The notes below the pieces were generated by a model, which searched no databases, was not told the DNA's origin, and saw only the letters and a list, made by a program, of their open reading frames with translations. The translations under genes and the position numbers were made by a program. From an uncultured Clostridia bacterium (GTDB lineage Bacteria > Bacillota > Clostridia > Christensenellales > UBA1242), in contig CALWPL010000010.1 of assembly GCA_944383405.1 (NCBI GenBank), positions 1-38,893 of the forward strand: a stretch of 38,893 nt of DNA. The letters are read 5' to 3'. Shown piece by piece: positions 1 to 38,893 of the stretch. Position 1 is the first letter of the stretch. Each line of letters starts with the position of its first letter.

Positions 1-159
1 CCGCCAGAGTATTATAACGCACAAGATGAGTATGGAAGTGATGAACCATATTATATTCAAGAAAGTGCTTGTGAATTTAGTGATGATGCTGAAAGATGTT
101 TAGAATGTCAAATAAATTACTTCTACCAACAAGCAAAAAAGGAGAATGAAAGTAAATGA
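1..159 (+). CDS. Partial hypothetical protein, cut by the left edge
   Basis: An open frame runs in from the left edge and ends with TGA, giving 52 visible residues. It is acidic and contains a CLEC motif. The stop overlaps the next ATG as ATGA, which indicates translational coupling and a real gene. I do not recognise the family. If the window is circular, the frame would continue back to an ATG at 38879, giving only five more residues before CCG; this is inference. Function is unknown. Confidence 0.6.
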   Translation, partial: PPEYYNAQDEYGSDEPYYIQESACEFSDDAERCLECQINYFYQQAKKENESK

Positions 160-386
160 AGGTTTTAAAAATAAGGAAAAGGAATTATACACAATATAAA
201 CAAAGATGTTGCAAATGCGGTTCTAAACTATTGATTGATTATAAAGATTTGAATAGACTTATAACATATAGCTCGGCATTATCTTTTATATGCCCAATTT
301 GTTATCAAAACCAATTTTTGACAAGGAAAAACCAATTTAAAGCAGAAATGTATTTAGCACTAAAACAAGAAGGTGAAAACAAATGA
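156..386 (+). CDS. Small zinc-ribbon-like hypothetical protein
   Basis: This 76-residue basic protein has two Cys pairs, CCKC near residue 19 and CPIC near residue 46, spaced like a zinc ribbon. The start overlaps the previous stop as ATGA, and a GGAG ribosome site lies inside the end of the upstream gene. It belongs to a tightly packed run of small genes at the left end (1-879). A nucleic-acid-binding role fits the charge and Cys pairs but is only inferred. No family is recognised. Confidence 0.65.
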   Translation: MKVLKIRKRNYTQYKQRCCKCGSKLLIDYKDLNRLITYSSALSFICPICYQNQFLTRKNQFKAEMYLALKQEGENK

Positions 387-562
387 GATACATTGCAGAA
401 CTAACAAAATGGAATGGCGAAAAAGAAACAATTAAAATCAAAAAAGAATGGATTGATGATATTGTAACTGCTGTAAAAGCACAAATATTTATAGCAAACA
501 ATAAGCAAAAATTTTCAATAGTTGGCAGTAATTATTGCCATGTTGATATTTATAGTATATAA
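383..562 (+). CDS. Small hypothetical protein (59 aa)
   Basis: It starts at an ATG overlapping the TGA of the preceding gene (ATGA), with a GAAGGTGAA ribosome site inside that gene, and ends at TAA. The product begins MRYIAELTKW and mixes charged and hydrophobic residues, with no signal peptide, membrane segment or recognisable motif. Overlap with its neighbour and an unbroken frame support it as a gene of the left-end operon. Function is unknown. Confidence 0.55.
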   Translation: MRYIAELTKWNGEKETIKIKKEWIDDIVTAVKAQIFIANNKQKFSIVGSNYCHVDIYSI

Positions 563-579
563 TTGGTTTAGGAGTATGT

Positions 580-879
580 ATGGAACAAGATTTTTATAGT
601 ATTTTAAAAGAAATTCATAAAGATAAAATAAGAGATGAATATTGGCAAGAACATAATATAAACAATCGTGCTAAACAAGAATATGCTAAATTTTGTATTT
701 GGTGTAGGGCTTTCAAAAATGCTGATTTCAGCGAACAAAACTTCAAACTATATCAAAAGCAAGAACACACACATTTTGACTTCTGGCTAAAAAAACGAAT
801 TGCAGAACTATTTTATGGCTATGAATTTGAATTTGACTATAATACTATGAAATGGAAATCACACAAAAAAAGTCATTGA
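580..879 (+). CDS. Hypothetical protein (99 aa)
   Basis: A 99-residue soluble-looking protein preceded by TTTAGGAGTATGT. It is rich in aromatic and charged residues (several Trp, Tyr and Phe) and holds a CIWC Cys pair near residues 39-42. There is no membrane segment. It is the last gene before a sigma70-type promoter at 924-953, so it probably closes the first small operon. I do not recognise the family. Confidence 0.65.
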   Translation: MEQDFYSILKEIHKDKIRDEYWQEHNINNRAKQEYAKFCIWCRAFKNADFSEQNFKLYQKQEHTHFDFWLKKRIAELFYGYEFEFDYNTMKWKSHKKSH

Positions 880-914
880 AATATATGGCTTTTTATTTAA
901 TGCAAAAATTATGG

Positions 915-953
915 CATATTTGTTTGACACATTAAAATATTATTTGTTATAAT
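915..953 (+). promoter_or_regulatory. Sigma70-type promoter for the RHH/DUF927 operon
   Basis: TTGACA at 924-929 is followed after 18 bp by TATAAT at 948-953. The 15-mer CATATTTGTTTGACA (915-929) recurs exactly upstream of the portal gene at 8838-8852, also with an 18-bp spacer. The repeat suggests a shared operator or activator site in addition to the -35 box. Confidence 0.75.
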
Positions 954-981
954 GTAATAAACAATATTAAAAGGAGGTTGT

Positions 982-1110
982 ATGAAAAGACTAACCTTTG
1001 ACATTGATGAAGAGTTGTTTTTAGAATTTAAAACATATTGTGTCAAACATAAAACATCAATTAAAGACTTGCTAACAAAGATTATACAAGAAAAATTAAA
1101 TCAAAGTTAA
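982..1110 (+). CDS. Ribbon-helix-helix DNA-binding protein
   Basis: This 42-residue protein has a perfect AAAGGAGG ribosome site and lies just behind a strong promoter. The layout is typical of a MetJ/Arc-type fold: a short basic beta strand (KRLTFDIDEEL) and then two helices ending in a hydrophobic amphipathic segment (IKDLLTKIIQEKL). Such proteins bind DNA as dimers through the paired strand. As first gene behind its own promoter it may autoregulate, and it could bind the 15-mer shared with the promoter at 8838. The fold is seen from sequence pattern; the target is inferred. Confidence 0.75.
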   Translation: MKRLTFDIDEELFLEFKTYCVKHKTSIKDLLTKIIQEKLNQS

Positions 1111-1124
1111 TAAGGAGTAAAGTA

Positions 1125-1313
1125 ATGGATATTAAAGTAAAAATAAATGATATTGATTATTGTGTTGAAAAACAAGATGCACTCATCGTATATATGAAAA
1201 ATCATAAAGTTTGGGTTTGTGCAAAAAATCAAGCATTGCCACAATCAAAAGATGAATTATTTGTTACACTTAAACTTAAAACAGATAATAAAAAGGGTAA
1301 GTGTGATAGATAA
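1125..1313 (+). CDS. Small hypothetical protein (62 aa)
   Basis: Preceded by AAGGAGTAAAGTA and ending in TAA that overlaps the ATG of the large ATPase gene as TAATG, so the two are coupled. The product is basic, has alternating strand-like hydrophobics and no membrane segment. It sits between the RHH regulator and the DUF927 ATPase in one operon. No family is recognised; an accessory role in replication is only contextual inference. Confidence 0.65.
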   Translation: MDIKVKINDIDYCVEKQDALIVYMKNHKVWVCAKNQALPQSKDELFVTLKLKTDNKKGKCDR

Positions 1314-2938
1314 TGGAAATCAATGAAATCAATCTTGGTAAATACCAAATCAACGAAGATGGTATTTTAAAATATACCGTTGATAAAGATGGAGAACAAA
1401 AACTTGAAGTAATATTTCCACAACAAATTTATCCAAACGCAATTATTCACAATATAACAACAGATAATGAAAAATTAAGTATTCGTTTTTTGAAAGGCAA
1501 TCAATGGAGAGAAGTTGTAGCAGATAAAAGCATTACTGCAAACAAAAATAAAATCATTGAACTTGCAAACAAAGGAATAGCAGTAAACTCATTAAATAGT
1601 GGTTCATTAGTAAACTTTCTATCAACAATAGAAAATATTAACTATGACAAAATGCCAAAATATTTAGAAACATCACAACTTGGTTGGTATAAAGATAAAT
1701 TCCTACCTTATAGCAATGAAATACAACTATGTGAGATTGGTGGCATAGAAGTTAAAAGTTTTAAAGAAGAAGGCAAGTTTGAAGAATGGCTTAAAGCAAC
1801 AAATGTGGCAAGGCAAAATCACAAGTTTTTCAGAATAATATTAGCAAGTGAATTTGCAAGTCCATTGTTAAAACTAACAGGAACACTTGGAGCAATAACT
1901 CATCTTTGGGGTGCAACAGGAACAGGTAAAACAGTAGCGTTAATGTGTGGAGCAAGTGTTTGGGGAATGCCAGCAAATGATGATGGAATTATTGTAACCT
2001 TTAATTCAACAAAAGTAGGCTTTGAAATTCTTTGTGATTATCTTCAAAATATACCACTCAATATTGATGAGCTTGAAACATCAAACAAAGCAAACAATGA
2101 TGATATTGTATATTTAATCACAGAAGGTAAAGGTAAAATTCGAGGCAAAGCAGGTGGTGGGCTTGCAAATATTGGCAAATGGAAACTTTGGGGAATATCA
2201 ACAGGTGAGCATCCAATAACAACTGATATTTCAAAAGGTGGTGCTTTGAATAGAATTATCAATTTACAAGCAACAAGCAAACTTATTGATGGAATTGATG
2301 ACATAAACGAACTTTGCACGGTTTGGCGTCATAATTATGGATTTGCTGGTAAAATGTTTATAAATTATATTAAAACACTTGATAAAGACTTGTTAATTAA
2401 AAAATATAATCAATATCTGCAACAATTCATAAAAACAGGCGGAACAGGGAAACAATCAATGGCTGGTGCGATGTTAATGCTTGCCGATGAACTTGCTAAT
2501 GATTGTATATTTAAAGACAACCTAAAACTAACACTTGATGATTTTAATGGCATTATTTTAAGTGAAAGTGAAGTATCAAGAGCAGAAAGGTATCATGATA
2601 TGATATTTGACTGGGTAGCATCGAATTTAAGACACTTCAATGGAGCAGAAAATGTTGACCAATGGGGTAAGATAGTTAAGAATAGAGAACAAGTCCAAGA
2701 AATACAAATAATAAAATCTGTGCTTGACAAATACTTCTTCATAGATGTGCAATCAAAACCAATACTAACTGAATGGCGAAAAAATGATTATATACTTGTT
2801 GACAGCAAAGAAACATCATTTACAAAGATATTAAGATTTGGTGATATAACTGCAAGATGTGTCTGTTTAGTTCCTAAAAAAGACAATGAAAATATGCCTG
2901 AATTGATACCAATAAATGATGACACTCTACCATTCTAA
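1313..2938 (+). CDS. DUF927-type replication ATPase / putative helicase
   Basis: A 541-residue P-loop protein. Walker A is WGATGTGKT at residues 199-207 and a Walker-B-like NIDELE lies near 250-255. The spacing and surrounding sequence (SQLGWYKDKFLPY near 121, then the P loop) resemble the DUF927 family found in phages, plasmids and integrative elements, usually annotated as primase/helicase-like. I see no separate primase domain. The gene directly precedes a 400-bp AT-rich region with repeated 7-bp words, the arrangement expected of an initiator or helicase beside its origin. Start is ATG overlapping the previous stop. The family call is fairly secure; the enzymatic role is inferred. Confidence 0.8.
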   Translation: MEINEINLGKYQINEDGILKYTVDKDGEQKLEVIFPQQIYPNAIIHNITTDNEKLSIRFLKGNQWREVVADKSITANKNKIIELANKGIAVNSLNSGSLVNFLSTIENINYDKMPKYLETSQLGWYKDKFLPYSNEIQLCEIGGIEVKSFKEEGKFEEWLKATNVARQNHKFFRIILASEFASPLLKLTGTLGAITHLWGATGTGKTVALMCGASVWGMPANDDGIIVTFNSTKVGFEILCDYLQNIPLNIDELETSNKANNDDIVYLITEGKGKIRGKAGGGLANIGKWKLWGISTGEHPITTDISKGGALNRIINLQATSKLIDGIDDINELCTVWRHNYGFAGKMFINYIKTLDKDLLIKKYNQYLQQFIKTGGTGKQSMAGAMLMLADELANDCIFKDNLKLTLDDFNGIILSESEVSRAERYHDMIFDWVASNLRHFNGAENVDQWGKIVKNREQVQEIQIIKSVLDKYFFIDVQSKPILTEWRKNDYILVDSKETSFTKILRFGDITARCVCLVPKKDNENMPELIPINDDTLPF

Positions 2939-2954
2939 ATAGCACAGAAATAAC

Positions 2955-3272
2955 TGTTACAGAAGCACCAAAAAATGTTACAAAAACCGTTACATTTCTG
3001 TTACAGTAAATTAAAAATGTAACAAAATCTGTTACAGTGCAAAAAAAATGTAACAAAAATGTAACAAAAATGTAACACGCTACAAAGCCTATAAATAAAG
3101 GGAAATATAATAATAATAATAATAATGTTACATTGTTACAGTAAAATATATATATTCGTATGGAAAAAATCCAACCACAATATATAGTATGTAGATATAT
3201 TTATAACCACAATTTTTTACTCATATATTATATATATCCTAAAAATGCTGTAACATCTGTAACACTGTAACA
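2955..3272 (+). repeat. Iteron cluster TGTTACA/TGTAACA, candidate replication origin
   Basis: The non-coding stretch 2939-3343 holds 13 exact copies of one 7-mer in two orientations. TGTTACA starts at 2955, 2976, 2999, 3030, 3126 and 3134; its reverse complement TGTAACA starts at 3018, 3049, 3060, 3071, 3249, 3258 and 3266. CGTTACA at 2988 is a near copy. Three copies are spaced exactly 11 bp, one helical turn. A very AT-rich segment (about 3090-3240) separates the outer copies, and AACCACAAT occurs twice (3173 and 3205). Iterons flanking an AT-rich segment next to a replication ATPase gene suggest an origin; a cluster of operators is the alternative. Confidence 0.7.
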
Positions 3273-3343
3273 AAGCCTGTTTTTGAAGATAAATTTTACT
3301 ATCTTTTAAGAGCAATAAAAAAGTATAAAAGGAGAAACAAATA

Positions 3344-3685
3344 ATGAGTTTATTTATAGTAAGTCAAAACAAAAAACAAATAAAGAAACTAACTGATAGC
3401 ATTGAGATTAAAGACAACATTGAATTTAATCCAAACAATCCTAATGGCATTCAAGAACCAAAGTATGTTAGTAGTTCAATCTTTGTTGATGGAATAAACT
3501 TTGGAACATATGCTTCACAAGAGCAAGCAATAAAAGTTGTGCAAGAAATAAAACAAGAACTTGAAAAGAGTGTTGAACCAAAGAGCAAACCATCTTTAAA
3601 AGCAAAAGAAAATAAAAATGCAGACAATGAACCTACTGTCAAAGGTGTTGAGATTGATGTTGTCTATGAGATGCCAAAAATATAG
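3344..3685 (+). CDS. Hypothetical protein (113 aa)
   Basis: A 113-residue hydrophilic protein with ribosome site AAAGGAGAAACAAATA. The middle (about residues 40-75) has an SIFVDGINFGTY strand pattern and then a helix; the C-terminal third is Lys/Glu-rich and probably disordered. It lies between the iteron cluster and the packaging region. No catalytic motif or membrane segment is visible. Function is unknown. Confidence 0.65.
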   Translation: MSLFIVSQNKKQIKKLTDSIEIKDNIEFNPNNPNGIQEPKYVSSSIFVDGINFGTYASQEQAIKVVQEIKQELEKSVEPKSKPSLKAKENKNADNEPTVKGVEIDVVYEMPKI

Positions 3686-3845
3686 CCAAAATTTGCGTTT
3701 AAATGGGCGTAGAAAGGCAATACCCCCCCAGTCGATAGATTTGTCGAGCGAACCGAAAAAAGCGCCGCAAGAACCCTTCTTCAAACTTTTTTTAAAAATG
3801 GCGAAGATTATTAAAAAAGATTAAAAAACAATGTGAGGTTTTAAG
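3686..3845 (+). other. GC-rich patch upstream of the HNH gene, candidate cos site
   Basis: This 160-bp gap carries a patch (about 3700-3782) that is strikingly GC-rich for this genome. It includes a run of seven C at 3723-3729 followed by AGTCGA, and AGCGCCGCAAG near 3767. It sits immediately before HNH, methyltransferase, small and large terminase genes, the usual place of the packaging site in HNH-encoding cos phages. An overlapping frame (to 3824) has no convincing start and is not called. The cos assignment is from position and composition only. Confidence 0.45.
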
Positions 3846-4148
3846 ATGGAACGAAGTCAAGGAAAATATCACGAAAAATACAACTCATTTTATAATAGTC
3901 CTGCGTGGAAACAGTTAAGGGCAGAGAAGTGGGTATCGGCTGATGGTTTGTGCGAAATGTGTAGGGAAAAAGGAATTGTTAGAAAAGCAGATGAAATTCA
4001 TCATATTGTGCCGATTGATAAAGATTGGTCTAAACGGTTAGACTTTGATAACTTAATTGCTCTTTGTAAAGACTGCCATAATGCACAACACGAACGAATT
4101 AGTCCACTGAAAAAATTTTTACAAGAATTTGATGGAGATTTAAAATGA
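3846..4148 (+). CDS. HNH endonuclease, packaging-associated
   Basis: A 100-residue HNH nuclease. C36-x2-C39 and C74-x2-C77 form the structural zinc site, HH at 52-53 (EIHHIVP) gives the first catalytic His, N69 lies in DFDNLIALC and H78 completes the motif. Length and architecture match the small HNH proteins next to terminase genes in HK97-like phages, where they work with the large terminase in cos cleavage. The start follows GTGAGGTTTTAAG. The stop overlaps the methyltransferase start (ATGA). It lies beside the GC-rich candidate cos site. Confidence 0.9.
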   Translation: MERSQGKYHEKYNSFYNSPAWKQLRAEKWVSADGLCEMCREKGIVRKADEIHHIVPIDKDWSKRLDFDNLIALCKDCHNAQHERISPLKKFLQEFDGDLK

Positions 4149-4762
4149 AAGATTGGAAAGGAAATAAAAATAGTATTTACAAAACAATTGGTGCAAGCAA
4201 TCATACATACAAAGAAAGAGAAGAGAATGATTATTATGCAACAGACCCTATTGCGATTGATAAACTCTTGACTGTTGAAAAGCCATATAAAAGAGTTTAT
4301 GAATGTGCTTGTGGCGAAGGACATCTTGCTAAAAGATTGCTTGAAGAAGGCTGTATCAAAGAGTTATATGCGAGTGATATTGTTGATCGTGGTTACGGGT
4401 TTGTTCAAGATTTTCTACAAATGAAAGAAGATGAAACAAGTTGGATAAAAGATTGTGATATTTTAACCAACCCACCATATAAATATGCAAAAGAGTTTGT
4501 TTTACACGCACTTGATTTAGTAGGATATGGACATAAAGTCTATATGTTTCTAAAACTCACATTTCTTGAAGGCAAATCAAGATATAAAGACTTATTCAGC
4601 AAGTATCCGCCCAAAATGATTTATGTTTTTAGCGAGAGAGTTTTGTGTGCTAAAAATGGCAAGTTTAAAGAAATGAAAGATGGTGGCGGAAGTGCAGTTG
4701 CTTATGCATGGTTTGTGTGGCAAAAAGGTTGGAAAGATAAAACTATAATTGAATGGATATAA
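4145..4762 (+). CDS. SAM-dependent DNA adenine methyltransferase-like protein
   Basis: This 205-residue protein has a SAM-binding motif I, ECACGEGHLAKRL, at residues 53-65. An acidic loop motif follows (YASDIVDRGYG, about 75-85), and the catalytic NPPY is at 109-112, diagnostic of N6-adenine or exocyclic-amino methylation. No separate target-recognition domain is seen, as in small phage orphan methyltransferases. The start overlaps the HNH stop by four bases. It could protect phage DNA from host restriction or mark sites for packaging; the target sequence cannot be read from the protein. Confidence 0.85.
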   Translation: MKDWKGNKNSIYKTIGASNHTYKEREENDYYATDPIAIDKLLTVEKPYKRVYECACGEGHLAKRLLEEGCIKELYASDIVDRGYGFVQDFLQMKEDETSWIKDCDILTNPPYKYAKEFVLHALDLVGYGHKVYMFLKLTFLEGKSRYKDLFSKYPPKMIYVFSERVLCAKNGKFKEMKDGGGSAVAYAWFVWQKGWKDKTIIEWI

Positions 4763-4778
4763 TAATCGGAGATTTAAA

Positions 4779-4976
4779 ATGATAATATTTTACATTATTT
4801 TAATAGCAATAGGAATAGCAGGAATTGTAGCAGGAATATATGCGAGAAAGAAGATTGCTGAATGTGAAACAGAAGAAGAGAAAAAGTCGGTTAAAGCAAA
4901 GTGGCAACTTATATGTGGATTTATAGGTGCTTCTGCAATAATAGTTGCTGGTGTTTTGATATTTACAATATTTTAA
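4779..4976 (+). CDS. Small two-helix membrane protein
   Basis: A 65-residue protein starting at the ATG preceded by GGAGATTTAAA. A longer form beginning at 4749 is possible but its start lies inside the methyltransferase end without a good ribosome site. There are two hydrophobic segments: residues 1-20 (IIFYIILIAIGIAGIVAG) and about 43-64, joined by a charged Glu/Lys loop. Function is unknown. Lying between packaging genes, it could be a superinfection or envelope protein, but nothing proves this. Confidence 0.65.
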   Translation: MIIFYIILIAIGIAGIVAGIYARKKIAECETEEEKKSVKAKWQLICGFIGASAIIVAGVLIFTIF

Positions 4977-4989
4977 AAGGAGGAATAAT

Positions 4990-5238
4990 ATGGCAATAGT
5001 TGAAAGTTTAGATGATTATATAGACCATACACATATATGTTTAATAAGAGCATTGTATTATAGTGATAAATTAACTAGAAAAGAAAAGAAGCAAATAAAA
5101 TCATATTGTAAAAGTAGAAAACCATTAGATGAAAATACTCTTGTAAAAAAATATGCAAGGTGTGGAGAAACTTGTAGTGATACTTGTCCTTATTTTAAAA
5201 CAATAATGTTTTATAAAGATAGAATGGATATTATATAG
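4990..5238 (+). CDS. Cys-containing hypothetical protein (82 aa)
   Basis: Preceded by a strong AAAAGGAGGAATAAT ribosome site. The 82-residue basic protein ends in a Cys cluster, CGETCSDTCPY near residues 58-68, which may bind metal or form a small zinc knuckle. It sits directly upstream of the small terminase gene in the packaging operon. I do not recognise the family; similar small Cys proteins occur near terminase genes in Firmicutes phages. Confidence 0.65.
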   Translation: MAIVESLDDYIDHTHICLIRALYYSDKLTRKEKKQIKSYCKSRKPLDENTLVKKYARCGETCSDTCPYFKTIMFYKDRMDII

Positions 5239-5251
5239 GAGGTAAAATATT

Positions 5252-5767
5252 ATGAGTGGTCGTCCGCCAAAGCTTCAAAATATGAAAACAGGTGCATACA
5301 CAAAAGCAACATTAAAAGCACAGGAAGAGAGTTTGCCTGTATATCAGAGCCAAGAGTTTAAACCGCCAAAGTCTTTGAATAAGAAAGAGTTAGAGGTTTG
5401 GAATTGGCTTGTAAAGATATTTAGAGGCACTGTTAATTGTATGGTCAGTGATGCAGATGTTCAGTTAATGGAACTTTATTGTAGAGCGAAAGTTGCAACT
5501 GATGAAGCTGATGCAGAACTTAAAAAAGATAATAGAGCATATATTTTAGTTGATACAGGAATGGTTGATAAAAATGGACAACCAAAATATCAATTAAAAG
5601 CAAATCCAAATATTAAGAAAAGACACGATAATGCTTTGCTCTGTTTGAAGTATTTTAATGAACTTGGTTTAAGTCCATTAGCAAGAGCAAGAGCAGGTGT
5701 TAAGGGTGCTAATGCTAAAAGTGATGAAAATATATTAAGTAAACTTTGCAATAGACCAAATGATTAA
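5252..5767 (+). CDS. terS: Terminase small subunit, P27 family
   Basis: A 171-residue protein beginning MSGRPPKLQN, the typical opening of P27-type small terminases. The central helical segment has LNKKELEVWNWLVKI and DADVQLMELYCRAK, and the C-terminal part has the usual RHDNALLCLKYFNELGLSP. It recognises phage DNA at the packaging site and delivers it to the large subunit. The ribosome site is ATAGGAGGTAAAATATT. Normally the large subunit follows directly; here a GIY-YIG gene separates them. Confidence 0.85.
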   Translation: MSGRPPKLQNMKTGAYTKATLKAQEESLPVYQSQEFKPPKSLNKKELEVWNWLVKIFRGTVNCMVSDADVQLMELYCRAKVATDEADAELKKDNRAYILVDTGMVDKNGQPKYQLKANPNIKKRHDNALLCLKYFNELGLSPLARARAGVKGANAKSDENILSKLCNRPND

Positions 5768-5772
5768 AATGT

Positions 5773-5801
5773 TTGACTTAACTTTTAATATGTGCTATAA
5801 T
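5773..5801 (+). promoter_or_regulatory. Consensus sigma70 promoter for the GIY-YIG gene
   Basis: TTGACT at 5773-5778 and TATAAT at 5796-5801 are separated by exactly 17 bp, a near-perfect consensus. It lies just after the small terminase stop and drives a leader of roughly 120 nt before the homing endonuclease start at 5928. It also provides a second entry point for large terminase transcription. Confidence 0.85.
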
Positions 5802-5809
5802 AATAATGT

Positions 5810-5908
5810 GGTTAGGTTATGTAGCAGGTAATCTAGTCAACATAACTTAATCGCAAAATTATAGCATTTATTGAAAGGAACTGCTACTTCCGAGTAAATA
5901 GATGCTAT
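5810..5908 (+). ncRNA. Structured leader RNA of the homing endonuclease gene
   Basis: Two strong hairpins lie in the leader. Hairpin A pairs 5810-5822 with 5840-5852 (13 bp, two G-U pairs), with a 17-nt loop. Hairpin B pairs 5861-5872 with 5897-5908 (12 bp, one G-U); inside it GGAA (5877-5880) pairs with TTCC (5888-5891) around loop CTGCTAC (5881-5887). The loop of A holds AGCAG (5823-5827), complementary to CTGCT (5881-5885) in loop B, so a kissing interaction is possible. Hairpin B is followed by TTTTATTTATAGGAG, leaving the ribosome site just outside and giving a terminator-like tail. No known riboswitch class is recognised. Confidence 0.65.
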
Positions 5909-5927
5909 TTTATTTATAGGAGATTTT

Positions 5928-7031
5928 ATGGAAAATCAATGGACTGTTTATATGCATATAGCACCGAATAACAAAAAGTATATTGGTATAACGAGTTTGG
6001 ATGTTGAAAAAAGATGGAGAAAAGGAAATGGTTATTTTAATCATAAACACTTTTTTAATGCTATAAAGAAATATGGTTGGCAAAATATAACTCATAAAAT
6101 TGTTTGTTCTAATTTAAGTGAACAAGAAGCAAAAGAAAAAGAGATAGAACTTATATCACAATATAAAACTTATGACAAAGATTATGGATATAACCATACA
6201 CTTGGTGGAGATGGTAGGAAAGGTGCTTTTGTTAGTAAAGAACAAAGAAATAAATTAAGTGTTTCAAATAGATTAAAAAATGCATATTTGAAAGAAGAAG
6301 AAGTTTTTAATATAAAGGTAGATTTATTAAATGATTTTTCATATAAAGAAATTATAAACAAATATAAAATAAAATATAGTAATTTGCTTACTATTGTTAG
6401 TGGTAAAAACTATGGATATATTTATCCAAATTTTGTGGAATTGTATAATAGCAAAAAGATAAAACAAAACATAGATTTTGAAAATAGTGTTATTGAACTT
6501 GCAAAAAATGGATTAAGTGTCAGTAAGATAAGCAACCAACTTAATTGTGGTAGAAGAAGAATTGATAGTATCTTAAAGAAGAACAATATAAAGTCTTTTG
6601 CAAAAGAAAACAATCAATATTTAAACAGCATAAAGTATTTTATAGTAGAAGATTTTAATAATGGTTATACTTATAATGAACTCGCTGAAAAATACAATGT
6701 ATCTTTAAAATCAATAAAAAATTATACTAATGGTCTTTATACAAAGTTAAAAGGTGATAGAGATAAAGTTTTACAAAAAGAAATGTGTGAATTAAGATTG
6801 CAGGGTTGGTTAATTAAAGATATTGCTAAAAAATATGGTTGTCATAGAGGAAAGGTTTCTAAACTTACAAAAGAATATGCTTTTAATCTAAAGAAAGAAG
6901 ATATTAAATTGTGTTACGAATTAGAAGATATGGGATATACACGAAAGCAAATTGCAAAGAAGATATATAGAGATATTGATTTTGTAAATAATTGGTTGAA
7001 TAAAAGGAAGGAGGGAATAATAATTGATTAG
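5928..7031 (+). CDS. GIY-YIG homing endonuclease, free-standing
   Basis: A 367-residue protein. The N-terminal GIY-YIG nuclease domain spans about residues 5-100: VYMHIAPNNKKYIGITS at 6-22 carries both Tyr elements, followed by a catalytic Arg near 30 (EKRWRKG) and the GYNHTLGGDGRKG tail. The remaining 260 residues are a series of helix-turn-helix or NUMOD-like repeats (LAKNGLSVSKISNQLNCGRRR; AEKYNVSLKSIKNY; IAKKYGCHRGKVSKL), giving a long DNA-recognition arm. It interrupts the small/large terminase pair and its end overlaps the large terminase start by eight bases. It has its own promoter and structured leader. Such genes spread by cutting phage DNA that lacks them. Confidence 0.9.
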   Translation: MENQWTVYMHIAPNNKKYIGITSLDVEKRWRKGNGYFNHKHFFNAIKKYGWQNITHKIVCSNLSEQEAKEKEIELISQYKTYDKDYGYNHTLGGDGRKGAFVSKEQRNKLSVSNRLKNAYLKEEEVFNIKVDLLNDFSYKEIINKYKIKYSNLLTIVSGKNYGYIYPNFVELYNSKKIKQNIDFENSVIELAKNGLSVSKISNQLNCGRRRIDSILKKNNIKSFAKENNQYLNSIKYFIVEDFNNGYTYNELAEKYNVSLKSIKNYTNGLYTKLKGDRDKVLQKEMCELRLQGWLIKDIAKKYGCHRGKVSKLTKEYAFNLKKEDIKLCYELEDMGYTRKQIAKKIYRDIDFVNNWLNKRKEGIIID

Positions 7032-8826
7032 TTGGATAAATGATTTTATTGATAAAGTAAACAAATATCCATCAAGATATAATAAGTGTATTAAAAATCA
7101 ATGCAGACTTATTAAGGAATTGCTATCAAGAAAAGATATTGAATACAAAGAAACTGACCCTATTGCCTTTGAAGAATTTTGTCGATTATTTACACATCAA
7201 AAGGGAGATTGGGCAGGAAAGCCTTTTGAACTTGACGATGTTCAAAAATTTGCTGTTGCTTGTGTTATGGGTATAAAATATTATGATAGCAAATACAATA
7301 TGTGGTTGAGATATTTTAGACATTTTAATTTATTTGTTGCAAGAAAGTGGGGAAAGTCATTTTTTGCAAGTGCATTTATATTATGGTTTTTGAAACTTGA
7401 TAGAGAAAATGGAGCAGAAGTTAAAATAATTGCAGAGAATAAAGAGCAATCTTCAAGGTTATTTAAAACTGTGTGGGCATCAGTAAAGACAAATCCTATT
7501 TTAATGAAGTATTTTAAAAAGAGATACAATAAAGACACTTGTGCTGATGAGATTTATTGTAAAGATGAAAAAGGAATGGATTGTGTTTTTACTTATGAAA
7601 GCGGAAGAACACTTGGACACGATGGCGACTCAAATAATTTAATTGTTTGTGATGAGGCAGAAGAGGTTACAAAATTTGAGCAATATGAAAGTAAAGTAAC
7701 AGGTCAAGGAGCAAGAAAACAGCCACTTGCACTTGTTATAAGCACCGCTGGAATATTGCCAGATAGTTTATATGAAAAACTTTATAATAGAAATAATGAA
7801 TATTTGAATAAGAAAAAATATCCAAAAGATTGTAAAGTGTTTTCGTTAATGTTTGGTGTGGATTTTGAAGATAGTATAGAAGATGTATCAAAATGGATAA
7901 AAGCAAATCCTGCACTTATAGATTATAATAGACCTAATTTAGATTATTTAAAATCACAATATGAAAATGCAAAAGATGACCCTGTCGCATTAGCAAGTTT
8001 TGTTGCTAAACATTTGAATAGACAAGTAGGTGCTATATCTTCCTATTATAACTTACAAACAATCAAAGACTGTATGCAAGAAGTTACAAAAGAAATGTTC
8101 TATGACACATATGCTACTGGCGGAGTTGATTTATCATCCACAACAGATTTATGCTGTGCCACAGCCAAGATATTGCTTGAAAATGGAAAGTCGATTATTT
8201 TACAAGCATACTTCATAGCCAGTGAATGTATGGAACGAAACAGCAAGAAAGACCGACAAGATTATAAAATATTTGTTGATATGAATACTGAAAACGAAAT
8301 CACTGCTCATTTGGTTATAGTGACGCAAGGAACAACAGTTGATTATAGAGCAGTAACAAGATGGTTTGTTGATTTGCGTGATAACTATAAAATAAACTTT
8401 TTAAAAATTGGTTATGACAAAGCAATGGCGAACTATTGGATTGCTGATATGGTTGATAATGGTTTTACACACGAAAAAGTTGAGTTTGATAAAAATAATC
8501 GTGTTGAAAGCAGAGATGATGGAGTGCTTACACCTTGCTATCAGGGCAAAGGACTTGATGAGGCAATAAGACTGTCAAGGACATTATTTGAATTACACAA
8601 ATATATTATTGATAAAGATAATAAACTATTGCCTTATTGTTTTTGGAATGTTAAGGTAACAGCTGATAGTGATAATAAGTTGAGTGTTAATAAACTAAAA
8701 TCAAATGGACATATTGATGGTTGCGTTGGATTATTTAACAGTGAAGTTGCTTATAAACGAGCAAAAGAAATATACCAAGATGGAACTATTGGTTATTTAT
8801 TTGAAGAAAAAAGAGAAGAAAATTAA
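7024..8826 (+). CDS. terL: Terminase large subunit
   Basis: This 600-residue packaging ATPase/nuclease starts at a TTG behind AAGGAGGGAATAATAA, with MISWINDFIDK typical of the family opening. Walker A is ARKWGKS at 106-112 and Walker B LIVCDEAEE at 206-214. The RNase-H-like nuclease begins with GGVDLSSTTDLC (D369), and its last acidic site is in NGHIDGCVGLF near 571. It pumps DNA into the prohead and cuts it, together with the small subunit and probably the HNH protein. The rare TTG start and the overlap with the homing endonuclease suggest the insertion changed its original upstream context. Confidence 0.95.
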   Translation: MISWINDFIDKVNKYPSRYNKCIKNQCRLIKELLSRKDIEYKETDPIAFEEFCRLFTHQKGDWAGKPFELDDVQKFAVACVMGIKYYDSKYNMWLRYFRHFNLFVARKWGKSFFASAFILWFLKLDRENGAEVKIIAENKEQSSRLFKTVWASVKTNPILMKYFKKRYNKDTCADEIYCKDEKGMDCVFTYESGRTLGHDGDSNNLIVCDEAEEVTKFEQYESKVTGQGARKQPLALVISTAGILPDSLYEKLYNRNNEYLNKKKYPKDCKVFSLMFGVDFEDSIEDVSKWIKANPALIDYNRPNLDYLKSQYENAKDDPVALASFVAKHLNRQVGAISSYYNLQTIKDCMQEVTKEMFYDTYATGGVDLSSTTDLCCATAKILLENGKSIILQAYFIASECMERNSKKDRQDYKIFVDMNTENEITAHLVIVTQGTTVDYRAVTRWFVDLRDNYKINFLKIGYDKAMANYWIADMVDNGFTHEKVEFDKNNRVESRDDGVLTPCYQGKGLDEAIRLSRTLFELHKYIIDKDNKLLPYCFWNVKVTADSDNKLSVNKLKSNGHIDGCVGLFNSEVAYKRAKEIYQDGTIGYLFEEKREEN

Positions 8827-8837
8827 AAAAAATATGT

Positions 8838-8876
8838 CATATTTGTTTGACAAATATAAGCAAAATATGTTATAGA
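8838..8876 (+). promoter_or_regulatory. Promoter upstream of the portal gene
   Basis: TTGACA at 8847-8852 and TATAGA at 8871-8876 are separated by 18 bp. The 15-mer CATATTTGTTTGACA (8838-8852) is identical to the one at 915-929, which also has an 18-bp spacer. It would start the head-gene transcript in the gap before portal. Confidence 0.7.
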
Positions 8877-8897
8877 AAAAAATAAATGGGGTGTTAA

Positions 8898-10229
8898 ATG
8901 GGAGTTTTAGATTTTTTTAAAAAGACATTTAACAGACGGAAAAAAGATAAGTTTGGTGCAGAAGTTCGAAGTGTTATTCAAAATTATTATGGTAGCAATT
9001 ATCAATATTTTGTTTGGAATTATGCAAATCAAATTTATAACATTCCTGAAGTAAGGTCTGCGATTGAGAAAATCAGTGATATTTTTAGTTCGATGCCAAT
9101 ATTTCATCGAGTAACTGACAAAAGTGGGTATTCTGTTTATAAAGATGACCCTACAATTCGAGTTTTAACCTACAAACCAAATCCTGCACAGAATGGAACA
9201 CAATTCATAAAAGAAGCAGTAACAAGATTATTGCTTGATAACAATGTTTTTATTGAGCCTTTGTTTGATACCAGAAGTGGAGCATTAAGAAGCATATATG
9301 TTATTCCATCGCAGTATTTTAGAATGGAATTATCATCAAACTTGTCAAGTGCTTATGTTCAATTTCTTGATGCAAAAAACAATCCAACAACTAGATATAA
9401 CCTTGATGACATAATTTATATCAGTAGATTTTGCTCGTTGTTTGGAAGTGGTGAAAATAAACTTGGACTTTATGAAACAGTGCTTAAAAGTTTAGCAGAG
9501 CAAATAGTAAATGTTGCTAATCCAAATAAGCCAAGAGCAATTCTTCAAAGCAATCAAAATGGTCAAGGACAACTCAAAGAAAAAGACAAGAAAGGAACAA
9601 TGGAGAGTGTAAGAGCCAACTTTGCAGACAATGTTCAAGGGCTTGTTTACTTTGACAAGATGTGGACAGTTACACCAATTAACTGGACAGAGAACGAAGT
9701 CAACCAAGCACTTATGCAACTTATAATCAATATTGTTTATAATTATTTTGGTATCAACGAAAACATTATGAACAATAAAGGCACTGAAATTGAAATGGCA
9801 ATGTTTGTAAACACAACAATAAAACCACTTGCATTACAATTTGAGAAAGAGTTTACTAATAAACTATTTACTGAAAATGAGTATTATTTTGGACATAGAA
9901 TTGAATTTGATTACCAGCCATTACTAACAACGACAATGGCATCTAAAACTTCATTAGCACAAACAGGTTTAAGAAATGGTTTCTTTAATATTGATGAAGT
10001 TCGTGAGCAATTTGGTTATAGTCCTTTGCCAAATGGATTAGGGCAAGTATATAGAACGAGTGCCGACCTTGTTAACATAGAAATAGTAGATGATTACGAA
10101 CTTGGCAAGGTTGGGCAGACACCTGAACAGGTATCAACAGTAGAAAATGTTTCACATGAAACATTGGAAACTGAAGATATAAATCAACAAAAGGAGGTTA
10201 ATGATGGAACAAGTCAACAAACGCAGTGA
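8898..10229 (+). CDS. Portal protein, HK97 family
   Basis: A 443-residue portal protein of the HK97 (SPP1-unlike) type: MGVLDFFKKTFNRRKKD start, IPEVRSAIEKISDIFSSMP (about 50-68), LLLDNNVFIEPLFD (about 108-121), and FFNIDEVREQFGYSPLPNG near 375, characteristic of the C-terminal clip and crown region. It forms the dodecameric ring through which DNA enters and to which the neck attaches. The C-terminal 40 residues are Glu/Gln/Thr-rich and probably disordered; they overlap the protease start. The ribosome site is GGGGTGTTAA. Confidence 0.92.
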   Translation: MGVLDFFKKTFNRRKKDKFGAEVRSVIQNYYGSNYQYFVWNYANQIYNIPEVRSAIEKISDIFSSMPIFHRVTDKSGYSVYKDDPTIRVLTYKPNPAQNGTQFIKEAVTRLLLDNNVFIEPLFDTRSGALRSIYVIPSQYFRMELSSNLSSAYVQFLDAKNNPTTRYNLDDIIYISRFCSLFGSGENKLGLYETVLKSLAEQIVNVANPNKPRAILQSNQNGQGQLKEKDKKGTMESVRANFADNVQGLVYFDKMWTVTPINWTENEVNQALMQLIINIVYNYFGINENIMNNKGTEIEMAMFVNTTIKPLALQFEKEFTNKLFTENEYYFGHRIEFDYQPLLTTTMASKTSLAQTGLRNGFFNIDEVREQFGYSPLPNGLGQVYRTSADLVNIEIVDDYELGKVGQTPEQVSTVENVSHETLETEDINQQKEVNDGTSQQTQ

Positions 10230-10833
10230 GTATAGACCCTGTAAGATTGAAACACGAGTTGATGAAAAGCAAGAAGGCGGAAAAAAGTTAGTATTGCGTG
10301 GATATCCAATTCTGTTTAATACTGAAACAAATATCTATGACTTTTGGTATGGGGAAGTCCGAGAAACGATACTCCCAACAGCATTGAATGGCACTGATTT
10401 GACAGATGTTTATTTGATTACAGGACACAATATTGAACCTGACAAAGTCCTTGGTCGTAACAATGTAAATATGCGAATGGAAGTTGATGATACTGGTTTA
10501 TTCTTTGAATGTCAATTGCCAAATACACAACTTGCAAGAGATATTTACAATTTGATTGAAGAAGGAATTGTTGATGGTATGTCTTTTGGATTTACTTGCA
10601 GTGATGAAGTAAATGAAACAACAAAGACAAGAACTATTACTCATATTGATGAATTGTTCGAGGTCACAATTACTCCATTCCCTGCTTATAAGGAAGCAAG
10701 TGTTATTGTTCAAAAGCAACGCACACAAGAAGAAAAAGAAAGACAAGCAAAAGAACAAGAAGAAGCACAAGCACAAGAACAGGCAGAGAAAGAACAAAAA
10801 ATTAAAAATCTGGAGGAACTGTTAAATGACTAG
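10201..10833 (+). CDS. Prohead protease, HK97 family (peptidase U35)
   Basis: A 210-residue protein starting at one of two tandem ATGs (10201 or 10204) behind AAAGGAGGTTA, inside the end of portal. The protease fold shows in LRGYPILFNTET, the catalytic-region His in LITGHNIEPDKVLGR (about 80), the Ser in IVDGMSFGF (about 126-134) and ITPFPAYKEASV near 160. It cleaves the capsid N-terminal delta domain during head maturation. The last 35 residues form a very charged Gln/Glu/Lys helix. It overlaps the capsid start by eight bases. Confidence 0.9.
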   Translation: MMEQVNKRSEYRPCKIETRVDEKQEGGKKLVLRGYPILFNTETNIYDFWYGEVRETILPTALNGTDLTDVYLITGHNIEPDKVLGRNNVNMRMEVDDTGLFFECQLPNTQLARDIYNLIEEGIVDGMSFGFTCSDEVNETTKTRTITHIDELFEVTITPFPAYKEASVIVQKQRTQEEKERQAKEQEEAQAQEQAEKEQKIKNLEELLND

Positions 10834-12058
10834 TGGAATTCAAGAATTGCGTGATTTGAATTTAGAGTTAACATCTTTAAAGGCAAGAAAAGACGCAATC
10901 AAAAAACAGCTTGAAGAGCATAGAGATAGTTTTACTGATGAACAAATTGCATCTTCAACCAAAGAAGCAACCGAAATCAGAGATAAAATTTCTGCACTTC
11001 AAGAAAAAATTAAATTGGCAGAAGAAAAAGCCGAACAAGAAAATAGAAATAGAGGAGAAATTAAAATAATGGAAAATGAAAACAAAAAAGTTGACATTAG
11101 AACTGCTTTCGCAAAATATGTATTGTTTGAAAGCACAAAAGGTCAAAGAAAAGACGCTGCACTTACAGATGCTGAATACAGAGCATTGGGAGTAGCAACA
11201 ACTACAACATCTGAAACATATACAGCTCCATCAGCTAGTGAAGATGGTATTAACAATGGTGGACTTTTTATTCCACAATCTGTTATGCTTGACATTTTGA
11301 GAGAAGAAACTGTTGATAGCCCTATTTATAATGATGTTGTTACAACTGCAATTAAGGGCAAAGTTAAATTCCCTTATATGATTAGCAAATCAGGAGCAAA
11401 AGTTAAAGCCGAACTTTCTGATACTGAAAACGAGAGTGTTAAATGGGATATTCTCAATGGTGCTACAGGTAACTATACCGACAGCATTGTTATTACTTTT
11501 GAAGAAGAAGCAATGGCAATCGAAGAGTTTACTGACTATTTGATTGAACTTATTGGACAGTCAATGAGAGAATTGCTCATCAGTGATTATATTTATGGAA
11601 GTGGAACAGGCGACCATGTGAAAGGCATTACAACAGGAGCAATCGATGGTTCTTACGCAAATGGTTCAACAGACTATCTTGCAGCATTAGAAAGTGCTAT
11701 TGCTAAACTTCCAGTGAAGAAAAGAGCAGGAGCCAAAATTTATCTTGCAAGCAACATTTTTGATGCTATTACATTTACAAAAGATAAGAATGGAAATTAT
11801 ATTCTTCCAGTTCTTAATGGCGGTGGTTTCTCAAGATTGTCAGCATTCCCAGTTGCAATGGATGTAAACCTTAATGCAGGTGAATTTGTTATTGGTAATG
11901 TTTCAAAATGGTATAAAGCAAATGTTAACAAGCCTATGGAACTTGGTGTTGATGTTTCTAACCAAAAGAGAATTAAAACCTATACAACTCACATGATGGT
12001 TACTGCTACTCCTGTTCCAAATTCATTTGTTTATGGAAAAGAAACAGTAGGAGGCTAA
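10826..12058 (+). CDS. Major capsid protein, HK97 fold
   Basis: A 410-residue capsid protein. Residues 1-75 are a charged coiled coil (LTSLKARKDAIKKQLEEH and EIRDKISALQEKIKLAEEK), the scaffolding delta domain expected to be removed by the upstream protease. The capsid body follows from about residue 115, with GGLFIPQSVMLDILREE, the VKFPYMISKS loop and C-terminal MMVTATPVPNSFVYG. Gene order portal-protease-capsid is classical. The start overlaps the protease end and has GGAGG 10 bases upstream. Confidence 0.93.
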   Translation: MTSGIQELRDLNLELTSLKARKDAIKKQLEEHRDSFTDEQIASSTKEATEIRDKISALQEKIKLAEEKAEQENRNRGEIKIMENENKKVDIRTAFAKYVLFESTKGQRKDAALTDAEYRALGVATTTTSETYTAPSASEDGINNGGLFIPQSVMLDILREETVDSPIYNDVVTTAIKGKVKFPYMISKSGAKVKAELSDTENESVKWDILNGATGNYTDSIVITFEEEAMAIEEFTDYLIELIGQSMRELLISDYIYGSGTGDHVKGITTGAIDGSYANGSTDYLAALESAIAKLPVKKRAGAKIYLASNIFDAITFTKDKNGNYILPVLNGGGFSRLSAFPVAMDVNLNAGEFVIGNVSKWYKANVNKPMELGVDVSNQKRIKTYTTHMMVTATPVPNSFVYGKETVGG

Positions 12059-12086
12059 TTAACGAAAATAATAAAGGAGGCATAAA

Positions 12087-12407
12087 ATGATTAGTGATGA
12101 CTTATATAAACAACTGCTTGCAAAGTTCAAAAAATCAATAGGTGATATGGACACTGAAACTAATCCAGAAGATGATTATTATAAACAATTCATTTTAATG
12201 GCTTATGCAGATTTAGTTAGTGATGATATATCTGAAGAACAGCTTGAAAGTGAACTTGGTCAATCACTAATCGTGTTATATGCCGAGCAACGAATGAATG
12301 GTGTTGATATTGCAAATGATAAAACTATTGAACTTTTGAGAAATAAGCTGTCTTTGATTAGCAAGGGAGATAATTTTTATTATAAAAGTAAAAGGTTTTT
12401 GAAATGA
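12087..12407 (+). CDS. Head-tail connector (adaptor), gp6-like
   Basis: A 106-residue mostly helical acidic protein, first after the capsid gene, with ribosome site AAAGGAGGCATAAA. Position, length and pattern (a helix with DYYKQFILMAYADLVSD, then LIVLYAEQRMNG and a terminal LLRNKLSLI) match the DNA-packaging/head-tail adaptor family that docks under the portal. It overlaps the next gene by ATGA. The assignment rests mainly on gene order plus helical pattern. Confidence 0.75.
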   Translation: MISDDLYKQLLAKFKKSIGDMDTETNPEDDYYKQFILMAYADLVSDDISEEQLESELGQSLIVLYAEQRMNGVDIANDKTIELLRNKLSLISKGDNFYYKSKRFLK

Positions 12408-12760
12408 TAAGTAAAAAAAAGTTGATTTTATTGTGTGATTTTGAAAGCACGGTTGATTATGAAACAGGAAATCGAGTAAAGAAAGTAGTTAATGCTCGTA
12501 AAGTTATTGGCAGTAAAGAATTAGTTGGTGTAAATACGCAAATTCTTTCACAGCTTCAAAATATGACTTTTAGTTATTCGATTGTTATTGATAGAATGTT
12601 TTATAATGACCAAAAATATCTTTATATTGATGGCAAAGTGTATGTTATTAGTAGCATAGCACCAGCATCAAAAGACAAAGATTGCAAATTAAATGTATCT
12701 GTTTTAGATGACAAAGATATTGAAAATGCGATAAAGGAGTATTTGGAAAATGATATATAA
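12404..12760 (+). CDS. Head closure / stopper protein
   Basis: A 118-residue beta-rich protein with strands such as KLILLCDFESTVDY, FSYSIVIDRMFY and KYLYIDGKVYVISSI, matching small head-closure proteins (SPP1 gp16-like). It follows the adaptor with a 4-bp overlap and overlaps the next gene by 11 bp. It would cap the connector and keep DNA in the head before tail joining. The call is from gene order, size and strand pattern. Confidence 0.7.
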   Translation: MISKKKLILLCDFESTVDYETGNRVKKVVNARKVIGSKELVGVNTQILSQLQNMTFSYSIVIDRMFYNDQKYLYIDGKVYVISSIAPASKDKDCKLNVSVLDDKDIENAIKEYLENDI

Positions 12761-13160
12761 CGAAGAACCGATTGACGCATTGTGGGATATAACAAGAGGG
12801 TTAATGTTTAATGCTGATGGAACATTGAAAAGTGATGGTATTAAAATCTACCGTGAAGCAATGACCGAAGAAGCAAACGATGTGCCTGATAGTTATATTC
12901 AATTAAGAAGTCAAATAACAGATACAACAAGCACTTATGGTGATGGTAAAAGTCAAATTCGTAGTGCTGATTGCGATATTATGCTTATTTCAAAAGGTTA
13001 TGCAGAAGATACGAACGATTTACACAATATCAACAAAAAGAAAATAAGACAACACCTTAAAGCACAAGAAGTTCCATATCAAGAGTTTAATGTTGGATAT
13101 GATGCAACAAACAATTCAACACAACATACATTCACAACAACGGTGTATTATTATGGCTAG
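12750..13160 (+). CDS. Putative tail terminator / neck protein
   Basis: A 136-residue protein with a TFTTTVYYYG C-terminus and a central ADCDIMLISKG strand, similar to tail terminator and neck proteins of siphoviruses. It lies before the HK97-gp10-like gene rather than after it, the reverse of the most common order, so the two functions could be swapped between these genes. It starts at an ATG with AAAGGAGTATTTGGAAA upstream and overlaps both neighbours. Confidence 0.6.
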   Translation: MIYNEEPIDALWDITRGLMFNADGTLKSDGIKIYREAMTEEANDVPDSYIQLRSQITDTTSTYGDGKSQIRSADCDIMLISKGYAEDTNDLHNINKKKIRQHLKAQEVPYQEFNVGYDATNNSTQHTFTTTVYYYG

Positions 13161-13551
13161 AAAGACAAAAAGTGGGAAACATCAACTAAACTTATATGAT
13201 GAATTAAAAGACATACTTGATGAGTATAGTGAGGAACTATATGCGAATAAAGAAGAAGCACTTGATGCAGCATCAGATTTTCTTGTAAGTCAACTTGAAG
13301 CAAATAGTCCTGTGAGAACTGGTAAATTAAAAGAGAGTTGGTTAAGAACTGATAAATATACAGGCGTTAGGTATGTTGGTAATTCATCAGTTGGAAGCAA
13401 TAATAAGTATGGTTATGGAATACCACTAACAAATTTATTAGAGTTTGGCAAAAAAGGGCATCCTTTTATTAGGAAAACTTTTGAGCAAAACAAAGAACGA
13501 ATAATTGACATTATTAAAGGAGGATTAGAAAACGATGGCAACTCCAAGTAA
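13153..13551 (+). CDS. HK97 gp10-like tail completion protein
   Basis: The best start is the ATG at 13153 (MARKTKSGKHQ), overlapping the previous stop; an upstream in-frame start would add residues out of a coding frame already in use. The 132-residue product has the family signature: a helix with AASDFLVSQLEANSPVRTGKL (about 42-62, PVRTGKLKESW being the hallmark) and the C-terminal LLEFGKKGHPFIRKTFEQN. These proteins complete the neck or tail top in HK97-like siphoviruses. Confidence 0.85.
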   Translation: MARKTKSGKHQLNLYDELKDILDEYSEELYANKEEALDAASDFLVSQLEANSPVRTGKLKESWLRTDKYTGVRYVGNSSVGSNNKYGYGIPLTNLLEFGKKGHPFIRKTFEQNKERIIDIIKGGLENDGNSK

Positions 13552-14152
13552 GACAGGAAAGACACTTATTCAATACAACTGCAAAAATGGTGTTTATTCA
13601 CTAGATGGAACTGAGGTAGAACCATTGACATTCTTGTCGAGCATTACTACCGACAAAAACACTACATCAACTGACTTGTATGGTGATGGCGAATTGCAGG
13701 TAACATTGTTAAACGATAGGGGTAGCACTGGAACACTTGAAATGACCGCTCGCGACCAAGAGTTTGAGGTAGCACTTGGATTTATGCAAGAACTTTCAAA
13801 TGGTATGGGTGAAGTTCAAGTTGTTCAAAATAAAACCATTTCTATTGGTTTTGAATCATACTATATGGGCAATGATGGTGTTCAAAAGACTAAAAAAGTA
13901 TGGTTCTTGGGTGTGAATGTTAGTCCAGCTGGCGAAACACTTTCACAAAACACTGACGCAATCAATAACACAACTGCAAGTTATCCTATTACAATTAAAG
14001 GGGTTAACTTGAAAGCTACAGGCGGAACAAGTGATTATGTTGATGCAAACGGAAATACAAAGAAAGTATTTAAGATATCAAGTGTTCCAACAGACGCTGG
14101 ATATGCAACATTCCTTGACAGTGTTCCAACACCAACACAAAAAACTGAATAA
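13535..14152 (+). CDS. Major tail protein
   Basis: A 205-residue tail tube protein of the phi13/TP901-like type. It has SLDGTEVEPLTFLSSITTD near residues 20-40, followed by strands with TSTDLYGDGELQ and a DAINNTTASYPITIKGV segment near 150 typical of the tube fold. It polymerises around the tape measure to form the tail tube. The start lies inside the gp10-like gene behind AAAGGAGGATTAGAAAACG. A strong hairpin terminator follows directly, as expected for a highly expressed gene. Confidence 0.88.
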   Translation: MATPSKTGKTLIQYNCKNGVYSLDGTEVEPLTFLSSITTDKNTTSTDLYGDGELQVTLLNDRGSTGTLEMTARDQEFEVALGFMQELSNGMGEVQVVQNKTISIGFESYYMGNDGVQKTKKVWFLGVNVSPAGETLSQNTDAINNTTASYPITIKGVNLKATGGTSDYVDANGNTKKVFKISSVPTDAGYATFLDSVPTPTQKTE

Positions 14153-14159
14153 TATAAAT

Positions 14160-14186
14160 AAAGCATAGGCTAATGCTTATGCTTTT
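14160..14186 (+). terminator. Hairpin terminator after the major tail protein
   Basis: AAAGCATAGGC (14160-14170) pairs with GCTTATGCTTT (14175-14185) over 11 bp with one G-U pair, loop TAAT. The T run is short (TTTT then ATGC), so it is likely partial, reducing expression of the chaperone and tape-measure genes relative to the tail tube. Confidence 0.65.
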
Positions 14187-14188
14187 AT

Positions 14189-14259
14189 GCAGTGTTAGTT
14201 TAAAAGATAAAACAAGTTGGCTATCTCAATTTATGCAGGTTCAAATCCAGCACATTGCA
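14189..14259 (+). tRNA. tRNA-like cloverleaf, anticodon uncertain (TAT or CTA)
   Basis: A 71-nt cloverleaf can be drawn. The acceptor is GCAGTGT (14189-14195) with ACATTGC (14252-14258), 7 bp with one G-U. The D stem is GTTT/AAAC (14198-14201, 14210-14213). The anticodon stem is AGTTG/CAATT (14215-14219, 14227-14231), and the T arm is GCAGG-TTCAAAT-CCAGC with one A-A mismatch. GGTTCAAATCC is a perfect T-arm consensus. Defects are a D loop with only GA instead of GG, a 3-nt variable region, C instead of T at position 33, a pyrimidine at 37 and no encoded CCA. A 7-nt loop gives TAT. It may be decayed, or a tRNA mimic between two tail genes. Confidence 0.5.
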
Positions 14260-14294
14260 CAATTTACTTTTTAGATAGCAAAAAGGAGAATAAA

Positions 14295-14666
14295 ATGAAA
14301 GTAGAATTGCATACGCAAACAAAAGAGATTAAAGATGGGAAACTTGAAAAGAAACAAGGAACTTTTACTGCCGACCTTGATATGAGTTTAGCAAGTCAAA
14401 TAAGATTTGAAGCAAAGTTCCCAGATTTAGCACAAAGAGAAGATTTATACAATTATTCAAAACGAATTAGTGAAATAAAAGAAATGTCAGCACCTGTTTT
14501 GATTAGCAAAATGAAAATGCTATATTGCTGGTTTGACACTGATGTTAGTTTTGTTGACTTCTTAAAGTTATTTGATTTGACGGATGAAGAATATGTAAAA
14601 AGACTAACAAATGAAATTAAAACAGTATTTGATTTGGTGATGGATGGTTCGGCTGAAAAAAACTAA
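14295..14666 (+). CDS. Tail assembly chaperone (gpG-like)
   Basis: Starts at the ATG behind AAAAAGGAGAATAAA; an open frame further upstream overlaps the tRNA-like element and has no ribosome site. The 123-residue product is rich in charged helices and has no membrane segment, as usual for the small chaperone between major tail protein and tape measure. It ends at TAA directly after the slippery run A-AAA-AAC, so part of the ribosomes should shift into the following frame and make the longer gpGT form. It binds tape measure protein during tail assembly. Confidence 0.85.
   Translation: MKVELHTQTKEIKDGKLEKKQGTFTADLDMSLASQIRFEAKFPDLAQREDLYNYSKRISEIKEMSAPVLISKMKMLYCWFDTDVSFVDFLKLFDLTDEEYVKRLTNEIKTVFDLVMDGSAEKN
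14657..14663 (+). promoter_or_regulatory. -1 ribosomal frameshift site AAAAAAC
   Basis: The heptamer A AAA AAC is in the correct phase at the very end of the gpG frame, followed immediately by the TAA stop. A -1 slip gives CTA ATC GAG..., which is in frame with the downstream open frame to 14944. This is the classical gpG/gpGT arrangement conserved in long-tailed phages. Confidence 0.85.
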
Positions 14667-14944
14667 TCGAGCATAGTAGGTTGATGGTCAATATTTATAA
14701 ACAAATACCAAATACACAAAAGCCACAATTTACTATGCCATTAAGTTTAAGAATTATAAAAGAAGCAAGTGAGAGCGGAATTGATTGGAAATGTTTGCAT
14801 ATTGCCGATTTATTTAGTATAATATATTCAATAAGAATAGATAATGCAAAACAATACTTAGAACAAAAACGACAAGAAAGAATGCACAAACGAGGTATAG
14901 CAGAGATAAGACAAGCAAACGAACAAGATTTTGATAATTTATAA
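14663..14944 (+). CDS. Tail chaperone frameshift extension (gpT part of gpGT)
   Basis: Counted from the slip point the extension encodes 93 residues. It could also start independently at TTG/ATG 14681/14684, but no good ribosome site is present there, so the fusion with the upstream chaperone is more likely (about 216 residues in total). The C-terminus is a charged helix (YLEQKRQERMHKRGIAEIRQ). In lambda-type tails the T domain recruits the tail tube protein while the G domain coats the tape measure. The tape measure gene follows after 11 bases. Confidence 0.8.
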   Translation, partial: LIEHSRLMVNIYKQIPNTQKPQFTMPLSLRIIKEASESGIDWKCLHIADLFSIIYSIRIDNAKQYLEQKRQERMHKRGIAEIRQANEQDFDNL

Positions 14945-14955
14945 AGGAGGTATAT

Positions 14956-16743
14956 ATGGCAGAAACAATTAGGGGTGTAACAGTCAAAATTGGTGCTGAT
15001 ACCTCCGATTTTACAAGAAGTCTTAAAAAAATTGATAAAGATATCAAATACTCTGAGCAAAGAGCAAGAGAATTACAAAATCAATTACAAATACAGTATG
15101 ATGAAAAAAAATGGCAGAAAGCAAATAAAATTGTTCAAGATGATTTAAGGGATACAGAATTAAAAGCAAAAGCAATTCGAGAAGAATTACAATACCTTGA
15201 AAAAACAAGTGGTGTTAATACTGATGCTTATAAAAAAATATCTGTTGAACTTGATAAAACTGAAACTTCTGCAGAAAAATTAAACGCAGAACTTGAAAAA
15301 TTAAATAAAATAAAATTTGATAGTGCTTTTCAAGGTATAAATAAGTTAAGTAGTGGGCTTGAAACTGCAGCAAAGAAAACAGCAGTATTAAGTGCAGCCG
15401 CAGTTGGTGCTATTGCTGGAATATATAAGTTGGGTAGTGATGCAGCAACAACAGGTGCTAATTTGCAAGATATGGCTGATAGACTTGACATATCTGCAGA
15501 AGCATTACAAAGATATGACTATATTGCTCTTCAAAGTGGTGTTGAAACTGAACAACTTGTAAAAAGTATAGCAAAAGCAAGAGATGCAGTCGGAACAGCA
15601 CTAGCAGGCGGAACAAATACTGCTTCAAAAGCACTTCAAACGTTGTTTGGAGATTTAAGTCAAATACCAACAGGGACTGAAGAGGCATTCACTGCAATCA
15701 TCGAAAAATTATCGCAAGTTGAAGATAGCACAATGCAAGCTTATTATGCAAATGAAATATTTGGTGAAAGACTTGCAACGAATTTAATTCCTTTAATCAA
15801 TAATGGTGCTGATAGATTAGCACAGCTTGGAGAAGAATTTGAAAGCATTGGTTATTTGAGCAATGAGCAAGTTCAAGCATTAGCAGATTTTGACGATGAG
15901 TTAAATATAATGAAAGAAAGGCTTGAATTGGCAAAGACTGAACTTGGTATTGCTTTGTTGCCAATTATGGAACAATTCGCTAATTTATTGACAGATAAGG
16001 TTGTTCCTGCAATAAAAAAAGTTGCTGAGTGGTTTTCTAGTTTAAGTGATAGTAGTCAAAAAATGATAGTTACAACATTATTATTGACTGCTGCATTAAG
16101 TCCTGTTTTGTTAGTATTGTCAAAAATAGTTGGGATTATACCAACGCTTATTAGTGGTTTAAATATATTGGCAGCTCATCCTATTATAGCAATTATTGGT
16201 GTTGTTGCAGGTTTATTGTTATATTTATACACAACAAACGAGCAATTTGCTGAAAGTGTAAATAAATTGATTAGCATTTTAGGAAGAGGTTTAAGTGCAG
16301 TGTTTGAACCAATAGCAAATATTTTAAGCACTGTTCTTCAACTATTATCCCCAATAATAGATTTGATTGTTAATTTACTTGTTCCTGCTTTGGAATTGGT
16401 GGCAGTATTCCTTGAGCCTATCGTATGGTTATTAGAGAAGATTTCTGATTTAATAAATGGAGTAGGGAATTTTATTTTGACAATATTTGGTAAAGGTTGG
16501 CTATGGGGAACAGAAGATATAAGTTCTACATCATCATCAACAACATCGACATCAGGTTTAAGTGATTATAATTTTAATATACCTGCATCAAGTAATAGCA
16601 GTTTTATGAATAATTATTCAAATGACACTTATAATTTAGGAATAACAATGAATGCAACTGGAGATTTAAATTATGACGCAAACGAATTAGCAAATATGGT
16701 TATTAAGAAAATTGTAGTAGCAAAACAATCGAGTGGGAGGTAG
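14956..16743 (+). CDS. Tape measure protein
   Basis: A 595-residue protein. The N-terminal coiled coil (residues 1-115) has Lys/Glu heptads such as SEQRARELQNQLQIQYDEK. A typical tape-measure module follows (ATTGANLQDMADRLDISAEALQ, about 155-176), then hydrophobic segments at about 370-425 (VTTLLLTAALSPVLLVLSKI and AIIGVVAGLLLYLY) and about 450-500. It is short for the family; at roughly 1.5 A per residue the tail would be near 90 nm. The C-terminal 60 residues are Ser/Thr/Asn-rich. No muralytic domain is visible. The ribosome site is AAAGGAGGTATAT. Confidence 0.9.
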   Translation: MAETIRGVTVKIGADTSDFTRSLKKIDKDIKYSEQRARELQNQLQIQYDEKKWQKANKIVQDDLRDTELKAKAIREELQYLEKTSGVNTDAYKKISVELDKTETSAEKLNAELEKLNKIKFDSAFQGINKLSSGLETAAKKTAVLSAAAVGAIAGIYKLGSDAATTGANLQDMADRLDISAEALQRYDYIALQSGVETEQLVKSIAKARDAVGTALAGGTNTASKALQTLFGDLSQIPTGTEEAFTAIIEKLSQVEDSTMQAYYANEIFGERLATNLIPLINNGADRLAQLGEEFESIGYLSNEQVQALADFDDELNIMKERLELAKTELGIALLPIMEQFANLLTDKVVPAIKKVAEWFSSLSDSSQKMIVTTLLLTAALSPVLLVLSKIVGIIPTLISGLNILAAHPIIAIIGVVAGLLLYLYTTNEQFAESVNKLISILGRGLSAVFEPIANILSTVLQLLSPIIDLIVNLLVPALELVAVFLEPIVWLLEKISDLINGVGNFILTIFGKGWLWGTEDISSTSSSTTSTSGLSDYNFNIPASSNSSFMNNYSNDTYNLGITMNATGDLNYDANELANMVIKKIVVAKQSSGR

Positions 16744-16746
16744 TAA

Positions 16747-17595
16747 ATGATAAGAGGATATGCATTGGTTGTTATGAATAACCAAGATGAGATTATTGAT
16801 AGATATAACCTTGATTTAGTTACAGCACCAACAGGCAATGGATTTCAACTTGAATTATCAACAATAGCAACTGATATTGAAGATGTCATTACAAAGGTTG
16901 TGCAAAAGAAAGCAACAATAACTATGACTGTTCATCAAGTAATAAATGGTTACACACAATCAAGCATATTGACAAACTGGATACAAAAATATTCAACAGC
17001 AGATGTCAATATGTTTCTTGAATATAACGATACTAAAACTATAAAATATTGTGGTGGCAAAGTTACAAGTTTGACAAAGACTGAAAAAGATGAATATAGA
17101 GATTTAGCACAAGATTTGACTTTTACAATGACAACACCATTCTTTATAAAAAGAGAAAATACAATCACAATTCAAGTTGCAAGTGTTGGTAAACAATACG
17201 CTTTTAAGTATCCTTATAGTTATGGCAAAAATATTGTTGAAAATAACGAGATAGATAATCCTTATATTTTGGAAGTGCCTGTTATAGTAACAATAAATGG
17301 TGCGATTGATAATCCAACTATTGACTTGCTTGATGAAAATGGCAATAGATATAGTCGAGTTCAATTTGACGGTATAACAATAAGTGAAGGCGAGCAATTA
17401 GTTATTAACTCAGCACAGAAAAAGATTTTTAAAATCAACGCTGATGGCTCTGAAACTGATTTTAGACCAGAAGTAAGCCCTGAATTTGATACTTATTTGT
17501 TGGCACATCGAGGAACAACAACAATATCAATAAATACAAATGATAGTAGCACAGGATTTCAATTGACAGGTAGTTGGAGGCAATATACACTATGA
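16747..17595 (+). CDS. Distal tail protein (Dit-like)
   Basis: A 282-residue beta-rich protein directly after the tape measure, in the standard Dit position. An N-terminal belt-like domain runs to about residue 150 and the C-terminal part has EIDNPYILEVPVIVTINGAI and a final STGFQLTGSWRQYTL, compatible with the galectin-like Dit domain. It forms the hexameric hub that joins tail tube and baseplate. The ribosome site is GGGAGGTAGTAA. It overlaps the next gene by ATGA. The call comes from order, length and fold pattern. Confidence 0.75.
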   Translation: MIRGYALVVMNNQDEIIDRYNLDLVTAPTGNGFQLELSTIATDIEDVITKVVQKKATITMTVHQVINGYTQSSILTNWIQKYSTADVNMFLEYNDTKTIKYCGGKVTSLTKTEKDEYRDLAQDLTFTMTTPFFIKRENTITIQVASVGKQYAFKYPYSYGKNIVENNEIDNPYILEVPVIVTINGAIDNPTIDLLDENGNRYSRVQFDGITISEGEQLVINSAQKKIFKINADGSETDFRPEVSPEFDTYLLAHRGTTTISINTNDSSTGFQLTGSWRQYTL

Positions 17596-18623
17596 TAGCA
17601 AGTTTTTATGATAAAGATTTTAAAGGCTTGCAAAATAACGCAAGTTTGGTTATAGCAAAAGATAGTTATTCGCTTGTAAAAAGACCTGTTGAAATGAATA
17701 CGATTACTTGTGTTTGTGAGCCGTTTACAGAAGATATACAGCCAACATTCTTGGTTATACAAGACAATAAAGGTAGTTATGTTTATGGTTGCTTAGCAGG
17801 TATTCCTGAACTTAATAAAGATAACCAAACAGAAGTCAATGGAACAGACCTTAAAAGTATGCTATCAAGTGATGTTATTTTAGAACCAACAGCAAACAAC
17901 TATACAACAGTGAATGATTATATAACTTATATATTCAATCAATGGAAAGAGCAAGTTAATCAAAATAGTTTTAATGTTGAGTTAGTATTCAACGAGAATG
18001 TTGGAACAATAAATTTGACCGATTTGACACCAGCAATAGAAGAAAAAGATGTTTATAATGCTTATGACGAACTTGCACAATATTTGAAATATTATAACTT
18101 ATATATTGACACTAGTATTGACTTGATAGATAAAAAGGTTGTGTTTACTATTGGCAGGACAATGTTTAGGAATTTAAACATTAAATTATGGGAATATGGC
18201 ATAAGAAACTATGGCAAGTGGGTTGCAGATATAAACGAAGCACAAGGTTATTATAATAATAATGGTGTATGGACTGCTGGTTATAAATGGATTTTGACAA
18301 GTGATAATAATATAACAACAAATGAAAGTTTGAGAGATATATATCCTATCAAAAGGTCGGTAGTGGTAAGCACTGAAAGTTTAGAAGAAGCAAATGAAGA
18401 AAGTTTGACAGAACTACTTGACTCGTTGTATAATGAGAATATAGAATTAAACGCAGATGATATTTTACAAGCAAATGCAAACTTCGAAACAAAATTCAGC
18501 ATATATTTAAAGCAAGGTCAAGGCAAATATAAAGAACTGCCTTGTGGTGAACTTCAATATGACGCAACAGGACTTGTAAAAGTTCAAATTGGTTATAGAT
18601 ACACTGGTGTAGAATTTATTTAA
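17592..18623 (+). CDS. Tail-tip / baseplate hub protein (Tal-like)
   Basis: The start chosen is the ATG overlapping the Dit stop; a TTG 18 bases earlier is in frame but gives no benefit. The 343-residue product has mixed alpha/beta character, with DVYNAYDELAQYLKYYNLYI near 150-170 typical of the phage hub fold. It lacks a recognisable peptidase, lysozyme or CHAP domain. That is notable because many Tal proteins carry a wall-degrading domain. It should close the tail tube and hold the receptor-binding apparatus. Confidence 0.7.
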   Translation: MIASFYDKDFKGLQNNASLVIAKDSYSLVKRPVEMNTITCVCEPFTEDIQPTFLVIQDNKGSYVYGCLAGIPELNKDNQTEVNGTDLKSMLSSDVILEPTANNYTTVNDYITYIFNQWKEQVNQNSFNVELVFNENVGTINLTDLTPAIEEKDVYNAYDELAQYLKYYNLYIDTSIDLIDKKVVFTIGRTMFRNLNIKLWEYGIRNYGKWVADINEAQGYYNNNGVWTAGYKWILTSDNNITTNESLRDIYPIKRSVVVSTESLEEANEESLTELLDSLYNENIELNADDILQANANFETKFSIYLKQGQGKYKELPCGELQYDATGLVKVQIGYRYTGVEFI

Positions 18624-18636
18624 AAGGAGATAAAAT

Positions 18637-19503
18637 ATGGCAATAAAAATGGTTAGAGAACCGAGCGAAACACCAAACATCAATAACATTGACGATATTG
18701 TTCCTATGCGTTATGCTTACGGTGGTCAAAATGGTTATGTTATTGGTAAAGGCACTGAAATATCAAATACAGTCAATGGATTGAATTTCACAGTTAATAG
18801 TGGTCGATTAGTTCTTCAAGGTGTTGAGTGTGATATTGATGCGACAGGTGTAACTATAACAATTGACAATATTGCAACAAAAAGATACTATACAATTTAT
18901 TTAGAAGTAAATCTTGGACTTAATACAGCAACGATTAAAGACGAATATGATACTGCTGATTATCCTACAATAGATTTAGGTGATGACCTTACTCAAAATA
19001 GTAGTGGTATTGCTAGAATGATTTTATATAAATTTACCGCAACCAATGGAATTATTGCAGAAACTAATAAAGTAGTTGAAAGTATTAAATATACAAAAGA
19101 TATTGAAGTAAATAATTCTAATAATTCATATAAGGTTAATAATCTTGAAATAAAAGAAGATGGAAATAATAAATTAACATTAAATGAATATATTATACCA
19201 AAAAGATTATTATTATACGATGATACGATAAGACCAAGACCAATAGTCCCAGCAGGCTCTGGAACTATTGATATTGATTTAACTAATATAACAAAGGGTA
19301 AAAATCATGTTGAATTTCAAATGCTTGCAGGAACTCATGTATTTTATCAAAAAATGCAAATAGGTAGTGGTGATGCTCAATCATTTTGTTGGGATAATTA
19401 TACATGGGATGCGTATTATGATAACACTAATAATAAATTTATTATTAATCGTGTTGCAGGTAATGGGTTAACATTTGTAAGATGTTGGGAAATTATAGAA
19501 TAA
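18637..19503 (+). CDS. Baseplate / tail fibre protein with N-terminal anchor
   Basis: A 288-residue protein with ribosome site AAAAGGAGATAAAAT. The first half is a beta sandwich-like region (TVNGLNFTVNSGRLVLQGVE near 48-67, TKRYYTIYLEVNLG near 88), a pattern common in baseplate and fibre proteins that dock to the hub. The second half is Asn-rich and may be the receptor-facing part. Its N-terminal plan resembles that of the next gene product, so the two may be diverged copies. The exact role is inferred. Confidence 0.65.
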   Translation: MAIKMVREPSETPNINNIDDIVPMRYAYGGQNGYVIGKGTEISNTVNGLNFTVNSGRLVLQGVECDIDATGVTITIDNIATKRYYTIYLEVNLGLNTATIKDEYDTADYPTIDLGDDLTQNSSGIARMILYKFTATNGIIAETNKVVESIKYTKDIEVNNSNNSYKVNNLEIKEDGNNKLTLNEYIIPKRLLLYDDTIRPRPIVPAGSGTIDIDLTNITKGKNHVEFQMLAGTHVFYQKMQIGSGDAQSFCWDNYTWDAYYDNTNNKFIINRVAGNGLTFVRCWEIIE

Positions 19504-19519
19504 TATAGGAGATATAAAA

Positions 19520-20890
19520 ATGTCATATAAAATTCTAACTAAAAATGGAATAGACAACAGCAACATAGACGGAGCAAGAGGCGAATATTTCAATAGTGGT
19601 ATGCGAGATGGAATAGTGCAAGGTGTTTTAAATGAAGGCACATTCATAACAAGTTCAAACAATGTTATATCATTTGATACTTGTGAATTGCGTATTTCTG
19701 GGCATAGAATCGTTATGGATAGTGCATTTACGCAAACTTTTTCATCTGCTCCTACCACAGACACTAACTATTCACTAATTGCACAAATTATTGTTGATGA
19801 TAATCAAAATGTTGATTTTTCTATATTTGTTCAAACATCAAATACTGCACTTATACAAAATGACCTTTACAAAACAATAACTGGTAATGGAACTTATCAA
19901 GTCGAAATAGGGAAGTTTACTCTTAAAACAACTCTTAATATTGAAAATTTAGTTAGAACAATTGATGTTATTACAGGTAGCAGTAATAACTTTATTAATT
20001 CAAATGAGACTAATTTTATAACTGACGAATATAATAAAACAGTTAACCTTTTGCCTTTAAGACCTGATGGCATTTATAACAATTCAGGAACTATCATGAC
20101 TATTAGTGGAGATACTATTTCTATGTTCGCAACTAATTCCGTTGATAGCACTAGTTCATTTTATCTAAGTGGTGTAAATAACGAAGTCAAATTAAAAAGT
20201 GGTCATACTTATACATTAAAAGCATTTGATGTTACTGGGAATACGGGGAGTAGACTTATTACTGTAAGCGTTAGAAAAAGTGATGGAACAATAGCAAGCG
20301 ATTACATCTATTTTTATTTCCCCAACACTTCAACAACTTTCACATTAACCGAAGATGTAACACTTCGGGGTGTTAGTTTCTACACAGTTGCAGGAAAAGC
20401 ATTTGATTGCTCATTTAAAATGGGGCTTTTTGAAGATGATAACCCAACGGTATTTTATCCATATAACGGCGAACTTGTTAATGAAAAAGAGATAACTAAT
20501 GATGTTCTTTATGACAAAGATAGTGAACATTGGGAAATTAATCGTGGACTGACAGCAGGTATGAAAGGAATGGATAATGCTCTTCAATTTAGCGGTTACT
20601 ATGGGCTAGATATTACGAAATATAAATCTTTAAATGTTTATGTATCATTAAATAATGGTGAATTTAAATATGTTTTAAAAGCAATTAATCAGTCAGCGAC
20701 AAGATATAATGGTGGAGCAATATTGCCGTTGCACTCATATGATGATATTTGTAAAGTTGCAATGAATGTGAGTTCAGAAGCATTTTCATGGCACGTTGGC
20801 TTTTACTCAGGACAAATTAATGAAACAACTTATACTGATTGCGATAACAATGCAAATTGGGTTGTTACCAAAATTGAGGGGGTTAAATAA
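19520..20890 (+). CDS. Tail fibre / receptor-binding protein
   Basis: A 456-residue protein with no membrane segments, rich in Ser, Thr and Asn. Residues 1-160 repeat the plan of the preceding product: a strand-rich anchor with NNVISFDTCELRISGHRIVM, TTDTNYSLIAQIIVDD and GTYQVEIGKFTLKT. Residues 180-320 look like a carbohydrate-binding-module-style beta fold (GHTYTLKAFDVTGNTGSRL; FYFPNTSTTFTLTEDVTLRG), followed by a C-terminal domain. Size and position fit the host-receptor-binding fibre. Family membership is not certain. Confidence 0.7.
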   Translation: MSYKILTKNGIDNSNIDGARGEYFNSGMRDGIVQGVLNEGTFITSSNNVISFDTCELRISGHRIVMDSAFTQTFSSAPTTDTNYSLIAQIIVDDNQNVDFSIFVQTSNTALIQNDLYKTITGNGTYQVEIGKFTLKTTLNIENLVRTIDVITGSSNNFINSNETNFITDEYNKTVNLLPLRPDGIYNNSGTIMTISGDTISMFATNSVDSTSSFYLSGVNNEVKLKSGHTYTLKAFDVTGNTGSRLITVSVRKSDGTIASDYIYFYFPNTSTTFTLTEDVTLRGVSFYTVAGKAFDCSFKMGLFEDDNPTVFYPYNGELVNEKEITNDVLYDKDSEHWEINRGLTAGMKGMDNALQFSGYYGLDITKYKSLNVYVSLNNGEFKYVLKAINQSATRYNGGAILPLHSYDDICKVAMNVSSEAFSWHVGFYSGQINETTYTDCDNNANWVVTKIEGVK

Positions 20891-21253
20891 ATGGAAGTAT
20901 GCGTTAGAAAAGAACCAAGTGGCTTGATTTATGTTGACAGAACTGCATTAAGTCGTTTTTCAAGAGAAGAGTTACAAAAAGAGCCATACAATTATACATT
21001 TGTTGAAGTGCCATTTGACGACATTCAGGGCAGTGATTTCAATGATGATTTGACTTTCAACACAGTCAAATACAATGCAAGAAAAACCAATGAAAGTAAC
21101 ACTGCTCAAATTAACGAATTAAAGGCAAAACTAAGACAATATGACTATATTGGCGTTAAGATTGCGACAGGGTGTGCGACAAAAGAAGAATATGCTGATG
21201 AGATTGCACAATGTGAGCAGTGGCGTCAGCAAATAAGGCAGTTAGGTGGCTAG
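20891..21253 (+). CDS. Small tail-fibre accessory protein
   Basis: A 120-residue protein starting one base after the fibre stop. The C-terminal half is a helical segment of a recurring phage type: INELKAKLRQYDYIGVKIATG followed by EEYADEIAQCEQWRQQIRQL, often seen next to or at the end of tail-fibre proteins in Firmicutes phages. It may cap, chaperone or trimerise the fibre. The transcription unit ends shortly after it; a new promoter lies at 21265. Confidence 0.65.
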   Translation: MEVCVRKEPSGLIYVDRTALSRFSREELQKEPYNYTFVEVPFDDIQGSDFNDDLTFNTVKYNARKTNESNTAQINELKAKLRQYDYIGVKIATGCATKEEYADEIAQCEQWRQQIRQLGG

Positions 21254-21264
21254 GGTCAATTTAC

Positions 21265-21291
21265 TTGACATTTTTTATTAAATGTGATAAT
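21265..21291 (+). promoter_or_regulatory. Candidate promoter before the second baseplate cluster
   Basis: TTGACA at 21265-21270 and GATAAT at 21286-21291, preceded by TG two bases upstream of the -10 (TGTGATAAT), with a short 15-bp spacer. It lies in the 64-bp gap before the gene at 21318 and would raise expression of the LRR-protein operon. Confidence 0.5.
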
Positions 21292-21317
21292 GATTGAAAT
21301 AGAAAGGAAATATAGCA

Positions 21318-21686
21318 ATGTTACAAATACAAACAAGTAATAGAGATATTAATGGGGATAAACTACCAAATGGCGAAGTTGTAAAAGAATATACAATAAC
21401 ACAAGGTGATACATTTACTTTAAAAATATCTGACCCTAACGATGTGCTTAGTGGTGCAAGGTTTAAACTTGGTTATCAAAACTATTCTGAATATTATGTT
21501 CAAGATTTTGAGAAGTCAACAAACCATGAATGGGTGTTAACAGTTCAAACGACTGATAGTAATAATTGGGCAATTACAAATGGTAATCCATATATTTACG
21601 AAATTGAAGGCACAATGGTTGATGGCAATAAAATTTCAATCACTAAATATTATTTTAATGTTGATGCACAGGTTGGTGATGATTAG
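21318..21686 (+). CDS. Beta-rich hypothetical protein, probably baseplate
   Basis: A 122-residue soluble protein with regularly spaced strands (KEYTITQGDTFTLKISDPND near 25-44; HEWVLTVQTTDSNNW near 73; ISITKYYFNVDAQ near 107), like the N-terminal domain of upper-baseplate proteins (BppU-like). The ribosome site is GAAAGGAAATATAGCA, and it overlaps the next start by one base. It heads a small operon ending with the LRR protein. The baseplate role is inferred from fold pattern and context. Confidence 0.6.
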   Translation: MLQIQTSNRDINGDKLPNGEVVKEYTITQGDTFTLKISDPNDVLSGARFKLGYQNYSEYYVQDFEKSTNHEWVLTVQTTDSNNWAITNGNPYIYEIEGTMVDGNKISITKYYFNVDAQVGDD

Positions 21687-21943
21687 TGGAAAACGAAATA
21701 GTAATTGTTGACGAAGACATTATAGGGTTTGATATTTTAGATAATCAAGACTTGGTTTTTGACCTTTCAGGACTTACTGTTGCCTATATTGAAGACCCAA
21801 ATACAAACATTGATTATGTGTTGCAACAAGATATTATGAGAAATATATGGGGGACTTTAAAAGAACCACAACAAACGGTGTCTAATGAAGAGATTGACAT
21901 GATTTCTGCTATATTTGATGATATATTAAGGGGGATAAACTAA
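21686..21943 (+). CDS. Acidic hypothetical protein (85 aa)
   Basis: An 85-residue very acidic protein (MENEIVIVDEDIIGFD start), coupled to both neighbours: it begins on the last base of the previous stop and its own stop overlaps the LRR-protein ATG (TAATG). It has no Cys, membrane segment or known motif. Position between two probable baseplate genes suggests a small assembly or linker protein. Confidence 0.6.
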   Translation: MENEIVIVDEDIIGFDILDNQDLVFDLSGLTVAYIEDPNTNIDYVLQQDIMRNIWGTLKEPQQTVSNEEIDMISAIFDDILRGIN

Positions 21944-23637
21944 TGAGCATTTTTAGTAGTGATTTGCAGGAATTACAAAGACAGACTAATACTCTTAGAG
22001 AGAACTTAAAGACTGTTACTGGTATTGATTGCTCAGGTTATAGTATTGGGAATTGTGCTGGTGTTGCCTTACAAAAAACTAATACTGATTATGTTGAGCC
22101 TGATAATGATGAAACAGATGATTATATTCGCCCTGATTGGTATCCTGACATAAAGTCAATACTTAATTCTGCCCCTGAAATTATAAAAGATGATGTAACA
22201 TATTACCCTATCTATATAATGCTCATGATGGACACTGAAGTTAGTTCTCCATTTTATACTAGCAATAGCACGAGTTCGAGTGCTGTGAATTATTATAGAG
22301 GGACAGGTGGTAATGCCTATATATTTAGTGATGTTGTTGATAATAACATTGCTAATGCTAATGCTGATACGCTTGAAGTAGGTTCCACCATAACACATAC
22401 ATGGGACTTAGATAAGGACATTGCTGACCCAACAAATGAAGATAAATATAAAGTAAGGTGGGTAGTCGTTTATAAGACTAGCAGAACCACTGGCACATTG
22501 TTTTATTGCTTTGGTGATTGCCCTTGCATTGAGATTATAACAGGTGATATGACTTGGTATTGTGGAACTTCCAATTCAACTAATGCTATGTATAATGCTC
22601 AAAGTAGTAAATATGATAAAACATTAAAATATGTTGAGATAGGTGAAGATACTAAGTTTACACAAAGTTATATGGGCTATGGGTTTTGTCAACAAGTATT
22701 TTCCTTAGAAAAAGTAGTTTTTAACTGTGCTCCTATTAATATTTATCCAAGTTATTTTTGCTATATGTGTTATAATTTAAAAAAAGTTGATATAAATGCG
22801 AAAATATTGGGCTTTTATGAAACAACAAACATATCAACATTTAATTTCTGTCAGAATTGCAATAACCTTAAAGAGATAGACTTAAGTGGATTTAATGGTG
22901 ATAAAATATGTGATAATTTCTGTTATAATTGTTATAATTTAAGAACTATAGTTGTTCCAAGTTCTGTTCAATTTATAGGTGATAATTTCTGTTATAATTG
23001 TTATAATTTAACAAGTGTGATTTTACCAAGTTCATTAATTGAAATAGGCTCTAGTTTTTGTAATGCGTGTCGCAAACTTAATGAAATAATATTGCCTGAA
23101 AATCTTAATATTTCAGGCAGTATGTTGGGGAACACACAATTAAAAAGAATTATAATACCTCCTAATTTAAATAGTATAGATAATGGTTCTTTTTCAGGTA
23201 TTTACTCTTTAAAAGAAGTAATTTTACGAGAAGGGCTACATACATTTAATTGGAATTCACTTGCTAACTCAAAAAATATTCAATATTTCAAAGTTCCAAA
23301 TTCAGTAACTCAAATAGATAATGCAAACTTTAGTAACAGTGCTAACATAAAATACCTTGAATTATATGATAACTTTGATATTTCAGGTTGGAGATTAAGT
23401 AATTGTTCTTTTTCAATAGAGTGTTTAAAGGGAATTTGCGGTTGGCTTAAAGACAAAACAGGCGAAACTGCAAACACTATGATTTTAGGCGAACAAAATA
23501 TCAATAACCTTAGCAATATTTATTGTGTATATGATAGTGAAACAAAACAAATAACAGATTGGGTTGACAGCGGAACAGATGGTGCCATTTCAGGGCTTGA
23601 ATATATAACAACTGTTAAGAACTGGACTATTTCATAA
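21943..23637 (+). CDS. Leucine-rich-repeat (BspA-type) tail protein
   Basis: A 564-residue protein. Residues 1-45 form a short coiled coil with a GIDCSGYSIGN segment, then a beta region (50-230). From about 240 to 500 there is an array of 23-residue repeats of the LRR_5/BspA class, with consensus close to FCYNCYNLKxIxLPSSLxxIG. Many repeats carry a Cys pair (FCYNC), and two are identical at DNA level. BspA-type LRRs usually bind host surface proteins or glycans, so this is a probable host-recognition or adhesion spike on the virion. LRR proteins are uncommon in phage tails. Confidence 0.8.
   Translation: MSIFSSDLQELQRQTNTLRENLKTVTGIDCSGYSIGNCAGVALQKTNTDYVEPDNDETDDYIRPDWYPDIKSILNSAPEIIKDDVTYYPIYIMLMMDTEVSSPFYTSNSTSSSAVNYYRGTGGNAYIFSDVVDNNIANANADTLEVGSTITHTWDLDKDIADPTNEDKYKVRWVVVYKTSRTTGTLFYCFGDCPCIEIITGDMTWYCGTSNSTNAMYNAQSSKYDKTLKYVEIGEDTKFTQSYMGYGFCQQVFSLEKVVFNCAPINIYPSYFCYMCYNLKKVDINAKILGFYETTNISTFNFCQNCNNLKEIDLSGFNGDKICDNFCYNCYNLRTIVVPSSVQFIGDNFCYNCYNLTSVILPSSLIEIGSSFCNACRKLNEIILPENLNISGSMLGNTQLKRIIIPPNLNSIDNGSFSGIYSLKEVILREGLHTFNWNSLANSKNIQYFKVPNSVTQIDNANFSNSANIKYLELYDNFDISGWRLSNCSFSIECLKGICGWLKDKTGETANTMILGEQNINNLSNIYCVYDSETKQITDWVDSGTDGAISGLEYITTVKNWTIS
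22911..23011 (+). repeat. Exact 32-bp direct repeat within the LRR array
   Basis: TGATAATTTCTGTTATAATT plus 12 more identical bases occurs at 22911-22942 and again at 22980-23011, 69 bp apart, exactly one 23-codon LRR unit. Identity including third positions indicates recent duplication or gene conversion of a repeat unit. Confidence 0.85.
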
Positions 23638-23647
23638 GGAGAGAGTT

Positions 23648-23809
23648 ATGATAAGAGTTAAAACTGCAAAAGATGGTTATGTATTAGCATATAAAGATAG
23701 CAAAGGCAATGAAGTAATTATGGGCAAAAGAGTTTATTTTGGTGCAAATGATGACCCTAAAAAGTATTATGAAATAATAGAACCTATTGAAACTGAACCA
23801 AAGGAGTAG
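23648..23809 (+). CDS. Small hypothetical protein (53 aa)
   Basis: A 53-residue protein with ribosome site AAGGAGAGAGTT. It starts MIRVKTAKDGYVLAYKDSKG, reads as a small beta hairpin protein and ends in an acidic tail (EPIETEPKE). It contains the ribosome site of the next gene in its last codons (AAGGAGTAG). Function is unknown. It lies directly after the LRR gene and is probably co-transcribed. Confidence 0.65.
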   Translation: MIRVKTAKDGYVLAYKDSKGNEVIMGKRVYFGANDDPKKYYEIIEPIETEPKE

Positions 23810-23812
23810 TAT

Positions 23813-24433
23813 ATGGAAAATCAAGAAGAGTTAATCCCTATAGAAAAAATAAGGGAAATGGTTAAAGAACCATCTACTACATCATCAATGGCTTCGGTTG
23901 ACGATAAACTTGATAATGAATTTAAAGATTTCTTACAAAATGGCGTGTCTAATGAAGAGGTAAAGAAACATAATAAAAAGCGTTTTAAACTGCTTAAAAA
24001 ACGCAAGGAAATGCAAGATAATGACATTTCTGCGACCAGTGTATACCAAAGTCGTTACGACCGTGAAACATGGTTCTACAAACGCCATAAAGACACAATA
24101 GATAAGTATATAAAGAAAGATGAAAAGTCTGAGAAGAAAAATGCTAACAATCAAACAACTATAATTGTTGATAACCCTGATAAGGAAGATGTTGCACGAA
24201 TTGGTTATTATAAAATGCTATTTATTGTTTGGTTTGACCTAATATTTTGCACTGTTATAGGTAATATTGTTGCAAGCCCTATTCATTTAGTGCGTTATAT
24301 TGCAGAGTTATTTTATAAAATGAAAAAGGCAATAGCGATAACCGTTGCAATAATTACTGTTGTTATAATACTTACTGTTGGACTTATCTTTGGCATTTCA
24401 TCATTGATGAATATGGTTCAAGGTTTGTCATAG
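23813..24433 (+). CDS. Membrane-anchored hypothetical protein
   Basis: A 206-residue protein. The first 140 residues are hydrophilic and highly charged (KKHNKKRFKLLKKRKEMQ near 48-65). The C-terminal part has hydrophobic segments at about 140-165 and about 178-200 (AIAITVAIITVVIILTVGLI). It is thus a cytoplasmic domain with a C-terminal membrane hairpin. Context after tail genes makes a lysis or membrane-related role possible, but no family is recognised. Confidence 0.65.
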   Translation: MENQEELIPIEKIREMVKEPSTTSSMASVDDKLDNEFKDFLQNGVSNEEVKKHNKKRFKLLKKRKEMQDNDISATSVYQSRYDRETWFYKRHKDTIDKYIKKDEKSEKKNANNQTTIIVDNPDKEDVARIGYYKMLFIVWFDLIFCTVIGNIVASPIHLVRYIAELFYKMKKAIAITVAIITVVIILTVGLIFGISSLMNMVQGLS

Positions 24434-24475
24434 GCTATTGTAGCGAGCCAAAAATATTAAAAGGAGGTTGAGAGC

Positions 24476-24697
24476 ATGAATATCATTGAAAAAGAGATTG
24501 CAAAGCGTCAAGCAATTATTGACGGCAAGGCTGAAAAGATTGCAAAAAGAGAAGAGTTGCAACAAGAAATTGCCAAACTTGATGACGAGATTGCAAAAAT
24601 TGACATTGAAACTTTGCAGGCTGAAATTGAAGAACTTAAGACATTTCTACCACAGGAAATAGTTAGCGAAGACCAGACTATTGTAGAGGTTGAATAG
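24476..24697 (+). CDS. Short coiled-coil protein (73 aa)
   Basis: Ribosome site AAAAGGAGGTTGAGAGC. The 73-residue product is one long amphipathic coiled coil (KAEKIAKREELQQEIAKLDD and similar heptads) ending in an acidic tail. There is no membrane segment. Coiled-coil proteins of this size just before holins are seen in several Firmicutes phages (hemolysin XhlA-like position), but XhlA would have a terminal membrane helix, absent here. Function is unknown. Confidence 0.65.
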   Translation: MNIIEKEIAKRQAIIDGKAEKIAKREELQQEIAKLDDEIAKIDIETLQAEIEELKTFLPQEIVSEDQTIVEVE

Positions 24698-24732
24698 TCA
24701 AGAAAAATTTAATATAAAAAATGGAGATAATA

Positions 24733-25200
24733 ATGGACAAAATTGTAGCATACATAGAAACTTATGGTTTGTCAATTCTTATCATTGCAATTTGCATTAT
24801 AGCGATTGTTGGCATTTTAAAACTTTGCAAGGTATTTGATAAAATTAAATCTGATGACCTTAAAAAGTTTATATACTATGTCATAGATATTGCCCTTGCA
24901 TTTGGTGGTAGTGCAATATACTTTGCAATATTCCACAAGTCTTTTGATGGATATGTAATGTATAGCATTTCACAATTCGCAACTACAGTATTTCTATATG
25001 CATTTTATGAACAATGTGGAGTTCGTAAACTTGTAAGAATGCTCATATCTGTTATTGCTGGGTGGATTAAGAAAAACCCTGAAACAGAACTTGCAAAATG
25101 GGCAAACAAACTAGGGCTTAGTGAAAGCATTGATAAACTACAAACAATACTTGCTGATGAACAAACAAAAACTAATAGTGTTGAAAGCCCTGAAAAGTAG
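24733..25200 (+). CDS. Holin candidate, three membrane segments
   Basis: The ATG at 24733 is chosen because ATGGAGATAATA just upstream supplies the ribosome site, though an in-frame ATG exists at 24721. The 155-residue protein has hydrophobic segments at about 11-32 (LSILIIAICIIAIVGILKL), 45-68 and 78-96. A hydrophilic C-terminal tail (ETELAKWANKLGLSESIDK) follows. Size, topology and position after the tail genes fit a class I holin. No endolysin is recognisable nearby, so the lysis role rests on topology and context. Confidence 0.55.
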   Translation: MDKIVAYIETYGLSILIIAICIIAIVGILKLCKVFDKIKSDDLKKFIYYVIDIALAFGGSAIYFAIFHKSFDGYVMYSISQFATTVFLYAFYEQCGVRKLVRMLISVIAGWIKKNPETELAKWANKLGLSESIDKLQTILADEQTKTNSVESPEK

Positions 25201-25207
25201 GTAATCT

Positions 25208-25981
25208 ATGAAGAAATTTATAGAGCCTGAAAATAAAGAAAACTATAAAGAGATTGTCTATCACAGAGCAATCATAATTTGTTGGATATTACTTGTTATA
25301 TTTCTAATATTAAAAATATTTGGCTCTAATGTTGCGAATATAGTTTGTAACAATCAAGTGGTGATAAATATATGTGTCTTTATAGATAACAATTTAATAT
25401 TCAAGATATTGTTAGGCACGATTTCAAGTTTTATATCATATACCTTGCTTTACCTTGCAATACTCAGGAAGAGAAACTTTACAAAAGTAGAATGGATTGT
25501 TATGTGTGTAACTATTCCAATATTTGTTACTTTGAGATTGTTATTTTCTCAGGTATCATACATATTTGATATTATACAATATTTCATAATGCCATTTATA
25601 TTTTCAAGAGGCAAAAAGGTAAAATGTATTGAGTGGTTTATACCAGTTATGATATACGGAAATGTGCTTAACTTTTTATTTCAACTGATTTCTTTATTTG
25701 CTAAAAATGTTGCTTTGCAGAATGTTGAAAGCACACTTATTGGTGTTATACTAATGATTGATGTGTTTATCATGCTAGGCTTATACTATTTATATTCAAA
25801 TAATTATAAAGGAGAGAAAAACATGGGTTGGTTTTTAAATTGGTTATTTTCAAAAAGTGAAAGTCAATTAAATAAAATGAAAGAGAGCAGACTTAGAAAA
25901 ATTAATGCTCTTCAAGAAGAAATTGCTGAAATTGACGAGGTAATTAAAGAAAAACAAAATGACAGCAAAAAAGAAGATTAA
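25208..25981 (+). CDS. Polytopic membrane protein, unknown role
   Basis: A 257-residue protein with about six hydrophobic segments between residues 20 and 200, then a charged coiled-coil C-terminus (LRKINALQEEIAEIDEVIKE). I remember similar uncharacterised proteins (MKKFIEPENKENYK-type start) in gut Firmicutes phages, often beside a membrane-HTH protein, as here. An internal in-frame ATG at 25823 has a good ribosome site (AAAGGAGAGAAAAAC) and would yield a separate 52-residue protein, MGWFLNWLFSK onward. The end overlaps the next gene by 23 bases. A two-component sensing pair is conceivable but unproven. Confidence 0.65.
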   Translation: MKKFIEPENKENYKEIVYHRAIIICWILLVIFLILKIFGSNVANIVCNNQVVINICVFIDNNLIFKILLGTISSFISYTLLYLAILRKRNFTKVEWIVMCVTIPIFVTLRLLFSQVSYIFDIIQYFIMPFIFSRGKKVKCIEWFIPVMIYGNVLNFLFQLISLFAKNVALQNVESTLIGVILMIDVFIMLGLYYLYSNNYKGEKNMGWFLNWLFSKSESQLNKMKESRLRKINALQEEIAEIDEVIKEKQNDSKKED

Positions 25982-26558
25982 ATTAGAGTTATTCTTCCTT
26001 AGATTGCTTGGCTATTTAATCTTCATTGCGTTATTATTAACTTTTGCTATATTAAGACATAGAGTAATTGAGTTTGCCATAATTATTATTGGCTATACAT
26101 TTTTAAGATGGTGTTTCCCCACTACCTGGCATCATAAAAGTGTTATAATGTGTATTGTTTACTCTATAATTTTCTTTATGGTGTTAGTTGAATTATCTTT
26201 ACCAATCTACATAAGCATATGCTCTAGTGTTCTTATTGCGTTATGTTTTACAAATCTATTGTATATCTTTCAAAGCAAGTTAGATACTATTGAAGAACTA
26301 AAACTTGAAAAGGTTGAACTTGAAGAGAGCATACATAACCTAATGTGTAAGATTTATACAAAAGACATATATGCAATGGACGAAAGAGAACTTTATGAAC
26401 ATTGTAGAAGTAAGGGTTTAAGTGAAGAGCAATGTCGTGTTGCATATTTCATTGTAAACCAAAGGTTAAAAGGCAAAGAGTTATATTCAGCGATAGGTTA
26501 CTCCGAATCTCATAGCAAAAGATTAAGAAAGGCTATTCTTGATAAGATAAAAAATTGA
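25959..26558 (+). CDS. Membrane protein with C-terminal HTH domain
   Basis: A 199-residue protein. Four hydrophobic segments lie between residues 10 and 105, followed by a coiled coil (LDTIEELKLEKVELEESIHNL, about 108-128). The C-terminal soluble part (about 140-199) reads as a sigma70-region-4 or LuxR-like helix-turn-helix: LSEEQCRVAYFIVNQRLKGK then ELYSAIGYSESHSKRLRKAI. It looks like a membrane-tethered transcription regulator. It follows the polytopic membrane protein and ends at a strong terminator. The target is unknown; it may sense membrane state or infection stage. Confidence 0.65.
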   Translation: MTAKKKIKLELFFLRLLGYLIFIALLLTFAILRHRVIEFAIIIIGYTFLRWCFPTTWHHKSVIMCIVYSIIFFMVLVELSLPIYISICSSVLIALCFTNLLYIFQSKLDTIEELKLEKVELEESIHNLMCKIYTKDIYAMDERELYEHCRSKGLSEEQCRVAYFIVNQRLKGKELYSAIGYSESHSKRLRKAILDKIKN

Positions 26559-26567
26559 TACTTTTAT

Positions 26568-26600
26568 GACACTTAGTTTTAATGACTAGGTGTCTTTTTT
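26568..26600 (+). terminator. Rho-independent terminator
   Basis: GACACTTAGT (26568-26577) pairs with ACTAGGTGTC (26585-26594) over 10 bp with one G-U pair and loop TTTAATG, followed by six T. It closes the operon ending with the membrane-HTH gene. Confidence 0.88.
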
Positions 26601-26620
26601 ATGCTAAGAAATAGGTGTAG

Positions 26621-26679
26621 TTGATAGGGGATAACCGCTACATTATTCTCTATTGACTATAATTTAAAAATTATAGGAG
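26621..26679 (+). promoter_or_regulatory. Candidate promoter and RBS-overlapping hairpin
   Basis: TTGATA (26621-26626) and TATTCT (26644-26649) with 17-bp spacing form a moderate promoter after the terminator. Downstream, CTATAATT (26657-26664) and AATTATAG (26669-26676) form an 8-bp hairpin with loop TAAA whose 3' arm touches the GGAG ribosome site (26676-26679), so translation of the next gene may be controlled. Confidence 0.5.
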
Positions 26680-26686
26680 TAGCACT

Positions 26687-27175
26687 ATGTTAAATTATCC
26701 AACTTATAACACAACAAACCCTTATATGCCATACAACTATACACGACCATATATACCAACACAAGCACAATCTGTTAATGTTGCCCCAACACAAACGCAA
26801 CCACAAACACAGGTTTCTAGTGATTTTCCGTTGAAATTTGCTAATGCAGAAGAAGCAAAAGCATTTATGGTATTCCCTAATCAAAGACAATTTTTTATAA
26901 ATAATGAGAAGAATGAATTATATGTTAAATCTGCTGATGCAATGGGTCAGTCTTTCTTTGATGAATATATCATAACCCCAAAGAATAAAGCACAACAAAC
27001 TACAACTATTGAGCCAACAAAAGTCGAAGATATAGTTACAAAAGAAGACCTAAATAATTATGTAAGCAAAGACTATGTTTCTGCACTCGAAAAACAAATA
27101 AATACATTAAATACCAAAGTTGAAAAAGCACTTAGGCTTGGTGAACTTATCACACCAAAAGGAGAAGGTAAATAA
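26687..27175 (+). CDS. Hypothetical phage protein with Pro/Gln/Thr-rich N-terminus
   Basis: A 162-residue protein. Residues 1-45 are low complexity (Tyr/Pro/Asn then Thr/Gln). A small folded domain follows (FANAEEAKAFMVFPNQRQFF, about 50-70; SADAMGQSFFDEYIITPK, about 82-99), and then a C-terminal coiled coil (LEKQINTLNTKVEKAL). It is the first gene of a cassette (26687-31225) of similarly low-complexity proteins that recurs, as I remember, in gut Firmicutes phages without assigned function. Virion association is suggested by the late position only. Confidence 0.65.
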   Translation: MLNYPTYNTTNPYMPYNYTRPYIPTQAQSVNVAPTQTQPQTQVSSDFPLKFANAEEAKAFMVFPNQRQFFINNEKNELYVKSADAMGQSFFDEYIITPKNKAQQTTTIEPTKVEDIVTKEDLNNYVSKDYVSALEKQINTLNTKVEKALRLGELITPKGEGK

Positions 27176-27399
27176 TGGATATTGTTCAATTAATGAATAT
27201 GCTTTCATCTAGTCCTAACCCACAACAAATGGTTCAACAAATGATTGGAAATAACCCACAGATTAAGCAATCAATCACTCAGTTGAAAAACATGGCAGGT
27301 GGCAAATCACCAAGAGAGTTTGCTTTACAAATGGCAAAACAAAATAATATGCCTATTGAACAGATAACTCAGTTTCTTGATAGAATGGGAATTAAATAG
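27175..27399 (+). CDS. Small Met/Gln-rich hypothetical protein
   Basis: A 74-residue protein whose ATG overlaps the preceding stop (TAATG), with GGAGAAGGTAA as ribosome site. It is Met/Gln/Asn-rich (SSPNPQQMVQQMIGNNPQIK) with an amphipathic C-terminal helix (SPREFALQMAKQNNMPIEQI). This is the same style as other members of the cassette. Small proteins of this type commonly sit beside the Gly-rich gene that follows here. Function is unknown. Confidence 0.7.
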   Translation: MDIVQLMNMLSSSPNPQQMVQQMIGNNPQIKQSITQLKNMAGGKSPREFALQMAKQNNMPIEQITQFLDRMGIK

Positions 27400-27474
27400 G
27401 TATCTACAGTGTTTTTCTATGTCGACTACGAGAAAGGCTGTTGATATATAAAATAAAATAGGAGGAAAAATTAA

Positions 27475-28224
27475 ATGTATAATTCAGATGATAGTTTCGC
27501 AACAGGATACGCTGTCGGGCGTGATAGCACTAACAATGGCTACAACAATGGAATGTTTGGCGGTGATTGGTTTGCTTGGATTGTCTTGCTATTATTGTTC
27601 GGCTGGGGCGGTAGAGGCTTTGGAGGCTTCGGTGGCGGAAACGGCTTTGTAGGCGGATATGATGTTGGCAAACTTGCTACAACTAACGATGTTGCTGTAG
27701 GCTTTGCACAAAATGCTACTCTTAACTCTTTGAATGACCTTAAACTTGGACAGGCTAACTTACAGCAAACTCTTTGTCAAGGGTTTAATGGAGTAAATAC
27801 AAGCATTTTAACAAGTTCTAATGCTCTTCAATCTCAATTAGCAAGTTGTTGCTGTGATATAGGACAAGCAATACAGGGTGTCAACTACAATATGGCAACT
27901 AATACTTGCAATATTACTAACGCAATTAATAACTCAGCAAGAGATATTATAGACAATCAAAATGCTAACTACCGTGCAATTCACGATGAATTAGTTGCAA
28001 ATAAGATTGAGGCTAAGAACGAAAGAATTGCTGAACTTACACAACAAGTAAATGCTTTAAATCTTGCTCAATCACAAGCAAATCAAAATGCTTACTTGAC
28101 TGCAACTATTGATGCAGGAAATGCTGAACTTATTAGAAGACTTGGCAGAGATGTGCCTTCGCCTGCATTTTTAGTTCCAAACCCTTTCTGTTGCAATACA
28201 CAATATAATTCTTGCGGTTGCTAA
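27475..28224 (+). CDS. Gly-rich N-terminus / Cys-rich hypothetical protein
   Basis: A 249-residue protein with ribosome site TAGGAGGAAAAATTAA. Residues 25-58 form a hydrophobic stretch (WFAWIVLLLLFGWGG) followed by a Gly/Phe run, like a membrane-active or aggregation-prone segment. Residues 75-220 are helical with SCCCDIGQAI near 125 and a long helix (NERIAELTQQVNALN). The C-terminus is Cys-rich (PFCCNTQYNSCGC). I remember such proteins as frequent in Firmicutes gut phages, uncharacterised and possibly virion-associated. Confidence 0.7.
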   Translation: MYNSDDSFATGYAVGRDSTNNGYNNGMFGGDWFAWIVLLLLFGWGGRGFGGFGGGNGFVGGYDVGKLATTNDVAVGFAQNATLNSLNDLKLGQANLQQTLCQGFNGVNTSILTSSNALQSQLASCCCDIGQAIQGVNYNMATNTCNITNAINNSARDIIDNQNANYRAIHDELVANKIEAKNERIAELTQQVNALNLAQSQANQNAYLTATIDAGNAELIRRLGRDVPSPAFLVPNPFCCNTQYNSCGC

Positions 28225-28254
28225 CATATAGGAAAATAACACGGAATAGGATAA

Positions 28255-28283
28255 TTGACTTACAAATTTATATATGTTATTAT
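28255..28283 (+). promoter_or_regulatory. Promoter of the HNH homing endonuclease gene
   Basis: TTGACT (28255-28260) and TATTAT (28278-28283) with exactly 17 bp between. Transcription would start near 28290, at the A of the ATG at 28291, giving a leaderless message. The box pair resembles that of the other homing endonuclease gene (TTGACT, 17 bp, TATAAT at 5773). Confidence 0.7.
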
Positions 28284-28290
28284 ATATTAT

Positions 28291-29331
28291 ATGATTAAAA
28301 AAATAACATATAAGTTTGTAAAAGATTATATCAAAGAAAAAAGTAATGGGGACTGTTGTTTAATATATGGTGATATAAAAAACAGCAGTTCGGTCATTAC
28401 TATCAAATGTAAATGTGGGAATATATTTGAAAGTTCATATCGTAAAATAAGAGATAGAGAAACTATTAGATGTAATGAATGTGTAAACAAAGAACGCAGA
28501 GATAGATATTCCTTATCTTTTGACGAAGTGTTAAAAATTATAAAATCTTTTGGTTGTGAATATGTAAGTGGGAACTATTTGAATTCGAAATCAAAATTAA
28601 CATTAAAATGCAAATGTGGAAATCTTTTTCAAAAAGATATTTCTCATTTGAGAAGAGGACAATCTTGTTGTCCAAGATGTTCCATAAAAAAACTTTCTCA
28701 ATCTAAATGTAAATATACAAAAGATGTTGCTATTAAACTTTTTAATAAATGGGGAATTATTTTAGAAGATGAAACTCAATATAAAAATGCTTCGTCGCTT
28801 GTAGATTGTATGTGTAAAAATGGACACCATTTTAAAACGAGATTACAATGGCATCTAAATAAAACAAATCCATTTGTTTGTGAAGAATGTGCTATTAAAT
28901 ATCACAGTGGTGAAAATCATTGGAATTATAAAGGCGGAGAGAGTGAAGTTCTTGACTTTTTTAGAAAATCTTTAAAGAATTGGAAGAAAGATGTATTAAA
29001 AAAATACAATTATGAATGCTATTTAACTAATTCAAAAAAAGATTTGGTTGTTCATCATATAAAAAATTTTATGGGAATAGTTTCTGATAGTTGTAAAGAA
29101 CTCAATTTGCCATTATATAGAAAAATAAATGACTATTCTAAACAAGATTTTGAACTATTATCAAAAAAGGTTTTAGAAAAACATAGACTAGATAATGGTA
29201 TCGTATTACAAAGAAAAGTTCATTCTAAATTCCATGTATTATATGGAAAAACTAACAATACATTAGAACAATTTAATGATTTTATAAAAAAATATTATCC
29301 ACATAAAAATTTAATTCCTACCTTAGAGTAG
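28291..29331 (+). CDS. Zinc-ribbon HNH homing endonuclease, probably leaderless
   Basis: The start chosen is ATG at 28291 (MIKKITYKFVK); a TTG at 28255 is in frame but coincides with the -35 box of the promoter. The 346-residue protein has four Cys-pair zinc fingers (ITIKCKCGNIFESSYRKI, CNEC; LTLKCKCGNLFQKDI, CPRC; CMCKNGHHF, CEEC) in the first 210 residues, each like a DNA-recognition ribbon. An HNH nuclease lies near 245-330, with LVVHHIKNF, NGIVLQRKVHSKFHVLYG as core. It sits between two cassette genes as a free-standing mobile gene. No ribosome site precedes the ATG. Confidence 0.8.
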   Translation: MIKKITYKFVKDYIKEKSNGDCCLIYGDIKNSSSVITIKCKCGNIFESSYRKIRDRETIRCNECVNKERRDRYSLSFDEVLKIIKSFGCEYVSGNYLNSKSKLTLKCKCGNLFQKDISHLRRGQSCCPRCSIKKLSQSKCKYTKDVAIKLFNKWGIILEDETQYKNASSLVDCMCKNGHHFKTRLQWHLNKTNPFVCEECAIKYHSGENHWNYKGGESEVLDFFRKSLKNWKKDVLKKYNYECYLTNSKKDLVVHHIKNFMGIVSDSCKELNLPLYRKINDYSKQDFELLSKKVLEKHRLDNGIVLQRKVHSKFHVLYGKTNNTLEQFNDFIKKYYPHKNLIPTLE

Positions 29332-29354
29332 TTGAGAAAATTTAATACTTTTAT

Positions 29355-29390
29355 AAGGGTATAGCGGATTTTCTCTATGCCCTTAATTAA
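29355..29390 (+). terminator. Hairpin after the homing endonuclease gene
   Basis: AAGGGTATAG (29355-29364) pairs with CTATGCCCTT (29375-29384), 10 bp with one G-U pair, loop of 10, followed by a weak AATTAATTTT tail. GAGAAAA (29334-29340) could pair instead with TTTTCTC (29369-29375), so the two structures compete as in attenuators. Confidence 0.5.
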
Positions 29391-29406
29391 TTTTAGGAGA
29401 AAGATA

Positions 29407-29652
29407 ATGAATTCCAACAATGACAATGATAATATCAGCAATTTACTTGACATAATCAGCATAATGCTTGGTTATGAGAACTTAATAGAAAACAGACAAC
29501 AATCAGCAGAAAACAATGTTAATAAAAGCAATCAAAGGCAAGCAAGACAAATACTTGACGATTTGCATGAACAATTTAGCAAACAAAACGCCATGTTGGA
29601 ATATCAAAATAGTCTACTAGAAGAAATTTTAAAAATTTTAAAAGGAGAATAA
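29407..29652 (+). CDS. Small Asn/Gln-rich coiled-coil protein
   Basis: The start is ATG 29407 (MNSNNDNDN) behind TTTAGGAGAAAGATA; an in-frame ATG at 29377 falls inside the preceding hairpin. The 81-residue product is Asn/Asp-rich at the N-terminus, then helical with a C-terminal coiled coil (MLEYQNSLLEEILKILKGE). Function is unknown. It is part of the same low-complexity cassette, separated from the Gly-rich gene by the homing endonuclease insertion. Confidence 0.65.
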   Translation: MNSNNDNDNISNLLDIISIMLGYENLIENRQQSAENNVNKSNQRQARQILDDLHEQFSKQNAMLEYQNSLLEEILKILKGE

Positions 29653-29654
29653 AA

Positions 29655-30164
29655 ATGACTTATTTTAATGGACAATGCGACAGATTGTGTCCAAATACGG
29701 TTATTAGTCAATCATTGACTGTTGTAACTGTTAATGGCACAGATACATTACTTATTGATATACCTTCTGGCACTTATGCTAATGGTTGTTGCTACTCACT
29801 TATAATCGCACAAAACAGACCAAGCACTGCAACTGTTGATATGCCTGTTGCTATTTCTATTGGCGGAAATACAACTACTGTTTATCCGCTTGTATGCAAT
29901 AGGACTTGTTTACAAGCAAATGCTTGTCAAATTAGTGGAAGAACAAGGATTAAGGCAATAGTTCAGACAAACACTACTGGTGGTGTGTTCAGGGCTTGTT
30001 CTGGGCTTGGTTCTTGTTGCTATCAAAGGCTTGTAAGTTTGCCAGTAACTACAACAACTACAGCAACGCCAGCGACTGTTAGTGCAACAACTTTAAATTT
30101 TAAAGATGATAAAGTAAGCACAACATCAACAAAATCTACAAAGGGGGTAAATGCTAATGCCTAA
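29655..30164 (+). CDS. Cys/Thr-rich beta protein, probably virion-associated
   Basis: A 169-residue beta-rich protein with ribosome site AAAAGGAGAATAAAA. It has regularly placed Cys (GQCDRLCPN near 6-14, NGCCYSL near 45, CNRTCLQANAC near 86-96, GSCCYQR near 118) and strands of a jelly-roll-like small fold. A Thr/Ala-rich tail starts at about 128. I remember homologues as part of the same conserved cassette in gut phages. It might decorate the virion, but this is inferred only from composition and position. Confidence 0.65.
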   Translation: MTYFNGQCDRLCPNTVISQSLTVVTVNGTDTLLIDIPSGTYANGCCYSLIIAQNRPSTATVDMPVAISIGGNTTTVYPLVCNRTCLQANACQISGRTRIKAIVQTNTTGGVFRACSGLGSCCYQRLVSLPVTTTTTATPATVSATTLNFKDDKVSTTSTKSTKGVNANA

Positions 30165-30831
30165 TATGATGGATTATATGTATATGAGAGATATGGCTAG
30201 AAGAAAGAGTGATATGCCAAGAATGGGTGGAATGCGTGATGGTCGTAACCCTTATGGCTCTCGTGGTGGTTATATAACTAGCCGTGACCCAAGAAGAAGA
30301 GATAGGGCAATGGAAGACTATAACTATGAAAGAGAAGAACCAAGACGTGGAATGGAAGACTATGGCTATCATGGAGAACCTAGTAGACAATATTATGGTG
30401 CTTATGGTGATGTGCCTTTCTATGTAATGGAACAAAGAGATTACAGACGTGGCATGGACTATAACTATGGTCGTGATTATGGCTATGGGTATCCTGATTA
30501 TGCAGGTGGTGAGGTTATGTCTAGGCAAGAATTAGAAACCTTGCACCATAAATTACTACAAGAAGTAGAACAAGGTGATAGGGACAACTTCTCTAAGGAA
30601 AAAATATTAAAAAGAGCAGGAGAACTAGGAATTAAGTTTGATGAGTTTTCACCTGAAGCCTTAGCAGTTGCAACATTAATGGTATATACTGATTATTGTA
30701 AAACTTTGGGCAAAGGCAATCTTGACACCTATATAAGACTTGCAAAAGATTTCATGTCGGATACAGATAGCGAATTAAAAGGTGAGGAAAAATTAACTGC
30801 TTATTTTGATTACGTTGTAATGCCTAAATAG
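30157..30831 (+). CDS. Arg/Tyr/Gly-rich protein with helical C-terminal domain
   Basis: The start chosen is the ATG at 30157 (MPNMMDYMYMRD) with AAAGGGGGTAA upstream; ATG 30151 is in frame and possible. The 224-residue product has residues 1-120 dominated by Met/Arg/Tyr/Gly/Asp with repeats such as RGMEDYGY and NYGRDYGYGY, probably disordered. A helical domain follows, with the pattern ELETLHHKLLQEVEQGD, GIKFDEFSPEALAVATLMVY and TDYCKTLGKGNLDTYIRLAK, which I recognise from many gut-phage proteins of unknown function. It precedes the recoded gene by 12 bp. Confidence 0.7.
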   Translation: MPNMMDYMYMRDMARRKSDMPRMGGMRDGRNPYGSRGGYITSRDPRRRDRAMEDYNYEREEPRRGMEDYGYHGEPSRQYYGAYGDVPFYVMEQRDYRRGMDYNYGRDYGYGYPDYAGGEVMSRQELETLHHKLLQEVEQGDRDNFSKEKILKRAGELGIKFDEFSPEALAVATLMVYTDYCKTLGKGNLDTYIRLAKDFMSDTDSELKGEEKLTAYFDYVVMPK

Positions 30832-30842
30832 GAGGTGATGTC

Positions 30843-31225
30843 ATGGCTCGGTTTAAATATTACAATTCAAACCCGAGCGGATAGCCCGAAAGGGTGGAAT
30901 AAAAACTACTGATTGCGTAACTAGGGCTATATCACTCGCTACAAATACGCCATATCAAACTGTTAGAGAACTACTAACCCTCTCAGCGAAAGAACTAAAT
31001 TGTTGTAGGTTATGTATTGCTTGCTATAAACATTTACTTGAAATGTATTTTGGTCTGCACACAATAGAAGATGGCTATCATACAGTTGGAGAGATTGCAG
31101 ATATGTATCCGAATAGAACGCTATTACTTCGTGCAGATGGGCATCTTAGTTGTAGTATAAACAATATTATATATGACATTTTTGATTGTAGAGATATGGT
31201 TGTCACACATTATTGGGTTATATAG
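30843..31225 (+). CDS. Recoded gene: candidate 17-nt translational bypass
   Basis: ATG 30843 follows a perfect TAGGAGGTGATGTC. Frame 1 reads MARFKYYNSNPSG (30843-30881) and then TAG. A second frame, open from 30857 but without an ATG until 31043, reads from 30899 IKTTDCVTRAISLAT and continues to GYHTVGEIADMYPNRTLLL, DGHLSC and THYWVI, stop at 31223-31225. Joining GGA 30879-30881 to GGA 30896-30898 gives 13+108 residues, NPSG-IKTTDCV. This matches the spacing I remember for a common Firmicutes phage family opening KYYNPNPxGxxTGDCVIRAIS and ending in an xYW motif. The split is therefore either a recoded gene or a 17-nt insertion mutation. Function of the family is unknown. Confidence 0.7.
30879..30898 (+). 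promoter_or_regulatory. Bypass element: GGA, TAG, GAAA hairpin, GGA
   Basis: Take-off codon GGA (30879-30881) is followed by TAG (30882-30884). CCC (30885-30887) pairs with GGG (30892-30894) around GNRA loop GAAA, with a G-U pair 30884/30895. The landing codon GGA (30896-30898) follows at once. Matched GGA codons, stop next to take-off and a hairpin in the gap are the hallmarks of T4 gene 60 bypassing, here with a 17-nt shift. Confidence 0.6.
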
Positions 31226-31341
31226 CCAAAATTCTTTCATTTTGCCCTTAGTATGGCACGAAAAATATTTTTATGATAAAACTATTTAATTAAAATAAAA
31301 CTTGTCTTTATCCGCCAAATAAATAAGTTTGTAAAAAACAC

Positions 31342-31370
31342 TTGACATTTGTGTTCAGTTATGTTATTAT
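31342..31370 (+). promoter_or_regulatory. Strong promoter of a short transcript
   Basis: TTGACA (31342-31347), 17-bp spacer, TATTAT (31365-31370). Transcription from about 31377 to the terminator at 31520 gives a transcript of roughly 145 nt. The DNA between 31226 and 31341 holds no gene that I can support. Confidence 0.8.
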
Positions 31371-31394
31371 AACAATGTGTAGGAGGTTAAAATT

Positions 31395-31430
31395 ATGATT
31401 TACACACCACACAATTATTTAAAAAACTAA
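31395..31430 (+). CDS. 11-codon leader-like ORF MIYTPHNYLKN
   Basis: ATG 31395 is eight bases behind a perfect AGGAGG (31381-31386) and a consensus promoter. It ends in tandem TAA TAA after 11 residues. The last codons form A-AAA-AAC-TAA, the same slippery context as the gpG frameshift site at 14657. A CCACT-ATG-AGTGG hairpin starts nine bases later. A -1 shift would open a frame to 31639, but that lies antisense to a real gene and across a terminator, so the short peptide or the RNA itself is the likelier product. Confidence 0.45.
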   Translation: MIYTPHNYLKN

Positions 31431-31495
31431 TAAAGACCACTATGAGTGGGGCGAGTTTTTTGGGTGGCATACCCCACCATTTCTTACGAAAAAAT

Positions 31496-31523
31496 AAGAG
31501 AGTGCTAATTACACTCTCTTTTT
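31496..31523. terminator. Bidirectional terminator between late and early regions
   Basis: AAGAGAGTG (31496-31504) pairs perfectly with CACTCTCTT (31512-31520), loop CTAATTA. It is followed by T on the + strand (TTTTT) and, on the - strand, by ATTTTTT. It lies where rightward late genes and the leftward operon converge. Confidence 0.92.
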
Positions 31524-32190
31524 ATATTATGTTTTTGAGCATTTCTTTTAACTCACTATCACCAATAACTATATTATTAGTAACTTGCTGTGGTGTTTGC
31601 TCAACGCTTGTTTCTTTTCTACCTAATGCACTCTTTTGATAGAACATTCCTGTTAGTTTTTCAATTTTGCCTTTTAGACCTAATTGAGTGTATATGCTTG
31701 CCAAATAGTCTTCAATCATTGTGCATATTTCACGCATTTCTACACTGCTTGATGTTTTATAAGATAAAAAGGTTGCAGTTGAAATTCCCATAAGCCTACA
31801 AAAGTCTTCTCTTGTTGGAACATAGAACTCACCATTTTTATTTATCTCTATAACTATTTTCCTGTAATAATCAAAGCCTACTGCTATTTCATTAAAGTTA
31901 TACGTCATCATAGTTCCATTTGAGTTTATTATTGGTTTAAAGGCGTGTTCACATAATTCCATGAGTTTTTCATCACTATCTATTACTTCGCCATTAACAA
32001 CTCTAACATTGAACTCTTTACATTGATTTGCTAATTGAGTTGCCCTTTTCTTGAACTCTCTTGGTAGTTGTTTCTTTGCTTTATCTAATATCTCTCTTTG
32101 TAAGTTCAAACCATCAACAATTAGTTGGTTTGTTTGCTCTCTTGATATTACAGGTATATCATTATCTTTAAATTCTAAATTGTCACTCAT
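31522..32190 (-). CDS. HTH-containing DNA-binding protein
   Basis: A 222-residue protein, last of the leftward operon and ending at the bidirectional terminator. Residues 125-150 form a helix-turn-helix (PTREDFCRLMGISTATFLSY). The following KGKIEKLTGMFYQKSALGRKE is like a segment of phage small-terminase-like and packaging HTH proteins. The N-terminal 70 residues are charged helices. The genome already has a clear P27 terminase subunit, so this is more likely a regulator or replication accessory protein. It overlaps the zinc-finger gene by eight bases. Confidence 0.65.
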   Translation of the reverse strand: MSDNLEFKDNDIPVISREQTNQLIVDGLNLQREILDKAKKQLPREFKKRATQLANQCKEFNVRVVNGEVIDSDEKLMELCEHAFKPIINSNGTMMTYNFNEIAVGFDYYRKIVIEINKNGEFYVPTREDFCRLMGISTATFLSYKTSSSVEMREICTMIEDYLASIYTQLGLKGKIEKLTGMFYQKSALGRKETSVEQTPQQVTNNIVIGDSELKEMLKNII

Positions 32191-32887
32191 ATAACTTTAT
32201 TGTTATTTCCCCCTTTAAAATAAGTCTAGTTAGTTTATCTTCGCTTTTCTTTTTGTCGTCTTTACTAAAACAAGAATAGTCTATTTTATGCAATAGTTCA
32301 GCATTATTGAAACTTTCTTTTATTTCCTGACATGATAATATGTTTATCATGGTGTCAACAATATCTCTCAGTTTTAGGTAATCAAATAACTCTTGAAGTT
32401 TTGCAGAATAAGAATATAATGTCTTTTGCATTTCAGACCACTCATCTAGTTTTTGTGGTTCTAGATATTCAATTAATATGTCTAAAATTTTTTCTTGCTC
32501 TATTAATTTTTGAAAAATTACTTTTTTTTCGTTTTCAAATTTTTCATGGTTTCTCTTATCTATTTGCCGTTGTAGTTTCCTTAATTCAATTTGCTCTAGT
32601 GTTTCTTTGCTTGGGTTTAATAAGTTGTCTAACTTAAAATCACTACATATTTTTTTAATTGCTTCCTTAAATGAAATTCCATACATTTTTTTTACTAACT
32701 GAACAATGTTCCCACCAGTGCCACAACTAAAACAATGCCATATACCATTCTTAACAGATATATTATGATTACTTTCTTGTGGGTTAAAGGGGCATTTATA
32801 CCTACCATTCCTACCCTTTGTGCCTAAATAATAATCATACATATCTAAAACTTGTGATAGGTTTATTAATTCATCAATATCAATCAT
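32183..32887 (-). CDS. DnaG-type CHC2 zinc-finger primase fragment protein
   Basis: The ATG behind CAGGAGAAATAACC (inside the end of the XRE gene) is preferred over an in-frame start 21 bases upstream. Residues 25-80 match the DnaG zinc-binding domain: C32, H41, C52, C55 with the WHCFSCGTGGNIVQLV signature and AIKKICSDF helix. The remaining 150 residues are charged helices, and no TOPRIM catalytic domain is present. It could recognise priming sites while another protein supplies catalysis. In phages such zinc-only proteins accompany DnaB-like helicases, present here at 33394-34404. Confidence 0.82.
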   Translation of the reverse strand: MIDIDELINLSQVLDMYDYYLGTKGRNGRYKCPFNPQESNHNISVKNGIWHCFSCGTGGNIVQLVKKMYGISFKEAIKKICSDFKLDNLLNPSKETLEQIELRKLQRQIDKRNHEKFENEKKVIFQKLIEQEKILDILIEYLEPQKLDEWSEMQKTLYSYSAKLQELFDYLKLRDIVDTMINILSCQEIKESFNNAELLHKIDYSCFSKDDKKKSEDKLTRLILKGEITIKLYE

Positions 32888-32889
32888 GG

Positions 32890-33099
32890 TTATTTCTCCT
32901 GTAAACATGAATATTTTATTGGTAAGTAATCAATATAGTTAACACCTAAAACATTACATAGTCTTTTTATAGTGCCTATCGTTGGTGTTACATCTTTTTT
33001 TATAATAGAGTAAATTGTTTGTCTTGAAACATTACTCGCCTTAGATAAATCAGTAATTCGTATATCTGTATTTTCTATTAGTTTGCTTAAATCTCTCAT
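32890..33099 (-). CDS. XRE-family (Cro/CI-type) regulator
   Basis: A 69-residue single-domain helix-turn-helix protein: ITDLSKASNVSRQTIYSIIK (residues 14-33) with a classical recognition helix, then TPTIGTIKRLCNVLGVNYID. Its length is that of Cro-like repressors. It is preceded by AGAGGTTAAT and by a 130-nt leader with a terminator-like hairpin. It is the first gene of the leftward replication operon. No second repressor with a peptidase domain is seen, so the lysis/lysogeny circuit is incomplete or unconventional. Confidence 0.88.
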   Translation of the reverse strand: MRDLSKLIENTDIRITDLSKASNVSRQTIYSIIKKDVTPTIGTIKRLCNVLGVNYIDYLPIKYSCLQEK

Positions 33100-33109
33100 A
33101 TTAACCTCT

Positions 33110-33182
33110 AAAAAAAATTAGGGAACATATAAATTTACAGGAATGAGGAAAATGAAAACAAACCCCACGCTTATATGTCCCC
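33110..33182 (-). terminator. Attenuator-like terminator in the XRE leader
   Basis: On the - strand GGGGACATATAA (33182-33171) pairs with TTATATGTTCCC (33132-33121), 12 bp with one G-U pair, around a 38-nt loop. TAA and eight T (33117-33110) follow. It lies between the promoter at 33238-33265 and the XRE start, so it can stop transcription before the repressor gene. Confidence 0.65.
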
Positions 33183-33237
33183 ACTAGGAAGTAGAAAGAT
33201 AGAAGTAATGGGTAGCCAAAACTTCTACCATTTTTAT

Positions 33238-33265
33238 TTTATACTAATACTTTTAAAAATGTCAA
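33238..33265 (-). promoter_or_regulatory. Promoter of the XRE/zinc-finger operon
   Basis: On the - strand TTGACA (33265-33260), 16-bp spacer, then TATAAA (33243-33238). Transcription would start near 33230 and run through a structured leader into the XRE gene at 33099. AGAAGT/ACTTCT and GGTAG/CTACC inverted repeats follow the start. Confidence 0.75.
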
Positions 33266-33271
33266 GCGTTT

Positions 33272-33370
33272 TTACATGGTGGTTGGGAGTTTCAAAAAAT
33301 AAAAAGTTACACATAGTGCTACCCAAAGTAAAAACAAGCCTACATAACATAAAATATGCTTTTTTGACAT
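33272..33370 (-). CDS. 32-residue single-span membrane microprotein
   Basis: ATG at 33370 is preceded by AAAAGGAGGGTAAAACTG. The product begins MSKKHILCYVGLFLLWVALC and continues with VTFYFLKLPTTM. It is a basic N-terminus followed by one hydrophobic helix of about 20 residues. It lies between the helicase stop and the XRE promoter, on the same strand. Strong ribosome site and clean topology support a real gene despite the length. It could be a small toxin-like or membrane regulator; no homologue is recalled. Confidence 0.6.
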   Translation of the reverse strand: MSKKHILCYVGLFLLWVALCVTFYFLKLPTTM

Positions 33371-33393
33371 CAGTTTTACCCTCCTTTTAAAAA

Positions 33394-34404
33394 TTAAAAT
33401 GGCAAGTCAAAGAGTTCTGCATCTATCTCTTCAATTTGATTTTGTATTTGTTGCTCTTCAGGTATGTTCATTATTGGGGCATCAGGTTCTTCTTTGTTAA
33501 TATCTATTTTCTTGCATTCATAGTATGAGTTTGTCTGTTTTGAAAATCCCACAGTAAACATACCTAGTTTTCTACCTTTTGTTTTTTGAACCACTATAAG
33601 CCCATCAGCAGTGTTTAAATCATAGTTGTTAATCTCTACAAGTTTTGCCAAGTTTTTATATGCTGTGCTAGTCTTATCCATTGTGTCAGTTCTTACAATA
33701 CAAATAACATTTTTGGCACAATTTGCGACTGCACTTGACCCCTTTATGTCGTCAATACTTGGGAGCAATACATCTCTGTCAGTTTTTCTAGTATGTGCAA
33801 CTAAAATAATGTGCATATTATATTTAACTGCATAATTTCTTAATGCAATGGCTATGTCTTTGAAGTTTTTATTTTCGTTGTCCCCTTCATACTCCAAGTT
33901 CTCAAGGTTATCTATAAGACCAATTTGACAGCCATTATTCCGTGCCTTGTCTAATGCTAAAATTATATTATCTATATTGGGTGAAATCATAATGTTATAT
34001 AAATACAACTTCCCCTTAAAGAATTCTTGTGCCTCCTTAAACTTTTCTTCTGTTAATGAGTATTCCCAGATTGGCGTTCCTTTGCCATTGACTACATATT
34101 GCCTTGACACATAGTTATTTTTATCATAAGGCGTAAATTGTTTATATAATCTTATTACGGCATCTTCTGCGTCATCTTCCCCGAAATCTGCAAAACACTT
34201 AAAACCTTGCTTTATGCATTCACAAAGTATTTGGCTACTAAGTGAACTCTTACCCTCATTGGTTCTTGATTGTATTACTGTTATTCTATCAAGAATACCG
34301 CCAAGAGTTAAAAAATTTAATTGGTTAAAAGGGAATAAAAATCTTGGTCGCATTTCACCATTATAATCTATTGACCCTGCATCAACAATTAGGTCTTGTT
34401 GCAT
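33394..34404 (-). CDS. DnaB-like replicative helicase (RecA fold)
   Basis: A 336-residue protein with only the RecA-type C-terminal domain of DnaB. Walker A is SRTNEGKSS at 46-54, Walker B IGLIDNLEN at 161-169, and HIILVAHTRKTDR at 198-210 holds the sensor and DNA-binding loop. The KGSSAVANCAKNVICIVR stretch near 225 and a terminal acidic tail are typical of phage helicases. The usual DnaB N-terminal domain is absent. It should unwind the fork together with the zinc-finger protein. It is preceded by AAGGAGAACTA. Confidence 0.88.
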   Translation of the reverse strand: MQQDLIVDAGSIDYNGEMRPRFLFPFNQLNFLTLGGILDRITVIQSRTNEGKSSLSSQILCECIKQGFKCFADFGEDDAEDAVIRLYKQFTPYDKNNYVSRQYVVNGKGTPIWEYSLTEEKFKEAQEFFKGKLYLYNIMISPNIDNIILALDKARNNGCQIGLIDNLENLEYEGDNENKNFKDIAIALRNYAVKYNMHIILVAHTRKTDRDVLLPSIDDIKGSSAVANCAKNVICIVRTDTMDKTSTAYKNLAKLVEINNYDLNTADGLIVVQKTKGRKLGMFTVGFSKQTNSYYECKKIDINKEEPDAPIMNIPEEQQIQNQIEEIDAELFDLPF

Positions 34405-34406
34405 AG

Positions 34407-34721
34407 TTAGTTCTCCTTAGACTGTTTTTGATAATATTCTTTATAGTATTTGCGTTTTTCTTCCTCTGTTAATTTACTAAAAGGTTTATTATATTTTTGT
34501 CTAAATTCACTTTTTATCCAATGCTCGCCATTATATTGGCTTTTTTCTCTATTATAAAGTGTTTGCTTTATTTGTCTTCGTTTTTGGTTTAAAGCACTAA
34601 TTTCTTTGGTTAAGGCTTGCCTTTTTTTTCTCAGTTCTGTCATTTGTAGTGTCTTTTCAGCCAACACTTCTCTTAATTCATTGGTTTCCAAGTTGCAATA
34701 ATATTCATTCTTTTTACGCAT
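34407..34721 (-). CDS. Charged coiled-coil protein (104 aa)
   Basis: A 104-residue, very basic helical protein: a long coil (LREVLAEKTLQMTELRKKRQ and following) then YNGEHWIKSEFRQKYNKPFSKLTEEEKRKYY. Its end is two bases before the helicase start, so co-translation is likely. The ribosome site is GGGGGGAGAA. It may load or anchor the helicase; inferred from adjacency only. No known family. Confidence 0.65.
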   Translation of the reverse strand: MRKKNEYYCNLETNELREVLAEKTLQMTELRKKRQALTKEISALNQKRRQIKQTLYNREKSQYNGEHWIKSEFRQKYNKPFSKLTEEEKRKYYKEYYQKQSKEN

Positions 34722-34803
34722 TTCTCCCCCCTTTGTTAAAATAAAAACATACTTGTTTGCCAGATAAATTTTGATATGCTACTAATTCTTTTAAACTTTT
34801 CAT
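34714..34803 (-). CDS. 29-residue ORF overlapping both neighbours
   Basis: ATG at 34803 overlaps the preceding stop (ATGA), with AAAGGAGAAGAA as ribosome site inside the previous gene. The frame ends with TAA eight bases into the next gene. The product MKSLKELVAYQNLSGKQVCF and nine more residues has no membrane segment. Position and ribosome site argue for translation, perhaps coupling the flanking genes. Confidence 0.45.
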   Translation of the reverse strand: MKSLKELVAYQNLSGKQVCFYFNKGGRNA

Positions 34804-35063
34804 TTCTTCTCCTTTACTACAAGACCATCTTTGATTAGGTTGAACAATATTGTTAATTCAATGTTCAAATATGCACACACATTGCCTTTAATTGTATATG
34901 CTATTTGCACTTCATAATCATAAGCACTTACTCCAAGTGTTATTTGTTCCTCTGCTTCATTTCTTAAAGTTAATGAATACCAAAATTCACTTTCTTTCAC
35001 AAACCCATAACTTTCAAGTTCTTCCAGTTTGTGTTCTGCTGTGTTAAATACTAATCGTTCCAT
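34800..35063 (-). CDS. Early hypothetical protein, GF...LIKDGLV family member 1
   Basis: An 87-residue protein, ribosome site AAAAGGAGTAAACA. It has an N-terminal helix ending in ELESYGF, a central beta sheet (FWYSLTLRNEAEEQITLGVS) and a C-terminal helix with LFNLIKDGLVVKEKK. The same plan appears in the proteins at 35110-35385 and 38062-38301, which indicates a small paralogous family of early proteins. Related short proteins of the DUF type occur in many Firmicutes phages without function. Confidence 0.65.
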   Translation of the reverse strand: MERLVFNTAEHKLEELESYGFVKESEFWYSLTLRNEAEEQITLGVSAYDYEVQIAYTIKGNVCAYLNIELTILFNLIKDGLVVKEKK

Positions 35064-35109
35064 TGTTTACTCCTTTTCAAACCTTTTCTACTTGTATTAT
35101 TTCCATACT

Positions 35110-35385
35110 CTACTCCCACCTAACCAAGTTTTTGTCTATAAGGTCTTGAATAAAACCTTTATTTATCCCATCAAATTCTTCAAGATAAAAAGCATAACAT
35201 CTATATTGAGTTATAATATTATTTTTAATTTGAATTACATCTATACAATTTTCACATTCATATCTCATACCAATTCTTTTATAAATTGGTTCTTTTAATT
35301 TCTTTCCTGTTACATAATCATAATCAAATTTCTCAAACCCACACTCAATCAAATCTTGCTCTGTTCCTGTGAATATCGCTTTCAT
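35110..35385 (-). CDS. Early hypothetical protein, GF...LIxxxLV family member 2
   Basis: The start is ATG 35385 (MKAIFTGTEQDLIECGFEKF) behind AGGAGAGCAACA; it overlaps the upstream stop by four bases. A longer in-frame form from 35442 would overlap most of the upstream gene. The 91-residue protein has the family plan: DLIECGF at the front, a beta centre and FIQDLIDKNLVRWE at the end. It has two Cys (ECENC). Function is unknown. Confidence 0.65.
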   Translation of the reverse strand: MKAIFTGTEQDLIECGFEKFDYDYVTGKKLKEPIYKRIGMRYECENCIDVIQIKNNIITQYRCYAFYLEEFDGINKGFIQDLIDKNLVRWE

Positions 35386-35567
35386 TGTTGCTCTCCTAAA
35401 AGTCTTATTAAATATTCTTTTAATGCCCCTAATACTTCGCAAGCATCATCTAAATATTTTACAATAAAACCAAACTCATATTCATCAACATCAATATCTT
35501 GTTCTTGCCATTTATATAACTTTTTTCTTATATCGCTAATTTCTTCTATAAGTTCTTCCTTACTCAT
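35382..35567 (-). CDS. Small acidic helical early protein (61 aa)
   Basis: ATG 35567 with AGGAGGGGAGTG upstream; a GTG three bases earlier is in frame but less likely. The acidic 61-residue product is two or three helices (EELIEEISDIRKKLYKWQ and EVLGALKEYLIRLLGE). It overlaps both neighbours. No motif is recognised. It belongs to the compact leftward early operon. Confidence 0.65.
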   Translation of the reverse strand: MSKEELIEEISDIRKKLYKWQEQDIDVDEYEFGFIVKYLDDACEVLGALKEYLIRLLGEQQ

Positions 35568-36123
35568 CACTCCCCTCCTTTTTTGCTTTTTCTAATAGGT
35601 ATCCTAAAAGTTCTTCTACACCAATGCTATAAGTTTCAATGCCATTATATTCTTTCCATTCTTCTACGGCACTATCCCAATCTGTTGTATCTTCTATACA
35701 ATCACAACATCCACTAATAATAATTTGGCACGCCAACTCGCAAGCCCTTTTCCAAGCGTCTCGGTCTTTTGATATACTTTGAGTAACTATGTTTTGTTTT
35801 TCTATTACTTTTTTTAGATATTCATTTTCTGCTTCTAAATCAATCTTGTCTATATAATAAGCAATTTTCTTGTCAAGTTCTTCTACATTTTTAATATTAT
35901 ATTTTTTATACAATTTTTGTAATTGTTTTAATTGAAATTTAGTTTCACTTGACAAACAAAATAACATAATATCTAATTGGTCTAAATCTTCAACATTATA
36001 CTTTTCCATAATATTCTCATATTGCCACAATCTTTTAATTGCTGTGCTTTCGTTTACTGACATATTATCTTCTAGTTGATTTTTTAGTATTGGTTTGTCT
36101 TTTTTAGTCAATCTCTCTGCCAT
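35560..36123 (-). CDS. Early helical protein with Cys pair (187 aa)
   Basis: A 187-residue acidic, mostly helical protein. Residues 60-125 form coiled-coil segments (FQLKQLQKLYKKYNIKNVEE; AENEYLKKVIEKQ). CQIISGCCDC-type Cys residues lie near 138-146, followed by a Trp/Glu-rich end. It overlaps the next gene by eight bases. No enzymatic motif is seen. A DNA-binding or scaffold role would be guesswork. Confidence 0.65.
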   Translation of the reverse strand: MAERLTKKDKPILKNQLEDNMSVNESTAIKRLWQYENIMEKYNVEDLDQLDIMLFCLSSETKFQLKQLQKLYKKYNIKNVEELDKKIAYYIDKIDLEAENEYLKKVIEKQNIVTQSISKDRDAWKRACELACQIIISGCCDCIEDTTDWDSAVEEWKEYNGIETYSIGVEELLGYLLEKAKKEGSDE

Positions 36124-36124
36124 A

Positions 36125-36625
36125 TTAGTCTCCTTTTAACTCTTTTATTTGATTGTCTATATATTCGACTACATCAACAACGCTATTAAATTTCCATTCA
36201 GTCATCATTTTCACTTTTTCAAGTTCCTGAATTGCGAGTTGCATTCCAAATGATACTTCTTTTTGTGCCTTTTTATATTTGCCCATAATTAACTCTGTTG
36301 TGAGTTTGCCATTCTCATTGTCTAAAATAGTATATTGTTGTTTTAGTTTCTCAATCTCTTTGTCTTTTTCTTCTATAACAATATCTTTATCTTTGATTTT
36401 ATTTTTTAATTCAACAATAAGATTTTTTAAATGCACCCTGCTACCAATAATAGTTAAATCTTTATCTCCAAGTATGTCTGCAATTAACTTTTCTTCTTCT
36501 TGATAGCATTTTAAGAGTTTATCTTTCTCTTCTAGTTGTTGTTTGAGTTCGTTTATAGTTTGTCTATATTTCAATCTTTCGTTTTTGTTTATTATTTTAA
36601 ATTCGTTTGGATTTTCTTTACTCAT
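36125..36625 (-). CDS. Long coiled-coil early protein (166 aa)
   Basis: A 166-residue protein, nearly all coiled coil: TINELKQQLEEKDKLLKCY (about 23-41), LIVELKNKIKDKDIVIEEKD (about 67-86) and EIEKLKQQYTILDNENGKL. It ends with VDVVEYIDNQIKELKGD. The start overlaps the previous gene by eight bases. Similar Lys/Glu coils are common in early operons of Firmicutes phages; function unknown. Confidence 0.65.
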   Translation of the reverse strand: MSKENPNEFKIINKNERLKYRQTINELKQQLEEKDKLLKCYQEEEKLIADILGDKDLTIIGSRVHLKNLIVELKNKIKDKDIVIEEKDKEIEKLKQQYTILDNENGKLTTELIMGKYKKAQKEVSFGMQLAIQELEKVKMMTEWKFNSVVDVVEYIDNQIKELKGD

Positions 36626-36962
36626 TCCCTTGTATCTCCTTTAATTTGGCTTGTGCTTCTTCCAAAGTTTTAAACATCATTTCTGGTTTAACATAATACC
36701 ATTCTTCTGTGTCATTGTATGGTTGAGTTAAGCATAAATCATCTTTGACTTGTGCTATAAATCTGTGAAAATGATAACTACCAAACATTATAACAACACA
36801 TTCTTCATCAAATTTAAATCGTGGCACAATCGCCTTTTCTTTAAGTTCTGCAAGTTCTTGTTCTAGTTCGGCAATTCGTTTGCCTTTTTCTTCTAATAAT
36901 TCTAATGCTTCAATATAAGTTGGATATCTTTCAACAAATTTTTCTAAATCTTTTCCTTCCAT
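36618..36962 (-). CDS. Early hypothetical protein with Leu-zipper-like helix
   Basis: The start is ATG 36962 (MEGKDLEKFVERYP) behind AAAAGGAGAATTT; a longer in-frame form from 36980 overlaps the recombinase stop. The 114-residue product begins with a coiled coil (LEEKGKRIAELEQELAELKE) and ends in a small beta domain (VVIMFGSYHFHRFIAQVKDD, WYYVKPEMMFKTLEEAQAKL). No family is recognised. Confidence 0.65.
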   Translation of the reverse strand: MEGKDLEKFVERYPTYIEALELLEEKGKRIAELEQELAELKEKAIVPRFKFDEECVVIMFGSYHFHRFIAQVKDDLCLTQPYNDTEEWYYVKPEMMFKTLEEAQAKLKEIQGNE

Positions 36963-36973
36963 AAATTCTCCTT

Positions 36974-37837
36974 TTACCAAGTTACTACTTGATTAACTAT
37001 TTCTTGTTGTTCTTTCGCTGTATATTTCAAATAAATTCTTGTTGTGTCAATATTGCTATGTCCTAATAAATCAGCGAGCAGTGCAATGTTTTGATACTTT
37101 TTAATAAAGTTTTTTGCAAAGAAGTGCCTGAATGCGTGTGGGTGAAACAGTCCTTTCTTAAACTCACATTCATTCTCTGCAAAATTAGTCATAGTTCTTT
37201 GTATAGGTCTTAATTGTTTCCAATCAAGTTGTTTCCCGCTCCACGAAGAAGAAATCACATAATCAGTCTTGTTTTTCAAATCGTGTTTATCCAATATATC
37301 CAAGATTTCTTTTTGTGTATTTGGTGTAAAATAACACCTTCGCTGTTTCCCACCTTTACCAGTAAAATCAATAAAACCTATTTCAATATGTTCTCGCCTA
37401 ATCTTTAATGTTTCGTGGATACGCATACCTGTTGTTGCCATAATCTTTGATATGATATATAATTTATCTTTATTTCGTAATTTCGCCTTATTCATAAAAA
37501 ACAAATAATCTTCAAGTGTAAATATATCTTCTAAAAATGACACTTTTTTTACAACAGTGGTCTTTCCAAGTAAATCATCTAGTTTTATAGAATATTTATT
37601 TTCTAAAAAGTGTATATAGACATTCATTGATAGAGTATATGAATTGATTGTTTGTGCTTTTTTATTATCGTTTATCCATTCAAAAAATTCGTTTATTGTT
37701 TCTTCATTCAAAGTATGATAGTTTTTAAAAAAACTTCTTACTACCTGCACATATCCGTGAATTGTTCTTTCGTTGCACTTCCTAATATCTTTTAAATAGT
37801 CAATAAACTCATTTTCAAAGTATTCAAAATCTTCCAT
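36974..37837 (-). CDS. int: Tyrosine recombinase / integrase
   Basis: A 287-residue recombinase. The N-terminal core-binding domain (residues 5-90) is of the SAM-like Phage_int_SAM type. Catalytic residues are R139 (ATTGMRIHETL), K164 (GKGGKQRR), H234 and R237 (HPHAFRH), H260 (LLGHSNIDTT) and Y269 (RIYLKYT), a complete set. Size and sequence are close to XerC/XerD. It sits inside the early operon rather than next to an attachment site, and I found no clear attP nearby. It may integrate the phage or resolve multimers of a plasmid-like prophage. Confidence 0.92.
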   Translation of the reverse strand: MEDFEYFENEFIDYLKDIRKCNERTIHGYVQVVRSFFKNYHTLNEETINEFFEWINDNKKAQTINSYTLSMNVYIHFLENKYSIKLDDLLGKTTVVKKVSFLEDIFTLEDYLFFMNKAKLRNKDKLYIISKIMATTGMRIHETLKIRREHIEIGFIDFTGKGGKQRRCYFTPNTQKEILDILDKHDLKNKTDYVISSSWSGKQLDWKQLRPIQRTMTNFAENECEFKKGLFHPHAFRHFFAKNFIKKYQNIALLADLLGHSNIDTTRIYLKYTAKEQQEIVNQVVTW

Positions 37838-37838
37838 A

Positions 37839-38069
37839 CTACTCTCCTACAACTTTAATTTCGACTTTTACTGGCTTGCAGTTGTGTAAGTTTTGGTTTT
37901 TAATTATTTGCATTGCCACATCTTTTGATTTATACAAACTAATATTTTTGTCATAAAACTGTGTCCATTCATCAATGCCATAAAAATCACTAAAATAACT
38001 GTCTTGACAATCAAAATAAAGACTACCATCATCTCTCTGAATAACCCAACATTGTTCGACTTTATTCAT
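37839..38069 (-). CDS. Early hypothetical protein (76 aa)
   Basis: ATG 38069 (MNKVEQCWVIQRDDGSLYFD) behind GGTGGTGGAAG; it overlaps the upstream stop by eight bases. The 76-residue product has a beta N-terminus, an aromatic centre (DSYFSDFYGIDEWTQFYD) and a basic strand at the end. Its stop lies one base before the recombinase start, so the two are translationally coupled. Function is unknown. Confidence 0.65.
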   Translation of the reverse strand: MNKVEQCWVIQRDDGSLYFDCQDSYFSDFYGIDEWTQFYDKNISLYKSKDVAMQIIKNQNLHNCKPVKVEIKVVGE

Positions 38070-38301
38070 CTTCCACCACCTTTTCAACCATATCGGCTTT
38101 GATTAAGTCATAGATTAAATCAAATGTAGGTTTTGTTGGAACATTAAAATGTAAAAACCCATTTTTATCTACTAAAATTTTATAGATTGAATATCCTACT
38201 TTGCAAATATGCGTATATTTTTTATTTCTATAAAAATTACCAACATCTTCAAACCCAAACTTTTCAAGGTCTTTCATTCTGTCCGATTTAATCTTTAACA
38301 T
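38062..38301 (-). CDS. Early hypothetical protein, GF...LIKxxMV family member 3
   Basis: ATG 38301 (MLKIKSDRMKDLEKFGFEDV) behind GGAGGGAGAAG, overlapping the previous stop. The 79-residue protein repeats the plan of the products at 34800 and 35110: a short helix ending LEKFGF, a beta centre (VGYSIYKILVDKNGFLHF) and a final helix with LIYDLIKADMVEKV. Three copies spread through one operon suggest duplications and a conserved fold. Function is unknown. Confidence 0.65.
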   Translation of the reverse strand: MLKIKSDRMKDLEKFGFEDVGNFYRNKKYTHICKVGYSIYKILVDKNGFLHFNVPTKPTFDLIYDLIKADMVEKVVEDE

Positions 38302-38695
38302 CTTCTCCCTCCAACTCTTGCATTTGCTGTAAAATAAAGTTTTCAACAGCAACATAGTTTTTAAAAACAGGAAAGCCCGATTCAAGATATTCTTTGCTAT
38401 CTATATCAATTTGTCTTTTTAAAATCTCTTTCAACTCATTCCACATTGCTTTTTGCTGGTCGAGTTGGGACTGTAGATGTTCTATCTTTTTATCTTTATT
38501 CCCATCCCAATTATTTGTTTCTACTATTTCTTTTATTGTATCTAAAAATAAATCTCTTTCACTGACTTCATCAATAATATCAGTTTTAGGACAATACCAA
38601 ACTTCGCCGTTACTTTCTTTTATAAACGCAGTATTGTCTTTTATATATAACAAATCTCCTTGATGTCCATCTATCGTTTTTACAATTTTACTCAT
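38288..38695 (-). CDS. Early hypothetical protein (135 aa)
   Basis: ATG 38695 (MSKIVKTIDGHQGDLLYIKD) with AAAGGAGTTTGAAA upstream. The N-terminal 45 residues are strand-rich (GDLLYIKDNTAFIKESNGEVWY). A charged coiled coil follows (KIEHLQSQLDQQKAMWNELK), then a C-terminal helix. It overlaps the upstream partial gene by eight bases. It contains no known catalytic motif. Confidence 0.65.
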   Translation of the reverse strand: MSKIVKTIDGHQGDLLYIKDNTAFIKESNGEVWYCPKTDIIDEVSERDLFLDTIKEIVETNNWDGNKDKKIEHLQSQLDQQKAMWNELKEILKRQIDIDSKEYLESGFPVFKNYVAVENFILQQMQELEGEDVKD

Positions 38696-38873
38696 TTTCA
38701 AACTCCTTTTGTGTTTGTTCTACTATTTTAAGGAGTTGTCCAAGTTCTTTATAAAACCCCTCACTATAGTGCAAATTCCTAAAGTCAGAAACTCTGCATC
38801 TTGTATTACCGAATTTATCTTTTATATTATTTGCTCTTGCTATAAAGTCTGCAATTTTTGTAAGGTAACACCA
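38688..38873 (-). pseudogene. Partial or frame-broken gene at the right end
   Basis: A frame open from 38873 to the TAA at 38688 encodes IADFIARANNIKDKFGNTRC and further to QKEFENE, a plausible protein end overlapping the next start. It has no ATG, and an in-frame stop precedes it. An ATG at 38874-38872 is in another frame. Removing one A from the five-A run in the stretch TACAAAAATTG would join them as MVLPYKIADFIARAN. Either the gene continues beyond the edge after a frameshift, or the sequence has a homopolymer error. Confidence 0.45.
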
Positions 38874-38893
38874 TTACTATGATAATTATTTCT

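What the first reader, a model, noticed from the sequence alone, without database searches (positions are those of the whole stretch)
30843..31225. Candidate programmed translational bypass with a 17-nt hop
The gene reads MARFKYYNSNPSG to a GGA codon directly followed by TAG. The gap contains a CCC-GAAA-GGG hairpin and ends in a second GGA, from which IKTTDCVTRAIS... continues for 108 residues in another frame. Matched GGA take-off and landing codons, a UAG next to the take-off site and a stable hairpin in the gap are the diagnostic features of T4 gene 60. The joined product has, by my recollection, the exact spacing (NPxGxxTGDCV) of an abundant unsplit phage family, so neither half should function alone. 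Bypassing is documented in very few genes. The rest of the gene is intact, without secondary stops, which argues against old decay.
Basis: partly seen in the sequence, partly recalled or inferred. Interest (0 to 1): 0.93.

Follow-up and report, generated by a model that had tools for sequence, protein, structure and literature searches.

The report
Candidate 17-base ribosome hop in phage
A phage gene is split by a 17-base insert that carries several landmarks of phage T4's ribosome hop, so ribosomes are predicted to skip it and likely make one protein from two reading frames, although a simply broken gene is almost as likely.

Summary
In detail: MARFKYYNSNPSG ends in GGA-TAG (30879-30884), a 17-nt gap holds a GCCC-GAAA-GGGU hairpin, and a second GGA (30896-30898) leads into a 108-codon frame. 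Of 133 fetched homologues 130 share one spacing that a 17-nt insertion interrupts; 33 distinct relatives read as DNA are unsplit.

For T4-like bypassing: a second stem-loop (30846-30878, z -4.5), built from very rare codons, abuts the take-off codon; T4 also uses a 5' stem-loop. The first eight bases, GGAUAGCC, equal T4's. An HNH endonuclease gene lies 1.55 kb upstream and is absent there in 9 of 9 syntenic relatives, recalling mobA by T4 gene 60.

Against: only 13 residues precede the gap, so T4's nascent-peptide signal cannot be placed as in T4; no relative shares the gap; P0004, beside it at the base of its clade, looks disrupted in the same linker in another frame; the gap hairpin alone is modest; no product is shown.

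I put bypassing at 0.42, a broken gene at 0.38, -1 frameshifting at 0.07. If true, it is a minimal variant of T4 gene 60 bypassing.

The parts
30830..30838 (+). Shine-Dalgarno-like AGGAGGTGA before the ATG
   Evidence: sequence
30843..30884 (+). first frame, MARFKYYNSNPSG then TAG
   Evidence: the frame is closed upstream
30846..30878 (+). 5' stem-loop (GCTCGGTTT/AACCCGAGC) ending directly before the take-off codon
   Evidence: inverted repeat; -9.0 kcal/mol, 1 of 5000 synonymous versions fold as well; z -4.52
30869..30875 (+). A_AAC_CCG heptamer (rival -1 frameshift site)
   Evidence: an A_AAC_CCN heptamer is also in 5 of the 18 unsplit relatives printed (L003, L006, L016, L022, L044; read by eye)
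30879..30881 (+). candidate take-off codon GGA
30882..30898 (+). 17-nt insertion (coding gap) beginning with the UAG stop
30884..30895 (+). gap hairpin GCCC-GAAA-GGGU
30896..30898 (+). candidate landing codon GGA
30899..31225 (+). second frame, 108 codons, matches phage family phrog_3754
28255..29331 (+). HNH endonuclease gene (PHROG profile), absent from this place in nine relatives
   Evidence: Pfam gives no HNH match
29377..29652 (+). 91-aa ORF beside the endonuclease; no tblastn match in ten relatives
30151..30831 (+). conserved upstream neighbour (226 aa), matched in nine relatives

Best explanation
A 17-nt insertion splits this phage gene after codon 13, and ribosomes are predicted to leave the mRNA at the first GGA, slide over the insert and resume after the second GGA, likely yielding one 121-residue protein with the family's normal spacing. 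Shown by sequence: matched GGA codons, a UAG next to the take-off codon, a GAAA-loop hairpin that begins in that stop codon, and a second hairpin that ends directly before the take-off codon. Inferred: the gap hairpin would form at the A site and hinder termination, as described for T4; the 3' arm of the upstream hairpin lies inside the ribosome at take-off and would be free to pair only once the ribosome has moved about 17 nt, so it would act as a pawl that makes the slide one-way. Inferred: the insert may persist because it spoils a target of the HNH endonuclease encoded 1.55 kb upstream, as was proposed for T4. Untested: that any joined protein is made, and how a hop would start without T4's long-range peptide signal.
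For: Codon before the stop equal to the codon 17 nt on: 179 of 20000 random insertions. 5' stem-loop: 1 of 5000 synonymous recodings and 1 of 200 dinucleotide shuffles fold as well; its arms use CGG (1% of Arg) and CCG (2% of Pro), and 0 of 5529 13-codon windows in 15 other genes of the phage hold two of CGG/CCG/CCC. The matching 33 bases fold at 0 to -7.1 kcal/mol in the 18 relatives printed, -9.0 here. T4 AF158101 reads GGATAGCC-TTCG-GGCTAT at take-off, the window GGATAGCC-CGAAAGGG. Spacing after the hop equals that of 130 of 133 homologues, which any 17-nt insertion here would also give. HNH endonuclease gene absent from this place in 9 of 9 syntenic relatives. The junction lies in a loop between strand 3-6 and the helix that starts at Cys19.
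Against: Only 13 codons before the gap and a closed frame upstream; T4 has KKYK 25-30 residues from the P site and falls from 49% to below 10% when it is changed. None of 33 distinct relatives read as DNA has the gap. P0004, at the base of the same clade, seems disrupted in the same linker by another length. A matched codon pair somewhere before the stop is common, 6658 of 20000. Gap hairpin: 9 of 200 dinucleotide shuffles as good; 56-nt stretch 8 of 200; 78-nt stretch 35 of 200. Hairpins as strong form 41 (33-nt) and 13 (17-nt) clusters on the plus strand, this site included. No GAG six bases before landing. The tests were chosen after seeing the site. No expression data.
Confidence: 0.42

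Rival explanations
1. A recent 17-nt insertion has broken a dispensable phage gene, perhaps kept because it blocks an endonuclease site; only the 13-residue peptide is made, and the T4-like features are coincidence or by-products of hairpin-forming mutation.
For: Singleton: 33 of 33 distinct relatives unsplit. Possible relics of the family: a C-terminal fragment with a stop at a contig edge of the same assembly and a weak match with three stops in G1224. P0004 looks disrupted in the same linker. In a survey of 1106 genomes 146 clusters were put down to recoding and 4010 to pseudogenes, and singleton frame changes to errors, recent indels or false positives (PMC3711429, passages).
Against: Needs the matched GGA at the stop, the gap hairpin and the rare-codon 5' hairpin together by chance. 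The 108-codon remainder is open and keeps the family's invariant Cys, His and Asp.
Confidence: 0.38
2. Programmed -1 frameshifting at A_AAC_CCG (30869-30875), stimulated by the hairpin that starts 8 nt downstream, reads NP-ERIARKGGIKTT-DC and joins the frames without a hop.
For: Complete X_XXY_YYZ heptamer, 8-nt spacer to the hairpin, and a -1 frame open through the overlap. The linker is a loop, so six extra residues may be borne. A_AA.C_CC.G is not among the three heptamers that stayed under threshold with the strongest stimulator in E. coli.
Against: The product would have 12 residues between NP and DC; 130 of 133 homologues have 6 and one has 7. The heptamer largely follows from the conserved NP motif and is of the same type in 5 of 18 unsplit relatives. 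In E. coli A_AA.C_CC.A stayed under threshold and the C_CCG tetramer was only 1.8- to 3.6-fold above background (PMC4066793, passages).
Confidence: 0.07
3. The 17 bases are an assembly or sample artefact, or a minority variant.
For: One contig of one assembly; the stretch has no second copy in it and no close relative in the collections searched.
Against: An unrepeated 17-mer (one place with two mismatches elsewhere) is not what misassembly usually makes (established knowledge).
Confidence: 0.07
4. Termination at UAG and re-initiation at AUA 30899, with AAAGGG as a weak ribosome-binding site, makes an N-truncated protein.
For: AAAGGG (30889-30894) lies 4 nt before ATA 30899.
Against: AUA is a poor start codon (recalled); the GGG lies in the hairpin; an N-terminus of the family type is present in 131 of 133 homologues.
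Confidence: 0.04

Closest known systems
Phage T4 gene 60 programmed translational bypass (AF158101)
   Same: GGA take-off, UAG directly after, same first eight bases GGAUAGCC, tetraloop hairpin at the stop codon, matched GGA landing, an upstream stem-loop, unsplit relatives, HNH endonuclease gene upstream
   Different: gap 17 nt instead of 50; 13 instead of 46 codons before take-off, so no signal 25-30 residues behind the P site; shorter, weaker hairpin with GAAA instead of UUCG; the 5' stem-loop abuts the take-off codon; no GAG six bases before landing; not shown to be expressed
mobA-60.1-gene 60 arrangement of T4 (PMC2988022 and PMC5009743, passages)
   Same: HNH endonuclease gene plus a small ORF upstream of a gene that carries a short insert, absent from relatives
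   Different: here the endonuclease lies between other genes 1.55 kb away and does not split the gene itself; its target is unknown
byp elements of Magnusiomyces capitatus mitochondria (PMC5009743, passages)
   Same: short inserts that would otherwise inactivate genes
   Different: 81 cases in one organelle with relaxed decoding; here one phage gene
Unproven bypass candidates: Streptomyces phage Hau3 terminase, Prevotella loescheii adhesin 29-nt hop (PMC5009743, passages)
   Same: proposed natural hops in a phage or bacterial gene
   Different: Hau3 involves a UUA codon, Prevotella a longer gap that was not followed up; neither was compared by sequence here
Synthetic 'stop-hops' in E. coli (PMC5009743, passages)
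   Same: matched codons flank a stop codon
   Different: 9-nt constructs, no natural gene
phrog_3754 phage proteins of unknown function
   Same: second frame matches the profile, E 1.7e-9
   Different: the relatives read here are single-frame

Membership tests
[quoted passage not shown]
T4 gene 60-type programmed bypass | stop codon directly 3' of take-off | tested here: met
   UAG 30882-30884
T4 gene 60-type programmed bypass | take-off / A-site stem-loop | tested here: inconclusive
   hairpin 30884-30895, -5.8 kcal/mol, 9 of 200 dinucleotide shuffles as good; T4's 31-nt stretch -14.7, 0 of 200
T4 gene 60-type programmed bypass | 5' stem-loop upstream of take-off | tested here: met
   30846-30878; it abuts the take-off codon, unlike T4's description
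T4 gene 60-type programmed bypass | nascent-peptide signal (KKYK 25-30 residues from the P site) | tested here: not met
   13 residues only, frame closed upstream; requirement read
T4 gene 60-type programmed bypass | Shine-Dalgarno-like GAG six bases 5' of landing | tested here: not met
   the bases there are GAAAGGGT before GGA; modest influence in T4
T4 gene 60-type programmed bypass | joined product made | not testable with these tools
   no expression data held
programmed -1 frameshifting | efficient slippery heptamer | tested here: inconclusive
   A_AAC_CCG present, a weak class in E. coli
programmed -1 frameshifting | product spacing as in homologues | tested here: not met
   12 against 6 residues
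homing-endonuclease-linked insert | endonuclease gene near the insert, absent from relatives | tested here: met
homing-endonuclease-linked insert | endonuclease cleaves the uninserted gene | not testable with these tools
   needs a cleavage assay
homing-endonuclease-linked insert | endonuclease and insert co-occur in other phages | tested here: inconclusive
   the one viral contig with a relative of the endonuclease (L063) shows none of the neighbour genes or four family proteins tried
phrog_3754 protein family | profile match and invariant Cys, His, Asp | tested here: met

The most novel reading that the evidence does not exclude
A new natural phage case of programmed bypassing beside T4 gene 60: a minimal 17-nt hop that works without T4's long-range nascent-peptide signal, driven by two flanking hairpins of which the upstream one acts as a ratchet, and kept as the immunity insert of a freestanding HNH homing endonuclease, i.e. 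an independent re-invention of the T4 mobA/gene 60 cassette in a temperate siphophage.
Probability: 0.33. Interest if true: 0.92.

Novelty: new variant of a known kind. Interest (0 to 1): 0.66.

Why it matters
Used bypassing is well documented in T4 gene 60 and in one yeast mitochondrion; the Prevotella and phage Hau3 cases are unproven, two further reports proved spurious, and shorter natural hops have long been presumed but are scarce (PMC5009743, passages). This site is short and self-contained, and differs from T4 exactly in lacking the long-range peptide signal. A reporter test would show whether two hairpins and matched codons suffice, and whether homing endonucleases repeatedly give rise to bypassed inserts. 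If it fails, the site is a warning about how T4-like a broken gene can look.

Tried and rejected
Gap as a mobile or repeated element: the exact 17-mer occurs in 3 viral contigs; read by eye, none lies in a copy of this gene, and three is about what chance gives in tens of billions of bases (size estimated by me). One place with two mismatches elsewhere in the assembly; only itself in the window at up to three mismatches. Copied from nearby: the longest exact word that 30868-30901 shares with the rest of the window is nine bases. Known RNA family: best match E 4.3, elsewhere. tRNA: none. A start further upstream that would lengthen the peptide: the frame is closed. Reassigned stop: read as sense, TAG leads to TAA six codons on, and 4 of the 15 genes sampled end in TAG. 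Other copies with the gap: searches gave none. Split copies seen as short proteins: no candidate for the 60-aa internal ORF. Fold search for function: no PDB match at E 0.001, 22 viral ones, mostly uncharacterised. A minus-strand terminator-like hairpin over the gap was not pursued.

Full report
What is there. The window is one whole contig (C10, 38,893 bases) of a 1.33-Mb, 20-contig assembly. It reads as a temperate tailed phage: terminase, portal, head protease, tape measure and integrase profiles match. The five relatives from named genome contigs are metagenome-assembled, four titled Clostridia, from gut samples of animals, so a gut Clostridia host is an inference. At 30843 an ATG behind AGGAGGTGA opens MARFKYYNSNPSG, ending in GGA-TAG; the 17-nt gap ends in GGA, and 108 codons follow.

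The gap is a 17-nt insertion. The second frame has 38 homologues; a 23-row profile has 1831, of which the best 120 are listed, a list that favours complete proteins. Of 133 fetched proteins 130 have the same spacing to DC (105 by script, 25 by eye), one has a seven-residue linker, and two, P0004 and P0016, have aberrant N-termini. At DNA level one search prints 36 rows, three of them duplicates, so 33 distinct relatives: 30 pass its pattern test, three (L013, L014, L029) were judged by eye, and in all 33 the N-terminus is in frame. Ten of the 33 (L008-L015, L037, L038) are distant and have another N-terminal motif. The script keeps only copies with an open body, so broken copies and a few others (for example L028, L030, L057, L062) were dropped. 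Two possible relics are known: a C-terminal fragment with a stop at a contig edge of the same assembly and a weak match with three stops in G1224. That the hop would give the family spacing follows from any insertion of this length here and does not in itself favour a hop over decay.

Structure. AlphaFold2 on a full-length relative (P0005, 53 rows) gives mean pLDDT 93.5: strand 3-6, a loop of lower confidence (77 for residues 11-20), and a helix that starts at Cys19; Cys19, His95 and Asp106 are invariant in the 53 rows. A cysteine-protease-like function is an inference from these residues and from weak matches, none at E 0.001. The junction lies in the loop.

Signals. Improbable under random insertion: the codon at the stop equal to the codon 17 nt on (179 of 20000); the 5' stem-loop that ends at the take-off codon (1 of 5000 synonymous recodings; z -4.52, 1 of 200; arms made of CGG and CCG, 1% and 2% of their amino acid's codons); and the gap hairpin (3 of 20000 at phage composition, 74 of 20000 at its own, but 9 of 200 by dinucleotide shuffle). 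No 13-codon window of 15 other genes has two of CGG/CCG/CCC (0 of 5529; the codon set was chosen after seeing the site). Controls against: some matched codon pair before the stop arises in 6658 of 20000 random insertions; the 56-nt stretch is equalled by 33 of 2000 mononucleotide and 8 of 200 dinucleotide shuffles, the 78-nt stretch by 35 of 200; equally strong 33-nt hairpins form 41 clusters and 17-nt ones 13 on the plus strand, this site included.

Comparison with T4. The T4 record reads GATGGATAGCCTTCGGGCTATC at take-off and TTATTGGATTA at landing; the window shares GGATAGCC. The review describes matched GGA codons, the adjacent UAG, a take-off stem-loop, a 5' stem-loop that works as a motor, and dependence on a nascent peptide whose KKYK lies 25 to 30 residues from the P site (PMC5009743, passages). 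The kinetic paper describes a stem-loop in the A site acting as tRNA mimic, and a fall from 49% to under 10% when KKYK is changed (PMC11194080, abstract and passages). Geometry (inference, using a general ribosome footprint from established knowledge): with GGA 30879 in the P site the 3' arm of the 5' stem-loop lies in the ribosome; with GGA 30896 in the P site it has just come out, so it could close behind and block return.

Homing link. Nine relatives (L003, L005, L006, L007, L016-L020) match the 249-aa and the 226-aa gene upstream of this gene; two (L006, L017) also match the 169-aa gene. The endonuclease (28255-29331) and the 91-aa ORF match none of the ten loci given; the tenth, L042, matched only the gene itself. 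The endonuclease fits PHROG profiles named HNH endonuclease and resembles phage endonucleases such as SPBc2 YomD (31% identity); Pfam gives no HNH match for it. The only related viral contig found (L063) shows none of these neighbours. Free-standing endonucleases cut hundreds to thousands of bases from their own gene (PMC2988022, passages), and T4's 50-nt insert was proposed to have protected against the nuclease (PMC5009743, passages). That the window's insert does the same is a hypothesis.

P0004. It lies with the window at the base of a seven-member clade, weakly separated (94/60). Two disruptions in one short linker may mean a hot spot of decay, a shared endonuclease target, or recoding in both.

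Verdict. Bypassing 0.42, broken gene 0.38, -1 frameshift 0.07, artefact 0.07, re-initiation 0.04. The listings of searches showed no report of this site or of bypassing in metagenomic phages; the library lacks most subscription papers.

Noticed in passing
P0004 and P0016: Two homologues with aberrant N-termini; P0004 looks frame-disrupted in the same NP-DC linker, P0016 begins seven residues before DC.
   Followed up: partly
G000 contig C16, 45-164 (L031): A C-terminal fragment of the same protein family with a stop upstream, at a contig edge of the same assembly.
   Followed up: partly
window 3846-4148, 5928-7031, 28255-29331: Three genes with HNH or homing endonuclease profiles in one phage; the first overlaps a methyltransferase ORF (4145-4762) that matches only profile positions 186-379 of 458.
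   Followed up: no
window 31342-31478: TTGACA-17-TATTAT promoter-like site, then AGGAGG and an 11-codon ORF (ATG 31395), then hairpins and a T run: looks like a leader peptide with an attenuator.
   Followed up: no
window 31496-31520: Terminator-like hairpin scored on both strands between the convergent gene blocks.
   Followed up: no
window 30872-30890, minus strand: Terminator-like hairpin across the take-off site and gap on the minus strand; antisense use not tested.
   Followed up: no
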